DNA of 64,000 nucleotides from Bradyrhizobium sp. Gha (GTDB taxonomy: Bacteria; Pseudomonadota; Alphaproteobacteria; Rhizobiales; Xanthobacteraceae), in NCBI RefSeq assembly GCF_900113735.1, contig NZ_FOQM01000003.1, forward strand, positions 248,001-312,000, in the 5' to 3' direction. Under the pieces are notes generated by a model. It had not been told where the DNA came from, made no database searches, and saw nothing but the letters and a program-made list of their open reading frames with translations. This document shows positions 1 through 64,000 of this stretch, piece by piece. The stretch's first letter is position 1, and each line of letters starts with the position of its first letter. A program made the position numbers and the translations under genes.

Positions 1-3000
1 CACGCCGGTATGCGCGTTCACCAATGGCGACAGCTCGGTCAGCAGCAGCCGGCCGACGGTGGTCAGATCGCGTTGGCCCTGCAGCATGTTGGTGAATTTC
101 GCGAGGTTGGTCTTCAGCCAATCCTGCTCGGTGTTCAGCTCCGTCGTCAGACGGAGGTTCGTGATCATCGTGTTGATGTTGTCTTTCAGCTCGGCAACTT
201 CGCCGCGGGCGTCGACCTGAATAGACCGCGTCAAGTCGCCCTTGGTCACGGCGGTCGCCACTTCCGCGATCGCGCGCACCTGCGAGGTGAGGTTGGCTGC
301 CAGCAGGTTGACGTTGCCGGTCAGGTCTTTCCAGGTGCCGGCCGCGCCGGGCACGTCGGCCTGACCGCCCAATCGACCTTCGACGCCGACCTCGCGCGCC
401 ACCGAGCTCACCTGATCGGCGAAGGTCGCGAGCGTCTCGGTCATGTTGTTGATGGTATCGGCAAGCGCTGCGACTTCGCCCTTCGACTTCACGGTGAGAT
501 TTTGCTTCAAATCACCGTTGGCAACGGCGGTCACCACCTTGACGATGCCGCGGACCTGCTCGGTCAGGTTCGCCGCCATGAAGTTGACGGTGTCAGTGAG
601 ATCCTTCCAGGTGCCGGCCACTCCGGGCACCTGCGCCTGACCCCCGAGCTCGCCTTCGGTGCCGACTTCGCGCGCCACGCGGGTGACTTCACCGGCAAAG
701 GCGTTGAGCTGGTCGACCATGGTGTTGATCGTGTTTTTCAGCTCGAGGATCTCGCCCTTCACGTCCACGGTGATCTTGCGCGACAAGTCGCCGCGCGCCA
801 CGGCAGTGGTGACTTCGGCGATATTGCGGACCTGCGTGGTGAGGTTTGCGGCGAGCAGGTTGACGTTGTCGGTGAGGTCCTTCCAGGTGCCGCCGACGCC
901 GGGCACCACGGCCTGACCGCCGAGCCGGCCTTCGGTGCCGACCTCGCGCGCGACGCGCGTCACTTCGGCGGCGAAGGAGCGGAGCTGCTCCACCATGGTG
1001 TTGAGGGTGTCCTTGAGCAGCAGGATTTCGCCGCGCACGTCCACCGTGATCTTCTTCGACAAATCGCCGCCGGCGATCGCCGTCGCGACCTCGGCGATGT
1101 TGCGGACCTGGGCCGTCAGGTTGGAGGCCATGAAGTTGACGTTGTCGGTGAGGTCCTTCCAGGTGCCGGCAACGCCTGGCACTTCGGCCTGGCCACCGAG
1201 CTTGCCTTCGGTGCCGACCTCGCGTGCGACGCGCGTGACTTCGCCGGCAAACCCGTTGAGCTGGTCCACCATGGTGTTGATGGTGTTTTTCAGCTCGAGG
1301 ATTTCGCCCTTCACGTCGACGGTGATCTTGCGCGACAAGTCGCCGCGCGCCACGGCTGTCGTCACCTCGGCGATGTTGCGGACCTGCGCGGTGAGGTTGC
1401 CGGCCATCGAATTCACGGAATCCGTCAGATCCTTCCAGGTGCCGGCGACGCCGGGCACGTTGGCTTGGCCCCCCAAACGGCCTTCGGTGCCGACCTCGCG
1501 CGCGACGCGCGTCACCTCGCCGGCGAAGCGGTTGAGCTGGTCGACCATCGTGTTGAGGGTGTCCTTCAGCTGAAGGATCTCGCCGCGCACGTCCACCGTG
1601 ATCTTGCGCGAGAGGTCGCCGCCGGCGATCGCGGTCGCGACCTCGGCGATGTTGCGGACCTGGGCCGTGAGGTTGCCCGCCATCGAGTTCACGTTGTCGG
1701 TGAGATCCTTCCAGGTGCCGGCGACGCCCGTCACCTGGGCCTGACCGCCGAGCTTGCCTTCGGTGCCGACCTCGCGCGCGACGCGGGTGACTTCGCCGGC
1801 GAAGGCGTTGAGCTGGTCCACCATCGTGTTGAGCGTTTCCTTCAGCTGAAGGATTTCGCCCGATACGTTCACCGTGATCTTCTTGGACAGATCGCCCTTG
1901 GCGACGGCAGTGGCGACCTCGGCGATGTTGCGGACCTGACCGGTCAGGTTCGAGGCCATCGAGTTGACGGAGTCGGTCAGGTCCTTCCAGGTGCCGGCGA
2001 CGCCGCGCACCTGGGCCTGACCACCGAGCTTGCCTTCGGTGCCGACCTCCCGCGCGACGCGCGTGACTTCGCCGGCGAAGGCGTTGAGCTGGTCCACCAT
2101 CGTGTTGATGGTGTCTTTCAGCTCCAGAATTTCGCCGCGCACGTCCACGGTGATCTTCTTGGACAAATCGCCGCCGGCGACGGCCGTCGTCACCTCGGCG
2201 ATGTTGCGAACCTGAGCGGTCAGGTTCGACGCCATCGAGTTCACGCTCTCCGTGAGATCCTTCCAGGTGCCGGCAACGCCGAGCACGTTGGCCTGGCCAC
2301 CCAATCGTCCCTCGGTGCCGACCTCGCGGGCGACACGCGTGACTTCGCCGGCAAACGCGTTGAGCTGGTCCACGCAGGTGTTGAGCGTCTCCTTCAGCTG
2401 AAGGATCTCGCCCGACACGTTCACGGTGATCTTCTTCGACAAGTCGCCGCCCGCGATCGCCGTGGCGACGTCGGCGATGTTGCGGACCTGCGCCGTCAGG
2501 TTCGACGCCATGAAGTTGACGTTGTCGGTGAGGTCCTTCCAGGTACCGGCGACGCCCGGCACCTGCGCCTGGCCGCCGAGCTTGCCTTCGGTGCCGACCT
2601 CGCGCGCCACGCGCGTCACCTCGGAGGCGAAGGAGTTGAGCTGGTCCACCATGGTGTTGATGGTGTCCTTCAGCTCGAGGATTTCGCCGCGCACGTCGAC
2701 CGTGATCTTGCGGGACAAGTCGCCGCGCGCCACGGCGGTGGTCACGTTGGCGATGTTGCGGACCTGTGCGGTCAAGTTACCGCACATCGCGTTGACGGAA
2801 TCGGTGAGGTCCTTCCATGTGCCGGCGACACCTGGCACGATGGCTTGACCGCCGAGCTTGCCGTCGGTGCCGACTTCGCGCGCCACGCGCGTCACTTCGG
2901 ATGCAAAGGAGCGCAGCTGGTCCACCATCGTGTTGATGGCTTCCTTGAGCTGAAGGATCTCGCCGCGGACGTCGACCGTGATCTTCTTGGAGAGGTCGCC

Positions 3001-3693
3001 GTTGGCGACCGCGATCGTCACCTCGGCGATGTTGCGAACCTGGTTGGTCAGGTTGTTCGCCATGGAGTTGACGCTCTCGGTCAAGTCCTTCCAGACGCCG
3101 GTCACCTCAGGCACCTGGGCCTGCCCGCCGAGCTTGCCCTCGGTGCCGACCTCGCGCGCCACGCGCGTCACCTCGGAGGTGAACACGCCGAGCTGCTTGA
3201 TCATCGTGTTGACGATGGTTGCCGATTGCAGGAATTCACCGCGCAGCGGGCGGCCCTCGACGTCGAGCTTGACGGTCTGGATCAGGTCGCCCTGTGCCAC
3301 GGCCGCGACCGCGCGCGTCACCTCGCGGGTCGGCCACAACAGATCGTCGATCAGCGTGTTGACGGAGCCTTCCATGTCGGCCCAGGAGCCGCTGGCGAGC
3401 CCGAACTTCACGCGCTGCCGGGTCTTGCCTTCGCGTCCGACCACCTGGCCGACCAGCTCCAGCTGCTGCGCCATGCGCTGGTTGGCCGCGATGATTTCGT
3501 TGAAAGTGTCGGCAATCTTGCCGTCGATGCCGAGATAATCGCCGCTCATGCGCACCGAAAAATCGCCGCTGCGCATCGCCTGAAGCGCGAGCAGCAGTTC
3601 GGCTCGGGAATCCGGCTCCGAGGTGCCGTTGGGCTTGGCTTTTGGGACGCGACGACCGGAGCGTGATGTTGTTCCGGGATCGAGGTCGCTCAT
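1..3693 (-). CDS. Tandem-HAMP sensor (hybrid) histidine kinase, N-terminal part
   Basis: Reading leftward from ATG at 3693-3691 gives 1231 uninterrupted codons that leave the window, so the C-terminus is missing. After a short hydrophilic N-terminus ([13 protein letters not shown]) and one diverged HAMP-like segment, a 92-residue unit repeats twelve times between about residues 160 and 1200. Each unit carries phrases such as [38 protein letters not shown] and [15 protein letters not shown], which are HAMP-type signalling segments. The last visible residues ([14 protein letters not shown], then [14 protein letters not shown]) look like the linker and start of a GAF domain. Known relatives in Bradyrhizobium and fungal Nik1/Os-1 kinases continue into GAF, histidine kinase and receiver domains; that part is inferred here. 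No signal peptide or membrane segment is visible, so it is probably cytosolic. Its ligand is unknown. Confidence 0.9.
169..3480 (-). repeat. Twelve tandem 276-bp in-frame HAMP-coding units
   Basis: The same anchor (coding NTMV or a close variant) recurs every 276 bases, at 169, 445, 721, 997, 1273, 1549, 1825, 2101, 2377, 2653, 2929 and 3205. The spacing is exact, equals 92 codons, and contains no indels. Units differ at third positions and at a few residues, and alternate between [22 protein letters not shown] and [11 protein letters not shown] variants. The array is coding sequence inside the sensor kinase, not an independent element. Confidence 0.93.
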
Positions 3694-3935
3694 ACTAATT
3701 TCCCCCGCAGGCATCGGCCGAATCCATGGCGTGACGCGACTGTTCAAAATAGAGCGTCAGCCAAATTCGAAATCAAGCGCCACGGTTGTGACGCCAGGAA
3801 TTGGAACTCGCCGTGCTCAGCCCGGCTAAAGTAACCGCGAAGGTTCCCGAGAGTTCCAATGGATTGCGTAAAAATTCCCATCCCTTAACCGAGGCTAATC
3901 TTGTTCCAATTCCGAAACTCCCGGGACAGTGGCCA

Positions 3936-3961
3936 GGAACGCCCGCACGGGCCGCGCGGTT
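3936..3961 (+). promoter_or_regulatory. Candidate EcfG-type promoter (one mismatch)
   Basis: GGAAC at 3936-3940 is followed after 17 bases by GGTT (3958-3961), one mismatch from the EcfG general-stress consensus GGAAC-N16/17-CGTT. It lies 27 bases upstream of the small secreted-protein gene at 3988. The rest of the 294-base gap 3694-3987 shows nothing else recognisable. Confidence 0.35.
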
Positions 3962-3987
3962 AGCTCGCAAACACAGGGAGAGCTCAA

Positions 3988-4284
3988 ATGAAAGCCGGAC
4001 TGGCCGTTCTCATCGCCGTACTGTTCGCCGCCGGGTCGGCGCTCGCCCAGACCGGGGCGCCAAGCGGGCGCGGGGCCGTGACCGGCGATCCGGCCGCCAG
4101 CTCCGCCACCCCGTCAGCGGACTCGCCAACGACGGGTACCGCCCGGTCGAACCCCAGCGGTAGCGGCACGCCGACCTCCGGCGGTAAGGATGCAAATGGC
4201 GACGCCGGCCGGGACAGAATGCCTGACAGCAATCGCAACGTGAGGCCGATGAATCCGCAGCCTCATCCGGAGGACAACAAGTAA
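3988..4284 (+). CDS. Small secreted low-complexity protein
   Basis: A 98-residue protein preceded by GGGAGAG a few bases before the ATG. Residues 1-20 (MKAGLAVLIAVLFAAGSALA) form a clear Sec signal peptide with an A-L-A cleavage site. The mature part is rich in Gly, Ser, Thr, Pro and Asn and ends hydrophilic (PHPEDNK), with no cysteine and no recognisable domain. A weak EcfG-type promoter lies just upstream, and the next gene (DUF4142) converges on it with only 5 bases between stop codons. Function unknown; the signal peptide and ribosome-binding site support it as a real gene. Confidence 0.65.
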   Translation: MKAGLAVLIAVLFAAGSALAQTGAPSGRGAVTGDPAASSATPSADSPTTGTARSNPSGSGTPTSGGKDANGDAGRDRMPDSNRNVRPMNPQPHPEDNK

Positions 4285-4289
4285 GGCCG

Positions 4290-4802
4290 CTATTTGTCGG
4301 CCATCGTGCGCTCGGCATCCTTCAGCTGGGAGCGGAGCGTCGGGAGCTGGTCGCGCGCGAACGCTGCAAGGGCTGAATTGTCGGCGACCTTCAAATAGCG
4401 TTCGAGCAGGTTGATGACGGATTCATATTCGGGGATCTGCGCCGCATAGAAACTTCGGACATAAGCCGGTCCCTCCGTGTCATCCGGCTTGGCGATGCCG
4501 ACGCCGGCTGCTTTTGTCTTGCTGACGCGCGGTTCGGTCCCGATGGCGTCCTGAATCTCCTTCAATGCCTTGTCACGCTTGGCCGCTTCATCGGCGCGGA
4601 GCGCGGCGAGATTCTTGACCTCGGCATTGCCTTTCAGATCGGTGCTCTCCAGCAGGCCTTGCTGGAAGCGACTGAATGCGTAGAGGCCGCTGATGACATC
4701 ACTCGCATCCGGCGCGCGATCGCCGCGGACTTGCTCGCCGGTGCTGTCGGCAAGCGCCGCGGTGCTGATGAAGGCCAGGACAACAGCCACAAATATCCGC
4801 AT
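4290..4802 (-). CDS. DUF4142-like secreted protein
   Basis: A 170-residue protein with a signal peptide (MRIFVAVVLAFISTAALA). The mature part is helical and charged, with the late segment LKVADNSALAAFARDQLPTL matching the end of the other DUF4142 protein in this window (8994-9545). An in-frame ATG nine codons upstream would push the start into hydrophilic sequence, so MRIF is preferred. DUF4142 proteins are periplasmic helical-bundle proteins of unknown biochemical role, often induced by stress. This copy lacks the usual histidine-rich metal-site-like residues and is a diverged member. Candidate EcfG promoter at 4855-4880. Confidence 0.75.
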   Translation of the reverse strand: MRIFVAVVLAFISTAALADSTGEQVRGDRAPDASDVISGLYAFSRFQQGLLESTDLKGNAEVKNLAALRADEAAKRDKALKEIQDAIGTEPRVSKTKAAGVGIAKPDDTEGPAYVRSFYAAQIPEYESVINLLERYLKVADNSALAAFARDQLPTLRSQLKDAERTMADK

Positions 4803-4854
4803 GCAGACCAATGACCGATGCTGCGCCAAGTTCCGGCGGACGTTACGATCCCGT

Positions 4855-4880
4855 AACGGCGGTTGCGGGGCCGGGGTTCA
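4855..4880 (-). promoter_or_regulatory. Candidate EcfG-type promoter (one mismatch)
   Basis: On the minus strand the site reads TGAAC-N17-CGTT, one mismatch from GGAAC-N16/17-CGTT, and ends 53 bases upstream of the DUF4142 start at 4802. Support comes mainly from the many better matches in the same cluster. Confidence 0.35.
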
Positions 4881-4897
4881 GTACCCACGTCTTGTCG

Positions 4898-5089
4898 ATG
4901 AAACAGTCTGACATCTTCAGGGATAATGCCGAGAATTGCCTGCAACTGGCCGAGCGCTCGGAAGGGAAGCCCGCCTATCGGCGCTATTTGCGCATGGCGG
5001 ACGCCTGGACGGCTTTGGCAAAGGAGCAGGATTGGCTCGATGGCGAAGTTCCGCCCGTCAAGGTCGGCATCCGAAGCCAGAGTGCCTGA
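4898..5089 (+). CDS. Small helical hypothetical protein (63 aa)
   Basis: Starts MKQSDIFRDNAENCLQLAER and ends DGEVPPVKVGIRSQSA. The pattern (FRDNAENC, RRYLRMADAWTALAKEQDWLDGE) is a short two-helix protein widespread in rhizobia without an assigned function. An upstream in-frame ATG at 4811 would overlap the divergent DUF4142 gene and adds non-conserved-looking sequence, so the internal ATG is chosen. It is cytosolic by composition. Confidence 0.65.
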   Translation: MKQSDIFRDNAENCLQLAERSEGKPAYRRYLRMADAWTALAKEQDWLDGEVPPVKVGIRSQSA

Positions 5090-5208
5090 CCACTCTCTTT
5101 TTTTCGCGAATCTGCGTGTGAGGCCGCTCACGGAATGAGCGGCACCGATCTACAATCATCAGGGAACAGTCGATCGCCTGATTTTTCATTCCAGAAGGAG
5201 GTTTTGCG

Positions 5209-5340
5209 ATGGCTCCGCGTCTGGCACTTCTTTCACTCATCCTGGCCTTTGGTGTCTCGGTCGCGTTTGCGGCGGTGACGACAGTTCGCCAGGTGCATCA
5301 CGAAAATGCATCCGTTGCGGTGCATTCGGCCCATAGTTAG
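5209..5340 (+). CDS. Very small signal-peptide-like protein (43 aa)
   Basis: An ATG preceded by AAGGAGG at ideal spacing opens a 43-residue frame: hydrophobic segment LALLSLILAFGVSVAFA, then TTVRQVHHENASVAVHSAHS. It could be a secreted peptide or a single-span membrane peptide. The strong ribosome-binding site is the main evidence. Four histidines in the tail are notable, but no function can be assigned. Confidence 0.5.
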   Translation: MAPRLALLSLILAFGVSVAFAAVTTVRQVHHENASVAVHSAHS

Positions 5341-5366
5341 CGCCCCGCATCTCTCGCGCTTCCCTC

Positions 5367-5391
5367 GGAACATTCGACGCGTCGAAGCGTA
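5367..5391 (+). promoter_or_regulatory. Candidate EcfG-type promoter (one mismatch)
   Basis: GGAAC (5367-5371), 16-base spacer, then CGTA (5388-5391), one mismatch in the last base of the -10 element. It ends 37 bases before the ATG at 5428. Confidence 0.45.
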
Positions 5392-5427
5392 GGCGCTTCG
5401 AACTATCGGAAGAAGCGAGAGGACATC

Positions 5428-5634
5428 ATGGCACATTCCGACCAGGGCATCGTCAAGGACAAGCGCGCGGAGGAGCAGCCGCGCGACAAGCGGCGCGCGC
5501 AGGCCGTGCACAAGACGGACCAAAAGGGATCGCCGTCGCGTGAGGCGACGCGCGATCCCAAGCTCAACGACGACAGCAAGACACCGGGCTCCGGCATGAC
5601 GTCGGACGATTCCGGAGCGGCGCCGAGCGGCTGA
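5428..5634 (+). CDS. Small hydrophilic stress-type protein (68 aa)
   Basis: MAHSDQGIVKDKRAEEQ to DDSGAAPSG, 68 residues, extremely charged and probably disordered, with no cysteine or membrane segment. A GAGAGG ribosome-binding site lies upstream. Its composition resembles small general-stress proteins of rhizobia, and a candidate EcfG promoter precedes it. No biochemical function is known. Confidence 0.65.
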   Translation: MAHSDQGIVKDKRAEEQPRDKRRAQAVHKTDQKGSPSREATRDPKLNDDSKTPGSGMTSDDSGAAPSG

Positions 5635-5776
5635 TTAGGCGAGGAACCATTCCTCTGACGAGGAGTCGACAGATTGCTTCCGGTGACATGCCCCCGGTGC
5701 CCCGGAAGCAGTCTCCAAGAGCGGCTCTGGCACCCCCCGTGCCAGGGCCGTTTTGCATGGTGACAGCGTGTCTGGA

Positions 5777-6019
5777 TCAGTCTTCCGTGCCGGCCTCAGT
5801 GTGTCCGTCAGGGCCTCGGCCGAATACGCCGAAGCTGCTCGACTTCAGGCCGGCCCCTGCATCGACACCCACGGCGGCAAGACCGGATCTGAGCAGTTCG
5901 CGGACCGCTGCCGCTCGCGTCGGCATGCGGTGCCTGAATCGGAAGTCGTCAATGGCGGACAGTTCTTCCGGCGAGAGCATGACCTGAAGCCGCTCGGCGC
6001 GAAGGTCGTTCATGGTCAA
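5777..6019 (-). CDS. Ribbon-helix-helix (Arc/CopG-like) protein
   Basis: 80 residues. The N-terminal 50 (RLQVMLSPEELSAIDDFRFR, then PTRAAAVRELLRSGL) fit a ribbon-helix-helix DNA-binding fold: a short strand with alternating residues, then two helices. The Gly/Ser-rich tail is unlike toxin-antitoxin antitoxins, and no toxin gene is next to it, so a stand-alone regulator is more likely. A perfect EcfG promoter at 6053-6077 implies induction under general stress. The second in-frame Met (codon 3) is an alternative start. Confidence 0.75.
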   Translation of the reverse strand: MTMNDLRAERLQVMLSPEELSAIDDFRFRHRMPTRAAAVRELLRSGLAAVGVDAGAGLKSSSFGVFGRGPDGHTEAGTED

Positions 6020-6052
6020 TCACATAAATTGAGCAGATTGAGTAGCTTGCTC

Positions 6053-6077
6053 AACGAATGACTTTGATGCGAGTTCC
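6053..6077 (-). promoter_or_regulatory. EcfG general-stress promoter (exact consensus)
   Basis: Minus-strand GGAAC (6077-6073), 16-base spacer, CGTT (6056-6053), an exact match to the rhizobial EcfG consensus. It lies 34 bases upstream of the ribbon-helix-helix start at 6019. Confidence 0.75.
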
Positions 6078-6139
6078 GCAACAGTCCCAAGATTCGTCAA
6101 ATGAGTAATAATCTCAAGCAAGATCAATAGCTTATTGTT

Positions 6140-6164
6140 GGAACCATGGGGGCATTGGCGCATT
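6140..6164 (+). promoter_or_regulatory. Candidate EcfG-type promoter (one mismatch)
   Basis: GGAAC (6140-6144), 16-base spacer, CATT (6161-6164). It is 22 bases before the ATG at 6187 and diverges from the exact EcfG site at 6053-6077. Confidence 0.45.
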
Positions 6165-6186
6165 CTCCAGGAAAGGGAGATAGGCC

Positions 6187-6345
6187 ATGACAGACGAAGT
6201 CAGGTTGCCCCGCAAGCTTTCCGATGAGTCCGAAGCATCAAAGCCGGTGCGTCCCAGTCACCAGAAGGTCATCGATCAGGTCGAGCGCTGGGCCAACAGC
6301 CCTGGCCTGCAGCCACCGAGGAAGGACGATGCGAAAGCGATCTGA
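6187..6345 (+). CDS. Small hypothetical protein (52 aa)
   Basis: A strong AAGGGAGA ribosome-binding site precedes ATG 6187. The product starts MTDEVRLPRKLSDESEASKP, is hydrophilic, and has a short amphipathic middle (HQKVIDQVERWAN). Its last 17 bases overlap the start of the next gene in another frame, suggesting translational coupling. Function unknown. Confidence 0.55.
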   Translation: MTDEVRLPRKLSDESEASKPVRPSHQKVIDQVERWANSPGLQPPRKDDAKAI

Positions 6346-6523
6346 GCCGCACACGTTCGAACAGCAACTCGACGCACAGAGGCTGCGGCTCGAGAAGGAG
6401 CTGTCGGGCCTGTCGGAGGGCAGTGAGCGCGATGCCGTTGCCGCACGTATCGAGCAGCTTCAGATTGCTGCGGCGATGTACGATTTTTTGATGCCGCGGG
6501 ACGAGGCTGCCACGTCTCACTGA
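6329..6523 (+). CDS. Small helical hypothetical protein (64 aa)
   Basis: ATG 6329 lies inside the end of the preceding gene, after GAGGAAGGA. The product starts MRKRSEPHTFEQQLDAQRLR and is a long charged helix, probably a coiled coil (LDAQRLRLEKELSGL, AARIEQLQIAAAMYDFL). Small proteins of this pattern are common in Bradyrhizobium without known function. It converges with the DUF3147 gene and overlaps its 3' end by 7 bases. Confidence 0.65.
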   Translation: MRKRSEPHTFEQQLDAQRLRLEKELSGLSEGSERDAVAARIEQLQIAAAMYDFLMPRDEAATSH

Positions 6524-6981
6524 GTGCGCTCTGAGCGTTCCGCCTGCACCGTGGGAGAAGTGATGCGGAGCTTTCGCCTCAATAACCATGCGGAGACCGA
6601 GACGACCGCCCAGGCCAGGATGGCGGCCACGAATGCCCCGATCACGCTGGCCGCAACCAGAGCGTAGAAGGTCGCGGCGAACGCCACAAGACCAATGCTC
6701 CCCAAGCCGGCACCCGCAGCGTCGAGAGCTGCGGCCTGCTGCCCGCGCCTTCGTCCCGAGAGACCCGCCTTCTCCTTGGCCTGGCGCTCGTGGCTTTCGA
6801 TCAGCGTCGCACTGGCGCAGAAGATGGCAGGGAGCGCGAGAAAGAGCCCGCCGACGGCGAGGCCATAGCGTGCGGTCACGGCGCCTGCGAAAACCGTCGC
6901 CAATCCGCCGAGCAGGAAGCGGATGCCGTACTCGTACCAACGCGTTTGCTTCAGGGCCGACGATGATAGTTTGACCAGCAT
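6517..6981 (-). CDS. DUF3147-like membrane protein
   Basis: 154 residues starting MLVKLSSSALKQTRWYEYGI. Hydrophobic segments lie near residues 18-62 (FLLGGLATVFAGAV, GGLFLALPAIFCASATLI) and 95-135, around a charged loop (ESHERQAKEKAG), which fits the DUF3147 inner-membrane pattern. The start overlaps the stop of the upstream gene (TGATG), so it is translated with it. Third gene of a PAP2/DUF3147 operon with an EcfG promoter. The role is unknown; stress-related membrane function is inferred from context only. Confidence 0.75.
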   Translation of the reverse strand: MLVKLSSSALKQTRWYEYGIRFLLGGLATVFAGAVTARYGLAVGGLFLALPAIFCASATLIESHERQAKEKAGLSGRRRGQQAAALDAAGAGLGSIGLVAFAATFYALVAASVIGAFVAAILAWAVVSVSAWLLRRKLRITSPTVQAERSERTQ

Positions 6982-7328
6982 CAGGCGTTGCCCCCGAGGC
7001 CCGCGAGCAGGCCGAAGGCGACCGCAAGCCACACGATGGAGGCGATGATGGTGGCAGGCAGAGCCGCGAAACGACACCTCATCAGGAGTTGGCAGACCGC
7101 AAGGCTGTAGCAGGCGAGGGCTATTGCCCCATAGATCATGGTCCAGCTTTCCGCCGCAGCATGTCGCGGGCCGTGTTGGACGACGGCAATGCTCAGCGTG
7201 GCCAGCGCAACTGACGGCGCCGCGGCGAGGAGGCCGGCAAAGCTCTTGGGCCGCAACATGTCGCCGAGGATTGCGAAGGCCGACACGATCATGCCGCCGG
7301 CGATGAAGCGCAGGAGATACTCGCTCAT
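6981..7328 (-). CDS. DUF3147-like membrane protein, second copy
   Basis: 115 residues with about four hydrophobic segments (FIAGGMIVSAFAILGDML, AGLLAAAPSVALATLSIAVV, MIYGAIALACYSLAVCQLL, ATIIASIVWLAVAFGLLAGL). It resembles its downstream partner in having a Gly/Ala-rich first pair of helices. ATG 7328 overlaps the PAP2 stop by four bases (ATGA), and its own stop overlaps the next start by one base, so the three genes are one translational unit. Confidence 0.7.
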   Translation of the reverse strand: MSEYLLRFIAGGMIVSAFAILGDMLRPKSFAGLLAAAPSVALATLSIAVVQHGPRHAAAESWTMIYGAIALACYSLAVCQLLMRCRFAALPATIIASIVWLAVAFGLLAGLGGNA

Positions 7329-7900
7329 CGCCGAGCCCGCGACGCCATGCGTGATCGGCCGAGCGTAAGCGGGCGTAGAATTCTCTCGATGGCGATGCCC
7401 AAGCTAAAGCCGGCCAGCACATCGCTCGCCCAATGCGCAAGCAGGACCACGCGCGTCAGCGAGAGCCCCACGGCGAGAGCGCGAACCATCCGCCGCAGCC
7501 CTGTCGGAAGCAGGCCAGCAGCGGAGGCGAGGGCGCCCATGTGGACGGCGTGGCCGGACGGAAATGCATCTCGCGATCGCCCCGATAAGGGAACGCCTCG
7601 GCAATGGCCCAGAGCCGTCAGCCGATCCGGCCGCGTCTGATCGAACACCGACTTCAGCACATGCGGCAGCGCGGCCGTCACCAGCGACACCAGCAAGATG
7701 TGATTTGCGGTCGGACGCTGCCTGGGCTCGCGCAGCTGGGCATAGACCCATCCAGCCAGGGCAAGCCCTATCAGAACATGCTCATCGGCTCCCCAGGTCA
7801 GCGCCTCGGCTGCATGCTCCAGTCTCGCGTTTGTGTGGTTCGCGATCTGCGTGGCGATCGCATTATCCGCGCGTGTCGGTGTTACCGTGAAGAGTGCCAT
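7325..7900 (-). CDS. PAP2-family membrane phosphatase
   Basis: 191 residues with all three PAP2 signatures: K83-x6-R90-P91 (KSVFDQTRP), P-S-G-H at 114-117, and R150-x5-H156-x3-D160 (RVVLLAHWASD). H117 and H156 are the expected nucleophile and acid pair. Several hydrophobic helices place it in the inner membrane. PAP2 enzymes remove phosphate from phosphatidic acid, undecaprenyl pyrophosphate or similar lipids; which one cannot be told here. It is the first gene of an operon with two DUF3147-like genes behind an exact EcfG promoter, so stress-induced lipid remodelling is a reasonable inference. Confidence 0.85.
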   Translation of the reverse strand: MALFTVTPTRADNAIATQIANHTNARLEHAAEALTWGADEHVLIGLALAGWVYAQLREPRQRPTANHILLVSLVTAALPHVLKSVFDQTRPDRLTALGHCRGVPLSGRSRDAFPSGHAVHMGALASAAGLLPTGLRRMVRALAVGLSLTRVVLLAHWASDVLAGFSLGIAIERILRPLTLGRSRMASRARR

Positions 7901-7953
7901 TGATCCAATGTGAACGAGCTATCATCATGACAGTTGCGTTACGCTCGTGTGAC

Positions 7954-7979
7954 AACGGATACTCCGGCCCACCGGTTCC
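7954..7979 (-). promoter_or_regulatory. EcfG general-stress promoter (exact consensus)
   Basis: Minus-strand GGAAC (7979-7975), 17-base spacer, CGTT (7957-7954). It sits in the short gap after the SDR stop codon and 53 bases upstream of the PAP2 start, so the PAP2-DUF3147 operon can be transcribed independently of the SDR gene. Confidence 0.78.
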
Positions 7980-7980
7980 C

Positions 7981-8871
7981 TTATGGCTGCCCGGATCCAC
8001 CGGCTGCGCCATACACCTGTCCCGTCGCGTAGCTCGCATCGGCGGCCGCGAGCTGCACGTAAATCGAAGCGAGTTCGGCAGGCTGGCCGGGGCGGCCGAG
8101 CGGCGTCATGCCGCCGAACTTTTCGAGCTTCTCCATCGTGGCGCCGCCTGACACCTGCAGCGGCGTCCAGATCGGTCCTGGGGCTACGCCATTGACGCGA
8201 ATGCCCTTGGACGCGAGCTGCTTGGCCAGCGACTTCACGTAATTCATGGTCGCGGCCTTGGTCTGCGCATAGTCGTAGAGATCAGGTGAGGGGTCATAAG
8301 CCTGCTCGGATGTCGTGCCGACGATGCATGATCCGGGCTTGAGATGCGGCAGCGCCGCCTTGATGATCCAGAATGGCGCATAGATGTTGGTTTTCATGGT
8401 CGCGTCGAAATCTTCCGACGAGACCTCGAGGACGGAAGCGCGCGTCTGCTGCCGTGCCGCGTTGTTGACGATGATATCGAGCCCGCCGAGGCCCTGCACG
8501 GCGCGCTCGACCAACGTCTTGCAGAAAGCTTCGTCCTTGAGGTCGCCGGGAATCGCAAGCCCGGTGCGTCCCTCCTTCTTGATCAGCGCGATCACCTGCT
8601 GGGCGTCCGGCTCCTCCGCGGGCAGATAGTTGATGGCGACGTCGGCGCCTTCGCGCGCATACGCGATCGCAGCAGCGCGGCCCATGCCGGAATCGCCGCC
8701 GGTGATCAGCGCCTTGCGGCCGGAAAGGCGGCCAGAGCCCTTGTAGCTGGTCTCGCCGTGGTCGGGCGGCGGCTCCATCTTGCCGGCGAGACCGGGCCAC
8801 GGCTGCGACTGCTTCTTGAACGGCGGCTTCGGATAGCGGGTGAGGGGATCGATCAGGTCGTGTGCGGCCAT
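7981..8871 (-). CDS. SDR-family oxidoreductase (YghA/YhdF-like)
   Basis: 296 residues. After a 45-residue N-terminal extension typical of this SDR subgroup (PLTRYPKPPF, QSQPWPGLAGKM) comes the cofactor motif TGGDSGMG at 57-64, then NNAA at 136-139 and the catalytic Y201-x3-K205 (YAQTK). The C-terminus GGSGQP is the usual end of this type. It should be a soluble NAD(P)-dependent reductase; substrate unknown. Members of this subgroup are often stress genes in rhizobia, but no EcfG site was found upstream here. Confidence 0.87.
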   Translation of the reverse strand: MAAHDLIDPLTRYPKPPFKKQSQPWPGLAGKMEPPPDHGETSYKGSGRLSGRKALITGGDSGMGRAAAIAYAREGADVAINYLPAEEPDAQQVIALIKKEGRTGLAIPGDLKDEAFCKTLVERAVQGLGGLDIIVNNAARQQTRASVLEVSSEDFDATMKTNIYAPFWIIKAALPHLKPGSCIVGTTSEQAYDPSPDLYDYAQTKAATMNYVKSLAKQLASKGIRVNGVAPGPIWTPLQVSGGATMEKLEKFGGMTPLGRPGQPAELASIYVQLAAADASYATGQVYGAAGGSGQP

Positions 8872-8993
8872 GTCAGTACTTCCTTTTCGCCAGCGAGCGT
8901 GATGCTCGCGGCCCAGACGACCTGCCGGCGGGATATTGAGTCTTGTCCAAAGGCAGGGAGGACGCCGGTGCAGCCGGCGTCCTCGTGCGAGGT

Positions 8994-9545
8994 TTACTTC
9001 GACTGACCGACGCTCGGCGCCTTGCCGAGTTCCTTGGCCATGTCGAGATGGTGCTTGAGCGTCGGCAGGGTCTTGCCGGCCCAGTCCTTCAGCGCGGAAT
9101 TGTCACCGCCCTTGGCGTAGCGATCGAACAGCGAGACCGCGTCCTCGTGTGCGCTGACCTGGTAGGAATTGTAGTCCGAGCTGAAATCCTTGCCCGAGGC
9201 GCTCTTGAGCTTGTCGAGCTTGCTCTGGTGCGAGCTGTCGAGCGCCGTCGGCAACGTGGCTTGCACCTTGCCATCATTGACGAGGCCCTTGAGCTCGCTG
9301 CTGGTCTTGGTGTGGTCAGTGACCATCTGTTGCGCGAAGGTTTTCTCCTGCGCGTTGCCCTTCTGCTCGGCGAGCTTGCTCGATTCGATCTCGAACATGT
9401 CGCTGATGGCGACTTCCTTGACGAAGTCAGCGGTGGCGGGCGCTACTCCCAGCGCGGAGTTGACGCCGGTCTTCTCACCGAGCGACTGGGCGAGGGCTGG
9501 GGTTGCGAGCAGCACGCAGGCGGCGACGATGATGGATCGTTTCAC
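8994..9545 (-). CDS. DUF4142 secreted protein
   Basis: 183 residues with signal peptide MKRSIIVAACVLLATPALAQ. The mature part is a helical DUF4142 domain: DFVKEVAISDMFEIESSKLA, FAQQMVTDHTKTSSELK, and the C-terminal LPTLKHHLDMAKEL with paired histidines. The periplasmic role is unknown; the fold resembles ferritin-like bundles. A near-consensus EcfG promoter lies at 9603-9627. A GC-rich hairpin at about 8959-8982 (ggacgccgg / ccggcgtcc) just past the stop may end the transcript. Confidence 0.88.
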   Translation of the reverse strand: MKRSIIVAACVLLATPALAQSLGEKTGVNSALGVAPATADFVKEVAISDMFEIESSKLAEQKGNAQEKTFAQQMVTDHTKTSSELKGLVNDGKVQATLPTALDSSHQSKLDKLKSASGKDFSSDYNSYQVSAHEDAVSLFDRYAKGGDNSALKDWAGKTLPTLKHHLDMAKELGKAPSVGQSK

Positions 9546-9602
9546 GGGCGGACCCTCCGGATTGAGGCGCGGCCATCAGGGCCGCGCGATGTTGCGCCGA
9601 CC

Positions 9603-9627
9603 AACACCGGCTTGAGGAGGAGGTTCC
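9603..9627 (-). promoter_or_regulatory. Candidate EcfG promoter (one mismatch)
   Basis: Minus-strand GGAAC (9627-9623), 16-base spacer, TGTT (9606-9603), 57 bases upstream of the DUF4142 start at 9545. Confidence 0.5.
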
Positions 9628-9633
9628 TATCAG

Positions 9634-9861
9634 CTAATCGGCCGGGTTCCTGCCGGTACGTGGATTGATCGGATCGGTGGCCTTCCGGCGCAGCCGTTCC
9701 GGCAGGAACGGTTCGGCGGGGGTCGCCGTCGCTTCGGCGCGTACATCCGCATGGTGCTGCGCCTGCTCATGCGAAGTGCGGTTGTCGTTGATCTGCCGCT
9801 TCACGTCGAGGCCGCCGACCGGGTCATTCACGCCGTGCCGGGTGTCACGAAAATCGCTCAT
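9634..9861 (-). CDS. Small hydrophilic stress-type protein (75 aa)
   Basis: 75 residues, starting MSDFRDTRHGVNDPVGGLDV and ending TGRNPAD. It is charged, rich in Asn, Asp and His, without cysteine or hydrophobic segments, and probably disordered. An exact EcfG promoter at 9910-9934 and the company of other stress genes are the main support. No function known. Confidence 0.65.
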   Translation of the reverse strand: MSDFRDTRHGVNDPVGGLDVKRQINDNRTSHEQAQHHADVRAEATATPAEPFLPERLRRKATDPINPRTGRNPAD

Positions 9862-9909
9862 GGTTCACCTCGTCCTTAGGACATCACGGGCTTCTTTGCT
9901 GAAATCAAG

Positions 9910-9934
9910 AACGGCGCGTTCCCGGCGATGTTCC
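9910..9934 (-). promoter_or_regulatory. EcfG general-stress promoter (exact consensus)
   Basis: Minus-strand GGAAC (9934-9930), 16-base spacer, CGTT (9913-9910), 48 bases before the start at 9861. It is back-to-back with another exact EcfG site on the plus strand. Confidence 0.78.
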
Positions 9935-9956
9935 TGTTTGGTCGCAGATGCCTTCA

Positions 9957-9982
9957 GGAACGATCACCCGTTCGAGCCCGTT
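9957..9982 (+). promoter_or_regulatory. EcfG general-stress promoter (exact consensus)
   Basis: GGAAC (9957-9961), 17-base spacer, CGTT (9979-9982), 32 bases upstream of the PRC-barrel gene. It forms a divergent promoter pair with 9910-9934. Confidence 0.78.
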
Positions 9983-10014
9983 GATCCATACATTGTCCGA
10001 GTTGGAGAATCGAA

Positions 10015-10389
10015 ATGTTGAATCAAGGTGAGCTGGACCGCAGCGAGATGGGCCGGTTGATCGGCAGCGACAAGGTCGAGGGAACGTCGGTCTACGGCGC
10101 CGATCGCAACAAGATCGGTTCAATCGAACGTGTGATGATCGACAAGGTCAGCGGCAGGGTATCGTACGCCGTGCTCGGCTTCGGCGGATTTCTGGGCCTC
10201 GGCAACGACCATTATCCCCTGCCGTGGCAATCGCTGAAATACGACACCGAGCTCGGCGGCTATGTCACGGGCATCACTGCCAAGTCCCTCGAAGGCGCCC
10301 CCAAATATGCCGAGAGCAGCGATTGGAACTGGGGCGACGATGCTGCGCTGCGCGGGATCAACGCCTATTACGGCGTTCCCGTCGCTTGA
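10015..10389 (+). CDS. PRC-barrel domain protein
   Basis: 124 residues. The region GRLIGSDKVEGTSVYGADRN, then KIGSIERVMIDKVSGRVSYAVLG and GLGNDHYPLPW is a single PRC-barrel, a small beta-barrel also found in photosynthetic reaction-centre subunit H and RimM. Stand-alone soluble PRC proteins are common stress-induced proteins in Bradyrhizobium. An exact EcfG promoter ends 32 bases before the ATG. It is followed by a 52-residue gene on the same strand, likely co-transcribed. Confidence 0.9.
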   Translation: MLNQGELDRSEMGRLIGSDKVEGTSVYGADRNKIGSIERVMIDKVSGRVSYAVLGFGGFLGLGNDHYPLPWQSLKYDTELGGYVTGITAKSLEGAPKYAESSDWNWGDDAALRGINAYYGVPVA

Positions 10390-10413
10390 ACGTTTCTGCA
10401 GAAAGGGACATCG

Positions 10414-10572
10414 ATGAGCAAGGAACGGCCCACTGACGATCCCCGGGATCGGACTGACTGGGGTTCGCACAGGCAGACCGACACGCCCTGGAAGGGCACT
10501 CCGGAGAAAGAACAGGGATCGGACAAGGTAAAGCCCGATCTCGAGAAGTGGCAGGAATCGAACACGCACTGA
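10414..10572 (+). CDS. Very small hydrophilic protein (52 aa)
   Basis: ATG 10414 follows AAAGGG at good spacing, 24 bases after the PRC-barrel stop. The product starts MSKERPTDDPRDRTDWGSHR and ends KWQESNTH; it is very polar with three tryptophans and no hydrophobic segment. It is likely the second gene of the PRC-barrel transcript. Function unknown. Confidence 0.5.
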   Translation: MSKERPTDDPRDRTDWGSHRQTDTPWKGTPEKEQGSDKVKPDLEKWQESNTH

Positions 10573-10666
10573 GAGGGGCGCGGGATTGGTGACGCGCGGC
10601 ACCCCCGGTGACGCGCTTCTTTTTTGCGCAATGCAATCACGAATAGCGGCGTGGCGCGCAAGGCGC

Positions 10667-10691
10667 GGAACCATGCTTCCATGCTGCGGTT
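10667..10691 (+). promoter_or_regulatory. Candidate EcfG-type promoter (one mismatch)
   Basis: GGAAC (10667-10671), 16-base spacer, GGTT (10688-10691). If used, the transcript starts near 10698, which favours the GTG start at 10753 for the downstream HlyD-family gene over ATGs at 10624 or 10681. Confidence 0.35.
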
Positions 10692-10752
10692 AGGCCTCCC
10701 GGCGGCGCATGGCCAGGCCGTTTGCCGAAAAAGTCCGATCGAGGTGCTCGCA

Positions 10753-11910
10753 GTGGATGCTCGAACCCGGGAGCGTGGGCCGTCCGCGGAGCAACCGCAG
10801 AAGGTCGAAGCTCCGAAGAACTCGCCTGAATCAAAGCAGCCGACCAGGGAGCAATCGGGCAAGGCGGACAAGACGCCGTCGCTGCGCGACCGGCTTGCCG
10901 CGCACTGGCTGCTCGCAACCGTCGGCGCCATCGTGCTGATCGCAGCCTTGGTCGGCGCTCTGCTCTATTGGCTGGATGTCCGCCATTATGAATCGACCGA
11001 CGACGCGTTCGTCGCCGCGCGCAGCTTTTCCGTGGCCTCGAAGATCGGCGGCTACGTGACCGACATTCCGGTCACGGACAACCAGCACGTCAGCGCCGGC
11101 GATCTCCTCGCCAAGATCGACGAGCGCGATTACCGCATCGCCGTCGATCAGGCCGCCGCGCAGGTCGAGGTTTCCAAGGCGAACATTGCCAATGTCGAGG
11201 CGCAAATCGATTCCCAAAAGGAGCAGATCAAGCAGGCGCAGGCCCAGCTCGAACAGGCCCAGGCCCAGCTCCAATTCTCGCAGGAGGAATCCGCACGCGC
11301 CCAGGATCTGGTCGAGAAGGGCGCGGGCACCGTGCAGCGCCAGCAGCAGACCCGCTCCGATCTGCAGGCCCAGCAGGCCAACACCGAGCGCGCCAAGACA
11401 GCGGTGCTGGCGGCGCAGGTCGGCATCAAGACGCTGCAAGCCCAGCTCGAAGGGGCCAAGGCGCAGCTCGAGCAGTCGCAGGCGCAGCTCGATCAGGCCA
11501 GGCTGAACCTGCAATACACCAGCGTCGTCGCCGCGCAGTCCGGCCGCGTCGTCAAGCTCTCCGGCGCCAAGGGCACCTTCGTCACGGCAGGACAGAGCCT
11601 GATGATGTTCGTGCCTGACGAGCTCTGGATCGTCGCCAACTACAAGGAAACCCAGCTCGCCGACATGCGGCCCGGCCAGCCGGTCGAGATCCGCATCGAT
11701 GCCTATCCCGCACGCAAGCTGACCGGCCATGTGGATTCCGTGCAGCCTGGCTCTGGCACCGCCTTCAGCCTGCTGCCGGCCGAGAACGCCACCGGCAATT
11801 ACGTCAAGGTGGTGCAGCGCGTGCCGGTGAAGATCGTGGTCGACAACTGGCCGGCCGATCTGCCCGTTGGTCCCGGCATGTCGGTCGTGCCCTGGACCAG
11901 GGTGCGATGA
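10753..11910 (+). CDS. emrA: HlyD/EmrA-type efflux membrane-fusion protein
   Basis: 385 residues if GTG 10753 is used (VDARTRERGPSAEQ). A Lys/Glu-rich cytosolic N-terminus is followed by one membrane helix at about 52-74 (LLATVGAIVLIAALVGALLY), then the biotinyl-lipoyl half VAARSFSVASKIGGYVTDIP, a long Gln/Ala-rich coiled-coil hairpin at roughly 120-240, the second lipoyl half, and the beta-barrel domain. This is the EmrA layout: a periplasmic adaptor linking an inner-membrane pump to an outer-membrane channel. The stop overlaps the ATG of the pump gene (ATGA). No TolC-like gene is nearby. Confidence 0.87.
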   Translation: MDARTRERGPSAEQPQKVEAPKNSPESKQPTREQSGKADKTPSLRDRLAAHWLLATVGAIVLIAALVGALLYWLDVRHYESTDDAFVAARSFSVASKIGGYVTDIPVTDNQHVSAGDLLAKIDERDYRIAVDQAAAQVEVSKANIANVEAQIDSQKEQIKQAQAQLEQAQAQLQFSQEESARAQDLVEKGAGTVQRQQQTRSDLQAQQANTERAKTAVLAAQVGIKTLQAQLEGAKAQLEQSQAQLDQARLNLQYTSVVAAQSGRVVKLSGAKGTFVTAGQSLMMFVPDELWIVANYKETQLADMRPGQPVEIRIDAYPARKLTGHVDSVQPGSGTAFSLLPAENATGNYVKVVQRVPVKIVVDNWPADLPVGPGMSVVPWTRVR

Positions 11911-13526
11911 CGGACGCGACGCAGGACGGCGCTTCCGCCGGAGGCTGGTCGCCGGAACGCTCGGCGGCGGGTGGGCACAATCCTTATCTCATTGCCTTCG
12001 TGGTCTCGATCGCGACCTTCATGGAGGTGCTCGACACCACCATCGCCAACGTCGCGCTGCGCCACATCGCCGGTGGTCTTGCGGTCGGCATCGACGAGAG
12101 CACCTACGTCATCACCAGCTATCTCGTCGCCAACGCCATCGTGCTGTCGATCTCCGGCTGGCTGTCGACCGTGATCGGCCGCAAGCGCTTCTACATGATC
12201 TGCGTGGCGACGTTTTCGGTGGCGTCGCTGCTGTGCGGCTTCGCCTGGAATCTGGAGGCGCTGGTGCTGTTCCGGATTCTCCAGGGGCTCGGCGGCGGGG
12301 GCATGGCCACCAGCGAGCAGGCGATCCTCGCCGACTCCTTTCCGCCGCAGAAGCGTGGACAGGCCTTTGCGATCTACGGCGTCGCCGTGGTCGTCGCGCC
12401 GGTGATCGGCCCGACGCTCGGCGGCTGGATCACCGATACCTACAGCTGGCACTGGGTGTTCCTGATCAACGTGCCGATGGGGCTGCTCTCGCTGTTCCTG
12501 GTCGGCACGCTGGTCAGGGAGCCGTCCGGCGCAGAAGAGGAGCGGCAGGAACTGCTGAGCAAGGGCCTGCGCGTCGACTATGTCGGCTTCGCACTGGTCG
12601 CGATCGGGCTCGGCTCGCTCGAATTCGTGCTCGACGAAGGCCAGCGCAACGACTGGTTCGGCTCGAACATGATCATCGTTTTCGCGGTGCTGTCGGCCGT
12701 GTCGCTGCTCGCGCTGATCCCATGGGAGCTGACGCGTGAGGATCCAATCGTAGACCTCCGTCTGCTCGGCCGCCGCCAGTTCGCCGCCTGCTTCCTGGTC
12801 ATGCTCGCCACTGGCGCGGTGCTGATCTCGACAACCCAGCTTCTGCCGCAGTTGCTCCAGACCGAGTTGAACTACACGGCCATGCTGGCCGGACTCGCCT
12901 TGTCGCCGGGCGGGATCGCGACCTTGATATTGATGCCGGTGGTGGGCCGCCTCGTCGGCTCGGTGCAGCCGAAATATCTGATCATGTTCGGCGCCGCCAT
13001 CGTTGCGCTGTCGATGTGGCATCTGACCGGAATCAATGGCGACATCACCTACGGCTACGCGGCGCTGTCGCGCATCTTCCTCGCGCTGGGTCTGCCCTTC
13101 CTGTTCCTGCCGGTGACGACGGCGTCCTATGACGGTGTGCCGCCGGACAAGACCAACCAGGCCTCGGCGCTGATCAACGTCGCCCGCAACATCGGCGGGT
13201 CCATGGGTGTCGCGCTGGCGCAGACGGTGTTGGCGCAGCGCCAGCAATTCCATCAGAGCCGGCTGATCGAGCACGCCGCGCCGTCCGATCTCGGTTACCA
13301 GCAGACCATCGATGCGATGACGCGGTACTTCCAGGCTCAGGGCTCGAATGCGAGTGATGCTGCTTCGCAAGCGGTGGCCTGGGTCGGCAAAACCTTGCAG
13401 CAGCAGGTCGACTTCCTCGCTTATATCGACGTGTTCTGGACGCTCGCCATCATCGCGGTGCTGATGATCCCGACGGCCGCCGTGCTGCGCCCGATCGATC
13501 TCGGCGCACCGTCGCGGGGGCATTGA
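11907..13526 (+). CDS. emrB: EmrB/QacA-type drug efflux MFS transporter (DHA2)
   Basis: 539 residues with about 14 hydrophobic segments, the size and pattern of the DHA2 family. The DHA2 TM1 motif is visible as MEVLDTTIANVAL, and motif C-like glycines occur in VVAPVIGPTLGGWI. It exports hydrophobic drugs by proton antiport together with the adjacent adaptor. The four-base overlap with the upstream gene shows translational coupling. The substrate cannot be deduced; no regulator gene is adjacent. Confidence 0.9.
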   Translation: MTDATQDGASAGGWSPERSAAGGHNPYLIAFVVSIATFMEVLDTTIANVALRHIAGGLAVGIDESTYVITSYLVANAIVLSISGWLSTVIGRKRFYMICVATFSVASLLCGFAWNLEALVLFRILQGLGGGGMATSEQAILADSFPPQKRGQAFAIYGVAVVVAPVIGPTLGGWITDTYSWHWVFLINVPMGLLSLFLVGTLVREPSGAEEERQELLSKGLRVDYVGFALVAIGLGSLEFVLDEGQRNDWFGSNMIIVFAVLSAVSLLALIPWELTREDPIVDLRLLGRRQFAACFLVMLATGAVLISTTQLLPQLLQTELNYTAMLAGLALSPGGIATLILMPVVGRLVGSVQPKYLIMFGAAIVALSMWHLTGINGDITYGYAALSRIFLALGLPFLFLPVTTASYDGVPPDKTNQASALINVARNIGGSMGVALAQTVLAQRQQFHQSRLIEHAAPSDLGYQQTIDAMTRYFQAQGSNASDAASQAVAWVGKTLQQQVDFLAYIDVFWTLAIIAVLMIPTAAVLRPIDLGAPSRGH

Positions 13527-13570
13527 GGGACAGTATTGCGTTAGCGCGAATGGAGCTCCGGGGCACACTG

Positions 13571-14299
<729 letters not shown>

Positions 14300-14406
14300 C
14301 GCCGCCAAACTTCTTAACCACGGCGGCAATTGAGCGCTGGAATTAGGCGCGGCCCCTCCTAAATAGGAGCAAATTGCTCCTTCACGATCAATTTCGGGAG
14401 GCCTCC

Positions 14407-14826
14407 GTGGTCCTGAAAAGCGTTCCCGTTGCGGTCGCCATTGCGCTCGTGCTTGCGGTGGGCGGTATCGCGCGCGCTGACGACTACAAGCCCGACGAAT
14501 ATTTTGGTCTCGATCTCTCCAAGGCCGTCCTGTCGCCGAAGCGGCTCGGGCCGGAGACGCAATTCGCGCCTGTTGCGCTCGAGGCGAAGGGCGGCAACGA
14601 AGCACAGGCCCATGCCCAGCCCGTCGACGTGCCGAAGAAGGTTGCGGCCGAACGCGTGCACGTGTCGGAGCCGAAGGTCGCTCGCACCAAGAGCACTCAG
14701 CCGCGCGGCGCAGCGCGCACCAGGCTCGCGCACCGCCACGGCAACCCGCTGGACGCGCAGGCGATGGACACGCGCATCCAGACCTGGCCGTGCCGTTCCG
14801 GCGGCATCTGCAACTGGAAGCGCTAG
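14407..14826 (+). CDS. Secreted hypothetical protein
   Basis: 139 residues from GTG 14407, which follows GGGAGG at proper spacing; an ATG eleven codons upstream lacks such a site. A signal peptide (VPVAVAIALVLAVGGIARA) is followed by DDYKPDEYFGLDLSKAVLSP and a basic linker, ending with a two-cysteine segment (IQTWPCRSGGICNWKR). This kind of small secreted protein is typical of Bradyrhizobium and has no known function. The two cysteines could form a periplasmic disulphide. Confidence 0.7.
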   Translation: MVLKSVPVAVAIALVLAVGGIARADDYKPDEYFGLDLSKAVLSPKRLGPETQFAPVALEAKGGNEAQAHAQPVDVPKKVAAERVHVSEPKVARTKSTQPRGAARTRLAHRHGNPLDAQAMDTRIQTWPCRSGGICNWKR

Positions 14827-14896
14827 ACGCATTGTTTTGCTCAACCTCGTCCCGCTTGCGGCAGGGCAATCGCATTTGAAGTTTGAATCAGGTCGC

Positions 14897-14980
14897 CATG
14901 CCCGGGCTTGTCCCGGGCATCCACGTTCTACGTGCAGGGCAGCAGGTCGTGGATGGCCGGGACAAGCCCGGCCATGACGG
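14897..14980. repeat. Palindromic intergenic repeat
   Basis: Hairpin catgcccgggcttgtcccgg at 14897 is answered by an inverted copy ggccgggacaagcccggcc near 14954, with a short spacer. This matches the short palindromic repeats scattered between Bradyrhizobium genes. It lies in the 319-base gap 14827-15145, which otherwise shows no gene. Confidence 0.6.
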
Positions 14981-15145
14981 TGGGGAGGCATCGTGCCCCC
15001 AACGCTAACCCGATCTTGATTGGCCGTCACATGCCTGTCGCGCTATGATGCTCGTTCCCGCCACCTCTTTTCCATCATCGAAGAGTCTGCTCACGCGGCA
15101 TCGCCGCGTGCATCCGGCCGCTGAAATACCTCAGGAGCCTGTTCC

Positions 15146-15964
15146 ATGGACCATCTGAAAACACAGGGCATCAGCATGCCCAAGCTCGGCCTCGGCACCT
15201 TCCGCATGCAGGGTGATACCTGCCGCGAAGCGGTGGAGACCGCGCTGTCGATCGGTTATCGCCACATCGACACCGCCGAAATGTACGCCAACGAGGATGC
15301 CATCGGCGCCGCGCTCGCGACGGCGTCCGTGCCGCGTGACGAGCTGCACGTCACGACCAAGGTCTGGCACGAGAATCTGACGCCGGATGCGATCCGCCGC
15401 GCCTTCGATGCGAGCCTGAACAAGCTAAGGCTCGATCACGTCGACCTCTATCTCGTGCATTGGCCCTCGAAGTCGGCGAACTGGGGCGCGGTGTTCGAGA
15501 CCCTGATGAAGCTGAAGGACGAGGGGCGCACCCGCGCCATCGGCGTTGCCAATTTTACCACGGCGCTGCTCAAGATCGCCGTCGAGGACGTCAAGGCGCC
15601 GATCGCCTGCAATCAGATCGAATATCATGCGATGTTGGATCAATCGAAGGTGCTGGCTTATCTCGGTGCGAAGTCGATCCCGCTTGTCGCCTATTGCCCA
15701 CTTGCCCAAGGGCGTTTTGCCTCGGACCCGGTGCTTGCCGAAATCGGCGCGAAGCACAATGCGAGCGCCGCGCAGGTCGCGCTGAAATGGCTGCTCGACC
15801 AGGATGGCGTCGCCGCGATCCCGAAGGCGTCACGCCGCGAGAGCCAGCAGGCCAATCTGGATGCGCTGAAGATCAAGCTCGATGATGCCGACCGCAACAA
15901 GATCGCAGCGCTCCCGAAGGACAGGCGCTGCGTCAATCCGGGCTTCGCGCCGGCCTGGGATTAG
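15146..15964 (+). CDS. Aldo/keto reductase (2,5-diketogluconate reductase-like)
   Basis: 272 residues, full length for the family. The catalytic tetrad is present: D42 and Y47 (HIDTAEMYANE), K72 (TTKVWHENL), H105 (LVHWPS). The cofactor end IPKASRRESQQANLDAL fits NADPH binding (S and R residues). The single-domain barrel is cytosolic. It likely reduces aldehydes or keto sugars such as 2,5-diketo-gluconate or methylglyoxal; substrate not determinable. Stand-alone gene between palindromic repeats. Confidence 0.92.
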   Translation: MDHLKTQGISMPKLGLGTFRMQGDTCREAVETALSIGYRHIDTAEMYANEDAIGAALATASVPRDELHVTTKVWHENLTPDAIRRAFDASLNKLRLDHVDLYLVHWPSKSANWGAVFETLMKLKDEGRTRAIGVANFTTALLKIAVEDVKAPIACNQIEYHAMLDQSKVLAYLGAKSIPLVAYCPLAQGRFASDPVLAEIGAKHNASAAQVALKWLLDQDGVAAIPKASRRESQQANLDALKIKLDDADRNKIAALPKDRRCVNPGFAPAWD

Positions 15965-15967
15965 GGC

Positions 15968-16108
15968 TCTCTACCCTCTCCCCGTGTGGGAGAGGGTGGC
16001 TTTGCGAAGCAAAGCCGGGTGGGTGAGGGGTCTCTATCCATCCGGACAGCGTTTCGAATGGAAAGAACCCCTCATCCGGCGCTTCGCGCCACCTTCTCCC
16101 ACACCCAG
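15968..16108. repeat. Palindromic intergenic repeat element
   Basis: Hairpin ccctctccccgtgtgggaga at 15974, a small palindrome ggctttgcgaagcaaagcc, then an inverted counterpart cccctcatccggcgcttcg / ccttctcccacacccagg at 16070-16109. Same class as the elements at 13571-13747 and 52980-53104. No gene is seen in the rest of the gap 15965-16280. Confidence 0.6.
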
Positions 16109-16280
16109 GAGCGCACGTGGCAGAATCAACACGCGGATGAAGCGGTGGCATGGCCGGACTCATACCTGACCCTTCTCGGACATCATCGCCTTGGTAGACA
16201 TTCCGGTGGCTCGGCCATAAGCTTTCGCTAGTTCAGTGCGGACGAGTTGCAGCCGTTTTCGAACAACCGAGGGCACGTCT

Positions 16281-16703
16281 ATGGCCGAACTCATCAACGT
16301 TGGCGCAATGCAACTTCGATTTTTGCGAACCAAGGATGATACCAGCGGTGCTCTTGATTTGTTTGAGGTGATGATCCCGCCAAATTCCCGCATGCCGGTC
16401 CCGCACTATCATCGTGACTGGGAAGAAACGGTCTACGGTCTTGAGGGCATCGTCACTTGGATGGTCGCCGGTAAGCGCATCGAGGTCGGGCCAGGAGATG
16501 ATCTCTTCATACCGCGAGGTGTTGTCCACGGTTTCGTCAACGAAACGCAGGCCATTGCTAAAATGCTTTGCGTTCTCACGCCAGGAGTTCTCGGGCCCGA
16601 ATTCTTCCGGGAAATGGCCGTAGCAGTCAGCGGTTCTGTGCCTCCTGATCCTGCTCGGATGGGCGAGATCATGAAACGTTACGGCCTAATACCCGCGCCT
16701 TAG
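16281..16703 (+). CDS. Cupin-domain protein
   Basis: 140 residues starting MAELINVGAMQLRFLRTKDD. One conserved cupin barrel is visible: motif 1 as PHYHRDWEETVYGLEG (H-x-H with E) and motif 2 as PGDDLFIPRGVVHGFVN. The histidines and glutamate suggest a metal site. Small single-domain cupins may be dioxygenases, isomerases or sensors, and nothing here distinguishes them. The upstream in-frame start at 16236 is rejected because it adds unlike sequence. Confidence 0.82.
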   Translation: MAELINVGAMQLRFLRTKDDTSGALDLFEVMIPPNSRMPVPHYHRDWEETVYGLEGIVTWMVAGKRIEVGPGDDLFIPRGVVHGFVNETQAIAKMLCVLTPGVLGPEFFREMAVAVSGSVPPDPARMGEIMKRYGLIPAP

Positions 16704-16825
16704 GAGCCGGGTGAGTTTGCCTGGGCGGAGTCCGAAATTGGCCATCTACCCATCGGTCCCAATAAGCTGTAGATTGCCCACGATGTCCCGCTGATCGTCA
16801 TTCCACGCGGCCGCCGGGGGACCGA

Positions 16826-17821
16826 ATGAATCAAGTGAAGCGGCGAGACGTCTTGGCCCTGCTCGGAAGCGTGCCAGCGGCATGGCCGCTGCTCACCTTC
16901 GCCGAGGCGCCCGAACGCATGCGGCGGATCGGTGTCGTGATGGCCTACGCGGAGGAGGACCCCAACGGGCAGATACAGATCGGGGCCTTCCGAGAACATC
17001 TACCGAAACTTGGTTGGATCGAGGGCAGCAATGTCACCATTGACGTTCGATATGCAAGGGGTGATCCGGCGCGCGCTCGGGAAATGGCTGCCGAGTTGCT
17101 CCGGCAGAGGCTCGACTTGATTGTGTCCAATTCCAACCTGGTCACTACCATACTTCAGACGCAGGTCCGCACGATCCCGCTTGTGTTCGTATCAGTCTCC
17201 GATCCTGTCGGTAGCGGCTTTGTCAAGGATCTGGCGAGACCGGGCGGCAACATCACCGGCTTTGCCAATTTCCCGCCTTCCATGGGAAGCAAATGGCTGG
17301 AGAAACTGCACGAGGTGGCGCCGCAGGCCGAGCGCGTCGGACTGCTTCTGCACCCGGAGCCGCCAAACCTCGGGTATCTCAAGTCGGCTCAAGAGGCAGC
17401 GCCGTTGCTTAATTTGAGGCTGGTTGATCTCAGGGTGCATGACCGCGCCGAAATTGAAAGCGCTTTCACGACATTTGTAGGCGACGCTCGCAGCGGTTTG
17501 ATCGTCGCGCCCAATATCGTTAGCTTCGCGAATAGCGCTCTCATTGTAGCGTTGGCCGCGAAGTATCGGTTGCCCTCGATTTATCCGTTTGCTTTTTTTG
17601 CCAGGGAGGGTGGGCTGATTTCTTACGGGTTCGACGAGCGCGAGCAATTTCGGCAAGGCGCCGTCTATGTCGATAAGATCCTAAGGGGCGCAAAGCCCGC
17701 CGAACTACCTGTGCAGTATCCGACGAAATTCGAGATTGTGGTCAATCTCAAGACCGCGAAAGCGCTTGGGCTTGATGTGCCTTTGCAAGTTCAGCAATTC
17801 GCCGACACCATCATCGAATGA
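16826..17821 (+). CDS. ABC transporter substrate-binding protein (TrpX/ABC_sub_bind type)
   Basis: 331 residues. The N-terminus MNQVKRRDVLALLGSVPAAW resembles a Tat-like signal (RR then hydrophobic). The mature protein is a two-lobe periplasmic binding protein: RRIGVVMAYAEEDPNG, LVFVSVSDPVGSGFVKDLARP, NITGFANFPPSMGSKWLE, and the family-typical end VNLKTAKALGLDVPLQVQQF. Many such orphan binding proteins exist in Bradyrhizobium without linked permease genes, as here. Ligand unknown (tryptophan for the streptococcal relative). Confidence 0.85.
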   Translation: MNQVKRRDVLALLGSVPAAWPLLTFAEAPERMRRIGVVMAYAEEDPNGQIQIGAFREHLPKLGWIEGSNVTIDVRYARGDPARAREMAAELLRQRLDLIVSNSNLVTTILQTQVRTIPLVFVSVSDPVGSGFVKDLARPGGNITGFANFPPSMGSKWLEKLHEVAPQAERVGLLLHPEPPNLGYLKSAQEAAPLLNLRLVDLRVHDRAEIESAFTTFVGDARSGLIVAPNIVSFANSALIVALAAKYRLPSIYPFAFFAREGGLISYGFDEREQFRQGAVYVDKILRGAKPAELPVQYPTKFEIVVNLKTAKALGLDVPLQVQQFADTIIE

Positions 17822-18227
17822 GCCGGTCCAGCAATAGCAACCAACGTGATCGAAGGGCGCGACGTCGCCTACTGGCCCATCGCTGCCGCGTCCCACGGCC
17901 GAGAATATGTCGGCTGTCAGGGGTAGACAGGACCTAACTTAAACCGGGCCAAACCGTCGCGATTGACCCAAACCCGACATCGGTCGGGTCGAAATTCCTG
18001 CTGCGCCTTGAGTTGATACGTGAACCTCGCAGCAGCCGAACCATACTCACATTCATGGACGCTAATATTGGTTCGGGGACAGCAAGGAGAGTGTGCCGTG
18101 CTGGTCTGGCGTTGGATTTCGCTGATCGCCGCGAGGGGCTTTGGCTGATGCCATTGCTGGCGCAGGAGCGCGGTCTCGTTAGGCCGACTCATTACGACAT
18201 CGTATTGATGAAAAGTAAGGAGGGAAC
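17822..18227. other. Gene-free stretch
   Basis: 406 bases between the binding protein and the next secreted protein. Short frames exist but show no start site, composition or motif to support them. Nothing recognisable. Confidence 0.5.
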
Positions 18228-18821
18228 ATGCGCAAATCCGTCCGTGGTACCTTTGTCGCCGTGCTAGGTGTTGCCTTTATCGGTGCAACCCTCAGACCAA
18301 TTGCAGCAGAAGAGCCTTACAAGGCTCAACTCGACACCTTGCGAAAATCGCTGGAGAAATATCAGGACTACAAGGCAGCCGTGCGCGACCGCTACCTGTC
18401 GACGGTGGGCTGCGTGCACTATTCCGGGGAGAAAGTACCGCACCGCATGGAGTATGCCAAAGGCGCTATGGGAGTGCACTTTGCCAATGTCACAGTGCAG
18501 GGCGCTCCTGATCCGATGAAGCCCAACGTATTGATCTACGAACCCGTGGGCAAGGAATTGAAGCTCGTGGCTGTCGAGTGGCTGGTGCCTCTAACGGCCG
18601 ATACCAAGCAGCGCCCCTCTCTCTTCGACCAGCCCTTCATGGGCCCGATGGAAGGACACTGGCCGCTCATTCCAAAGGAGTTTGTACATTATGATCTGCA
18701 TGCCTGGTTGTTCAAGGAGAACCCGCTCGGCATCTTTGCGCCCACCAATCCGAATGTTAGCTGCGAGGGCTACGACTTTTCCCTGCTGGAAGAGCCGACC
18801 ATGATGGTGCCGGGCCCATAA
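18228..18821 (+). CDS. Secreted hypothetical protein (197 aa)
   Basis: AAGGAGGG precedes ATG 18228. The signal peptide MRKSVRGTFVAVLGVAFIGA is followed by EEPYKAQLDTLRKSLEKYQD, GCVHYSGEKVPHRMEYAKGA, NVLIYEPVGKELKLVAVEW, HWPLIPKEFVHYDLHAWLF and NPNVSCEGYDF. The His, Trp and acidic residues around GHWPLIPKEFVHYDLHAW are striking, and two cysteines could pair. No family was recognised; a periplasmic location is inferred. It is not part of an evident operon. Confidence 0.75.
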   Translation: MRKSVRGTFVAVLGVAFIGATLRPIAAEEPYKAQLDTLRKSLEKYQDYKAAVRDRYLSTVGCVHYSGEKVPHRMEYAKGAMGVHFANVTVQGAPDPMKPNVLIYEPVGKELKLVAVEWLVPLTADTKQRPSLFDQPFMGPMEGHWPLIPKEFVHYDLHAWLFKENPLGIFAPTNPNVSCEGYDFSLLEEPTMMVPGP

Positions 18822-18936
18822 ACAAATCACGAGGTCAGCTTGGCCCATAGCCGACGCAGATCGATGCCGGCTGTTCGGCCGCCGTTGGAGCAGAGCAGGC
18901 CTGGCAGATTGATGCGTACCGATTTGCGCGCACAGA

Positions 18937-18960
18937 AAATGGCCCCTTGCGGGGCCATTT
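18937..18960. terminator. Hairpin terminator, probably bidirectional
   Basis: A perfect 10-base stem (aaatggcccc / ggggccattt) with a 4-base loop lies 17 bases past the stop of the leftward His-rich gene and about 115 bases past the rightward gene. The flanking T/A runs are short. Confidence 0.6.
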
Positions 18961-18977
18961 CCAGTTTGCGTTGCGCA

Positions 18978-19196
18978 TTAGTCCCAGTGGCGATGATGAC
19001 GCTTGATCACCACGACATTGTCGCGATGGTGCCAGCCGCGATGCCAGCCGTAGTCACGATGCTCGCGGAATTCGGCGCGGGCGCCGTACGGGCCGTGATG
19101 GCCGTGCTTGACGATCACAGTCTCAGCACTTGCCAGCGTCGGCGCCGCAACCGCGAGCGCACCCAGGGCGGCAACGACATAACCAAGCTTCTTCAT
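18978..19196 (-). CDS. Small secreted histidine-rich protein
   Basis: 72 residues starting MKKLGYVVAALGALAVAAPT; GGAGGACATC immediately precedes this ATG, and an upstream ATG five codons earlier is less well placed. After the signal peptide the mature peptide (about 45 residues) has roughly eleven histidines in clusters (VKHGHHGPYG, HRGWHHRD, KRHHRHW), suggesting Ni, Zn or Cu binding. An exact EcfG promoter at 19227-19251 predicts general-stress induction. No family recognised. Confidence 0.75.
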   Translation of the reverse strand: MKKLGYVVAALGALAVAAPTLASAETVIVKHGHHGPYGARAEFREHRDYGWHRGWHHRDNVVVIKRHHRHWD

Positions 19197-19226
19197 GATG
19201 TCCTCCTCCAATCGAATGCAAATTTA

Positions 19227-19251
19227 AACGGCGCATACGCATGAACGTTCC
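19227..19251 (-). promoter_or_regulatory. EcfG general-stress promoter (exact consensus)
   Basis: Minus-strand GGAAC (19251-19247), 16-base spacer, CGTT (19230-19227), 30 bases upstream of the histidine-rich protein start. Confidence 0.75.
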
Positions 19252-19301
19252 GGAGGAACGGGAAGAGAATTCTGAATGGATGTTCAGGATCAAAACAATC
19301 G

Positions 19302-19754
19302 TCAATCGCAGCGCTGCTGCGGAGGCGTGGGCGCGCCGGTCTTGACGTATGTGCCGTCCTTGATCGTGTACTCGCCGCGTTCGCTGCGATTGTAGATCGC
19401 GCGCAGGGTGCCGTCGTTCGAAAGCATCAGTCCGAATTCGCGCGTCTGCCGAAGCGAGGGGAAATAGACCATCACATTGAGCAGGCCTTCGGCGTCGACC
19501 GTGGCGGCCACCACCTCGTTTTCGTCCTTGGCGTCGCCGAAATTGCGCCGGTACATCACCCGGCCGTCCTTGCGGATTTCGTAAGTCAGCAGCGCGCCCT
19601 TGTCGCGGTCCGGCCTGACGGCACAGTCGACCGCCCACGAGCCGAGGAGGCCCCATTGCTCGACCGTCGCCGCGAGCGTCTCGGCATGCGCGAGCGGCGC
19701 GAACGCGATCCAAAGCACCGCCGCCGTGGTCCAGCGGCTCAAACAACACGTCAT
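19302..19754 (-). CDS. Secreted hypothetical protein (150 aa)
   Basis: Signal peptide MTCCLSRWTTAAVLWIAFAP ending around AHA, then a probable beta-rich domain: GSWAVDCAVRPDRDKGALLT, YEIRKDGRVMYRRNFGD, LLNVMVYFPSLRQTREFG, GEYTIKDGTYVKTG, and a Cys-Asp end. Two mature cysteines (DCAV and the final RCD) may form a disulphide. The repeated G-x-Y/W strands recall lipocalin-like or calycin folds, but this is only a guess. Function unknown. Confidence 0.7.
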   Translation of the reverse strand: MTCCLSRWTTAAVLWIAFAPLAHAETLAATVEQWGLLGSWAVDCAVRPDRDKGALLTYEIRKDGRVMYRRNFGDAKDENEVVAATVDAEGLLNVMVYFPSLRQTREFGLMLSNDGTLRAIYNRSERGEYTIKDGTYVKTGAPTPPQQRCD

Positions 19755-19814
19755 GTCCGGAAAAGCCCCGCCTCGAAGAATTCCAAAGTGTATATCCCGA
19801 CGCGGTCGCGACCT

Positions 19815-21047
19815 CTAGGCGCGCTTCTCGACATTGGCGCTGCGCGCCGGCACGCCGAACTCCTTGCGGCAGACCTCGGCGAGCACCGCGACGCCCTCGC
19901 GGATCTGCTGATGCGAGGGGCTCCCAAAGCACATCCGGAGGCGCGAGCCGGCGTAAGCCTTGTTGGTCGACCACTCCGGTCCGGGATTGATCGCGACGCC
20001 TGCGGCGAGCGCAGCCTTGTGGAGTTTGAGCGTATCGACCTGGTCGGGCAGCTTCAGCCAGAGGAAGATGCCGCCCTTCGGCTCCTCGAATTCGGCCGCG
20101 GTCCCGAACTGTTCGTTGAGGGCTTCCATCAGCGTCTCGAGCTTGCCGCGTAGCGCTTTCGTCAGCGTCGGCACATGGCTCGCGAAATGCTGAACGCAAT
20201 AGGTGCCGAGCACCATCTGCTCCAGCGCCCCGGAGCCTGCATCCGTCTTCAACGCCAGCATTCGGGACATCGCATCCCAGGGTGCCACGATGAAGCCGAC
20301 GCGCAGCGCCGGCGCGATCGACTTCGAGAACGAGCCGATATGGATCACGCCGCCGTGCTGGCTCATCGCGTAAATCGCCGGTGGCCGTTGTCCCGACCAC
20401 ACCAGATCGCTGTAGCAATCGTCCTCGAAGACGGGGACGCCGTACTCGGCGGACAGTCGCAGCAACTCGGCGCGGCGCGTCTCCGGCATGATGGTGCCGG
20501 TCGGATTCTGCACGGTCGGAATGGTGTAGATGTATTTCGGCCGGATGCCGCGGTTCTTCAGCTCCGCCAGCGCCGCGGCCAGCACGTCCATGCGCATGCC
20601 GTGCTCGTCGAGGGGAACGCCGACGGCGTTGACGCCCAGCCGTGCGAGCCGGTCGAGCGACCCTTGATAGGTCTCCTGCTCGACGATCACGGTGTCGCCG
20701 CGCGCCAACAGCGTGTTGTTGACGAGGTCGAGCGCCTGCAGCGAGCCGGAGACGATCATGAGGTCGTCGACCGTGCAGCTGATGCCGGCATCGCGCTTCA
20801 GTTTCGTCACCAGGAATTCGCGTAGCGGCACGTAGCCCTGGGGCCCATGCGCCAGTCCGTAGGTGGCGAGCGAACGGCCCTCGCGTTGCAGGGCCAGACT
20901 GGCGGCCTCGATCAGCTCATCGAGCGGCACCTGCTCGGAATCGTTGTTGCCGCCGACGAAGCTGTATTTGGCGAGGCCCGTCCAGCGAGCAGAGGGGGCC
21001 GGCAGCCCTGCGGGAAACAGGGGCCCGAAATCGAAGCTGGACGTCAT
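19815..21047 (-). CDS. PLP-dependent aminotransferase, fold type I (2-aminoadipate/MocR-like)
   Basis: 410 residues starting MTSSFDFGPLFPAGLPAPSA; an in-frame ATG 34 codons upstream adds unrelated sequence. Features: IVSGSLQALDLVNNTLLARG, PTVQNPTGTIMPE (substrate/PLP Asn), FEDDCYSDLVW (the PLP ring Asp and Tyr) and the Schiff-base lysine in IHIGSFSKSIAPALRVGF. It matches the aminotransferase half of MocR regulators but has no winged-helix domain, as in 2-aminoadipate transaminases (LysN type). Cytosolic. The amino donor and acceptor are not determinable. Single leftward gene. Confidence 0.9.
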   Translation of the reverse strand: MTSSFDFGPLFPAGLPAPSARWTGLAKYSFVGGNNDSEQVPLDELIEAASLALQREGRSLATYGLAHGPQGYVPLREFLVTKLKRDAGISCTVDDLMIVSGSLQALDLVNNTLLARGDTVIVEQETYQGSLDRLARLGVNAVGVPLDEHGMRMDVLAAALAELKNRGIRPKYIYTIPTVQNPTGTIMPETRRAELLRLSAEYGVPVFEDDCYSDLVWSGQRPPAIYAMSQHGGVIHIGSFSKSIAPALRVGFIVAPWDAMSRMLALKTDAGSGALEQMVLGTYCVQHFASHVPTLTKALRGKLETLMEALNEQFGTAAEFEEPKGGIFLWLKLPDQVDTLKLHKAALAAGVAINPGPEWSTNKAYAGSRLRMCFGSPSHQQIREGVAVLAEVCRKEFGVPARSANVEKRA

Positions 21048-21280
21048 GGGAGCGTTCCTCGTTGTTTTTATTGAGCGCCCGGCCTGGTTCCGGCCGGGCG
21101 CTGCGATTTCGATGATGTCATCATGCCAGTGTTTTGCCCGACGCGTCAAACGGAATTCGTAAAATCAGCATTTGCGCCGTGCGCGGCCGATAGGCCGTTG
21201 ATTTTGTAGATCCGGCTACTGTGCATGGGGTTGTTTTTGTGCTTTCGATGGGGGCCGCGACAGCGCTCGCTCGAGCTGCT

Positions 21281-21808
21281 TTACTTTTTGCCGACGGTCC
21301 GGGTCGGGCGTCCCTGGCTGATGAAAGCGTAATGCGCATTGGCGACGCCGCCGACCATCAAGGCCTCGACCGCCGGCTCGGCGATCTCGCCGGTGGCGGC
21401 CCAGTCGACGATGAAATTGGCCCCGGTCCCGCCGCGCACGTCATCGGTCGGAATGAAGATCGAGATGGTGGCGAGCGGCTTCACGGCGACCGGCGCCTTC
21501 AGATAGCTCTCGACCTGCTTGCCGGCGGTGTCGAAATAGGCGATGCGCCTGACCACCAGTGCTTGCGTCTCGGACGCATTGTGGACGCTCAGCGTCACCG
21601 AAAAATCGACCCGCAGCCTGCCCTGGCTCATCGCGACGCTGGAATAGGCCGGCACGTAGAAGCCGCCGGTCACAGCGAGTTGCTCATTCGGCATGGCTTG
21701 AAGCGAATCGGCGAAAGTCTGTTCGAGGTTCACTTTGGGCTGGGCGGAGGCTTGCCCGGCGAAGGCGAGCGGGCATAGCAGCATTGCGGTGGCGAGAGCC
21801 GCCTGCAT
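21281..21808 (-). CDS. DUF3124 secreted protein
   Basis: 175 residues from MQAALATAMLLCPLAFAGQA, which forms a good signal peptide; a 30-codon upstream extension is poor. The mature region fits DUF3124: GGFYVPAYSSVAMSQGR, VDFSVTLSVHNASETQALVV, RRIAYFDTAGKQVESYL, TISIFIPTDDVRGGTGANF. This is a small beta-sandwich-like periplasmic domain of unknown role. It diverges from ribBX across a 358-base gap. Confidence 0.8.
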   Translation of the reverse strand: MQAALATAMLLCPLAFAGQASAQPKVNLEQTFADSLQAMPNEQLAVTGGFYVPAYSSVAMSQGRLRVDFSVTLSVHNASETQALVVRRIAYFDTAGKQVESYLKAPVAVKPLATISIFIPTDDVRGGTGANFIVDWAATGEIAEPAVEALMVGGVANAHYAFISQGRPTRTVGKK

Positions 21809-22166
21809 CTGACGAATTGCTCGTTTGCCGCGCGGCACCCGGTCTCTAGGGGGCGGCAAAACGGACCAACCTGGCATGCACGAGCTCATTCGCGACACTC
21901 TCTGTATCCTGTCTGCCCGGATGCCGGGCCTGCTCGCCCATTCTCCCCGGGCAACCGCTGATCCTGCCCTACCTTATCGCCGGCCTCCGCACAGGTCCAT
22001 TCGGCGCCGGCCGGATCGCGTCGCGGCCTCTTCGATGCAAGCCTGAAGGCCCGTCCGACAGCGGCCCGCGGGCATATGCGGTTGCAGCCAGGACACTAGC
22101 GCTTCGGCCCAAGTCCGGCTAAGGCGTCCGTCAAGCCTCCGGCCCATAACCGATAGAGATTGGGAA
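21809..22166. other. Divergent intergenic region
   Basis: 358 bases between DUF3124 (leftward) and ribBX (rightward). An FMN riboswitch was looked for upstream of ribBX and its conserved segments were not found. No gene seen. Confidence 0.5.
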
Positions 22167-23243
22167 ATGCCCGATACCGTCCAGGAAGTCCTGCAGGCCT
22201 TTGCCCGAGGCGAACTCGTCGTGGTGACCGACGACGATGATCGCGAGGGTGAGGGCGATCTGATCGTTGCCGCCTCATTCTGCACGGCGGAAAAGATGGC
22301 CTTCATCATCCGCCATACCTCCGGCATCGTGTGCGCGCCAATCACCACCGAGGACGCGCGCCGGTTGCGGCTCGATCCGATGGTCGCCCACAACGATTCC
22401 GCCCACACCACCGCATTCACGGTCTCGATCGACTACAAGCCTGACGGCGGCACCGGCATTTCGGCGGAGGAGCGCGCCTCCTGCTGCCGCGCGCTGTCCA
22501 ACCCCAATGCGGGCGCCAACGACTTCGCCCGTCCCGGCCACATTTTCCCGCTGATCGCCAAGGATGGTGGCGTCCTGCTGCGCTCCGGCCATACCGAGGC
22601 GGCGGTCGATCTCTGCAAGCTCTCAGGGCTTCCGCCGGTCGGCGTCATCAGCGAGTTGATGAACGACGACGGCAGCGTGATGAAGGGCGAGCAGGTCGCG
22701 CAGTTCGCCGCCAGGCACAAGCTGAAGCACGTCACAATCGCCGACATGATCGCTTACCGGCAGGCGCGCGAAAAGCTGATCGAGCGGGTCGCGACGTTCA
22801 CGACCGAAAGCCCGATCGGGCCGCTCCAGGGCTACGCCTATCGTTCGCCGTTCGATTCCATCGCCCATGTTGCCTTCGTCTATAACGGCGTCGGCGACGG
22901 CAAGAACGTGCTGACGCGCTTTCACAAGCCGAATATCGTCAAGGACACGTTTACCGGCCACAAGCGCATGGCGGTCGTGCTCGAGCACTTCAAGAAATCC
23001 GGTCGCGGTGTGCTGGTCTATCTGCGCGACGGCGCGGCCGGCGTTCCCGTGTCGCCGCTGCCGGACGAGACGCAGACCGAGGCCGACCGCAACCGCCAGT
23101 GGCGCGAGGTTGGCGTCGGCGCGCAGATCCTGCGCGATCTCGGCGTCACCTCCATCCGCCATCTCACCTCGTCGGTGCACGACTACAAGGGCCTCTCGGG
23201 CTTCGGGATCGAGATCGTCGCCAACGAGCAGCTCGAAAGCTGA
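22167..23243 (+). CDS. ribBX: 3,4-dihydroxy-2-butanone-4-phosphate synthase with degenerate GTP cyclohydrolase II domain (RibBX)
   Basis: 358 residues. The N-terminal RibB domain (1-205) is intact: DDDDREGEGDLIVAASFC, the SGIVCAPI strand, GHIFPLIAKDGGVLLRSGHT and HTEAAVDLCKLSGL, covering the metal-binding Glu/His and ribulose-5-phosphate site. The C-terminal part (about 210-358) has the overall shape of GTP cyclohydrolase II (ATFTTESPIGPLQGYAYR, GRGVLVYLRDG, DLGVTSIRHLTSS) but lacks the three zinc cysteines and catalytic residues. This arrangement was named RibBX in Bradyrhizobium ORS285, where it matters for persistence in host plants. It supplies the four-carbon precursor of riboflavin in the cytosol. 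No riboflavin operon is nearby. Confidence 0.88.
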   Translation: MPDTVQEVLQAFARGELVVVTDDDDREGEGDLIVAASFCTAEKMAFIIRHTSGIVCAPITTEDARRLRLDPMVAHNDSAHTTAFTVSIDYKPDGGTGISAEERASCCRALSNPNAGANDFARPGHIFPLIAKDGGVLLRSGHTEAAVDLCKLSGLPPVGVISELMNDDGSVMKGEQVAQFAARHKLKHVTIADMIAYRQAREKLIERVATFTTESPIGPLQGYAYRSPFDSIAHVAFVYNGVGDGKNVLTRFHKPNIVKDTFTGHKRMAVVLEHFKKSGRGVLVYLRDGAAGVPVSPLPDETQTEADRNRQWREVGVGAQILRDLGVTSIRHLTSSVHDYKGLSGFGIEIVANEQLES

Positions 23244-23250
23244 CAGGCGG

Positions 23251-23288
23251 CGTCATTCCGGCTCGCGCTTTGCGCGCCCGGAATGACG
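23251..23288. repeat. Inverted repeat / possible terminator after ribBX
   Basis: cgtcattccgg at 23251-23261 is matched by ccggaatgacg at 23278-23288 around a GC-rich loop, 8 bases past the stop codon. This is a common Bradyrhizobium palindrome and may also end the ribBX transcript. Confidence 0.6.
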
Positions 23289-23373
23289 AGACGAGGATGT
23301 AATTGCACTTGTTGCCGCGGCGTTTTAATTTGTGCGGCAATTTCTTGACGGAACCAGACCGAAAGGACGTTTC

Positions 23374-24588
23374 ATGAGCGTGCGCCCTCAGACCAAGGAC
23401 AAGCCGGCTGCGGCCTCCTTCCAGTGGGACGATCCGTTCCTGCTCGACGAGCAGTTGACCGAAGACGAGCGCATGGTGCGGGACACGGCGCGTGCCTACG
23501 CCCAGGACAAGCTGCTGCCGCGGGTCACCAAAGCCTATCTGGAAGAGACGACCGACCGCGAGATATTCAACGAGATGGGCGAGCTCGGTCTCATCGGCAT
23601 CACGCTGCCTGAGGAATATGGCTGCGCCAATGCGAGCTACGTGGCTTACGGCCTCGTCGCGCGCGAGATCGAGCGGGTCGATTCCGGATATCGCTCGATG
23701 AACTCGGTGCAGTCTTCGCTGGTGATGTACCCGATCTACGCCTATGGCGACGACAGCCAGCGCAAGAAGTACCTGCCCAAGCTCGCCAGCGGCGAGTGGG
23801 TTGGCTGCTTCGGCCTGACCGAGCCCGATGCCGGCTCCGATCCGGCCGGCATGAAGACCCGCGCCGAGAAAGTCTCGGACGGCTACCGCCTGACCGGCAG
23901 CAAGATGTGGATCTCGAACGCGCCGATCGCCGACGTCTTCGTGATCTGGGCCAAGTCGGCCGAGCACGACAACCAGATCCGCGGCTTCGTGCTGGAAAAG
24001 GGCATGAAGGGCCTCTCCGCCCCGAAGATTGGAAGCAAGCTCAGCTTGCGCGCTTCCATCACCGGCGAGGTCGTGATGGACGGCGTCGTGGTCCCCGAGA
24101 GCGCGCTGCTGCCCAACGTCTCCGGCCTCAAGGGTCCGTTCGGTTGCCTCAACCGCGCCCGCTACGGCATCTCCTGGGGCGCGCTCGGCGCGGCGGAGGA
24201 TTGCATGCACCGCGCCCGCCAGTACACGCTCGACCGCAAGCAGTTCGGCAAGCCGCTTGCCGCGACCCAGCTCGTGCAGAAGAAGCTCGCCGACATGGAG
24301 ACCGAGATCGCGCTCGGCCTTCTCGGTTCGCTGCGGGTCGGTCGCCTGATGGACGAGGGCAAGTTCGCCCCCGAGATGATCTCGATCATGAAGCGCAACA
24401 ATTGCGGCAAGGCGCTCGACATCGCTCGCGTCGCGCGCGACATGCACGGCGGCAACGGCATCTCGGCCGAGTACCACGTGATGCGCCACGTCCATAATCT
24501 CGAGACTGTCAACACCTACGAGGGCACCCACGACGTCCACGCCCTGATCCTGGGCCGCGCGATCACTGGCATTCAGGCGTTTTTCTGA
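23374..24588 (+). CDS. gcdH: Glutaryl-CoA dehydrogenase
   Basis: 404 residues from [20 protein letters not shown] (an upstream in-frame ATG is disfavoured). The family marks of glutaryl-CoA dehydrogenase are present: [20 protein letters not shown], with the arginine that binds the second carboxylate, [19 protein letters not shown], and the catalytic glutamate E383 in [17 protein letters not shown]. The FAD enzyme oxidises and decarboxylates glutaryl-CoA to crotonyl-CoA in lysine and tryptophan breakdown. No LysR regulator or CoA-transferase partner is adjacent. Confidence 0.93.
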
Positions 24589-24610
24589 GCAAGCTTCGCG
24601 GCTGGTTGCC

Positions 24611-24723
24611 TTGCTCCGCTGTCATCGCCCGCGAAGGCGGGCGATCCAGTATCCTAGAGACCTCGCCTTCGCCACGAACGCCACGGCGTACTGGATACCC
24701 CGCCTTCGCGGGGTATGACGGCG
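24611..24723. repeat. Palindromic intergenic repeat
   Basis: gtcatcgcccgcgaaggcgg and gatccagtat at 24620-24654 are answered by tactggataccccgccttcg and tatgacgg at 24690-24722, an imperfect palindrome of about 100 bases with internal hairpins. It is a Bradyrhizobium-type dispersed repeat between gcdH and the MBL hydrolase. Confidence 0.6.
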
Positions 24724-24754
24724 AGGGGTGGAGCAGCAGTGCATAGGAAGTCTC

Positions 24755-25672
24755 ATGTCCGACAACGATGACGTCCCGTTCAACCGCAACTTTCCGCTGA
24801 AAGCCGGCCTCGTCGAGGAAGTCCGCCCCGGAGTGCGGCGGGTGCTCTGCAACAATCCGAGCCCGTTCACCTTCACCGGCACCGTCAGCTACATCGTGGG
24901 CCAAGGCAACGTCGCGATCATCGATCCCGGTCCAGATGACGAGGCGCATGCGGCCGCGCTGCTCGATGCTGTCAGCGGCGAAACGGTGAGTCATATCTTC
25001 GTCACCCACACTCACCGCGACCACTCGCCCAACACGGGCCGGATCAAGCGGGCGACCGGCGCGCGCGTGTATGCCGAAGGCCCGCACCGCGCCTCGCGGC
25101 CGCGTTTCGAGAGCGAGAAGCACAATCCGGAATCCGGGTCTGATCGCGATTTCGTGCCCGATGTCAGGCTCGCCCATGGCGATGTCGTCGAAGGCGCCGG
25201 CTGGCGGCTCGAGGCCGTGGCCACGCCCGGCCACACCGCAAACCATCTCGCCTTCGCCTGGCCCGAGCGAAAATTCAACTTTGTCGGCGATCACGTGATG
25301 GGCTGGTCGACCTCGATCGTGGCGCCGCCCGACGGCTCGATGATCGACTACATGGACTCGCTCGAGCGGCTGGCTGCGCGCGAGGAGGATCTGTATTTCT
25401 CCGGCCATGGCCCTGAAATTCCGCACGGTCCGCGCTTCGTGCGCTTCCTGATCCGTCACCGCAAGGCGCGCGAGGCCTCGATCCTGCACCGCCTGGCCAA
25501 GGGTGAGACCGACATTCCGACCATGGTCCGCGCGATCTATATCGGCATCGATCCCAGGTTGACGACGGCCGCCGGCTACTCCGTGTTGGCGCATCTGGAG
25601 GACCTGGTCGCGCGCGGAATTGTCGCGACCGACGGCGATCCCGTGATTGGCGGGACGTACCGGATGGCTTGA
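24755..25672 (+). CDS. Metallo-beta-lactamase-fold hydrolase (LACTB2-like)
   Basis: 305 residues from MSDNDDVPFNRNFPLKAGLV. The zinc-binding motif T-H-T-H-R-D-H is at 84-90, with later ligands in ATPGHTANHLAF, FVGDHVMGW and LYFSGHGPEI. A C-terminal winged-helix-like tail (REASILHRLAKGETDIPTMV, TAAGYSVLAHLEDL) is typical of LACTB2-type hydrolases. These enzymes cleave thioesters, esters or RNA; the substrate is not known here. Cytosolic. Confidence 0.88.
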   Translation: MSDNDDVPFNRNFPLKAGLVEEVRPGVRRVLCNNPSPFTFTGTVSYIVGQGNVAIIDPGPDDEAHAAALLDAVSGETVSHIFVTHTHRDHSPNTGRIKRATGARVYAEGPHRASRPRFESEKHNPESGSDRDFVPDVRLAHGDVVEGAGWRLEAVATPGHTANHLAFAWPERKFNFVGDHVMGWSTSIVAPPDGSMIDYMDSLERLAAREEDLYFSGHGPEIPHGPRFVRFLIRHRKAREASILHRLAKGETDIPTMVRAIYIGIDPRLTTAAGYSVLAHLEDLVARGIVATDGDPVIGGTYRMA

Positions 25673-25738
25673 GGCGAGTGGCGAATAGGAAGTGGCGAAT
25701 ACGAGCGCTTTCACTCGCTGTTCGCGAGTCGTCATTCG

Positions 25739-26593
25739 CTATTTCTTCACCGTCTTCGCGGGCGGCTTCGGCGGCGCCACCGGCGTCTTCTTCACCGGTT
25801 TCAGCGCGTCGGCATCGGCTGCGGTGTTGAGATCGTCGATGAACTTGGTCACCCGCGCCGCGTTGCTGCCGAGGTCGCGCTCGAAATAGCGCGAGGCGGA
25901 GCGGATATCGACGCGGGAATCGTCGCCATCAGGCACGACCCTGATCGAGACGTCCTCGCGAAAGCCCATGATCGGCGTGCGCGCCACGGCCTCGATGCGG
26001 CCCATGCGTCGCGGCGGCTGCGGCTCGCGTTCGTCGATGATGGTCCATTTGCGCTTGATGACGAGCTTGCGCGCGATCGCGTACGCCCGGTCGACGGGGA
26101 TCTCAAGCTCGATCGGCTCGATATCGGGGTAGAATTGGCGCTGCTGCTCGGCCGAATAGAGGCCGGCATAAACCGCGGTGTTGGTGCCATCGCCGGTGCG
26201 CAGGCGCGACAACGCGTCGAAGCGCGGCGGGTCGATCGGGTCGGTCGTAATGTCGTGGATCGGCGGCAGCTTGCGATAGAGCAGGGCTTGATACGCGGGA
26301 TAGGCAAGGATCGCCCCGTCGATCAGGAAGGCGAGCAGGATGCGCGCCATGCCGCGCGAGCCGTTCTGCCAGATCGCGGCAAAGCCGGCGAGGCCGAACA
26401 GGATGGACAGTCCGGCGATCGCGAGCCCGCCAAAGAAGGTCGCCAGCGCCGGCTTCATCTCCAGGAAGTCGAAACGGACGATGATGATCGACACCACCAC
26501 TGCCACCACAGCGAACACGGCGAGGTTGCGCGCCCAGCTCGCGAGGCTGGACACGGGCTCCGACTGATAGGGAGCGGAAAACCTGCGGGCCAT
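25739..26593 (-). CDS. DUF1499 membrane protein
   Basis: 284 residues. Three or four N-terminal membrane segments (NLAVFAVVAVVVSIIIV, LATFFGGLAIAGLSILFGLA, ILLAFLIDGAILAYPAYQ) precede a soluble DUF1499 domain beginning at PPIHDITTDPIDPPRFDALS and containing EAVARTPIMGFREDVSIRV, DSRVDIRSASRYFERDLG. The end is a Lys/Pro-rich tail. DUF1499 is a conserved domain of unknown activity in proteobacteria and plastids. No operon partner. Confidence 0.87.
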   Translation of the reverse strand: MARRFSAPYQSEPVSSLASWARNLAVFAVVAVVVSIIIVRFDFLEMKPALATFFGGLAIAGLSILFGLAGFAAIWQNGSRGMARILLAFLIDGAILAYPAYQALLYRKLPPIHDITTDPIDPPRFDALSRLRTGDGTNTAVYAGLYSAEQQRQFYPDIEPIELEIPVDRAYAIARKLVIKRKWTIIDEREPQPPRRMGRIEAVARTPIMGFREDVSIRVVPDGDDSRVDIRSASRYFERDLGSNAARVTKFIDDLNTAADADALKPVKKTPVAPPKPPAKTVKK

Positions 26594-26731
26594 GCTGTTC
26601 CATCAACGATGTGAGCCGCCGGGCGAAAGCCTGGCGACGGGAGCAAGCTGACCTAGCGCATTTTCCGCTGGGCTGTGAAGCGGTTTGTCCCGGTTCTGAA
26701 CTGGTGAAAGTTCGGGTGGGAGCGATAGAAC

Positions 26732-26783
26732 CGGCCCCTTCAAGGGGCCGCATTGGAGAGGTGCACCACAAGGTGCGCCTCTC
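26732..26783 (-). terminator. Two tandem hairpins, likely terminator
   Basis: Downstream of the leftward binding-protein gene, stems gagaggtgcacc / ggtgcgcctctc (26756-26783) and cggcccc / ggggccg (26732-26750) follow each other. There is no long T run, so termination is likely but not certain. Confidence 0.55.
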
Positions 26784-26811
26784 TCATGTGCTCTCGATTT
26801 TCGACCAGGCT

Positions 26812-28017
26812 TCAGTGCGTGACCAGGGGGCAGGTCGAATCCGACAGCTTGCCGAATGCCTCCTCGCCGGACATGGTCTGCACCAGCTTGTAGTAGTCCC
26901 AGGGCTGCTTGGATTCCTCGGGCTTCTTCACCTGCATGATGTACATCTCATGCTCCATCAGTCCGTCGGCGCGGATCTTGCCGTTGCTGGTGAACATGTC
27001 GTCGATCTTCATCTTCTTGAGCTCGGCCATCACCTTGTCGGAGTTGGTGGTGCCGGCAGCCTTGACCGCGTTGAGATAGGTCATGGTGGCCGAATAGTAG
27101 CCGGCCTGGTTCATGGTGGGCTCGCGCTTGGTCTTCTCGAAATAGCGCTTGGCGAAGGCGCGGGTCTTGTCGTTGAGATCCCAGTACCAGCCGGTCGTCA
27201 GATAGAGCCCCTGCGCGGTCTTGAGCCCCAGGCTGTGAATGTCGCTGATGAAGGCGAGCAATGCGGCCGGCTTCATCGTCTTGGCGATGCCGAATTCGTC
27301 GGCGGCCTTGATCGAGTTGGTAAAGTCGTTGCCCGCATTGGCGAGGCCCAGCACCTGCGCACCCGAGTTTTGGGCCTGAAGCAGATAGCTGGAGAAGTCG
27401 GAGGTCGAGAGCGGCACGCGCACCGCGCCGATCACCTTGCCGCCATTGGCCTCGACGACCTTCGAGGCGGCTTCCTGCAACTGCGTGCCGAAGGCATAGT
27501 CAGCCGTCAGGAAGAACCAGGTCTTGCCGCCCTGTTTCACCATGGTCTTGGCGGTACCGTTGCCGAGCGACGTGGTGTCGTAGACGTAATGCACGGTGTA
27601 GGGCGTGCAGTCCTTGCCGGTCAGCGATGCACCGGCGGCGCCGATCGCGATGAAGGGAATTTTCTTTTCCTTGGCAGCGTTGCTCATCGCCAGGCTGACG
27701 CCGGTGTTCGAGCCGCCGAGGATCATGGTGACGCCGTCGCGGTCGGCCCATTCGCGGAATTTCTGCGCACCAAGGTCAGGCTTGTTCTGATGATCCGAGA
27801 CCATGAACTCGATCTTGTTGCCGAGGACACTGCCGCCGAAATCCTCGATCGCCATCTTGGCGGCTTCGACCCCGCCAGGGCCGATCACGTCCGCGTAGAG
27901 ACCGGACATATCATCGATATCGCCGATCACGACTTTGTTATCGGCCGCCTTTGCGGCGGTCATGGCCGCCATGGACGCGGCCAGCAGCCACGGCAGCATT
28001 CGCAGCGAAAATTTCAT
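26812..28017 (-). CDS. Branched-chain-amino-acid-type ABC substrate-binding protein
   Basis: 401 residues with signal peptide (MKFSLRMLPWLLAASMAAMT ending AKAA). The mature part is a Leu/Ile/Val-type periplasmic binding protein: VVIGDIDDMSGLYADVIGPG, EFMVSDHQNKPDLGAQKF, ILGGSNTGVSLAMSNAAKEK, YAFGTQLQEAASKVV, NQAGYYSATMTYLNAVKAAG. Rhizobial homologues bind amino acids, aromatic acids or amides; the ligand is unknown. No permease or ATPase genes are adjacent, so it serves a transporter elsewhere. AAGAGGAACG lies before the ATG. Confidence 0.9.
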   Translation of the reverse strand: MKFSLRMLPWLLAASMAAMTAAKAADNKVVIGDIDDMSGLYADVIGPGGVEAAKMAIEDFGGSVLGNKIEFMVSDHQNKPDLGAQKFREWADRDGVTMILGGSNTGVSLAMSNAAKEKKIPFIAIGAAGASLTGKDCTPYTVHYVYDTTSLGNGTAKTMVKQGGKTWFFLTADYAFGTQLQEAASKVVEANGGKVIGAVRVPLSTSDFSSYLLQAQNSGAQVLGLANAGNDFTNSIKAADEFGIAKTMKPAALLAFISDIHSLGLKTAQGLYLTTGWYWDLNDKTRAFAKRYFEKTKREPTMNQAGYYSATMTYLNAVKAAGTTNSDKVMAELKKMKIDDMFTSNGKIRADGLMEHEMYIMQVKKPEESKQPWDYYKLVQTMSGEEAFGKLSDSTCPLVTH

Positions 28018-28111
28018 CTGAGCGTTCCTCTTATTGGCTTGGAGTGCGGCGCGACGTTAGGGAGCCCCCGCGGCGGCTCCAATTCGTCTTTGGTCGCGTG
28101 ACCGCAAACCT

Positions 28112-28139
28112 AAAAGGCCCCTGCGCGATGGCAGGGGCC
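28112..28139 (-). terminator. Rho-independent terminator of the acyl-CoA ligase gene
   Basis: On the minus strand ggcccctgc, loop, gcaggggcc is followed by TTTT, 29 bases past the ligase stop. Confidence 0.75.
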
Positions 28140-28167
28140 GAATTCGACTTTGGTTTGTCTGCGGGCG

Positions 28168-29796
28168 TCAGGCTGCCGCGTTCGGGAAGCGGTAGTCCTT
28201 GAATTGGTCGCGCAGCGCGGTCTTCAGGATCTTGCCGGTCGCGGTGTGCGGGATGCCCTCGACGAAGGCGACGTCGTCAGGCATCCACCATTTGGCGATC
28301 TTGCCGTCCATGTACTTCAGGATGTCGTCGCGCGTCGCCTGCTGGCCCTGCTTGAGCTGCACGATCAGCAGCGGACGCTCGTCCCATTTGGGGTGAAAGA
28401 CGCCGATCACGGCGGCCTCCGCCACGGCCGGGTGGCCGACCGCGAGGTTCTCGAGGTCGATCGAGGAGATCCACTCGCCGCCGGACTTGATCACGTCCTT
28501 GGAGCGGTCGGTGATCCGCATGTAACCGCCCTCGTCGATGGTCGCGACGTCGCCGGTATCGAAGAAGCCTTCCTCGTCGAGGATGTTGGCATCGACACGG
28601 TAGTAAGCCTTGGCGACGGCGGGGCCGGCGACCTTGAGGCGGCCAAAGGTCTTGCCGTCCCAGGGGAGCTCCTTGCCGGCATCGTCGGTGATTTTCATCT
28701 CGACTGCGAAGGGCGCATAGCCCTGCATCTGCAGGACGTCGAGACGCGCATCACCGGTGGCGTTCTGGAACGGCGGCTTCAGCGCGGAGACGCTGCCGAT
28801 CGGGCTCATCTCGGTCATGCCCCAGGCGTGTCGCACGTTCGAGCCCATGTCCAGGAATGCCTCGATCATGGAGCGCGGCATCGCCGAGCCGCCGCAGATC
28901 ACCATCTTCAGGTCCGGCAGCTTCAGGTTATTGGCACTCATGTGCTGGAGCAGCATCAGCCACACCGTCGGCACGCCGGCCGTGTGCGTCACCTTCTCGG
29001 TGGAGAGCAGCTCGTAGACCGAGGCGCCGTCGAGCTTGGGGCCGGGCATGACGAGCTTGGTGCCCTGCGAAGGCGCGGAGAAGGCGATGCCCCAGCTGTT
29101 GGCGTGGAACAGGGGAACCACCGGCAGCATCGTCTCCGAGGCGCTGGTGCCGAGCGCATCGACGTTGTTGGCCATCAGTGCGTGCAGCACGTTGGAGCGA
29201 TGCGAATACAGCACACCCTTCGGGTCGCCCGTGGTGCCCGACGTGTAGCACATCGCGGCCGCCGTGTTCTCGTCAAAGTCCTTCCATTTGAATTTGCCGT
29301 CGGCCTCGGCGATCCAGTCCTCGTAGGCCACGACGTTCTTCAAATTGGTCTCGGGCAGATGCGCCTTGTCGGTGAGGATGACGTACCGCTCGACGCTCGG
29401 CAGCTTGTCGGCGAGCTTCTCCAGCACGGGCACGAAGGTCAGGTCGACCATCACGATGCGGTCCTGCGCATGGTTGATGATCCAGGCGATCTGCTCGGGG
29501 AAAAGTCGGGGATTGACGGTATGGCAGATGGCGCCGATGCCCATGATGCCGTACCAGACCTCGAGATGGCGCCAGGTGTTCCAGGCGATCGTGGCGACCC
29601 GGTCGCCGAGCTTGATGCCGTCGCGCTCCAGCATCTGCGAGACCTTGAGCGCGCGCTTGTGGATTTCGGCGTAGGTGGTGCGATGGATCGGTCCCTCGAC
29701 CGACCGCGTGACGACCTCCTGCTTGCCGTGAATCTTGGCGGCGTGTTCGATGATCCGGTGGCAGAGCAGGGGCCAATCTTGCATCAAACCGAGCAT
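28168..29796 (-). CDS. Acyl-CoA ligase (long/medium-chain fatty-acid--CoA ligase)
   Basis: 542 residues with GGAGG before the ATG. AMP-binding motifs: [19 protein letters not shown] (A3 P-loop), [13 protein letters not shown] (A5), [15 protein letters not shown] (A7), [17 protein letters not shown] (A8), and the catalytic lysine near the end in [16 protein letters not shown] (A10). The enzyme activates a carboxylic acid with ATP and CoA. Its length and A8 motif fit the FadD3/AlkK-like medium- to long-chain group. Cytosolic or membrane-associated. Single gene with its own terminator. Confidence 0.92.
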
Positions 29797-29861
29797 TCAG
29801 ACGTTCCTCCGAGAATTCGCTGGGCGCATTGTCGCTCTCAGCGCAGGGCCAAAGAATTGTC

Positions 29862-30941
29862 ATGAGTTTTAGCCTGCCGGACTTTCGCCGCAAATGGTCT
29901 TGTCGCGGCAATATGTCCGCCGGCGCGGCGATGGTTACCGCCGCGGTGGGGCTCACGCTTGTGCTCGCGGATCAGGCGGAGGCGAGAAACCATGCTGCAC
30001 CGCTCGATATCTTTGGTCTTGGTGCACCCCGCCGGCATAGGTCCGTTCATTCCACCAAGGTACCGCTACCAAGACCTCGCCCTGAGGAGGCTCCCAAGGC
30101 AGCGGATGAGGCCGCGCCGGAGGCCGACGACAAGCCTACCTCAGACAAGCCCGCCGTCAGGAAGCCGGCCGAGGCTGCGCCGCCTCCCGAGAAGCAGCTG
30201 TCGGCCTGTCGATTGGCGCTGACCGAAGACATCGCGATCGCGCCATCGATTCCCGATATCCACGGCCCAGGCGCGTGCGGCGGTGTGGATCTGGTGCGGC
30301 TGGAAGCGATCGTGCTGCCGGACAAGCGCAGGGTCGCGGTCAAGCCGGCGGCGATCCTTCGTTGCACCATGGCATCGGCGATCGCGGATTGGGTGCGTAC
30401 CGACATGGTGCCGCTGGCCGCAAGCCTCGGCTCGACCATCACCGAACTCGACAATTTCGATAGCTTCGAGTGCCGCGGCCGTAACCGGGTCGTCGGCGCG
30501 ATGCTGTCCGAGCACGGCAAGGCCAATGCACTCGACGTCCGTTCGCTCAAACTGGCCAACGGGCAGTCGATCGGTCTGACTGACCGCACCGTGTCGCGCG
30601 ATGTGCGCGAGCGCGTGCTGCATTCGGTCTGCTCGCGTTTTTCCACGGTGCTAGGGCCCGGTTCGGACTGGTACCACGAGGATCATGTCCACCTCGATCT
30701 CGCACAGCGCCGCAACGACTACCGTATCTGCCAGTGGAACGTCTGGGATCCCTTGCCCCAGGTTGCGCCCCTGCTGCCGGCCGAGCGCCCCGAGCAGGCG
30801 CCGCCGCGCGAGGTCGCGGCTAAACACGAGGACGGCAAGGATGGAGGCGACGGTCGGGAAAGCACCAACCCTGCCGCGCCGGCGGACAAGCCGGCAGCCG
30901 AGTCCGGCAAGAGCAAGCCGGCAACAAAAAAGCGCCGGTAA
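29862..30941 (+). CDS. Extensin-like C-terminal domain protein
   Basis: 359 residues from ATG 29862; ATG 29913, just before the hydrophobic segment AMVTAAVGLTLVLADQAEA, is an alternative. A Pro/Lys/Asp-rich linker (about 60-110) leads to the extensin-like domain: CRLALTEDIAIAPSIPDIHG, GACGGVDLVRLEAIVLPD, FECRGRNRVVGAMLSEHGKA, ALDVRSLKLANG, and GSDWYHEDHVHLDLAQRR. The His/Asp set resembles metal-dependent peptidases of the D-Ala-D-Ala carboxypeptidase type, so a role in peptidoglycan cleavage is plausible. The tail is a second Lys/Pro-rich disordered region. Periplasmic. It converges on an L,D-transpeptidase gene. Confidence 0.85.
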   Translation: MSFSLPDFRRKWSCRGNMSAGAAMVTAAVGLTLVLADQAEARNHAAPLDIFGLGAPRRHRSVHSTKVPLPRPRPEEAPKAADEAAPEADDKPTSDKPAVRKPAEAAPPPEKQLSACRLALTEDIAIAPSIPDIHGPGACGGVDLVRLEAIVLPDKRRVAVKPAAILRCTMASAIADWVRTDMVPLAASLGSTITELDNFDSFECRGRNRVVGAMLSEHGKANALDVRSLKLANGQSIGLTDRTVSRDVRERVLHSVCSRFSTVLGPGSDWYHEDHVHLDLAQRRNDYRICQWNVWDPLPQVAPLLPAERPEQAPPREVAAKHEDGKDGGDGRESTNPAAPADKPAAESGKSKPATKKRR

Positions 30942-30954
30942 AACCGGCGCTTTT
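30928..30954. terminator. Bidirectional intrinsic terminator
   Basis: aaaagcgccggt / accggcgctttt, a 12-base perfect stem with loop AAA, overlaps the extensin stop and lies 24 bases from the end of the convergent L,D-transpeptidase gene. T runs occur on both strands. Confidence 0.85.
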
Positions 30955-30978
30955 CAAAAATCTCTGATCAGAGGAAGG

Positions 30979-31659
30979 TTAGTTCGGGGTCGGAACACCG
31001 CCGCCCTGGAGCGCGAGGCGCGAATTGTAGGGCGAGTCGCCGTGCTTCGGCTCCAGCACCACGACGATGGTGCCGATCTTGACGCGGCTATAGAGGTCGA
31101 TCGCGTCCTCGTTGGTCAGGCGGATGCAGCCCGACGAGATCGAGGCGCCGATATATTCAGGCTGGTTGGTGCCGTGAATGCGAAACAGCGTGTCCTTGCC
31201 GCCCGAGTACAGGTACATGGCGCGCGAGCCCATCGGATTGTCCGGACCGGGGGCGACGTAGGTCGGAACGCCGAGGCGCGAGATCTCGCCCGGGGTCGGG
31301 TGCCACGCCGGCCATTCGGTCATGCTGCCGACCTTGGCAATGCCGGACCAGGCCATGGCCTCTTCGCCGACCGTGATGCCGTAGCGGATCGCCTTGCCGC
31401 CATCCATGACGTAATAAAGGTAGTGGTTGTCGGAATCGACCACGATCGAGCCCGGCGCTTCCTTGCGGTGGTAGTCAACGATGGCGCGACGGAAAGGCTC
31501 TGCCACCGGCGTATTCTCATACCGGATCTTGGCAAGGAGTTCCTTGTCCTTCGGCTTGAAATTCTGAGTGTTGGTGGCTTCGTAATGCGTGGCCTGCATG
31601 CAGCCCGACAGCATGAAGCCGGCAGCCAACACTCCCAACATAACTTTCAGCGACGACAT
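30979..31659 (-). CDS. L,D-transpeptidase (YkuD family) lipoprotein
   Basis: 226 residues. A lipobox LSGC with C20 marks a lipoprotein. The YkuD domain covers about 70-205 with the catalytic motif H162-G-T ... S-S-G-C178-I-R (IHGTNQPEYIGASISSGCIR). It crosslinks peptidoglycan 3-3 or attaches proteins to it in the periplasm. It shares a bidirectional terminator with the convergent extensin-like gene, another likely cell-wall enzyme. Confidence 0.93.
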   Translation of the reverse strand: MSSLKVMLGVLAAGFMLSGCMQATHYEATNTQNFKPKDKELLAKIRYENTPVAEPFRRAIVDYHRKEAPGSIVVDSDNHYLYYVMDGGKAIRYGITVGEEAMAWSGIAKVGSMTEWPAWHPTPGEISRLGVPTYVAPGPDNPMGSRAMYLYSGGKDTLFRIHGTNQPEYIGASISSGCIRLTNEDAIDLYSRVKIGTIVVVLEPKHGDSPYNSRLALQGGGVPTPN

Positions 31660-31992
31660 GGTTTGGTTCCAATTACAATACCGCGCAGGTCCTCAAGCGT
31701 GTGCCAAGGCCTTCGACTCCGTTGATTTCATTATGGTTGAAATCTGCCACAATTCCAGCATTTAGGGACTTATCCCGCGCTGCGAGACCCAACCTGTGGC
31801 TTTTTTGCCGCAAGTTTTGCGTCTTTAGGCGGCCTTTTTGGCGCGAAAAGCCTAGTTGTCGATTCCCTGCCACAGTCGAGCCGCTTTGCGGCCACAAATG
31901 CAACCGCTCCGTTAATGTGCTTGTCATCATGAACTTGTCAGAATCGCGCTAAGGGCTGTCATTCTGGCGCAGGCCCTCTCCTGGAGTTGTTC
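31660..31992. other. Divergent intergenic region between L,D-transpeptidase and corA
   Basis: 333 bases, AT-richer than its surroundings, so it probably holds both promoters. No magnesium (M-box) riboswitch signature was recognised ahead of corA, and no gene is seen. Confidence 0.5.
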
Positions 31993-32970
31993 ATGTTTTC
32001 TGTGTTCGTTCCCTCCGACTCCTCCCTGAAGAAGGCCGTCGTCGACGATCTCAAGGCCGTGCCTGATCACGCCGTGTGGGTTGATCTGGTCAACCCGACC
32101 GCGGCCGAGGACAAGGCCGTGGAGCGCCTCTTGGGGATCGCGATCCCGACCCGGGAGGACATGCAGGAGATCGAGATCTCCAGCCGCCTCTATATCGAGA
32201 ACAGCGCGCGCTACATGACCGCGACGCTGATGTGCCACTCCGATACCGACATGCCCCGCACCACGGCGGTGACCTTCATCCTCGGCGATCACCGCCTGGT
32301 CACGGTGCGCTACGACCAGCCGAAGCCGTTCGCCCTGGTCGAGAACAAGCTGGCGCGGTCCTGCACCCCCGCGATCACCGGCGAGATGGTGCTGATGGAG
32401 CTCCTGGATGCCGTGATCGACCGTTGCGCCGATATTCTCGAACGCTGCGGCATGGAGATCGACCAGGTCAGCCACGACATCTTCGAGCCCGAGAGCGAGC
32501 GCCACGGCCACGCCAAGCAATACTCGCAGATCCTGATCTCGATCGGCCGCAAGGGCGATCTGACCTCCAAGGTCCGCGAGAGCCTGGTCTCGATCGGCCG
32601 CGTCGTCACCTTCCTGTCGGCGGTGGTGGAGGGCGTGAAATGGTCCAAGGACATGCGCGAGCAGCTCAAGACCATGCAGCGCGACGTCGCTTCCCTGACC
32701 GACCACGCCTCCTATCTCTCCAGCAAGATCACCTTCGTGCTCGACGCCATGCTCGGCGTCGTCAATCTCGAGCAGAACAACATCATCAAGCTGTTTTCGG
32801 TCATGGCTGTTGTCCTGATGCCGCCGACGCTGATCGCCTCGATCTACGGCATGAACTTCAAGTCGATGCCGGAGCTGGAATGGGCACACGGCTATCCGTT
32901 CGCGCTGGTGCTGATGGTGTTTGCCGCGATCGTCCCGTACTGGATCTTCAAGTGGAAGAAGTGGCTGTGA
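31993..32970 (+). CDS. corA: Magnesium/cobalt transporter CorA
   Basis: 325 residues from ATG 31993, with TGGAG upstream; TTG two codons earlier is possible. A long acidic cytosolic funnel is followed by two C-terminal membrane helices. The family signature Y-G-M-N is at 285-288 (ASIYGMNFKSMPE), and the protein ends in the basic FKWKKWL. CorA is a pentameric Mg2+ channel in the inner membrane. Gene stands alone. Confidence 0.95.
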   Translation: MFSVFVPSDSSLKKAVVDDLKAVPDHAVWVDLVNPTAAEDKAVERLLGIAIPTREDMQEIEISSRLYIENSARYMTATLMCHSDTDMPRTTAVTFILGDHRLVTVRYDQPKPFALVENKLARSCTPAITGEMVLMELLDAVIDRCADILERCGMEIDQVSHDIFEPESERHGHAKQYSQILISIGRKGDLTSKVRESLVSIGRVVTFLSAVVEGVKWSKDMREQLKTMQRDVASLTDHASYLSSKITFVLDAMLGVVNLEQNNIIKLFSVMAVVLMPPTLIASIYGMNFKSMPELEWAHGYPFALVLMVFAAIVPYWIFKWKKWL

Positions 32971-33173
32971 GCGCGCGCTTTCGGAAATAGTGAGCGAGAC
33001 CTTACACCGGTTGCAGAGACAGGGCGGATGGTGTCGCAGAATAGAGCGTCATTGCGGCTGCGCCGTGATGTGTGTGCCGTGCCCCAATTCCTCCGGTAAA
33101 ATTTGAGTGGTGGGCTGAACGTTTGTGCGAAACTTGTCTGCGATAAGCAGCGGGTTAGCCGCGAGGAACAGCC

Positions 33174-33392
33174 ATGGTTGAAAAACAAATAACGACGCCC
33201 CGCAACGTCATCGATCTGACGAGCTATCGCCAGGTCATGGCGAGCGGCAAGGCGCCGTCATTGTCGGCGCGCATGTGCCGGCACTGTGGTGCTCCGCTGC
33301 TCGATGGCGAGAACGATGACGACTGCTCGACCGCATTCAACGCAGCCGCGCCGCGGTTGCGCGACCGGCGGCGTCGCATTCGCCTGGATTGA
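33174..33392 (+). CDS. Small hypothetical protein with Cys-x2-Cys (72 aa)
   Basis: MVEKQITTPRNVIDLTSYRQ to RLRDRRRRIRLD, with GAGGAA before the ATG. A C-R-H-C motif (RMCRHCGAPLLDGENDDDC) resembles half of a zinc ribbon; a third cysteine follows but a fourth is missing. Typical of small Bradyrhizobium proteins of unknown function; the basic tail could contact nucleic acid. Confidence 0.65.
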   Translation: MVEKQITTPRNVIDLTSYRQVMASGKAPSLSARMCRHCGAPLLDGENDDDCSTAFNAAAPRLRDRRRRIRLD

Positions 33393-33489
33393 GGAGCGGA
33401 ACGAAGGGGAGGCGATCCAGTGTTGCGGCGGCGCTGTCTGGATCGCCTTGCTTCCCCGACCATGTCACTATTCGTCATTGCGAGTAGTG

Positions 33490-33533
33490 AGAAGCAATCC
33501 AGACTGTCTCCGTTGAGGCAGTCTGGATTGCTT
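33490..33533. repeat. Hairpin within an intergenic repeat
   Basis: gcaatccagactg (33493-33505) / cagtctggattgc (33518-33530), within a longer sequence (cattgcgagtagtgagaagc, tttgcttcgttcgcagtga) of the type dispersed in Bradyrhizobium genomes. It may also terminate the convergent SDR transcript. Confidence 0.6.
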
Positions 33534-33557
33534 TGCTTCGTTCGCAGTGACCGGATC

Positions 33558-34310
33558 CTAGACGTGCTGGCCGCCGTTGATGTGGATCTCGGCGCCGTTC
33601 ACGTAAGAGCTGGTGTCCGTGCACAGCACGTAGATGATCTTGGCGACCTCGTCGGGCGTACCGAGGCGGCGCATCGGAATCTGCTGGTCGACGATCTTCT
33701 CGGTGCCCGGCGACAGGATCGAGGTATCGATCTCGCCCGGCGCGATCGCGTTGACGCGGACACCGATGCGGCCGAAGTCCGAGGCCATCTCGCGCGTCAG
33801 CGATGCGAGCGCGGCCTTCGAGGTCGCATACGCCGCGCCCGCGAAGGGATGCACGCGCGAGCCGGCGATCGAGGTGACGTTCACGACCGAGCCCTTGGCC
33901 GCCTTCAATTCATCGATCAATCCGCGCGCGATCATGATCGGCGCGAAGAAGTTGACGTGGAAGACATGAGTCCAGGTATCGAGATCGGTGTCGACTGAAC
34001 CGAGCCTGGAGCCGCCGGGACCTTTCGGCGAGATCGCGGCGTTGTTGACCAGCGCGTGCAACATGCCGCCTTCGAGCCGGCTGCGAATGTCGGAGATCGC
34101 GCGAGCGGTGTCGGCGGGGTTGCCGAGGTCGACCTGGATGTGGTCCTCGGGGCCTGCATCCCACGGGCAATCCTCCGGGAACGGATGCCGCGAGCAAGTG
34201 ATGACGCGCCAGCCCGCCGACGAGAAGCGGATCACCGTGGCGTGGCCGATACCGCGGCTCGCTCCGGTCAGGAGCAGCGTGCGGCGCGGCGCATTGGACG
34301 AATGCGGCAT
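33558..34310 (-). CDS. SDR-family oxidoreductase (FabG-like)
   Basis: 250 residues: cofactor motif T-G-A-S-R-G-I-G at 15-22, N-N-A-A at 89-92, catalytic Y161-x3-K165 (YATSK), and the common end VNGAEIHINGGQHV. It is a classical short-chain dehydrogenase, probably NADP(H)-dependent and tetrameric. Resemblance to 3-oxoacyl-ACP reductase is generic and the substrate is unknown. 51 bases separate it from pdxH in the same direction, so co-transcription is possible. Confidence 0.88.
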   Translation of the reverse strand: MPHSSNAPRRTLLLTGASRGIGHATVIRFSSAGWRVITCSRHPFPEDCPWDAGPEDHIQVDLGNPADTARAISDIRSRLEGGMLHALVNNAAISPKGPGGSRLGSVDTDLDTWTHVFHVNFFAPIMIARGLIDELKAAKGSVVNVTSIAGSRVHPFAGAAYATSKAALASLTREMASDFGRIGVRVNAIAPGEIDTSILSPGTEKIVDQQIPMRRLGTPDEVAKIIYVLCTDTSSYVNGAEIHINGGQHV

Positions 34311-34361
34311 GGATATCTTTCAGGTCGGCCCAAAGATCAAGATAAGGATCGAGAGAAGGCT

Positions 34362-35003
34362 CTAGGGATACATCCGTGTCTTGGACCATTTCTGGCCGGC
34401 CGCGTCACGACGAAATTCGATGCGGTCGTGCAGGCGGAATGGGCGGTCGTGCCAGAACTCGATGCGCGAAGGCACAATGCGCCAGCCGCTCCAGCCCGGC
34501 GGCCGCGGCACCTCGCCGATCACGTGCCTGGCCGCGACCTTGGCGATGGCCTGCTCGAAGGCGAAACGGCTCTCCAGCTCTTGCGACTGCTTGCTGGCCC
34601 AGGCGCCGATCTGCGCCTGCTTTGGCCGCGTTGCGAAATAGGCGTCGGCCTCGGCATCGGTCACCGGCGTCACGTTGCCGCGGATGCGGACCTGACGGCG
34701 CAGCGACTTCCAGTGAAACAGTAACGCTGCCTTAGGATTTGCGGCGAGTTCGCGGCCCTTCTGGCTCGCGATATGGCTGTAGAAGACGAAACCCTCGGTA
34801 TCGAAGCCTTTCATCAGCACCATGCGCACGTCAGGCAGGCCGTCCGGATCGACGGTTGCGAGCGCCATTGCGTTGGGATCGTTCGGCTCGCTCTTGATCG
34901 CCTCGTTCAGCCAGGCCTCGAACAGCGCGAACGGCTCGTCGGCGGCGGTAAAATCACCGGATGTTAAGGGTGTCTGGTGTTTCATCGGGGTCGTGTCGGT
35001 CAT
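34362..35003 (-). CDS. pdxH: Pyridoxamine/pyridoxine 5'-phosphate oxidase
   Basis: 213 residues, full length. Characteristic segments: [70 protein letters not shown], and the C-terminal signature [17 protein letters not shown]. The FMN enzyme makes pyridoxal 5'-phosphate in the cytosol. It is divergent from the lipoprotein gene at 35096. Confidence 0.95.
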
Positions 35004-35095
35004 GCCTGGAGTCCGAATTGCGTCCCGCGGCCCAAAGCGCGCTGTTGTCTGCTACTGCCCTATATAGGGCATGGGAACGCGTTGGCCTATCGGCG

Positions 35096-35524
35096 ATGCG
35101 GCTTTCGAGCCTTGCCATGGCGATGATTCTGGTCGGGCTCGGCGCCGGCGGCTGCAGCCTGTCCCGCCCGGACATCAATGCCTACGCCAAGACCGACGAC
35201 CACGACCTCACCGGCTCGATCTCCCGACCGGCGAAGGATACTCCGCCGACCGAGAGCGATCTCGCCTTCGCCCGCAACGCCGCATCCGACGTGCTGAGCA
35301 TGGGCGACAAGGACGCCAGCCAGCACTGGGAGAATCCGGAAACCGGCGCGCGCGGTTCGGTGACGCCGATCGCGCAGTCCTATGCCGCCGAGGACGGTCG
35401 CAAGTGCCGCGACTTCCTGGCGAGCTACGTCAACGGCAACACCGAAAGCTGGCTCGAGGGCGCGGGCTGCCAAAGCAGCCATGGCCGTTGGGAGATTCAT
35501 ACGCTAAAGCCGTGGCGCAGCTAG
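35096..35524 (+). CDS. Surface-antigen-like lipoprotein (17-kDa antigen/RT0821 type)
   Basis: 142 residues from ATG 35096, giving signal MRLSSLAMAMILVGLGAGGC with a lipobox cysteine at residue 20. The later part DKDASQHWENPETGARGSVT, PIAQSYAAEDGRKCRDFLA and QSSHGRWEIHTLKPW fits the RT0821/Lpp0805 (17-kDa surface antigen) family. Longer upstream starts overlap pdxH. Outer-membrane or periplasmic lipoprotein, role unknown. Confidence 0.8.
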   Translation: MRLSSLAMAMILVGLGAGGCSLSRPDINAYAKTDDHDLTGSISRPAKDTPPTESDLAFARNAASDVLSMGDKDASQHWENPETGARGSVTPIAQSYAAEDGRKCRDFLASYVNGNTESWLEGAGCQSSHGRWEIHTLKPWRS

Positions 35525-35633
35525 GATTCGGCTCGACTGACTAGTTGCAAAAATACCACTCCAACCCCACATGGATCGCAGGTGGGGCGGCGAGCCCTTT
35601 GAACAATTCGATTTCTTGAAGGAGACGTGACGG

Positions 35634-36593
35634 ATGCGCGACCCCTATGAGGTCTTGGGGGTGCCGCGGAGCGCGAACGCTGCCGCGATCAAGAGCGCCT
35701 ATCGCAAGCTGGCCAAGAAGCATCATCCCGATAGTAACAAGGGTGATCCCAAGGCCGCAGAGCGCTTCTCCGAGATCAATTCGGCCAACGAGATCATCGG
35801 CGACGAGGACAAGCGCAAGCAGTTCGATCGCGGCGAGATTGACGCCGAGGGCAAGCCACGCTTCCAGGGCTTTCCGGGCGGCGGCCCGCGCGGGCGTGCG
35901 GGTCCCGGCGGGTTCGAAAGCTACAATTTCCGTGGCGGCGGCGCGGGCCCCGGCCAGGGCGCGGGCGCGTTCGAGGACATCCTCAACAGCATGTTCGGCG
36001 CCGGCATGCGCGGTGCGCGCCCCGGGGCCGGCGGCGCCCATTTCGAATTCGATACCGGCGGGATCGGTCTCGATCTCGACGTCAACGTCGCGATGTCCGT
36101 CTCGCTGGAAGAGTCGGTCAAGGGCGGCGAGAAGCGCGTCCGGTTGCCGAATGGCAAGGAACTGAACGTCAAGATCCCGGCCGGCGTCATCGAGGGTCAG
36201 CAGATCCGGTTGCGAGGGCAGGGCGAGACCGCGCAGGGCCATCCACCGGGCGATCTCCTGATCACCATCGGCATCGCGCCGCACGCGTTCTTCAAGACCG
36301 AGGGCGCCGATCTCAGGATCGAACTGCCGGTCACGCTCTACGAGGCCGTCCTCGGGGCCAAGGTCCGCGTGCCCACGCTCGGCAATGCCGTGGAACTGTC
36401 GGTCCCGAAAAACACCTCCAGCGGCCGGACCTTCCGACTCAAAGGTAAGGGCTTGCCGAAATCCGGCGGAACCGGGGATCTCTTTGTCACCGTCAGGATT
36501 ATGCTACCGGATGGGAACGACGCCGAGCTTGAAGCATTGATGGAGAAGTGGCGGAACCAACACCCCTACAATCCACGTAGCGGGCTTGGCTAA
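35634..36593 (+). CDS. DnaJ-type co-chaperone (CbpA-like)
   Basis: 319 residues. An N-terminal J domain contains the H-P-D motif (KKHHPDSNKGD), then a Gly/Phe-rich linker (about 75-145) and the two-part DnaJ C-terminal domain (SLEESVKGGEKRVRLPNG, GQQIRLRGQGETAQGHPPGD, VTLYEAVLGAKVRVPTLG). The zinc-finger of classical DnaJ is absent, as in CbpA. It would stimulate DnaK ATPase and bind unfolded proteins. GGAGA lies before the ATG. No dnaK nearby. Confidence 0.9.
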   Translation: MRDPYEVLGVPRSANAAAIKSAYRKLAKKHHPDSNKGDPKAAERFSEINSANEIIGDEDKRKQFDRGEIDAEGKPRFQGFPGGGPRGRAGPGGFESYNFRGGGAGPGQGAGAFEDILNSMFGAGMRGARPGAGGAHFEFDTGGIGLDLDVNVAMSVSLEESVKGGEKRVRLPNGKELNVKIPAGVIEGQQIRLRGQGETAQGHPPGDLLITIGIAPHAFFKTEGADLRIELPVTLYEAVLGAKVRVPTLGNAVELSVPKNTSSGRTFRLKGKGLPKSGGTGDLFVTVRIMLPDGNDAELEALMEKWRNQHPYNPRSGLG

Positions 36594-36907
36594 CGAGATC
36601 GACCGAAGGGGTTCTCCTAAAGAGCTAGCGCATCGTCCCGGAGATGATGCTGATCATGTGCCTGAAGCGTGGTAGCGCTTCATGTGCTCGACCTATCGGC
36701 TGTCCGGCGGGGCCGCCGACAAAAAGGTGCGGCCTCGAGAGGGGGACCAGCGCGGTACCAAAAACCCCAATCGAGGCCGCCCGCGTCGATCGGCGGATCG
36801 AACGCCACTCATAATCGCGTGAGCACCCGGTGCGATAATGAGACGCATACATGTCTTGATTCCAAATTTTCGATGACGGAATCAGGGCACCGCGCTTGCG
36901 CAGTTGT
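36594..36907. other. Intergenic region with a spaced inverted repeat
   Basis: 314 bases without a credible gene. gcggcctcga (36729-36738) and tcgaggccgc (36771-36780) form a perfect 10-base inverted repeat with a 32-base spacer. It may be a terminator-like fold or a decayed mobile-element end. Nothing else recognised. Confidence 0.5.
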
Positions 36908-37678
36908 CTAGCCGCCGTTCTTCTCGGCTTGGTCGTACACGGACTGCGCCACCTGCGTCAGGCGATCGCGATCGGCGCCGCCGGTGACGACATAGCCGAC
37001 GCCGCGATCCGCCCAGAACAGCGATCCGTCCTTGTCCTCCTTGGCATAGCGCATCTGGGTGGCACCGCTCTCGGTCTTGGCGGTGTAGATCGTGAAACGC
37101 TCGCCCGAGGGACCCTCATACATCAGAAACGACGCCGGGCCGCTCGGCCCCGGCAGCAACCGGCCGCCGACGAGCTTCAACCCGCTCGCCTCGAGGTTCG
37201 GCGCGAACACCGTCCAGCCGCACCGCTTGGTCAGCCAGGCCTGGAGATGGTCGCGCTCATTGCCGGGCACCTCGACGGGGTGGCGGACCTCCACGACGTA
37301 GAGGCGGTGAGCGTCGAGCGCATCCTCCGTGAAGCTCTGAAAGGTCGACGGGGCGGCCTTCACGTCATGCGCCACCCAGCCGGCCGTGCCGCCGGCGACG
37401 AAAGCGACGAGCACGGCGGCTGCGACGCCGAAGAACCATTGCCGCGGACGGCGCTCCAGCCGTTCCAGCTCAAGCCGGACTGGTACCGGCTCCTGGGCCA
37501 CGCTGTCGTAACGCGCGTGCAGCATCTCGGCCATGGCGCGCCATGACTGCACCCGCTCGGCATCCTCCGGATGGGCGGCGAGCCAGGCCTCGACGTCCGC
37601 GCGGCGCTCGGCCGGCAGCTCGCCGTCGATATAGGCGTGGAGTTCGTCCTCGGTCACTGAAATTCTCTGGTCGTTCAT
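36908..37678 (-). CDS. Transmembrane anti-sigma factor
   Basis: 256 residues. The N-terminal cytosolic part (ISVTEDELHAYIDGELPAER, VEAWLAAHPEDAERVQSW) is the anti-sigma domain, one membrane helix lies at about 81-104 (QWFFGVAAAVLVAFVAGGTA), and a periplasmic domain of about 150 residues follows. It lacks the H-x3-C-x2-C zinc motif. By position it should hold the ECF sigma factor encoded upstream at the membrane. The genes are 106 bases apart in the same direction. Confidence 0.88.
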   Translation of the reverse strand: MNDQRISVTEDELHAYIDGELPAERRADVEAWLAAHPEDAERVQSWRAMAEMLHARYDSVAQEPVPVRLELERLERRPRQWFFGVAAAVLVAFVAGGTAGWVAHDVKAAPSTFQSFTEDALDAHRLYVVEVRHPVEVPGNERDHLQAWLTKRCGWTVFAPNLEASGLKLVGGRLLPGPSGPASFLMYEGPSGERFTIYTAKTESGATQMRYAKEDKDGSLFWADRGVGYVVTGGADRDRLTQVAQSVYDQAEKNGG

Positions 37679-37784
37679 ATCGGTCGTCTCTGGCTCTGTG
37701 GCCCAAAATATTCCACGCGGTTCAGCTGCGCTGCTTCTCGCTTCGCGCAGCGCATGCGGCGTGCGCGGCGCATCAATCCTGCCA

Positions 37785-38294
37785 TCATTTCACCCGCCTG
37801 AGCGCGGGGCGCTCACCCTCCAGAGAGGCTTTGACGTGGGCGCGGGCGCGCGCCAGGCGCGACATGACCGTGCCGATCGGCACGGCCTGGATGTCGGCGA
37901 CCTCGCGGTAGCTCATGCCTTCCAGCATCACCAGCAGCAGCACCGAGCGTTGCTCCTCGACCAGCGTCGACAGTGCCCGTTCGATATCGCGGCCTTCGGC
38001 CTCCGTCCCGCTGGCATCCGGATTGTTCTCCGTCAGCTGCATGAATTGCGGGCGCCTTGCCAGCGAGCGCCGCCGGTTCTTGTTGAGGTTGGTCAGGATC
38101 GTGTAGAGCCAGCTCCTGACGTCGCCGCCGAGAAACAATCGCTCCGAGCGCAATGCGCGCACCAGCGTGTCCTGCACCAGATCGTCGGCCGCATCCGCGT
38201 CGCGCGTCAGCGCGCGGGCGTAGCGGCGCAACGCCGGGATCATGGCTTCCACGCTCTGGCGAAACGCACTCATTGCCGTGATGACGTCCTTCAC
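37785..38294 (-). CDS. ECF-family RNA polymerase sigma factor
   Basis: 169 residues. Region 2 is visible as ALRRYARALTRDADAADDLV with DTLVRALRSERLF and GGDVRSWLYTILTNLNKNRR; region 4 as LVEEQRSVLLLVMLEGMSYR with EVADIQAVPIGTVMSRLARA. The second in-frame Met (MSAFRQ) is an alternative start. Paired with the membrane anti-sigma downstream. It is not EcfG itself: the NepR/PhyR partners are absent. A GGAAT-N16-TGTT site just upstream on the minus strand might be its own promoter, but this is weak. Confidence 0.9.
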   Translation of the reverse strand: MKDVITAMSAFRQSVEAMIPALRRYARALTRDADAADDLVQDTLVRALRSERLFLGGDVRSWLYTILTNLNKNRRRSLARRPQFMQLTENNPDASGTEAEGRDIERALSTLVEEQRSVLLLVMLEGMSYREVADIQAVPIGTVMSRLARARAHVKASLEGERPALRRVK

Positions 38295-38446
38295 ATCAGG
38301 CGCGAGCGCCCATAGCGATCATAACACCCGAACGGAACGCCTATTCCGGCGCTGGAAACAGCGTTAACGCCGCGTATTAGGACTGTACCGCAGGGGAGGG
38401 CTGGTGTACCTCCAAACCTCAATCCAGCTCGACGGGACATGAAGAA

Positions 38447-39268
38447 ATGGCGCAGAATTCAGGTCTGATGCAGGGTAAGCGCGGGGTCATTCTCGGCGTT
38501 GCCAACAACCGCTCGATCGCCTGGGGCATCGCCAAGGCATGCCAGGCGGCCGGCGCCGAGATCGCGCTCACCTATCAGGGCGATGCGCTGAAGAAGCGCG
38601 TCGAGCCGCTCGCCGCCGAGCTCGGCGCGCTCATGCTCGGCCATTGTGACGTCACCGATGCCGCGACCATCGATGCGGTGTTCGACGTGCTGAAGGAGAA
38701 ATGGGGCAAGATCGATTTCGTCGTGCACGCGATCGCGTTCGCCGACAAGGATCAGCTCGAGGGCCGCTACGTCGACACCACCGCCGACAATTTCTCCAAG
38801 TCGATGCTGATCTCCTGCTACTCGCTGACTGCGGTGGCGCAGCGTGCCGAGAAGCTGATGCCCGACGGCGGCTCGATCATCACGCTGAGCTATTACGGTT
38901 CCGAGAAGTGGATGCCGAACTACAACGTCATGGGCGTTGCCAAGGCGGCGCTGGAGGCGAGCGTCCGCTATCTGGCTGCCGATCTCGGCGAGAAGGCGAT
39001 CCGCGTCAACGCGATCTCGGCGGGCCCGATCAAGACGCTGGCGTTCGCCGGCATTGCGGATTCGCGCCTTTTGCTCAAATACAACGAGGTGAACGCGCCG
39101 CTGCGCCGCAACGTGACGATCGAGGAGGTCGGCGACAGTTCGCTGTATTTCTTGTCCGACCTGTCGCGCGGCGTCACCGGCGAGGTGCATCACGTCGATG
39201 CCGGCTACCACGTGCTCGGCATGAAGCGGCCCGACGCGCCTGATGTCTCGCTCGGCGGCAAGGACTGA
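38447..39268 (+). CDS. fabI: Enoyl-[acyl-carrier-protein] reductase (NADH)
   Basis: 273 residues. FabI marks: GVILGVANNRSIAWGIAKAC at the NADH site, HAIAFADKDQLEGRYVDT, SYYGSEKWMPNYNVMGVAKA containing the Y-x6-K catalytic pair, and SAGPIKTLAFAGI. It performs the last step of each fatty-acid elongation cycle in the cytosol. It is followed 12 bases later by a histidine phosphatase gene. Confidence 0.95.
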   Translation: MAQNSGLMQGKRGVILGVANNRSIAWGIAKACQAAGAEIALTYQGDALKKRVEPLAAELGALMLGHCDVTDAATIDAVFDVLKEKWGKIDFVVHAIAFADKDQLEGRYVDTTADNFSKSMLISCYSLTAVAQRAEKLMPDGGSIITLSYYGSEKWMPNYNVMGVAKAALEASVRYLAADLGEKAIRVNAISAGPIKTLAFAGIADSRLLLKYNEVNAPLRRNVTIEEVGDSSLYFLSDLSRGVTGEVHHVDAGYHVLGMKRPDAPDVSLGGKD

Positions 39269-39280
39269 CCACCATCGGCA

Positions 39281-39880
39281 ATGCCCGTGCCCACGATCTA
39301 TTATCTTCGCCACGGCGAGACCGAGTGGAATGCGCTCGGACGGCTCCAGGGCACCAGGGACGTTCCGCTGAACGCGCGCGGCCGCGGCCAGGCCTTGCAG
39401 GCGGGCTTCATTCTGGCCGATCTCCTCGAGCGCGACGGCCGCGACAAGGCGGCGCTGCGCTATGTGTCGAGCCCGCTCGGCCGTGCGCGCCAGACCATGG
39501 AGCTCGCGCGCAGCAAGCTCGAATTGCCGGTGACCGATTATGCGCTGGACGATCGCCTGCGCGAGATCGGCTACGGCGTCTGGGAAGGGCTGACGCTCGC
39601 CGAGAGCGAAGCGCAGGATCCCGAAATCTACGCGAGACGTCTGGCCGATAAATGGACGGTGGGTCCTGCGGGCGCGGAGACCTATGCCGACGTCCAGCTC
39701 CGCGTCGGCGCCTGGTACGACGAAATCCGGACCGACACCGTTGCGGTCGCCCATGGCGGCACCTGCCGCGCCCTGATGGTCTCGCTCGGCCTGGAGACGC
39801 CGGCCAGCGCCGCCGAGCTCTATATCGAGCAGGGCGTCGTCTACGTATTCCGTGACGGCCGGCTGGAGAAGTTTAGCTAA
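39281..39880 (+). CDS. Histidine phosphatase family protein (phosphoglycerate-mutase-like)
   Basis: 199 residues. The R-H-G catalytic motif opens the protein (IYYLRHGETEWNALGRLQGT), with SSPLGRARQTMELA, LREIGYGVWEGLTLAE and the second histidine in AVAHGGTCRALMVSL. It is the cofactor-independent small phosphatase branch, not necessarily a true mutase. Probably in one transcript with fabI and perhaps aroC. Confidence 0.9.
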   Translation: MPVPTIYYLRHGETEWNALGRLQGTRDVPLNARGRGQALQAGFILADLLERDGRDKAALRYVSSPLGRARQTMELARSKLELPVTDYALDDRLREIGYGVWEGLTLAESEAQDPEIYARRLADKWTVGPAGAETYADVQLRVGAWYDEIRTDTVAVAHGGTCRALMVSLGLETPASAAELYIEQGVVYVFRDGRLEKFS

Positions 39881-39967
39881 CTCAATTGGCCGTCATGCTA
39901 GGGGTTGAACGCCGTGTTCCCCGGCGCTACCACAAATCAGAACTGACTTACGAGCCAGCGAGCAGCA

Positions 39968-41056
39968 ATGTCCTTCAACACCTTCGGCCACATGTTCCGC
40001 GTCACCACCTTTGGCGAGAGCCATGGCGTGGCGATTGGCTGCGTGGTCGACGGCTGCCCTCCCATGATCCCGCTCACCGAGGCCGACATTCAGCGGGACC
40101 TTGATCGCCGCAAGCCGGGCCAGTCGCGCTTCACGACCCAACGCCAGGAGCCGGACCAGGTCAAGATCCTGTCTGGCGTGATGGCGCATCCGGAGACCGG
40201 CGTGCAGGTGACCACGGGCACGCCGATCGGGCTCCTGATCGAGAACACCGACCAGCGCTCGAAGGACTATTCGGAGATCAAGGACAAGTTTCGCCCCGGT
40301 CACGCCGACTTCACCTATGAGGCGAAGTACGGCCTGCGCGACTATCGCGGCGGCGGTCGTTCCTCGGCGCGCGAGACCGCGATGCGCGTCGCGGCCGGTG
40401 CGATCGCGCGAAAGGTGCTGCCCGACGTGAAGGTACGCGGCGCGCTGGTGCAGATCGGCCCGCACAAGATCGACCGCGCGAAGTGGGACTGGGACGAGAT
40501 TGCGAAAAATCCGTTCTTCTGTCCTGACAAGGACAAGGCGGCGTTCTTCGAGACCTATCTCGACGGCATCCGCAAGAGCGGTTCCTCGATCGGCGCGGTG
40601 CTCGAGATCGTCGCCGAGGGTGTGCCGGCGGGACTTGGCGCGCCGATCTATGCGAAGCTCGATTCCGATCTGGCGGGCGCGATGATGACCATCAACGCGG
40701 TGAAGGGCGTCGAGATCGGCGCCGGCTTTGGCGCCGCCGAGCTCACCGGCGAAGAGAACGCCGACGAGATGCGCACCGGCAATGACGGCACGCGCTTTCT
40801 GTCCAATCACGCCGGCGGCGTTCTGGGCGGCATCTCCACGGGACAGCCGATCGTGGTGCGTTTCGCGGTGAAGCCGACCTCGTCGATCCTGCAGCCGCGC
40901 CTCACCGTCGATCGCAAGGGCGCCGATACCGAGATCTTCACCAAGGGCCGTCACGACCCCTGCGTCGGCATCCGCGCCGTCCCCGTCGGCGAAGCCATGA
41001 TGGCCTGCGTGCTCGCCGACCACTTCCTGCGCCACCGCGGGCAGGTGGGACGCTAG
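39968..41056 (+). CDS. aroC: Chorismate synthase
   Basis: 362 residues, full length. All three signatures are visible: [17 protein letters not shown] near the N-terminus, [20 protein letters not shown] in the middle, and [19 protein letters not shown]. The FMN-dependent enzyme makes chorismate from EPSP, the last step of the shikimate pathway. A palindromic repeat begins at its stop codon. Confidence 0.96.
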
Positions 41057-41104
41057 CGCATGCTCCGGAAAAGTGGGAAGCGGTTTTCCGAAGAGATCAT
41101 GCGC
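41056..41104. repeat. Palindromic intergenic repeat
   Basis: gcgcatg (41056-41062) / catgcgc (41098-41104) with an inner pair cggaaaa / ttttccg, a well-known 50-base palindrome type dispersed in Bradyrhizobium and Rhodopseudomonas. It overlaps the last base of the aroC stop codon. Confidence 0.7.
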
Positions 41105-41175
41105 CAGATATAATGTCGCGGTACTAGCCCACCGCACGGCTTGACGATTCCACGTCTTCGTCCGCAAATGCAGGC

Positions 41176-42366
41176 ATGGAAAGCTCCGGCCTCCAGCGTG
41201 TCCTGAACTGGCTGATTGACGGCGGGAGGACCTCGGGGACTTCGGCCGACATGATCGCCGCCGTCTGCGAGAAGCTGGTCGAGGCCGGCCTGCCGCTGAC
41301 GCGGTTCGGCATGTTCATCCGCACGCTGCATCCGGAAATCTTCGGCCGCAACTTCATCTGGCGGCAGGGCCAGAAGGTCGAGGAGGGCACGGTCGATTTC
41401 GAAATTCTGCAGACGCCCGAATTCGCAAGGAGCCCGCTTCGTATCGTGTTCGAACAGGGAATCGAAGTGCGGAGCCGCATGGACGACCCCGACAGCAGGC
41501 GCTTCCCGTTTCTCGACGACATGCGTGCCGAAGGCGTGACCGACTATATTGCGATGCCGATGCCGTTTCTCGATGGCTCGATCCACGCGACGAGCTGGGT
41601 CACGCGGCGGCCCGGCGGCTTCGGTGACGACGACATCGCTTCCATCAGGATGATCATGGCGCCCCTCGCCCGCGTCAGCGAGATCGTCAGCCTGCGCCGC
41701 ACCGCCGAGATGCTGCTCGACACCTATGTCGGCAACCGCGCCGGTGCGCGCATCCTCGGCGGCCAGATCCGCCGTGGCCACAACGACACCATGCAGGCGG
41801 CGATCTGGTTGTCGGATCTGCGCGGCTTCACCGCACTGTCGGACCGGCTACCGGCCGAGACCGTGGTCGAGATCCTCAATCGTTATTTCGACTGTCAGGT
41901 CACGGCGATCCGCGGCCATGGCGGCGAGGTTCTGAAGTTCATGGGCGACGGTTTGCTCGCGGTGTTTCCGATCGACGAATATGTCGGCGACGTCGCCCAT
42001 GTCTGCACGCGCGTGCTGGAAGCCGCGCGTGAATCCCGCGCAAGCGTCGAGGCACTGGCCTTTCCGGTCAGCGGCGTGATCGAGCGGTTCCGCTTCGGCG
42101 TCGCGCTCCATGTCGGCAACATCCTCTACGGCAATATCGGCGGCGGTAACCGGCTCGACTTCACCTGCATCGGCCCCGCCGTCAATCTCGCCGCACGGCT
42201 GGAGAAGATCACGGGGCGCCTGGGTCGGACCGTCGTCGCCTCGGAAGGCTTTGCCAATGTCTGCCGCGAAGGCTGGCACGCGCTCGGCGAATTCCCGATC
42301 GCGGGATTTTCCAAGGCGCAGCGTGTGTACGGGCTCGCGGAGGAGACACCGGTGGTGATGGCTTAG
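41176..42366 (+). CDS. Class III adenylate cyclase with N-terminal sensor-like domain
   Basis: 396 residues. Residues 1-175 form a GAF-like region (LTRFGMFIRTLHPEIFGRNF, MDDPDSRRFPFLDDMRAEGV). The cyclase domain follows: metal-binding D214 (WLSDLRGFTALSDRLP) and D258 (KFMGDGLLAVFP), K254 and the LDFTCIGPAVNLAARLE segment, consistent with ATP as substrate. No membrane helix, so it is a cytosolic cAMP producer controlled by its N-terminal domain. The peptide/radical SAM pair follows 252 bases downstream on the same strand; whether they are linked is unknown. Confidence 0.9.
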   Translation: MESSGLQRVLNWLIDGGRTSGTSADMIAAVCEKLVEAGLPLTRFGMFIRTLHPEIFGRNFIWRQGQKVEEGTVDFEILQTPEFARSPLRIVFEQGIEVRSRMDDPDSRRFPFLDDMRAEGVTDYIAMPMPFLDGSIHATSWVTRRPGGFGDDDIASIRMIMAPLARVSEIVSLRRTAEMLLDTYVGNRAGARILGGQIRRGHNDTMQAAIWLSDLRGFTALSDRLPAETVVEILNRYFDCQVTAIRGHGGEVLKFMGDGLLAVFPIDEYVGDVAHVCTRVLEAARESRASVEALAFPVSGVIERFRFGVALHVGNILYGNIGGGNRLDFTCIGPAVNLAARLEKITGRLGRTVVASEGFANVCREGWHALGEFPIAGFSKAQRVYGLAEETPVVMA

Positions 42367-42618
42367 GGCATCTGTCCAGGACGCATGTCTGCTCGTTGAG
42401 ATGGATCAGACTGACACCTTGGGCTCGGAGTGAGGCTGCAAACATCTCGATCCGGCACCGACAAGCCCGGCAAGTCTGTATTGGTCCGTCGACTCCAGGC
42501 CGCCCGGCACATTGCCGCAACAATGGAAAAGGTATAGTGTTCGTCATTGCTCAGCTGGCTCGATATGCCGGTCTTTCGTTCGATCTCTGCACTGCGTCGC
42601 GAAAAGAGGAGCACAATC
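42367..42618. promoter_or_regulatory. Leader region of the peptide/radical SAM locus
   Basis: 252 bases between the cyclase stop and the precursor-peptide ATG. No exact EcfG site and no convincing gene are seen. It must hold the promoter of the peptide gene unless transcription reads through from the cyclase. Confidence 0.35.
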
Positions 42619-42897
42619 ATGCCGATTACGACGCTGAAGGTCTTGGCGAGCCTCATCCAATTGCATGGGCCTGGCGCAACCATTCAGAGCGACCATCAGG
42701 GTATCGACGCGTTGCTGAACGATCTTCGTGGGCAGGGTACGGAGCAAGGCGTTGTCTCCGATGAACCCGTGGTGACCCAGGCTGCTTTCAGACGGGGCGC
42801 TTTTGCCAAAGGCGCCAACGCAGGCGCCTTTCGCAGGGGAGGATACGCTCCGGGCGCCGGGGCGTTCCGGCGAGGCGGATTCGTTCGAGGGTACTAG
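42619..42897 (+). CDS. Candidate radical-SAM-modified RiPP precursor peptide
   Basis: 92 residues from ATG 42619, with GAGGAG about 8 bases upstream; a longer in-frame start at 42547 lacks such a site. Residues 1-54 look like a leader (MPITTLKVLASLIQLHGPGA, then HQGIDALLNDLRGQ). Residues 55-92 are a core built only of small, aromatic and basic residues with the pattern aromatic-X-basic: F57-R-R, F62-A-K, F71-R-R, F83-R-R, F88-V-R, plus Y76-A-P and a final G-Y. Spacers are Gly/Ala-rich (GANAGA, GAGA). The three FRRG copies use different codons, so the motif is conserved at protein level. The maturase gene starts 32 bases downstream. The three-residue spacing fits substrates of cyclophane-forming radical SAM enzymes; this is inference. 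Confidence 0.75.
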   Translation: MPITTLKVLASLIQLHGPGATIQSDHQGIDALLNDLRGQGTEQGVVSDEPVVTQAAFRRGAFAKGANAGAFRRGGYAPGAGAFRRGGFVRGY

Positions 42898-42929
42898 ATC
42901 AATTTCTTCCAGCTCGTCTCGGTGTCGGC

Positions 42930-44111
42930 ATGTCGGCTGACGGTCTAGATTGTGTCGCCTTCCAGGATCAGCCGATCACGCAATTGCTGGTCAAGGTCGC
43001 GACGAGATGTAACATCGACTGTTCCTATTGTTACTGGTTTCGCGACGCGTCCGTTTACAGCAAGCCGAAGCTGATGAGCCCTGACGTGCAGCATCGATTG
43101 CTGCAGCGCATCGAGGAGCACGTCGTCCGATTTTCCCTGATTGATTTTCCTGTCATTCTGCACGGCGGAGAGCCGTTGCTGTGGGGCGTCGAGAACTTCC
43201 ACCGCTTTGCCGAGGCCTGCGAGGCCATTTCATCACGGACCGGATGCGACATACCTCTCGCGGTCACGACCAATGGTGTGTTGATCGATGAGGAATGGCT
43301 GGCGTGCTTCGAGGCCCGCAACATTTCGGTTGCGATCAGCGTTGACGGGCCGGCCCATATTCACGACCTCCATCGCAAGACGTTTCAGGGTACGGGCACT
43401 CATGCCAGCGTCGAACGTGCCGTTCGCATGCTGGTGTCGCGCAACATTGGGGTCATTGCCCTGGCCGTCTGCAATCCCGCTTATACGCCGCAGGAATACG
43501 TCGATTTTTTCGCCGCATGTGGAATCTCCAACTACGACATCATGATCCCCGACGCGACGGTGGATGAGATGCCGCCGTCCATTGCCGCGTTCTACAAGGG
43601 GCTGTTCGACCTGTGGCTGGAGGCAAATCGCTCGACGCCGACGACCGATATCCGCATCATCTCGGACATGATCACCGCCCTGCTTGGCAACAATTCACCG
43701 ACCGAGGGCGTGGGCCACAAGCCTGTCGAGCTTTGCACCGTGATGACCGACGGCACCGTGGAGGCCCACGATGTGCTGCGGATCGCAGGCGACGGCTTCA
43801 CCAACACCGGTTTCAACATCTTCGATCACGCGATCGATGAGGTCAGGAATGAGCCGCGCTGGAAAGCCGCACGCCATGCCTCAATCAACCTTTGTGCGAA
43901 GTGTCGCCAATGCAAGTTCAAGGACGCCTGCGGGGGAGGCTATCTTCCGCATCGTTTCTCCAAGAAAAACGGCTACGACAATCCGTCCGCATATTGCGAC
44001 GATCTCTATTCGATGTTTGAGAACATGCAATCCGTATTGGAGAGCCATCTCTATGTCAGCAAGCCGGACGGTAATCGTGTCAACGTGCGCGACACGCCGG
44101 CGGGCGCCTAG
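42930..44111 (+). CDS. Radical SAM/SPASM peptide maturase
   Basis: 393 residues. The radical SAM cluster is C27-x3-C31-x2-C34 (TRCNIDCSYCYW), with the SAM-binding G-G-E-P at 79-82 (ILHGGEPLLWG), TTNGVLIDEEW and SVDGPAHIHDLHRK typical of the subfamily. The SPASM region carries C269, C322-x2-C325-x2-C328-x5-C334 and C356, enough for auxiliary 4Fe-4S clusters. This is the architecture of anSME-like sulphatase activators and of RiPP maturases such as FxsB, XncB and GrrM. No sulphatase is nearby, while a repetitive small peptide gene lies directly upstream, which favours peptide modification. No protease, exporter or second modifying enzyme follows; the next gene, clpS, is on the other strand. Confidence 0.88.
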   Translation: MSADGLDCVAFQDQPITQLLVKVATRCNIDCSYCYWFRDASVYSKPKLMSPDVQHRLLQRIEEHVVRFSLIDFPVILHGGEPLLWGVENFHRFAEACEAISSRTGCDIPLAVTTNGVLIDEEWLACFEARNISVAISVDGPAHIHDLHRKTFQGTGTHASVERAVRMLVSRNIGVIALAVCNPAYTPQEYVDFFAACGISNYDIMIPDATVDEMPPSIAAFYKGLFDLWLEANRSTPTTDIRIISDMITALLGNNSPTEGVGHKPVELCTVMTDGTVEAHDVLRIAGDGFTNTGFNIFDHAIDEVRNEPRWKAARHASINLCAKCRQCKFKDACGGGYLPHRFSKKNGYDNPSAYCDDLYSMFENMQSVLESHLYVSKPDGNRVNVRDTPAGA

Positions 44112-44191
44112 TGGACGTGGCTGCGTTGGCCGGCCCGCATCGGCTTTACTGTGTTGCTGATGATCTGTGGCAGTCGAGAGACGCCTGAGGC

Positions 44192-44497
44192 CTACTCTTC
44201 CGGCTCGGTCGTGAAGAGCAGCGGATATCCCTTGGCGCGGCCGGCATCGGTGGCGCGCGTCGCCTTGGTTTCGGCGACGTCCTTGGTGAACACGGCGACC
44301 ACGCAGGCGCCCAGCTTGTGGGCGGTGATCATCACCTTGTAGGCCTGATCCTCGGACATGCGGAATTCGGCCTTGAGGATCATCGTGACGAATTCGCGCG
44401 GCGTGAAGTCGTCGTTGATCAGGATGACCTTGTGCAGCTTCGGCCGCTCGACCTTGGTCTTGGTCCTGGTTTTCGGCTTGGTGACGGTGTCGTTCAT
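44192..44497 (-). CDS. clpS: ClpS adaptor of the ClpAP protease
   Basis: 101 residues. A basic N-terminal tail (TKPKTRTKTKVERPK) precedes the ClpS core HKVILINDDFTPREFVTMIL, FRMSEDQAYKVMITAHKLG, CVVAVFTKDVAETKATRATD. The N-degron pocket residues (Asn/Asp pair and the following His) are present. It delivers N-end-rule substrates to ClpA. The clpA gene is not in this window. It converges with the radical SAM gene. Confidence 0.93.
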   Translation of the reverse strand: MNDTVTKPKTRTKTKVERPKLHKVILINDDFTPREFVTMILKAEFRMSEDQAYKVMITAHKLGACVVAVFTKDVAETKATRATDAGRAKGYPLLFTTEPEE

Positions 44498-44545
44498 TCC
44501 GCCTCCTTGATACGGCAGGCTCGGTTCCGGGCCGGCGCGATCAGC

Positions 44546-44881
44546 TCACGGCCTCGCACCATATTGCAGGACCTGCACCTTCTCCAAGGTGATCAGCCCG
44601 CTCGACATCATGCCATCCAGGATGGGCAGGAATGCGTTGATGTTGTCCTCGCTGTCGACGATCTCGATCAGCAGCGGCAGGTCCTCCGAGAGCCGCAGGA
44701 TTTTCGAGGTATGCAGCCGGCTCGACTTGCCGAAGCCCATGGGACCGCGCAGCACGGTGGCGCCGGCGAGATGCCGCTCGCGCGCCGTTGTCACGATGGC
44801 TTCATAGAGCGGCTTGCCGCCGTAATGATCGCTCTCGCCGATGAAGATCCGGAGCGAAAGAGCCTGATTGGGGATTTGCAT
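44546..44881 (-). CDS. DUF190 protein of the fluoride operon
   Basis: 111 residues, starting MQIPNQALSLRIFIGESDHY. The core YEAIVTTARERHLAGATVLR, GPMGFGKSSRLHTSKILRLS and EDLPLLIEIVDSEDNINAFL is DUF190, a PII-like ferredoxin-fold protein commonly encoded beside crcB. Last gene of the fluoride operon; its start is 2 bases past the crcB stop. It may regulate the channel or sense a nucleotide; unproven. Confidence 0.88.
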   Translation of the reverse strand: MQIPNQALSLRIFIGESDHYGGKPLYEAIVTTARERHLAGATVLRGPMGFGKSSRLHTSKILRLSEDLPLLIEIVDSEDNINAFLPILDGMMSSGLITLEKVQVLQYGARP

Positions 44882-44883
44882 GG

Positions 44884-45306
44884 TCAGCTCCTCGTCAAGC
44901 GATTGTAGCGGCTCGCCATCATATGCCCCGCCCATACCGACGCCAGCCAGCAGACGACGGACGCCGCGATATAGGCGAGGGCAGTAAATTTCATGCCGCC
45001 GTGGAACAGGCGGAAGGTCTCCAGGCTGAAGGTCGAGAAGGTGGTGTAGCCACCGCAGAAGCCGGTCATCACGAACTGCCGGTGCTCCGGCCGTGCCAGC
45101 ACGCGGCCGTCGGGGCCGGTCAGCGTCGCGTAGAACCCGATGATCAACGAGCCCGTGGCGTTGATGAACAGCGTCGCGAAGGGAAAGCCGGGGCCGGTAT
45201 CGAGGGTAAGTCCGACCAGATAGCGCGTCAGCGCGCCGACGATGCTGCCGGCAGAAACCCAGGCATAGAGCATCGCGGTGCGCCGGCGGTCTGCTGGAGG
45301 AGTCAT
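44884..45306 (-). CDS. crcB: Fluoride channel subunit CrcB/Fluc
   Basis: 140 residues with four membrane helices. Conserved features: A-L-T-R-Y, the pore asparagine in FINATGSLIIGFY, and the TM3 segment GFCGGYTTFSTFS whose F90 and F93 form the fluoride-binding Phe box. Fluc channels are dual-topology dimers exporting F-. This subunit has the complete Phe box, whereas its partner encoded immediately upstream lacks the first phenylalanine, suggesting a heterodimer. A start at codon 12 (MLYAWV) is possible. Confidence 0.93.
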   Translation of the reverse strand: MTPPADRRRTAMLYAWVSAGSIVGALTRYLVGLTLDTGPGFPFATLFINATGSLIIGFYATLTGPDGRVLARPEHRQFVMTGFCGGYTTFSTFSLETFRLFHGGMKFTALAYIAASVVCWLASVWAGHMMASRYNRLTRS

Positions 45307-45312
45307 CTGCCT

Positions 45313-45702
45313 CTAGCCTCCAAGCCTGTCGGCGAGGAGGAAGCCGCAGCTCACGGCCGCGAGGCACAGTCCGACCGAGAACACGAGGTTGCCGAGTGCG
45401 TTCACCGGCTCGCCGTTGCGCGCCAGGGTCAGCGTCTGCAGGCTGAACGAGGATACCGTGGTGTAGCAGCCGAGGAAGCCGGTCACCGCGAACAGCCACG
45501 GATTGGGCGAGGCGAACGCAGATCCGGGATGTGTCGCCAGGGCGCCAAAGATACCGATCAGGAAGGCGCCGGTGACATTGATGGTCATGGTGCCCCAGGG
45601 AAACGTCTCGCCCAGCCGGCGCGCGATCGCGCCGGAGACGAAATAGCGGGCGCAGCCGCCCAGCACGCTGCCGATCACGATGGCGATCAATCCGGTCAGC
45701 AC
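45313..45702 (-). CDS. crcB: Fluoride channel subunit CrcB/Fluc, partner
   Basis: 129 residues from GTG 45702, which follows GGGAG and lies 16 bases past the MFS stop; an ATG at 45759 would start inside the MFS gene. Four helices, with ARYFVSG, the pore asparagine in TINVTGAFLIGIF, and TM3 GFLGCYTTVSSFS, where V83 replaces the first Phe-box residue while F86 is kept. It probably forms a heterodimer with the following CrcB in which one of the two pores is altered. Confidence 0.9.
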   Translation of the reverse strand: MLTGLIAIVIGSVLGGCARYFVSGAIARRLGETFPWGTMTINVTGAFLIGIFGALATHPGSAFASPNPWLFAVTGFLGCYTTVSSFSLQTLTLARNGEPVNALGNLVFSVGLCLAAVSCGFLLADRLGG

Positions 45703-45718
45703 GATGAATAGTCTCCCA

Positions 45719-46927
45719 TCATGACTTGTTCTCCATCGCCAGCCCATTGCCGACGGCAAGCAGTCCCGCGAGCGCGGTCAGTACGAAGCCGAGCCCGGCG
45801 AGAAACGTGCCGGCCGGACCAAAGGCATCCCATAGCGCGCCGGCGATCACGCTCGCGGCCAGCATCGCAAGGCCTGTGAACAGGTTGAAATAGCCGAACG
45901 CGGTGCCGCGCAGCGCCGACGGTGCAGTATCGGCGACGAGCGCCGAGAGCAAGCCCTGCGTCAGTCCCATATGCAGGCCCCAGAGCACCACACCGAACGC
46001 GAGGCCGTGCAGGTTCGGCAGCAGCGCCAGCGCGAGGTCGGCGCCGGCGAGACAGACGAGGCCGAGCGCGAGCAGGGCGGTCCGGTTGATCCGGTCCGAC
46101 AGCACGCCCGCCGGATAGGCCGAGAGCGCGTACGTCACGTTCATCAGCACCAGCACCGCCGGCACCCACATCGCATTGAGGCCGATGTTCTGTGCGCGCA
46201 GGATCAGGAAGGCTTCGCTGAAACGAGCGAGCGTGAAGACGACACCCACCGCGACGACGCGCCAGTAGACGGGCCCGAGTTGCCGCAGCGCGGCGGTGTT
46301 GAGCGGGTTCTTCGCAGGCTCTCGGTTCGCGTCCGGCTCCGGCTCGCTCACGGCGAACGCGATCAGTCCGAAGGACAGGAATGCGGGCAGCACGGCGAGC
46401 CAGAACACGGTCGCAAAATGATCTGATGTCCACCACATCAGGCCGATCGCGGCGAGCGGCCCAATGAAGGCGCCGATCGTGTCGAGCGACTGCCGCAAGC
46501 CGAAGCTCGCGCCGCGCAGGCCGGCAGGGGAGATATCGGCGATCAGCGCATCGCGGGGTGCGCCACGAATGCCCTTGCCGACGCGATCGATGAAGCGCGC
46601 CGCGACCAGCCAGCCGACGTTGGGGGCGAGCGGGAACAGCGGCTTCGTCGCCGCAGCCAGCCCGTAACCGAGCGTGGCGAGCAGCTTGCGGCGGCCCAGC
46701 CAGTCCGAGAGCGCTCCGGAGAAGATCTTCGTAATCGAGGCGGTCGCCTCCGCGATGCCTTCGATGAAACCGACAGCGAGGGTGGAGGCCCCGAGCACGG
46801 TGACGAGATAGACCGGCAGCAGTGCGTGGATCATCTCGGAAGAGATGTCCATCAGCATCGAGACGAAGCCGAGCACCCAGATTGCTCTCGGCAGCCCCCT
46901 GCGCGCAGCATTCGATGTGATCGTCAC
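45719..46927 (-). CDS. MFS transporter of the fluoride operon
   Basis: 402 residues from GTG 46927, after GGAGA; longer frames begin inside the riboswitch and terminator and are rejected. Twelve hydrophobic segments. The first is WVLGFVSMLMDISSEMIHAL and motif A is ALSDWLGRRKLL; FIDRVGKGIRGAPRDALIAD is a further landmark of this subgroup. Its position as first gene behind a fluoride riboswitch and before two crcB genes implies a role in fluoride tolerance or in exporting something harmful under fluoride. Substrate unknown. Confidence 0.88.
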   Translation of the reverse strand: MTITSNAARRGLPRAIWVLGFVSMLMDISSEMIHALLPVYLVTVLGASTLAVGFIEGIAEATASITKIFSGALSDWLGRRKLLATLGYGLAAATKPLFPLAPNVGWLVAARFIDRVGKGIRGAPRDALIADISPAGLRGASFGLRQSLDTIGAFIGPLAAIGLMWWTSDHFATVFWLAVLPAFLSFGLIAFAVSEPEPDANREPAKNPLNTAALRQLGPVYWRVVAVGVVFTLARFSEAFLILRAQNIGLNAMWVPAVLVLMNVTYALSAYPAGVLSDRINRTALLALGLVCLAGADLALALLPNLHGLAFGVVLWGLHMGLTQGLLSALVADTAPSALRGTAFGYFNLFTGLAMLAASVIAGALWDAFGPAGTFLAGLGFVLTALAGLLAVGNGLAMENKS

Positions 46928-46965
46928 GTTCGCAGACTTCTCCTTCGCCTTCGCCTCCAGGCAAC

Positions 46966-46991
46966 AAAAAACCCGCCAGCTGCGGGTTTTT
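46966..46991 (-). terminator. Riboswitch-controlled intrinsic terminator
   Basis: On the minus strand acccgc, loop AGCTG, gcgggt is followed by TTTTTTG and preceded by AAAA. It lies about 40 bases after the fluoride aptamer and before the first operon gene, so it is the expected expression platform. Confidence 0.82.
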
Positions 46992-47032
46992 CCATGCTCC
47001 CGCCAAAGGCAGAGGCCGACTGCCTCACCTCG

Positions 47033-47098
47033 AGCAGGAGTCATCAGCCCATCACAGTCATTCGACCATCGGGCGGTTGTCGGGGGACTCCATCCCCA
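47033..47098 (-). promoter_or_regulatory. Fluoride (crcB-type) riboswitch aptamer
   Basis: Read on the minus strand: GGGGATGGAGTCCCCC, then ACAACCGCCC, a variable loop, then GGGCTGATGACTCCTGC. Helix GGGG/CCCC, the long-range pairing GGAGTC/GACTCC, and CGCCC/GGGC with the conserved CTGATG all match the fluoride riboswitch. A terminator hairpin follows and the operon encodes two CrcB fluoride channels, so sequence, structure and context agree. Expected behaviour: fluoride stabilises the aptamer and lets transcription continue. Confidence 0.9.
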
Positions 47099-47359
47099 TC
47101 CGTATCGTCAGCCTAGCATGGAATTGGCGCAGAACAAATGGGCGGGGGATCTGCCTCCGCGCGTCGTTCGGCTTGAGGAGGCGCATCGCTCCCGCAGTTG
47201 CGCTGCTCTTGTTTTGCCCGCATGTTTCCGCGTCATCGCTATGGCCAAACGACGGCAACGTGCGGCAGCGATGCACTCGAATGTGAAGCACGGGCGATCT
47301 TCGCGCTTTGCGGCAAGGCAATTGCATGTCACCATCGCGTCATACGACGGGAGACTGCG

Positions 47360-48232
47360 ATGCGGTTGCTGTTCTCGATCGGGGCTGTGCTGTTGGCCGG
47401 CATGCTTGCCGGAGGGGACGTCGCGGGCATCGCGGCACCAAGTCCTAAACTTGAACCGCCGAAATTCGAACCGCCAAATCAGCAGCGACAGGCAGCCGAG
47501 CTTGATGCGCAGTCGGTCGATATCGAGCTGATCCTCGCAGTCGACGTCTCCTACTCCATGGACATGGATGAGCTTGCGGTCCAGCGCGAGGGTTACGCGC
47601 AGGCGATCCAGTCCAAGGAATTCTTGCAGGCGCTGAAGGCCGGGCCCACCGGCAGGATCGCGGTGACCTATTTCGAATGGGCCGCATCCAGCGACCAGAA
47701 GATCATCATCCCCTGGCGGCTCATCGACGGACCGGAGAGCGCGGACGCGGTTGCCGGTGAGATCTTGAAGACGCCGATCCGCCGCGCCTCGCGCACCTCG
47801 ATATCAGGTGCGATCGGATTTGCGATGCCGCTGTTCGACGAGGATCCCTATCACGGGCTCCGTCGCGTCATCGACATTTCAGGCGATGGCCCCAACAACA
47901 GTGGCGGTCCGGTCACCGTCGCACGCGATCTCGCGATCGAGAAGGGCATCATCATCAACGGTCTGCCGATCATGGTGAAGGAGCCGTCCTATTCGACCAT
48001 GGATATCGACAATCTCGATTACTACTACGAGGATTGCGTCATCGGCGGTCCCGGCTCCTTCGTGATTCCGATCAAGGATCGCGAGAAGTTCAAGGAGGCG
48101 ATCCGCACCAAGCTGCTGATGGAGGTTGCCGGGCGCATGCCCGAGCGACCGGTGATGCGCGTCGCAGACAAGGAGCCGCGCGTCAGTTGCCTGATCGGCG
48201 AGAAGATCTGGTCGGACCGCTCGGGTCGCTGA
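47360..48232 (+). CDS. DUF1194 protein with von Willebrand factor A fold
   Basis: 290 residues with GGGAGA before ATG 47360. A signal peptide (MRLLFSIGAVLLAGMLAGGD) leads to a vWA domain with the metal-site D-x-S-x-S motif as LILAVDVSYSMDMDELAVQR, then TSISGAIGFAMPLFDEDPYH and RRVIDISGDGPNNSGGPVTV. DUF1194 proteins are secreted vWA proteins of unknown ligand. The sequence around IDNLDYYYEDCVIGGPGSFV is a family hallmark. Periplasmic, no operon. Confidence 0.88.
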   Translation: MRLLFSIGAVLLAGMLAGGDVAGIAAPSPKLEPPKFEPPNQQRQAAELDAQSVDIELILAVDVSYSMDMDELAVQREGYAQAIQSKEFLQALKAGPTGRIAVTYFEWAASSDQKIIIPWRLIDGPESADAVAGEILKTPIRRASRTSISGAIGFAMPLFDEDPYHGLRRVIDISGDGPNNSGGPVTVARDLAIEKGIIINGLPIMVKEPSYSTMDIDNLDYYYEDCVIGGPGSFVIPIKDREKFKEAIRTKLLMEVAGRMPERPVMRVADKEPRVSCLIGEKIWSDRSGR

Positions 48233-48334
48233 AGCCCCTCCCGATTGGACCATTCGCCTCATCGTGCCTGTGTCCGTCAACCGAAAGCCACGCGGCATCG
48301 ACGATCCACGGCGGCACAGGCTGTGTGGGTTCAA

Positions 48335-48445
48335 TCATTCTGCCCCGGGCGGCCTTATCGCGACTATGGGATGCGCGACTTCGGCGCGGTCGATGCCGAC
48401 GGCAATCAGATCACGTTCGGGATGAGGACGGACGCCGCGGCCTGA
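48335..48445 (+). pseudogene. Glyoxalase/VOC-family C-terminal remnant
   Basis: The plus strand from about 48335 reads PYRDYGMRDFGAVDADGNQI TFG and stops at 48443-48445. This resembles the final beta strand of glyoxalase/bleomycin-resistance (VOC) proteins, where G-x-R-x-F/x-D-x-D-G-N is the usual end. No N-terminal part is visible upstream, so only a gene end remains. Confidence 0.5.
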
Positions 48446-48473
48446 CATGGTCAGACCGCGGCGTCCGGTGGGA

Positions 48474-49532
48474 TCAGATCCGTGCTTCCAGGATCAGGTT
48501 GAACGGTGTCTCCGCGGCGCGGCGGAAGCGCGACAGGCCGCCTTCGCTGGCGACCTTGCGCAGCCTTGCTTCGCCGGCTTGGGCGCCGAGTGCGAGGCCC
48601 ACCTCCTGATCGAGCGAGGCCGGCGTGCAGATCATCGTCGACGCCGCGTAATAGACCCGCCCGACCGGGTTGAGATTGTCCTCGAGACGGTCGCCCGCGA
48701 ACGGCTCGACCAGCATGCAGGTGCCGTCCTTCGCCATGGTTTGGCGCACATGGCTGATGGCGCCGACGGGATCGCCCATGTCGTGCAGGCAGTCGAAGAA
48801 GCAGACGAGATCGTAGCCCTCGGCCGGATAGGTCTTGGCCGAATGCACGGCAAAGCTGACGCGATCGCCGAGCTTGGCCTCGCTCGCCGCCTTGCGTGCC
48901 GCCTCGATCGAGCCCTCGTGATAATCGAAGCCGTAGAAGCGGGAGTTCGGGAAAGCCTCCGCCATCAATCTTGTCGAGACGCCGTGCCCGCAGCCGACAT
49001 CGGCGACCTTGGCGCCGCGCTTCAGCTTGTCGACGACGCCGTCGAGCGCGGGCAGCCACTCCTGCACCAGGTGATGCATATAGCCGGTGCGGAAGAAGCG
49101 GGCGGTGCCGCAGAACAGGCATTCGCTGCGCCGGTTCCATCCGACGCCCTTGCCGCTCTTGAATGCATCCGAGATCTTCGGCTCGTCGAGAAATGTCGAA
49201 GCAATGAGGTTGCCGAAGGCGCCGAGGAAGACCGGACTGTCCTCGTCGGCGAGCGCCATCGCCTGCTCCGGCAGCATCGAGAACTTTCGCGATGCGGAAT
49301 CGTATTCGATGTAGCCGGATGCCGCCTGGCTCGACAGCCATTCGCGGACATAGCGCTCCGCCGTTCCGGTGGCGCTCGCGAGTTCGGCCGAACTCATCGG
49401 CCCCTTGGCGGCGAGAGTGCGGTACAGGCCAAGCTTGTCCCCGAGCAGAACCAGCGATGCGTTCATCGCCGCGCCGACTTCGGTGACCATCTTGCCCATA
49501 AAGGCATTCAACCTGTCGGAATTGACCTCCAT
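48474..49532 (-). CDS. Class I SAM-dependent methyltransferase with winged-helix N-terminus
   Basis: 352 residues from MEVNSDRLNAFMGKMVTEVG; ATG four codons upstream is possible. The first ~90 residues form a dimerisation/winged-helix domain (LGLYRTLAAKGPMSSAELAS, TAERYVREWLSSQAASGYIE). The Rossmann methyltransferase domain follows, with motif I as VADVGCGHGVSTRLMAEAFP, FYGFDYHEGSIEAARK, and YDLVCFFDCLHDMGDPVGAI. This matches the Rv2258c-like group of small-molecule methyltransferases. Acceptor unknown. Confidence 0.87.
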   Translation of the reverse strand: MEVNSDRLNAFMGKMVTEVGAAMNASLVLLGDKLGLYRTLAAKGPMSSAELASATGTAERYVREWLSSQAASGYIEYDSASRKFSMLPEQAMALADEDSPVFLGAFGNLIASTFLDEPKISDAFKSGKGVGWNRRSECLFCGTARFFRTGYMHHLVQEWLPALDGVVDKLKRGAKVADVGCGHGVSTRLMAEAFPNSRFYGFDYHEGSIEAARKAASEAKLGDRVSFAVHSAKTYPAEGYDLVCFFDCLHDMGDPVGAISHVRQTMAKDGTCMLVEPFAGDRLEDNLNPVGRVYYAASTMICTPASLDQEVGLALGAQAGEARLRKVASEGGLSRFRRAAETPFNLILEARI

Positions 49533-49788
49533 GACAGCCTCCATGCAATGTCAGGCATTTTCAAAGGTCTGCGCAATTGCGCGTGGTCGGACTGTGAGAG
49601 GCCCTCTGCGGTCGAAGCCGCGGCCTCAGCTTGCACGTCCTTTCGATGTGTCAGTCCGGCCCGCAAGCAGGTTCAAGGCGCCAGCAAGAACCGATCTGGA
49701 ACCTGAGGCGTTGATCGGCATGATCGCAAACGCTGGCATTCGCACGGGGCTGAGAGTATAATTCGCGCTCATTCCGACGGTTACCTGA

Positions 49789-50385
49789 ATGCCCGGCCTT
49801 ATTCGTCCCTGCGGTCTTGCAGCCCTTCTCGCAGTGCTCAGCTTCTGCCTCGGTGGAACACCAGCTCACGCGCAGGTCGCGCCCCTGCAATATTGGATTC
49901 CGGGCGGGGCATTCGGCTATGGCGGCAGCGCCGACACCTACGGTAATTTTCCGAGCTTCAATACGGGCGACGCCAACAGCGGTTATGAATTCCGCCCAGG
50001 CTTCTTTGTCGGAAGCCAACGCGGCAATCTCGGCTTGAGCGGTTTCAGCCAGGCAGGATCTTCGGGCAATTTCAGCGCGCTCTCCTACGACAGCACGCGG
50101 TTCGGTTACAACATGAAGACCGCGGGCGGCTCGCCGGTGACGTTCTTTGCCGGGGTCGACACCATGAAATACGGCAATGGCATCGGCAGCTCGGTCGCGC
50201 CGCTGACCTCCGCGGCCGCGCCGGGCTACGGCGCATTTGGGGGCGTCGAGTTCAAGCCGACCTCCAACCTCAGCCTGTCGTTCGGTGCCGGATTCACCCA
50301 GCGGGACTCGGGCCGCATGGACAGCGATATCAGGTCAGACATGCTGCCCGGCGAGTCGCCGGCGCTTGGCGTGCTTCGGCGCTAG
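49789..50385 (+). CDS. Secreted Gly/Ser-rich protein, possible outer-membrane protein
   Basis: 198 residues with signal peptide ([20 protein letters not shown]). The mature sequence alternates small and aromatic residues ([80 protein letters not shown]), as in beta-barrel or outer-membrane-like proteins of Bradyrhizobium. It overlaps the end of the convergent methyltransferase gene by 4 bases. Function unknown. Confidence 0.7.
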
Positions 50386-51629
50386 CGCGTGAACTTCGCC
50401 ACCAGTTCGACATGCGGCGTGTGGCGGAACTGGTCGACCGGCACGACGCTCTCGATTTCATAGCCGCCGTCAATCAGCAGCCGCGCGTCGCGCGCGAAGG
50501 TGGCGGCGTTGCAGGACACGGCGATCACCACGGGCACCTTGCTCGCCGCGAGCTTCAGCGCCTGCGCCTGCGCGCCCTGGCGCGGCGGGTCGAATACCAC
50601 GGCGTCGAAATCGCGTAGTTCCGGCGGCACCAGCGGGCGGCGGAACAAATCGCGCGGCTCGGCCTTGATCGGCTTCAGCCCGGGCGTGCGCGCAGCTTTT
50701 GCGAGCGCGGCAATCGCGCCGGCATCGTTGTCGTATGCGGTGAGGCGCGCCTTCTCTGCGAGCCTGAGCGCGAACGGACCGACACCGCAGAAGAGGTCGA
50801 GGACGTCCTTGGCCTTGCCGACGCGTTCGGCAACGAGTGCCGCCAGCGTCACTTCGCCCGCAATGGTTGCTTGCAAAAACGAGCCCGGCGGCAGCGTCAC
50901 CTCTGCGCGGCCCATCGTCACCGTCGGCGGCAGGCGCTCCAGCACCAGCTCGCCATGCCGCGTCAGCCGCGCCAGGCGATGCTGCTCGGCAACGCGCGAC
51001 AGCGCCGTCACCATCGGTGTCGGCAGCGGGCCGGAGCCGCGCAGATCGACATCGAGGCCGTTGGCGGTCGCGGTGACCTGGATGTCGAGCGGCTTCGTCA
51101 CCGCCATTTTTGACGTCAGCGGCTCGGCGAGGGCCCAGGCGGCATCGAGGGCGCCTTCGAGCGCAGGATCGAGGATCGGGCAGCGATGAATTGGGATGAC
51201 ATCGTGTGAGCTCGCGGCCGAGAAGCCGACCTTGAGCACGTCATGCGTGCCGAACCGTCCGTGCAGCGTGACGCGCCTGCGGCCCACGCCATGGGCATCG
51301 AGCAGCGGCGTCACCTCGCATTCGATGCCGGCCTGCGCCAGCGTCTCGACCACGATGTTGCGCTTCCAGGCATGATACGGCTCCGCGGCCCAATGCTGGA
51401 TCGCGCAGCCGCCGCAGATGCCGAAATGCGGACAGAACGGCTCAACGCGCTCGGGGCTCGCGACGTCGACCGCCAACAGCTTGCGGCGGTCAGGATGATG
51501 ACCGGCGACGTGATCGACCTCGACGGTCTCGCCTCGAAGCGTATAGGGCACATAGACCGCGTCGCCCGTCGTGAGCGAGACGCCGTCGCCGCGATGGCCG
51601 ACGTGATCGATCGTGACGCGTTCAACCAC
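50382..51629 (-). CDS. RlmD/TrmA-type RNA (uracil-C5) methyltransferase
   Basis: 415 residues from GTG 51629, which overlaps the tlyA stop by 8 bases. An N-terminal TRAM-like domain ([20 protein letters not shown]) precedes the iron-sulphur motif C66-x5-C72-x2-C75 ([11 protein letters not shown]) and a later cysteine in HRCPILDP. The catalytic domain has [38 protein letters not shown] and the nucleophile cysteine in [17 protein letters not shown]. It methylates a uridine in rRNA or tRNA; RlmD-like is most likely, the exact site is not determinable. Confidence 0.9.
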
Positions 51630-52356
51630 GGCGCGCGCCCAGGAAGAATTCGATGTTGCCGTCGCCCCCCGATATCGAGGAGGGAAACACCTCGATACCG
51701 GTGCAGCCAAGCGAAGCGGCAAAGGCCGCGATGTCGTCGCAGATCTGCTTGTGCACGGCGGCGTCGCGGATGATGCCCTTCTTGTTGTGCTTCCGGTCAG
51801 CCTCGAACTGCGGCTTGATAAGCGCCAACAGGCTCATCGGGGCGGCAGCCAGCGATAGCGCCACCGGCAGCACTGCCTTGAGCGAGATGAAACTGACGTC
51901 GATGACGACGACATCGGGCCGCGCCGGCAGCCGCTTGCCTTCATAGCTGCGAATATCGGTCTCTTCCATCGACACGATTTTTGAATGGCCGCGGAGCGAA
52001 GCGTGCAGCTGGCTGGTGCCGACATCGACCGCAAACACCAGGCTCGCGCCATTCGCCAACAGCACCTCGGTAAAGCCTCCGGTGGAGGCGCCGACGTCGA
52101 GGCAGACATGGTCCTCGATTTCGATCGGGTACCGCTCCAGCGCACCGGCGAGCTTGACGCCGCCGCGCGAGACGTAGGGGTGCGCGGGCTCAGCCTGGAT
52201 CACGGCATCTTCGGCGATCGTCTCCGACGGCTTTGCCACCTGCTTGTCGTCAGCCGTGACCAGCCCGGCCTCGATCGCCGCGCGCGCCCGCGCCCGGCTC
52301 TCGAACAGGCCGCGCTCGACCAGCAGAACATCCGCGCGCTTGCGGGCAGGGGACAT
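51622..52356 (-). CDS. tlyA: TlyA-family rRNA 2'-O-methyltransferase (hemolysin-like)
   Basis: 244 residues. An S4 RNA-binding domain opens the protein ([20 protein letters not shown]), followed by [20 protein letters not shown] and an FtsJ-like methyltransferase fold ([60 protein letters not shown]). TlyA 2'-O-methylates rRNA cytidines in mycobacteria; the haemolysin name is historical. It lies between the deoxyribosyltransferase (19-base gap) and the RNA methyltransferase (overlap). Confidence 0.93.
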
Positions 52357-52375
52357 CGGATCTCCGACGAACGAT

Positions 52376-52930
52376 TTATGGTGCGATCAATCGCGCGGCT
52401 GCCATCCGGACGCAAGTCTCGAACGCGGCGAGATCGTGCCAGATGTCGACCGGCTGCCTGGCCGGCGTCACAAGCGGGCAGCCATGCAGCTCCAGCGCAT
52501 GGATGATCATGAGATTGTCGACGAGGCCGAAATCCTCGACCGTCAGCCCCTGCGCATCGACCAGCCGCCCCTCCTCGGAGGCGACATCCATGAAGCGGCC
52601 GACGCGGTCGGCATAGGTGGCGCCATCGTTGGAATAGGCCAGGCAAAACCTGCGGCGGCCGGCCATGTAGCCGAGCTCGTAAACCGTGCCGGGATCGGCG
52701 CCGGCGCCGCGAAACGGGGTGAGGTTGGCGATGATGGCGTCGGCCGCATCCATCATCGCCTCGTTGCCGCAGAAGATCTGCCGCGAAGCGTCGGGCGCAG
52801 TGAGGTCGACCGTGTTGTCGAGCGGATAGAGGCCGGTGAGGCCGTAGCGGCCACAGATGGCGGCCTTACGGCGACCGATCTCGACCGCATCCGGCAGGAA
52901 CACATCAGGACCTGCCAGATAGATTTTCAT
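52376..52930 (-). CDS. Nucleoside 2-deoxyribosyltransferase
   Basis: 184 residues. MKIYLAGPDVFLPDAVEIGR is the typical start, with the catalytic region FCGNEAMMDAADAIIANLTP, FRGAGADPGTVYELGYMAGR (Glu nucleophile in the YELGYM segment). It transfers deoxyribose between bases in nucleotide salvage. It lies in the leftward dxs-to-RlmD-like series; the palindromic repeat at 52980-53104 separates it from dxs. Confidence 0.9.
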   Translation of the reverse strand: MKIYLAGPDVFLPDAVEIGRRKAAICGRYGLTGLYPLDNTVDLTAPDASRQIFCGNEAMMDAADAIIANLTPFRGAGADPGTVYELGYMAGRRRFCLAYSNDGATYADRVGRFMDVASEEGRLVDAQGLTVEDFGLVDNLMIIHALELHGCPLVTPARQPVDIWHDLAAFETCVRMAAARLIAP

Positions 52931-52979
52931 GGAGCTAAGCCGGACAAGTTTGGATCAAAGTGCGAGCCGCATCGCGTGC

Positions 52980-53104
52980 TCTGCTCCCTCTCCCGCTTGC
53001 GGGGGAGGGTCGGGGGGAGGTATCTCCGCTCGCGAGAACCCCCCAAGAGGAGAAAGCCCTCACCCGGCGCTTTGCGCCGACCTCTCCCGCAAGCGGGAGA
53101 GGTG
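52980..53104. repeat. Palindromic intergenic repeat element
   Basis: ccctctcccgcttgcggggg at 52986 is answered by acctctcccgcaagcgggag at 53084, with a central small palindrome ggcgctttgcgcc. Same class as 13571-13747 and 15968-16108. It lies between dxs and the deoxyribosyltransferase gene. Confidence 0.65.
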
Positions 53105-53113
53105 AACTCACTC

Positions 53114-55042
53114 TCAGGCGAGCTTGACCGTCTCGGCCTTGGCGTCCTTGCCGAGCGCTTCGAACACCTTGGCGACGATGCCCTTGGCGTCGAGGCCGGC
53201 GCGAGCGTACATAGCGGCCGGCGTGTCGTGATCCTGGAACACGTCGGGCAGGACCATCGTACGGAACTTGACCAGGCCGGTATCGAGCACGCCCTGATCG
53301 GTCAGGTACTGCGCGACATGCGAGCCGAAGCCGCCGACCGAACCTTCCTCGATGGTGATGAGGACGTCGTGGTCGCGGGCGAGCCTGAGCACCAGCTCGG
53401 TATCGAGCGGCTTCATGAAGCGCGCGTCGGCAATCGAGGTGGAGAGGCCGTGTGCGGCGAGCTCGTCGGCCGCCTTCTCGCATTCGGCCAGACGCGTGCC
53501 GAAGGAGAGCAGGGCGATCTTGTTGCCCTGGCGGATCATGCGGCCCTTGCCGATTTCAAGGGGAACGCCGACGTCGGGCATCTCGATGCCCCGGCCTTCG
53601 CCGCGCGGATAGCGCAGCGAGCTCGGACGGTCGTTGATCGCGACCTGGGTCGCCACCATGTGCACGAGCTCGGCTTCGTCAGCTGCAGCCATGATCACCA
53701 TGTTGGGCAGACAGCCGAGATAGGCGTTGTCGAACGAGCCGGCGTGGGTCGCGCCGTCGGCGCCGACGAGGCCGGCGCGGTCGATGGCGAAGCGCACGGG
53801 CAGGTTCTGGATCGCGACGTCATGGACGATCTGGTCGTAGCCGCGCTGCAGGAAGGTCGAGTAGATCGCGCAGAACGGTTTATAGCCCTCGGTCGCAAGG
53901 CCGGCGGCGAAGGTCACCGCGTGCTGCTCGGCGATGCCGACGTCGAAGGTGCGGTCGGGGAAGGCCTTGTTGAAGATATCGACGCCGGTGCCTGACGGCA
54001 TCGCCGCGGTGATGGCGACGATCTTGTCGTCCTTCTGCGCTTCCTTGACGAGGCTCTGGCCGAACACGTTCTGGTAGGCCGGCGCGTTCGGCTTGGCTTT
54101 CGCCTGGGTGCCGGTGGCGACGTCGAACTTGGCGACGGCGTGGTACTTGTCGGTGGACGCTTCCGCCGGGCCGTAACCCTTGCCCTTCTGCGTCACGACG
54201 TGAACCAGGATCGGGCCGGTCTCCATGTCGCGAACGTTCTTCAGCACGGGCAGAAGATGGTCGAGGTTATGGCCGTCGATCGGGCCGACGTAATAGAAGC
54301 CGAGTTCCTCGAACAGCGTGCCGCCGTCCATCATGAAACCGCGGGAATATTCCTCGACGCGGTTGGCGCGGTTGGCGAGGATCTTGGGCAAGCGCTTGTT
54401 GATCTGCTTGGCCGCATCGCGCAGCGTGCGATAGGTCTTGCCGGAGTAGAGGCGCGACAGATACGCGCTCATCGCGCCGACCGGCGGGGCGATCGACATG
54501 TCGTTGTCGTTGAGGATCACGATCAGGCGCGAGTTCATCGCACCCGCATTGTTCATGGCCTCATAGGCCATGCCCGCCGACATCGCGCCGTCACCGATCA
54601 CGGCGATGACGTTGTTCTTGCCACCGGAGAGGTCGCGCGCGACCGCCATGCCGAGGCCGGCCGAGATCGAGGTCGAGGAATGCGCGGCGCCGAACGGATC
54701 GTAGTCGCTCTCGGTGCGCTTGGTGAAGCCCGACAGGCCACCGCCGGTGCGCAGTGTACGGATGCGGTCGCGGCGTCCGGTCAGGATCTTGTGCGGGTAG
54801 GCCTGATGGCCGACGTCCCAGATCAGCCGGTCACGCGGGGTATCGAAGACGTAGTGGATCGCGGTGGTCAGCTCGACCACGCCGAGGCCCGCGCCGAAGT
54901 GACCGCCGGTCACCGAGACGGCGTCGATGGTCTCTTGACGCAGCTCGTCGGCGACCTGGCGAACCTGCTCGATCTTGAGCTTGCGCAGGTCTTCCGGTGT
55001 CCGGATGGTGTCGAGAAGCGGCGTTTTACTGTATGCGTTCAC
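53114..55042 (-). CDS. dxs: 1-deoxy-D-xylulose-5-phosphate synthase
   Basis: 642 residues from GTG 55042 ([20 protein letters not shown]); TTG 55054 is an alternative, and neither has a strong ribosome-binding site. Key segments: [37 protein letters not shown], the thiamine-diphosphate motif [20 protein letters not shown] with [31 protein letters not shown] and [20 protein letters not shown]. First step of the MEP isoprenoid pathway, cytosolic. It follows xseB and the histone-deacetylase-like gene at a distance, with a long 5' gap suggesting its own promoter. Confidence 0.96.
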
Positions 55043-55054
55043 AGCGATTTCCAA

Positions 55055-55625
55055 TTTGTCAGCGCCGGAAGTTCGTTCCGGTGCGCGATGGGTTTGTACA
55101 ATACCGGCGCAGCGCGAGTCCTTAAACCGTCGGAGCCACCTGCAATGGGGTCGAGCCCCGTCTTCAAGCTTAGGTGGGCTGAAGTGCGCTTCGGTTCAGT
55201 CTCTGTGATCTCTGTCACTTAGATCGGCTTCGTCCGTCCCAGCCCTTTTCATTAGCAATTTGAAGCGCTTGTCGTCGGAGTTCAATGCCTACGCAAGGCT
55301 AACAAAAAGCCACACTGCGCGCAGCTTTACACCAAAGCTTTGCCCAAAGCCAACCCGCCCGGCCGCCTACGGGTATGCGCGTGCAACCGGCGGGCCAACT
55401 TGGTTAATCGCGGCGCCGGAAGGGAAGTTCCAATCCTGCCCGGTTCCTTGACAGGATTCTGGGGGAAAGAACAGCATTTTTGATGGTATTCGCAACGATA
55501 AAGGCCGCCCGCGACGGTATTCTTCAATCCTGAGGCCGGCTCGCCCCGTCCGGGCCCAGAAGCCTGGCTGCGATCTCGAAAAATTGCGGGCTGCCGATGC
55601 GCAGGACGGGTGGCCGCTCGCGTCC
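55055..55625. other. Gene-free stretch upstream of dxs
   Basis: 571 bases between dxs and xseB, both leftward. No open frame with credible start or composition, no riboswitch recognised. It is long for this dense region and may hold the dxs promoter and a small RNA; neither is demonstrated. Confidence 0.45.
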
Positions 55626-55877
55626 TTATTGCACGTCGAGTGGCGCGGTGCCGGCTGCCTGGCCGCTTGCATCGGTGGTGATCTTGTCAACGCGGGCTTC
55701 GGCCTGGCGCAAAAGCTCCTCGCAACGCCGCTTCAGGGCTTCGCCCCGCTCGTAGATCGTCACGGATTCCTCGAGCGGCACCTTGCCCTCTTCGAGCCGC
55801 TTCACGATCGTTTCGAGTTCCTCGATCGCGCGCTCGAAGGTGAGCCTGGAGACGTCGATTTGGGTGTTTTCGGCCAT
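55626..55877 (-). CDS. xseB: Exodeoxyribonuclease VII small subunit
   Basis: 83 residues. The XseB core is complete: LTFERAIEELETIVKRLEEG, KVPLEESVTIYERGEALKRR, CEELLRQAEARVDKIT. It binds the large subunit XseA to form the single-strand nuclease. The short C-terminal tail is variable in the family. It lies 73 bases after the histone-deacetylase-like gene. Confidence 0.95.
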   Translation of the reverse strand: MAENTQIDVSRLTFERAIEELETIVKRLEEGKVPLEESVTIYERGEALKRRCEELLRQAEARVDKITTDASGQAAGTAPLDVQ

Positions 55878-55950
55878 ATAAGTTTCCGATTGCCCGTTTC
55901 GCTACTGTTGCCAAACAGCAGGGTTTTGCGGGCTTAATGTGGCGGGTCGA

Positions 55951-56880
55951 TCAAGCGCCCATCAAGGCGCCGACATGCGCCGTAACAGATTCTTTCAATC
56001 CTTGCAGGTCGTAGCCGCCTTCCAGCACAGAAACAACACGGCCCCCCGCGGTCTTGTCGGCGAGCTCCATCAGCTTCCGCGTGACCCAGGTGTAATCCTC
56101 GGCGCGCAGGTTCAGCGAGGCGAGAGGGTCGCGGTAATGCGCGTCGAAGCCGGCCGAGATGATGAGCAGCTCCGGGCTGAACTTCGTCAATTGCGGCAGA
56201 ATCAGATCCTCGAACGCGGAACGGAACTCGGGACCGCCGTCTTCGGAGGCGAGCGGTGCGTTGACGATGGTGTCGTGATCGCCGCGCTCGCCCTTGGCGC
56301 CGGTGCCCGGAAACAGCGGCATCTGGTGCGTCGAGCAGTACATCACTGATGGGTCCGACCAGAAGATGTCTTGCGTGCCGTTGCCGTGATGAACGTCAAA
56401 ATCGACGATGGCCGCACGTTTGATGCCGTATTTGCGCTGCGCGTGGCGGGCGGCAATCGCGACATTGTCGAAGAAGCAGAAGCCCATCGGCTTGCCGATC
56501 TCGGCGTGATGGCCGGGCGGTCGCACCGCGACGAAGGCGTTGCGGTGCTCGCCATTCATGACTGCTTCGGTCGCCGCCACCGCGCCGCCGACGCCGCGCA
56601 TCACCGCTTCCCACGTCCCGGGGGACATCGAGGTGTCACCGTCGACATAGACTTGGCCGCTGGTCGGCGCGATGTGCCGCAGCTCGGTGACGTAATGCTC
56701 GTTGTGGCAGAGCGTGACCAGATCGAGGTCGCCCTCAGGCGCGAGGTCGCGCGCCAGGAACTGGAAGCGTTCGTGCGACAGCGCTTCCTCCACCGCGCGC
56801 AGGCGGTCGGGCCTCTCAGGGTGTCCCGCCGGCGTGAGATGGTCGAGGCAAGCCTTGTGGGAGAGAAGAAGCGTGCTCAT
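55951..56880 (-). CDS. Histone-deacetylase-family protein (acetylpolyamine amidohydrolase-like)
   Basis: 309 residues from MSTLLLSHKACLDHLTPAGH (an upstream ATG 30 codons earlier is disfavoured). Zinc-site motifs are present: VRPPGHHAEIGKPMGFCFFD, AAIVDFDVHHGNGTQDIFWS, ISAGFDAHYRDPLASLNL, and SVLEGGYDLQGLKESV. Bacterial members deacetylate acetylpolyamines, acetoin or other small amides; the substrate here is unknown. Conserved neighbour of xseB in Bradyrhizobium. Confidence 0.92.
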   Translation of the reverse strand: MSTLLLSHKACLDHLTPAGHPERPDRLRAVEEALSHERFQFLARDLAPEGDLDLVTLCHNEHYVTELRHIAPTSGQVYVDGDTSMSPGTWEAVMRGVGGAVAATEAVMNGEHRNAFVAVRPPGHHAEIGKPMGFCFFDNVAIAARHAQRKYGIKRAAIVDFDVHHGNGTQDIFWSDPSVMYCSTHQMPLFPGTGAKGERGDHDTIVNAPLASEDGGPEFRSAFEDLILPQLTKFSPELLIISAGFDAHYRDPLASLNLRAEDYTWVTRKLMELADKTAGGRVVSVLEGGYDLQGLKESVTAHVGALMGA

Positions 56881-57012
56881 CAGGGCGGCCTCACTGGGAA
56901 CGAACTCTCGACCTCGCTTGGCGCATCCGGCGTCAAAACGCAATGCCATTCCCAATCTAGGCCTTCCCACGCGAATGGCAAAGACTGGTCCGCAACGGCC
57001 CGTTGATCCGGA

Positions 57013-58671
57013 TCAATTCACGCGCAGGATGCGGGTCGGCGGCAGCGGACCGATCGGACCGTGTGCCTTGAAGAAGGCAAACAGCGCGTCGGCGTCGTAG
57101 CCGCCATATTGCGGCGAGGCGCCCTGTTTCGCGACCGTAAAGCCGTCGCCGCCGACGGCCAGATAGTCGTTGAGGGTGACGCGATACCCTGCGGCCGGCT
57201 CGATCGGCTTGCCGTTGAGAATCATCTTCTCGGCCATGACGCGCTCGCCGAACGGCTTCGATGCGTCCCAGGTGTAACTGAATCCGTTCGACACCTGCAG
57301 GATCCGCGGCCGCTTCGGATCGAGCCATTGCTGCTCGAGCATGTCCTTGAGCTGGCTGCCTGACAGCGTCATGGTGACGAGCCGGTTTCGGAAGGGCTGG
57401 CTCGCGAACAAATCGCCGTAGGACACCGCACCGTTCTCCTTCGGGACGAGGTCGGTGCGGATGCCGCCGGGATTGGTGAACGCGATGACAGCGCTTCCAT
57501 CCTTGGCGTCCCTGGTCGCGGCCAGCTGAGCATCGGCGATCACGTCGCCCAGTGCGCTTTCGCCGGCGTCATCAGGCACGCGGGACAGCGTCTGCGTCAC
57601 CGATCCGGCCGGCCGGTTGGCAATCGGCGCCGAAAGCTTGTCATAGGCCTCGATCAGCGCGGTCTGCTCGGGATTCCTGGCGAGCGAGGCCGTGGCGACG
57701 ATGATGTTCTCGGCTCTCGCGCCGACGATGTCGCGGGTCATGGGATCGAGTGTGAGGTCGATCGCGGTGACCAGCGTGCCGTATTTGTCGCCGCTGGTGA
57801 CGAGCCGCCCGTCTATATTGCAGACATAAGCGCGATGCGTATGGCCGCTGACGACGACGTCGACCGCGCGGTCGAACTTTTTCACGATGTCGACGATCGG
57901 ACCGGTGATATCAGGGCATTCATTGTAGTCGCCTGACGGCTCGCCGCCCTGGTGGATCAGCACCACGATGGCCTCGACGCCGCGGGCTTTCAGTTGCGGC
58001 ACGAGCGCATTCACCGTCTCGGCCTCGTCGCGAAACTCCAGTCCCGCAATACCCTTGGGCGAGACGATGCCGGCGGTCTCCTTCAAGGTCAGCCCGATGA
58101 AGGCGACCGGGATGCCCTCGAATTCCCGGATCTCGTAGGGCGGCAGCACGCTCTTGCCGGTCGCGGCCTCCACGGTGGACGCCGCGAGATAGTGGAATTT
58201 GGCGCCAGCGAACGGATGCGGCCCCTGACAGCCGTCCTCCGGATGGCAGCCGCCGTTCTGCATCCTGAGCAGCTCGGCCTTACCCTCGTCGAATTCATGG
58301 TTGCCGACCGCCGTGATCGCAAGCCCCATCATCGAGAGCGACTCGACGGTCGGCTCGTCGTGAAACATCGCCGACAGGAAGGGGCTCGCGCCGATCAGGT
58401 CGCCGGCCGCGACAAAGATCGTGTTCTTGTGTCCTTCGCGCAATTGCTTCACCAGCGTCGCCATGTATTCGGCGCCCCCGGCGGCCACCATGACCTTTTT
58501 GCTCTTGTCTTCAGGGTCATTGATGCGGATGCCGCCCGGCGGCGGACGGAGATTGCCGTGGAAATCGTTGATCGCGAGAATGCGCAACTCGACGGGCGCT
58601 GCGGTCTGGGCCGCGGCGGGGAGGGCGGCGAGCGCGAGGGCGAAGCCGGACAGGCGGAGAAGATGTCGCAT
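57013..58671 (-). CDS. Bifunctional metallophosphatase / 5'-nucleotidase (UshA/YfkN-like)
   Basis: 552 residues with signal peptide (LLRLSGFALALAALPAAAQ). The metallophosphatase domain shows D-x-H (LAINDFHGNLRP), GNHEFDEGKAELL, and VVSGHTHRAYVCN; the 5'-nucleotidase C-terminal domain runs from about 345 (DVIADAQLAATRDAK, IAFTNPGGIRTDL, VTLNDYLAVGGDGFTV). It is a periplasmic enzyme releasing phosphate from nucleotides. Single leftward gene. Confidence 0.92.
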   Translation of the reverse strand: MRHLLRLSGFALALAALPAAAQTAAPVELRILAINDFHGNLRPPPGGIRINDPEDKSKKVMVAAGGAEYMATLVKQLREGHKNTIFVAAGDLIGASPFLSAMFHDEPTVESLSMMGLAITAVGNHEFDEGKAELLRMQNGGCHPEDGCQGPHPFAGAKFHYLAASTVEAATGKSVLPPYEIREFEGIPVAFIGLTLKETAGIVSPKGIAGLEFRDEAETVNALVPQLKARGVEAIVVLIHQGGEPSGDYNECPDITGPIVDIVKKFDRAVDVVVSGHTHRAYVCNIDGRLVTSGDKYGTLVTAIDLTLDPMTRDIVGARAENIIVATASLARNPEQTALIEAYDKLSAPIANRPAGSVTQTLSRVPDDAGESALGDVIADAQLAATRDAKDGSAVIAFTNPGGIRTDLVPKENGAVSYGDLFASQPFRNRLVTMTLSGSQLKDMLEQQWLDPKRPRILQVSNGFSYTWDASKPFGERVMAEKMILNGKPIEPAAGYRVTLNDYLAVGGDGFTVAKQGASPQYGGYDADALFAFFKAHGPIGPLPPTRILRVN

Positions 58672-58720
58672 GGAACCAGATTAGTCGTTCCGCGCGAAGT
58701 TTTCACGAAGTTCTCGTTGC

Positions 58721-59479
58721 CTACCGCTTCTTCCTGTTCGCGAAGGCATTGAACGCAGCGACGGCCTCGTCCGATTTCAGCTTCTCGCCGAACAGATGGC
58801 CTTCCCGGTCGATGCGGCGGGTGAGCTCTTCCGGCGGAGCGCGCAGCAGCTTGCGCGAGGTCGCGACCGCCTCGGCCGGCAGCCGGCAGATCTCGCGTGC
58901 CACCTTGCGGGCCTCGACCTCGGTATGACCAGGCGACACGACGGTGTTGACGAAGCCGGCGGCATGGGCCTCCGCGGCCGTGAAGCTGCGGCCCATCACC
59001 AGCATGGCAAAGGCGCGCTGGTAGCCCATGGTGCTCGGCATCAGCAGGCTGGCGGCGCCGACCGGAACCAGCCCGAGATTGATGTAGGGCGCCGAGAACG
59101 TCGCGGCGTTGGAGGCGAGCACGTAGTCGCAGTGAAACAGCATCACGGTGCCCATGCCGATCGAGGCGCCGTCGACCGCTGCGATGATCGGCTTGACGTT
59201 GAGCGCCAGCGAATAGAGGAATTTGACGCCGTCCGACAACGTTTCGGGACGCGAGGCGTCGGCCCTCATGAAATCGTCGACGTCGTCGCCGGCCGTGAAC
59301 ACGCCCGAGCCGCCGGTGATGATCATGCAGCGGATGTCGGGATTGTTCTGCGCGGTATCGATCGCGCGGCTCATCTCGCGATACATGTCCTGCGTGATCG
59401 CGTTCTTCTTGCCCGGCCGGCGCAGGGTGATCACGCGGGTCGCGCGGTCCTCCGTGACGATGATGTTGCCGTTCGGCAT
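58721..59479 (-). CDS. Enoyl-CoA hydratase/isomerase family protein
   Basis: 252 residues from MPNGNIIVTEDRATRVITLR. The crotonase core: KKNAITQDMYREMSRAID, IITGGSGVFTAGDDVDDFMR (oxyanion hole), AAVDGASIGMGTVMLFHCDY, SAPYINLGLVPVGAASLLMP. The second catalytic residue position carries Val-Pro rather than Glu-Pro, so it may be an isomerase or variant hydratase rather than the standard beta-oxidation enzyme. Substrate unknown. Cytosolic. Confidence 0.88.
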   Translation of the reverse strand: MPNGNIIVTEDRATRVITLRRPGKKNAITQDMYREMSRAIDTAQNNPDIRCMIITGGSGVFTAGDDVDDFMRADASRPETLSDGVKFLYSLALNVKPIIAAVDGASIGMGTVMLFHCDYVLASNAATFSAPYINLGLVPVGAASLLMPSTMGYQRAFAMLVMGRSFTAAEAHAAGFVNTVVSPGHTEVEARKVAREICRLPAEAVATSRKLLRAPPEELTRRIDREGHLFGEKLKSDEAVAAFNAFANRKKR

Positions 59480-59779
59480 GAGCACTCCCTGCGGGCCGCC
59501 GCGGCGCCTGCCAACGGCGAGTCTTGCGATGTTGAGCCTACATGATCCGTCAGGCGTGCCAATCCTGCGGCTGACCCATTTCGGCCGTCACACCGGTGAG
59601 CGGTTGCATGACACCCGCGCGAATATTGCATTTCGTGCGGGGAATTGCGGCTCGAACCGAGGTCGCATCTCTCCGTGACGTTTTGCGCGCTGCAACAATC
59701 GGCTACATCTTTCATTTGAAAAACCGGTGGTTGTGCGGCACGATCAGCCGTCTCGTTCCATTATGCCGATAGTTGATCG

Positions 59780-60904
59780 ATGATTGTCGCAACGGAGGCC
59801 GACGAATCCTCGCTGCATTATCGCGGCTGGCGCGTCGTGCTGGCCTGTTTCCTGATGGCCTTCTTCATGTTCGGCTTCGGCCTCTACGGCCAGGGCGTCT
59901 ATCTCGCCGAGCTGCAGCGCGCTCATGGCTGGCCCGGCACGCTGGTGTCGGCGGCGAGCACATTCTCCTTCCTGTTGACCTCCGTGCTCGTCATCTTCAC
60001 CGACGATCTGCTCGCCCGCCTCGGGCTGCGGGCGCTGATCCTGTTCGGGCTGGCGGCGCTCGGTGCATCGACTGCGCTGCTGGGGCTGATGCACTCGCCC
60101 TGGCAGCTTTATCTCGCCTATGCGCTGATGTCGGTCGGCTGGACCGGAATGGGCTCGGTGGTGATCGCGACCGTGCTGAATTCCTGGTTCGAGCGGCGCC
60201 GCGGGCTCGCGCTGAGCCTTGCCTTCAATGGCGCCACCTGCGGCGGCATCATCCTGGTTCCGGCGCTGCTGGCGTTGAGCGCCAGTATCGGCTTCCGCTC
60301 CGCCATGCTGGGAGCCACCGTCGTGATGGTGGTGCTGGTCTTGCCCGTGATCGTGGTCTTCACCAGCTGGCCGGTCGAGGCGCCCCGGCATGCGGCGGCA
60401 ACTGTCCCCGGGGACCAAGCAGCGCGACATTCGCGCAAGGCGTTGCTCGCCAGCGCGCCTTTCTGGACCATGGTGCTGCCGATCGCGATCGCGCTGCTGG
60501 CGCAGATGGGCTTCATCATCCATCAGGTGTCGTTCCTCGAGCCGCTGATCGGCCGCGCCAGTGCAGGTCTCGCGGTCACCGTCATGGCGACGATGGCCGT
60601 GGTCGGCCGGCTGACGCTCGGCTTGTTCGTGGACCGGCTCGATCCGCGGCTCGCTTGTGCCGCCTCGATGACGAGCCAGGCGGCCGCGTTGTTCGTTCTC
60701 CTGCAAAGTGAGAGCCCGATCGTGCTGCTCGCCTGCTGCGCCGCTTATGGCTTCTCGATCGGCAACATGATCACGTTTCCACCCTTGATCATCCAGCGCG
60801 AGATCGGCAGCGCGACCTTCGCGGCCGCGATGGGGTTGGGGACGTCGATCAGCGGCAGGTCAGCGCATTCGGCCCGGGCATCGTCGGCCTCGTGCACAGC
60901 ATGA
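59780..60904 (+). CDS. MFS transporter, C-terminus disrupted by frame shift
   Basis: 374 residues are read from ATG 59780 (WRVVLACFLMAFFMFGFGLY and about 10 further hydrophobic segments), ending in a non-membrane tail (SARASSASCTA). In another frame the sequence continues as SAFGPGIVGLVHSMTGSYRT, AFAMCVVLDVIAAGIVLW and stops at 61033-61035, clearly the missing last helix pair. So one or two bases were lost or gained near 60845-60858. Either the gene is a recent pseudogene or the sequence has an error there. Substrate unknown. Confidence 0.82.
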   Translation: MIVATEADESSLHYRGWRVVLACFLMAFFMFGFGLYGQGVYLAELQRAHGWPGTLVSAASTFSFLLTSVLVIFTDDLLARLGLRALILFGLAALGASTALLGLMHSPWQLYLAYALMSVGWTGMGSVVIATVLNSWFERRRGLALSLAFNGATCGGIILVPALLALSASIGFRSAMLGATVVMVVLVLPVIVVFTSWPVEAPRHAAATVPGDQAARHSRKALLASAPFWTMVLPIAIALLAQMGFIIHQVSFLEPLIGRASAGLAVTVMATMAVVGRLTLGLFVDRLDPRLACAASMTSQAAALFVLLQSESPIVLLACCAAYGFSIGNMITFPPLIIQREIGSATFAAAMGLGTSISGRSAHSARASSASCTA

Positions 60905-61037
60905 CCGGCAGTTACAGGACGGCGTTTGCGATGTGCGTGGTGCTGGATGTGATCGCGGCCGGCATAGTGCTGTGGCGGCCGGGGAGAGCAGGCTCGCGGG
61001 GTCTAGCGCCTGAGCAGGATCGTAGGGCGGGTTAGAC

Positions 61038-61065
61038 GAGCAGATGCGCCCGCGCGCATCTGCTC
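61038..61065. terminator. Perfect hairpin, possible terminator
   Basis: gagcagatgcgc / gcgcatctgctc with a 4-base loop, starting just after the stop that would close the unshifted MFS reading frame. A second inverted repeat, gcgtaacccac (61067-61077) / gtgggttacgc (61105-61115), follows directly. Confidence 0.6.
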
Positions 61066-61151
61066 GGCGTAACCCACCACTTCTGTTTCCGTGGATATCA
61101 GGCGGTGGGTTACGCTGCGCTGACCCACCCGACGCTCGCTACCAATTCCTC

Positions 61152-62930
61152 TTACCCCAGCAGCACCGCATCCGCCGCCGCGACCGACTCCGCGCTCTCA
61201 GTCACGGTGCGCTCGAGGCTGCCAGCCTGTACGGTGATGTTCTCGGCGAAGAAGCGCGCCAGCGCGACGTAGCGTGCGGCATGGGTGTTGCCGTCGGACT
61301 TCGCGGCGAGTGCCTCGGAGGCCAGCATGCAGCCGCCGAGCGTCGCGCCGAACTGTTGCAGATAAGGCGTCGCGCCGGCGAGCGCCTCGTTCGGTGCGGT
61401 CGTCACGCGTTCGAGCAGCCATTTGCTGGTGCGCGTCAGCGCCTCCAGCGCCTCGCGCAACTTCACGCCCGTGGTGCCGAAGGCGGGATCGTTTGAGGCT
61501 TCGACCTGCTTCACGGTTGCCGACAATTCCTCGATCAGCGTCCACACCGATGCGCCGCCATTGGCTGCGAGCTTGCGCGTGACGAGGTCGATGGCCTGGA
61601 TGCCGTTGGTGCCCTCGTAGATCGTCGTGATGCGGGCATCACGATAATGCTGCGCGGCGCCGGTCTCCTCGATGAAGCCCATGCCGCCATGGATCTGCAC
61701 GCCGAGATAGGCGACCTCGTTGCCGATATCGGTGGAATAGCCCTTGGCCATCGGGGTCAGCAGCGCCGCGCGCGCGGCGGCGTCAGCCCGCACCTTGGGG
61801 TCCTTCGCGCGCAGCGAGACGTCGAGCGCGACGGCGGTGGCGTAACAGATGGTGCGGGCGGCGGCGGTCTGCGCCCGCATCCGCATCAGCATGCGCTTGA
61901 CATCGGGGTGCACGAAGATCGCGTCCGAGCCGTTGCCCTTCTTGTCGATGGCGCGGCCCTGCTTGCGCTCCTGCGCATAGGCCAGCGCCTGCTGGAAGGC
62001 GCGATCGGCGATGCCAACGCCCTCCAGCCCGACGCCGAGGCGGGCCTGGTTCATCATCGTGAACATGCAGCGCATGCCCTGGTTCTCTTCGCCGATCAAA
62101 AAGCCGATCGCGCCGCCATGATCGCCCATGGTCATGGTGCAGGTGGGGGACGCGTGCATGCCGAGCTTGTGCTCGACGCCGCTCGCAAAGATATCGTTGC
62201 GCGCACCGAGCGAGCCGTCTCCATTGACCATGAATTTCGGCACGAGGAAGAGCGAGATCCCCTTGGTGCCGGCGGGTGCGTCCGGCAGGCGCGCCAGCAC
62301 GAAATGCACGATGTTGTCGGTCATGTCGTGCTCGCCATAGGTGATGAAGATCTTCGTCCCCTTGATGCGATAGCTGCCGTCGGCCTGCTTTTCCGCACGG
62401 GTGCGCAGCGCGCCGACGTCGGAGCCGGCCTGCGCCTCGGTGAGCTGCATCGTGCCGGTCCATTCGCCGGAGACGAGCTTCTCGAGATAGATCGACTTGA
62501 GCTCGTCGCTGCCATGCGCCTCGAGCGCTTCGATCGCCGAGGCCGTCAGCAGCGGGCAGAGGCCGAAGGCGAGGTTGGAGGCGCTCCAGATTTCGGTGCA
62601 GGCGGCGTTGATCGCCAGCGGCAGGCCCTGGCCGCCGAAATCCTCAGGCCCGGAGACTGCGTTCCAGCCACCCTCGGTCCAGCGCCTGTAGGCATCGGGC
62701 CAGCCCGGCGCGGTCGTGACCTTGCCGTCATCGAGCTTGATGCCGTGCTCGTCGCCGATCTTGTTGAGCGGCGCCAGCACGTCGGTCGCGAATTTGCCGG
62801 CTTCCTCCAGCACGGCCGCGACGATATCGCCGTCGAAATCGCCGTAATGGCCCGCGTCCATCGCGGCCTTGAGGCCGGCGCCGTGGTTGAGCGACAGCAG
62901 CATGTCAGAAATCGGCGCGCGGTAGGTCAT
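61152..62930 (-). CDS. Acyl-CoA dehydrogenase, DmdC/FadE5-type with C-terminal extension
   Basis: 592 residues, longer than ordinary 380-residue acyl-CoA dehydrogenases because of a C-terminal helical domain of about 130 residues, as in the DmdC/AidB-like group. Core motifs: AGKFATDVLAPLNKIGDEHG, GTMQLTEAQAGSDVGALRTR, IKGTKIFITYGEHDM, GVQIHGGMGFIEETGAAQHY, and the catalytic glutamate in ARITTIYEGTNGIQAIDLVT. FAD flavoenzyme of fatty-acyl or methylmercaptopropionyl-CoA oxidation; substrate unknown. Single leftward gene. Confidence 0.93.
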   Translation of the reverse strand: MTYRAPISDMLLSLNHGAGLKAAMDAGHYGDFDGDIVAAVLEEAGKFATDVLAPLNKIGDEHGIKLDDGKVTTAPGWPDAYRRWTEGGWNAVSGPEDFGGQGLPLAINAACTEIWSASNLAFGLCPLLTASAIEALEAHGSDELKSIYLEKLVSGEWTGTMQLTEAQAGSDVGALRTRAEKQADGSYRIKGTKIFITYGEHDMTDNIVHFVLARLPDAPAGTKGISLFLVPKFMVNGDGSLGARNDIFASGVEHKLGMHASPTCTMTMGDHGGAIGFLIGEENQGMRCMFTMMNQARLGVGLEGVGIADRAFQQALAYAQERKQGRAIDKKGNGSDAIFVHPDVKRMLMRMRAQTAAARTICYATAVALDVSLRAKDPKVRADAAARAALLTPMAKGYSTDIGNEVAYLGVQIHGGMGFIEETGAAQHYRDARITTIYEGTNGIQAIDLVTRKLAANGGASVWTLIEELSATVKQVEASNDPAFGTTGVKLREALEALTRTSKWLLERVTTAPNEALAGATPYLQQFGATLGGCMLASEALAAKSDGNTHAARYVALARFFAENITVQAGSLERTVTESAESVAAADAVLLG

Positions 62931-63171
62931 GGCTCACTCCCGAGGACAGGTTTGGCGCCGTATTCCCATGAAATGGGGGATGTCTCAATGGCCGGGAAGG
63001 CAGGCGGGCGGCGCGGCATCGGGGCGATGATGAGTGTGGCTGGGCCGGTCTCGGCTCCCGTGGTATTTTGCCCCTCCTGGCGGTTGAAATGCCGCGTCGC
63101 ACCCTATAGACCGGCTGCGACCAGAGGGATTCTGCGGGTGTCAGTCCGTCCGCAGTGCCCTTCTGGCCCGA

Positions 63172-63246
63172 TGGGGCGTAGCCAAGCGGTAAGGCAGCGG
63201 ATTTTGATTCCGCCATTCGGAGGTTCGATCCCTCCCGCCCCAGCCA
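63172..63246 (+). tRNA. tRNA-Gln (anticodon TTG)
   Basis: 75 bases forming a full cloverleaf: acceptor tggggcg / cgcccca, D arm with gcc / ggc, anticodon stem gcgga / tccgc around loop TTTTGAT (anticodon TTG, reading CAA and CAG), T arm ggagg / cctcc with TTCGATC, discriminator G and an encoded CCA end. Confidence 0.95.
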
Positions 63247-63819
63247 GATTGCCCGCTCTGCCTGAATCACTCTCGTGCATTAATGGCGGCGTCGAGCGCC
63301 GCGCGCGCTTGCCAATGTTCTGGGATCCGCTGCGCCACGCTCGTGCTCGAAGGAGGGGCCGATGCGCTCGTCCCGTCGGGCGAGATTAGCGCGCGCGAAG
63401 CGCACACGATCGCACCCCCGGAGATGCTTTGCTGAATTGTCATCGCGATCACTGAGAGGGAGGGAACATCGAGGCTGCGAGCCGGTAGAATACTACCTGG
63501 CTCTCCGTTGACGGATCGACGAGGGCAGCCGTCAGATCGTAACGTCGCGATCCTGGTGGTCCGGTGCTGATCACGAAGCCGAAGGATTTTCCGCCTGAAC
63601 ATCGCTTGTCTCCGTCAGTTTAGCCCCGAAGTAGCGTGCACGTTTTGAGACGGGTCAATGTGGAGGAACGGCCGCCAAGCCTGGGCGCAACCGGCCACCA
63701 TACGCTTGAGGGCAATCACGCGTCGCCATAGCGAGCCCGATCACAACGGGCTCACGCTTTGAGCTGCATCAAGCTGGCTTTCAACGGCGGTGACATCGTG
63801 CGGGTAGGAGGCCGCTTCG
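63247..63819. other. Stretch without a confident gene
   Basis: 573 bases after tRNA-Gln. On the minus strand a frame from 63602 to 63267 is open but has no good start site. Phrases such as SGGAIVCASRALISPDG and HWQARAALDAAI make a gene or gene remnant possible, not proven. A hairpin gagcccg / cgggctc lies near 63730-63750. Confidence 0.4.
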
Positions 63820-63981
63820 ATGCGCCGATTTGCCATGAAGGCTCTGTTCTCGGCTCTGGCTTTCAGAAGAACCGAGAAGGAGCGAGTCGATTGGGATCGC
63901 AGCATCTTGATATTCTCGACGGCGGTGACCGTCGGGTTGGTTGTTCTCTATGTCTACGGCAAGGCAACCTCGCGCTGGTGA
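63820..63981 (+). CDS. Small membrane protein (53 aa)
   Basis: AGGAGG stands 9 bases before ATG 63820. The product starts MRRFAMKALFSALAFRRTEK, has one membrane helix at about 29-46 (SILIFSTAVTVGLVVLYV) and ends GKATSRW. A basic, positive-inside N-terminus predicts an N-in single-span protein. Function unknown; it is 19 bases from the window edge, so its downstream context is unseen. Confidence 0.55.
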   Translation: MRRFAMKALFSALAFRRTEKERVDWDRSILIFSTAVTVGLVVLYVYGKATSRW

Positions 63982-64000
63982 ACTGTTTCGCGGGAACGAC

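Follow-up and report, generated by a model that had tools for sequence, protein, structure and literature searches.

A candidate two-gene RiPP cassette with Phe-x-Arg/Lys repeats and a radical SAM/SPASM maturase in Bradyrhizobium

The gene pair and its genomic surroundings

The window, that is, the whole 64,000-nucleotide stretch of Bradyrhizobium sp. Gha analyzed here, carries two neighboring genes on the same strand, one for a 92-residue peptide and one for a 393-residue radical SAM/SPASM enzyme (table 1). Their coordinates and lengths, as well as the 32-base gap between them, are as given in the original prediction, and the good ribosome-binding site it claimed is indeed found 7 bases 5′ of the ATG.

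Table 1. Features of the gene pair and its flanks (positions in the window)
Feature	Position	Strand	Evidence
Approximate insert with the pair, between the cyclase gene and clpS	42369..44190	+	empty sites in 12 of 30 clpS loci
GGTATAGT, putative -10-like element	42531..42538	+	GGTATA-like string at about this place in many, not all, upstream regions
CTTTCGTTCGATCnCTGC, conserved segment 5′ of the peptide gene	42573..42590	+	70-90% consensus of 43 upstream sequences
Ribosome-binding site AGAGGAG	42605..42611	+	sequence; aGGAg present in the upstream consensus
Precursor peptide gene, 92 aa	42619..42897	+	sequence, precursor alignment, profile matches, pN/pS
Leader, residues 1-39, invariant QLHGP and SDH	42619..42735	+	alignment of 24 precursors
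Core, residues 55-92, motifs F57-R-R59, F62-A-K64, F71-R-R73, F83-R-R85, F88-V-R90	42781..42894	+	alignment, motif counts
Radical SAM/SPASM maturase gene, 393 aa	42930..44111	+	ORF, NCBIfam/Pfam scores, solved-structure matches, predicted fold
C27-x3-C31-x2-C34, radical SAM cluster ligands	43008..43031	+	invariant in 24 near orthologues and 33 rows
C325-x2-C328-x5-C334 ... C356, conserved auxiliary-cluster site	43902..43997	+	alignments of 24 near orthologues and of 33 rows

The region upstream of the peptide gene (42520-42611) is similar in many orthologues and includes a GGTATA-like string, a GCTCAnCCGG...CCGG segment and CTTTCGTTCGATC. The last of these, extended to the 18-base segment of table 1, is missing in several upstream sequences and has no second perfect copy in its own genome. 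No Rfam match was found in 42300-42700 up to E 1. An upstream hairpin was dropped as a candidate, its perfect stem being formed in part of the sequences only and differing between lineages.

The position of the pair next to clpS was examined by sampling 60 genomes and reading 30 clpS loci. In 12 loci, all without the pair, the end of the cyclase gene and clpS lie within ~65 bases of each other, in four loci the pair (whole, or cut by the end of the stretch) adjoins clpS, and in the remaining 14 the two genes are farther apart or the 1.5-kb flank contains no complete cyclase end. The empty sites indicate an insert of ~1.8 kb carrying the pair in the lineage of the window, and no transposase gene was seen among its ORFs.

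The clpS gene is present in all 60 sampled genomes, 13 of which contain the pair. Among these 13, clpS is located within ~5 kb of the pair in five (G000, G002, G017, G027, and G043), megabases away on the same contig in three (G010, G015, and G031) and on another contig in five (G001, G012, G024, G032, and G037). A function through the adaptor ClpS was ruled out, since clpS is found in every sampled genome and often far from the pair. ClpS is thus a chance neighbor, as the insertion at the clpS site and the empty sites of relatives show. Beyond clpS, two adjacent genes of the CrcB family are located on the minus strand of the window (44884-45759).

The flanks of 22 named loci (up to 4 kb, some of them short) were compared for ORFs of at least 90 aa. 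The maturase and the precursor are both present in all 22 loci. The other ORF groups found in at least five loci are ORFs overlapping the pair and the frame of the precursor itself, the latter in just 16 loci because the size limit of 90 aa excludes many precursors. No conserved partner gene (exporter, transporter, peptidase or protease, immunity) was found, and no flanking ORF of this size occurs in more than four of the 22 loci. The surroundings fall into 15 downstream and 16 upstream groups (blastn, E 1e-20 over 200 bases), where a single context with strongly diverged copies would be split over several groups. The gene pair appears to be a movable two-gene unit.

The precursor peptides and their co-occurrence with the maturase

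The precursor set consists of 44 distinct DNA sequences, which correspond to 43 distinct proteins (the L093 precursor was trimmed at an internal Met, with its core unaffected). Five aromatic-x-Arg/Lys motifs had been predicted for the core of the window peptide, and all five are Phe units; Y76-A-P lies outside the pattern. Throughout the 43 precursors, every core Phe followed by at least two residues (221/221) has Arg (192) or Lys (29) at position i+2. On the contrary, position i+1 is occupied by Arg (135), Val (36), Ala (31), Ile (12), Gly (4), or Leu (3). Five Phe units are found in 37 precursors and six in the other six. Composition-preserving shuffles of the window core produced five Phe-x-Arg/Lys motifs in 17 out of 200,000 cases, and five motifs counting any aromatic residue in 184 out of 100,000. 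This motif is the strongest piece of evidence.

The reading frame of the precursor is, as judged from its codons, under purifying selection. The uncorrected pN/pS is 0.085 for 21 leader codons and 0.028 for eight motif codons, although the latter were chosen for the motif and the figure leans low. Cys, the thioether donor of sactipeptides and ranthipeptides, does not occur in any of the 43 precursors, and only two of them have Ser or Thr in the core. Phe together with Arg/Lys is therefore the obvious substrate, and this composition speaks against thioether or formylglycine chemistry.

In NCBIfam, the sole match of the window precursor up to E 1 is GrrA (TIGR04260), with 14.1 of 31 bits, and YhhA (NF041705) gave no match at E up to 1. 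The leader profile did not match the YhhA precursors, so that a shared ancestry is unsupported. Against two precursors of sister systems (see below), it gave E 0.032 with a probability of 1.6%, a hint at most. A hand-made leader pattern matched none of the 43 FRR precursors.

The distribution of the pair within this genus, whose carriers of the pair live in soil and nodules, was examined in 265 Bradyrhizobium genomes, with at most 19 first-look candidates scored per genome. The enzyme query matched 46 of them at E 1e-60. In detail, 43 near orthologues (own genome included) are 75-100% identical over nearly the whole length, the near orthologue of G656 is split over two contigs, and G003 and G044 contain distant enzymes of 43% and 35% identity, respectively. 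In G587 (L075), the orthologous maturase has an internal TGA, and the precursor gene is open.

A profile built from 24 precursors found matches in 44 of the 265 genomes, each of which has a near-orthologue enzyme, and the other 20 precursors form an independent test. With G003 and G044 set aside, the lists of enzyme and precursor genomes, compared by eye, comprise the same 44 genomes. The expected presence of the peptide gene beside orthologous enzymes and the co-conservation of both genes in other Bradyrhizobium genomes are thus borne out. The remaining 221 genomes gave no precursor match at E 0.001 (at most 19 candidates scored each), and a very diverged stray copy could escape this search. 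The distances between precursors and between enzymes are correlated (r 0.84 over 24 pairs, with 0 of 5,000 permutations as high); common descent explains some of this correlation. The sequence comparisons indicate that the peptide gene and the maturase gene belong together.

The named loci comprise 23 from Bradyrhizobium (out of 25), one from a Riflebacteria bin and one from a Lachnospiraceae bin. In a search of 385 genomes of the class, six matched at 1e-40; one is the own genome, and the best of the others is 35% identical. The YhhB model matched eight of 299 genomes of the phylum at 1e-40 and the FxsB model two of 190 genomes of the class at 1e-50, the own genome included in both and none over the respective cut-off.

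The maturase and its phylogenetic relationships

The maturase contains the Pfam radical SAM domain PF04055 (55.9 bits), with the motif C27-x3-C31-x2-C34 correctly located by the original prediction. The SPASM region had been described as having six cysteines. All six are present (C269, C322, C325, C328, C334, and C356), but they do not form a conserved set, since only four are broadly conserved over the 33-row alignment: C325, C328, and C334 are invariant and C356 occurs in at least 90% of the rows. C269 is invariant among the 24 near orthologues, that is, within the close family only, and C322 is variable even there. A single conserved four-Cys auxiliary site, as suggested by these alignments, is the safer reading.

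FxsB, XncB, and GrrM had been named as relatives. This is roughly right, but the best-scoring catalogued family is YhhB (NF041707), with 302.1 bits against a cut-off of 445. It is followed by FxsB (TIGR04269, which we take to be the family of MscB; 277.9 against 370), XyeB (TIGR04496; 174.1 against 450), anaerobic sulfatase maturase (TIGR03942; 138.9 against 349.45), and GrrM/OscB (TIGR04261; 120.2 against 310). No curated cut-off was reached among the best 25 of the 71 NCBIfam families matched. These scores place the enzyme among the cyclophane maturases and below every cut-off of those 25. FxsB, XncB/XyeB, and GrrM/OscB are, like the window enzyme, of the radical SAM/SPASM type and make cyclophanes, but the window maturase remains 92 to 276 bits under their cut-offs.

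The nearest solved sequence is ChlB (199 bits; PDB 9gm3, 9gmc). The structure of the maturase was predicted from a 30-row alignment (mean pLDDT 89.5, pTM 0.86), and the best Foldseek match of the predicted fold is also ChlB (E 2.8e-35), which superimposes with Z 47.5 and an rmsd of 1.9 Å over 363 residues. The second fold match, the best anaerobic sulfatase maturase (anSME), gives Z 38.5 and 2.3 Å over 350 residues, whereas the epimerase EpeE resembles the fold with a lower Z of 15.7. In both sequence and predicted fold, the maturase thus resembles the cyclophane synthase ChlB most and the sulfatase activators less. The same four auxiliary Cys are aligned in ChlB; however, the two proteins are only 33% identical, and ChlB is a rSAM-HExxH fusion according to the description excerpted from PMC12636437, where the title of a cited work names it a multiple cyclophane synthase.

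A maximum-likelihood tree was built from 34 rows, leaving out L126. Its labels rest on the precursor endings in the cases of L036, L037, and L065 and on kinship to L066 in the case of L067. The six enzymes of the window family group with those of L033 and L034 with modest support (93/73), and L062, from a Candidatus Riflebacteria bin, joins next (99/99, starred). YhhB-type, HaaA-associated, XyeB, FxS-associated, and sulfatase enzymes are located outside this clade. The two anSME rows form a separate long branch, so the clustering with sulfatase maturases that would have contradicted the original prediction is not observed. In the 33-row alignment, WFRDA follows the third Cys in all 16 rows of the clade and in none of the 17 others.

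The precursors of the sister systems also have aromatic-x-basic repeats, with core or repeat boundaries set by eye. In the L033 precursor, 12 of 12 aromatics of the repeat region are in Y-x-R (0/100,000 shuffles as high), in that of L034, 10 of 15 are in Y-R-R (637/100,000), and in that of L062, five of six are in Y/H-x-K (4/100,000). Five Phe of the L034 precursor have no basic residue at i+2. The L033 (781-1344) and L034 precursors, in which the repeats are dense, have a twin-Arg-like N-terminus (by eye), which the window precursor lacks, and neither matches NCBIfam at E 0.01; their enzymes are 70% identical to one another. The L062 precursor (3048-3422) is signal-peptide-like and ends in its repeats, and the adjoining maturase is 38% identical. 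The L033 enzyme matched five of 249 genomes of the order at 1e-60. Repeats of Y/H-x-Gln, H-x-Ser, and F-x-Ser are found beside similar maturases in the upstream peptide of L038, in L085 (1222-1401) and in the upstream frame of L066.

The proposed modification and its alternatives

A radical SAM core with a SPASM-type auxiliary site and an adjacent precursor with aromatic-x-residue motifs, as in triceptide-type systems, are both found here. The Bradyrhizobium pair is probably a minimal triceptide-type RiPP cassette made up of just two genes, which crosslinks Phe to Arg or Lys. The analysis establishes the pair and its co-occurrence, the motif spacing, the kinship of the enzyme and its predicted fold; we infer the Phe-to-Arg/Lys bond, its atoms, the radical steps, the number of rings, the binding of the leader and the role of the product.

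In the proposed scheme, the maturase would bind the conserved leader QLHGPGATIQSDHQGIDALL, and a 5′-deoxyadenosyl radical would take a hydrogen from Cβ of the basic residue (Arg or Lys) at i+2 of each core Phe. This Cβ would then bond to the Phe ring, giving a three-residue cyclophane. Five to six rings would be formed per peptide, each with a loss of 2.016 Da, and the product would be a chain of small rings, strongly basic and with Gly/Ala spacers. The calculated mass of the unmodified full-length peptide, untagged and including Met, is 9532.97 Da, which five rings would lower by 10.08 Da. Radical steps of this kind are generally known from such enzymes.

Arg/Lys becomes more credible as the partner in view of the bonds reported for the top-scoring family, YhhB, from C3 of Tyr and from C2 of His to Cβ of Arg (PMC11002830). 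This chemistry, together with the aromatic-x-basic precursors of the sister systems, leads to the simplest prediction, that is, a bond made by the window enzyme between Phe and Cβ of Arg/Lys. The partner residues in related families are Ser for MscB, Arg/Asn for XncB, and Asn/Asp for OscB (PMC11002830). The cyclophane links named in the excerpt of PMC11002830 are Trp-Arg/Asn/Asp, Phe-Asn, Phe-Ser, Tyr-Asp, His-Ala, Tyr-Arg, and His-Arg; Phe-Arg and Phe-Lys are absent from those named there.

Alternatively, Phe and Arg/Lys may be joined in another way, by a C-N or ether link, by a longer-range link or by crosslinks between neighboring units. Other links are made by other peptide-modifying radical SAM enzymes, for instance, C-N in dynobactin and C-O in darobactin, but the related enzymes in the same source form C-C bonds from i to i+2 (PMC11002830). 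The i+2 residue is always kept while i+1 varies and the spacers differ in type and length, which fits a link inside each unit, and the alternative is considered improbable.

The aromatic-x-basic pattern could also serve a different reaction without a crosslink, such as desaturation, epimerization, or hydroxylation of Arg, Lys, or Phe. Radical SAM/SPASM enzymes are diverse in their chemistry and the predicted fold has some likeness to EpeE. However, a paired Phe is needless for epimerization, the Z of ChlB is far above that of EpeE, and the strict aromatic-basic pairing points to a link, so that a modification of this kind is less probable still.

An enzyme of the sulfatase-activator or thioether-forming type is very unlikely, even though the overall fold and the radical SAM cluster are shared with the anaerobic sulfatase maturases: the maturase falls short of the TIGR03942 cut-off and is separated from the anSME branch of the tree, and the precursors lack Cys altogether and nearly always Ser/Thr in the core. 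Equally unlikely is a conserved RGG-like basic protein that is a chance neighbor of an unrelated radical enzyme, with no working RiPP, since the two genes occur in the same 44 genomes and in 15-16 different surroundings among the 22 named loci, despite the resemblance of the core to RGG-type repeats and the lack of a recurring transporter or protease gene nearby.

The product may either leave the cell and be trimmed with the help of general machinery or be active within the cell. A broader proposal is more doubtful than credible at present. According to it, the enzymes with YWFRDA/FWFRDA after the radical SAM Cys would form a maturase clade, unnamed in NCBIfam and extending from Bradyrhizobium to Candidatus Riflebacteria, specialized for Arg/Lys at i+2 of Phe, Tyr, or His; its Bradyrhizobium branch would make rigid, polycationic chains, each with five or six cyclophanes between Phe and Arg/Lys, and would have spread as a bare 1.8-kb module. 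The lack of an exporter or protease in this module would point to a possible role of the modified peptide within the cell that makes it.

Among the known systems, YhhA/YhhB is alike in its aromatic-x-Arg motifs, in the small peptide gene directly upstream and in providing the best enzyme model. It differs in that the window pair stays below the YhhB cut-off of 445 and has no YhhA match. Seven YhhA-like precursors were aligned, among which L035 scored 62.1 and L069 32.4 bits against the YhhA cut-off of 36, and two of the other five are annotated as YhhA or come from such records. They end in a short block of Y/F-x-R, H/Y-H-R, or H-x-R without spaced F-x-R/K repeats, and they are Tyr- or His-based with the exception of one F-D-R. 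Furthermore, an HExxH hydroxylase domain is fused to the YhhB of L064 (over the cut-off), and the window maturase has none. The exceptional precursor (L069, 1208-1426) has F-D-R in place of Y-D-R and lies beside an enzyme over the YhhB cut-off. This shows that a YhhB may already meet Phe-x-Arg, and it counts against full novelty. Cluster 41, described in 2022 as an uncharacterized peptide with Y/H-Asn-Arg repeats, is likewise predicted to form aromatic-Arg cyclophanes; in the excerpt of PMC9062424, its repeats have Tyr/His and no Phe, and it has its own oxidase and putative peptidase genes.

The triceptide kind is known, and its Bradyrhizobium branch with Phe-to-basic repeats was not seen in the open-access matches listed. 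These contained no paper on the Bradyrhizobium pair (a 2022 triceptide landscape paper, outside this scope, could list the family) and none joining "triceptide" and "Bradyrhizobium". One paper joins Bradyrhizobium, RiPP, and radical SAM, and concerns thioamides according to its excerpt.

If the proposed crosslink is true, Phe-Arg and Phe-Lys would be added to the cyclophane links of one enzyme family, by a two-gene system small enough for direct expression in E. coli. As ready substrates, the 43 natural precursors would cover Arg and Lys at i+2, six different residues at i+1 and both five and six units, and the basic i+2 residue common to the peptides of nearby enzymes would give a rule by which the partner residue could be predicted from sequence. 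That a cassette lacking export genes occurs in 15-16 different settings across 22 loci of a single genus raises the question of the peptide's purpose.

At 1e-30, 20 plasmid records were matched, every one under 60% identity. The YhhAB or related loci on plasmids (L126, L127, L129, and L136) adjoin Fic, caspase-family, NACHT-family, and Piwi/SMEK genes, and such neighborhoods may hint at defence or conflict regions.
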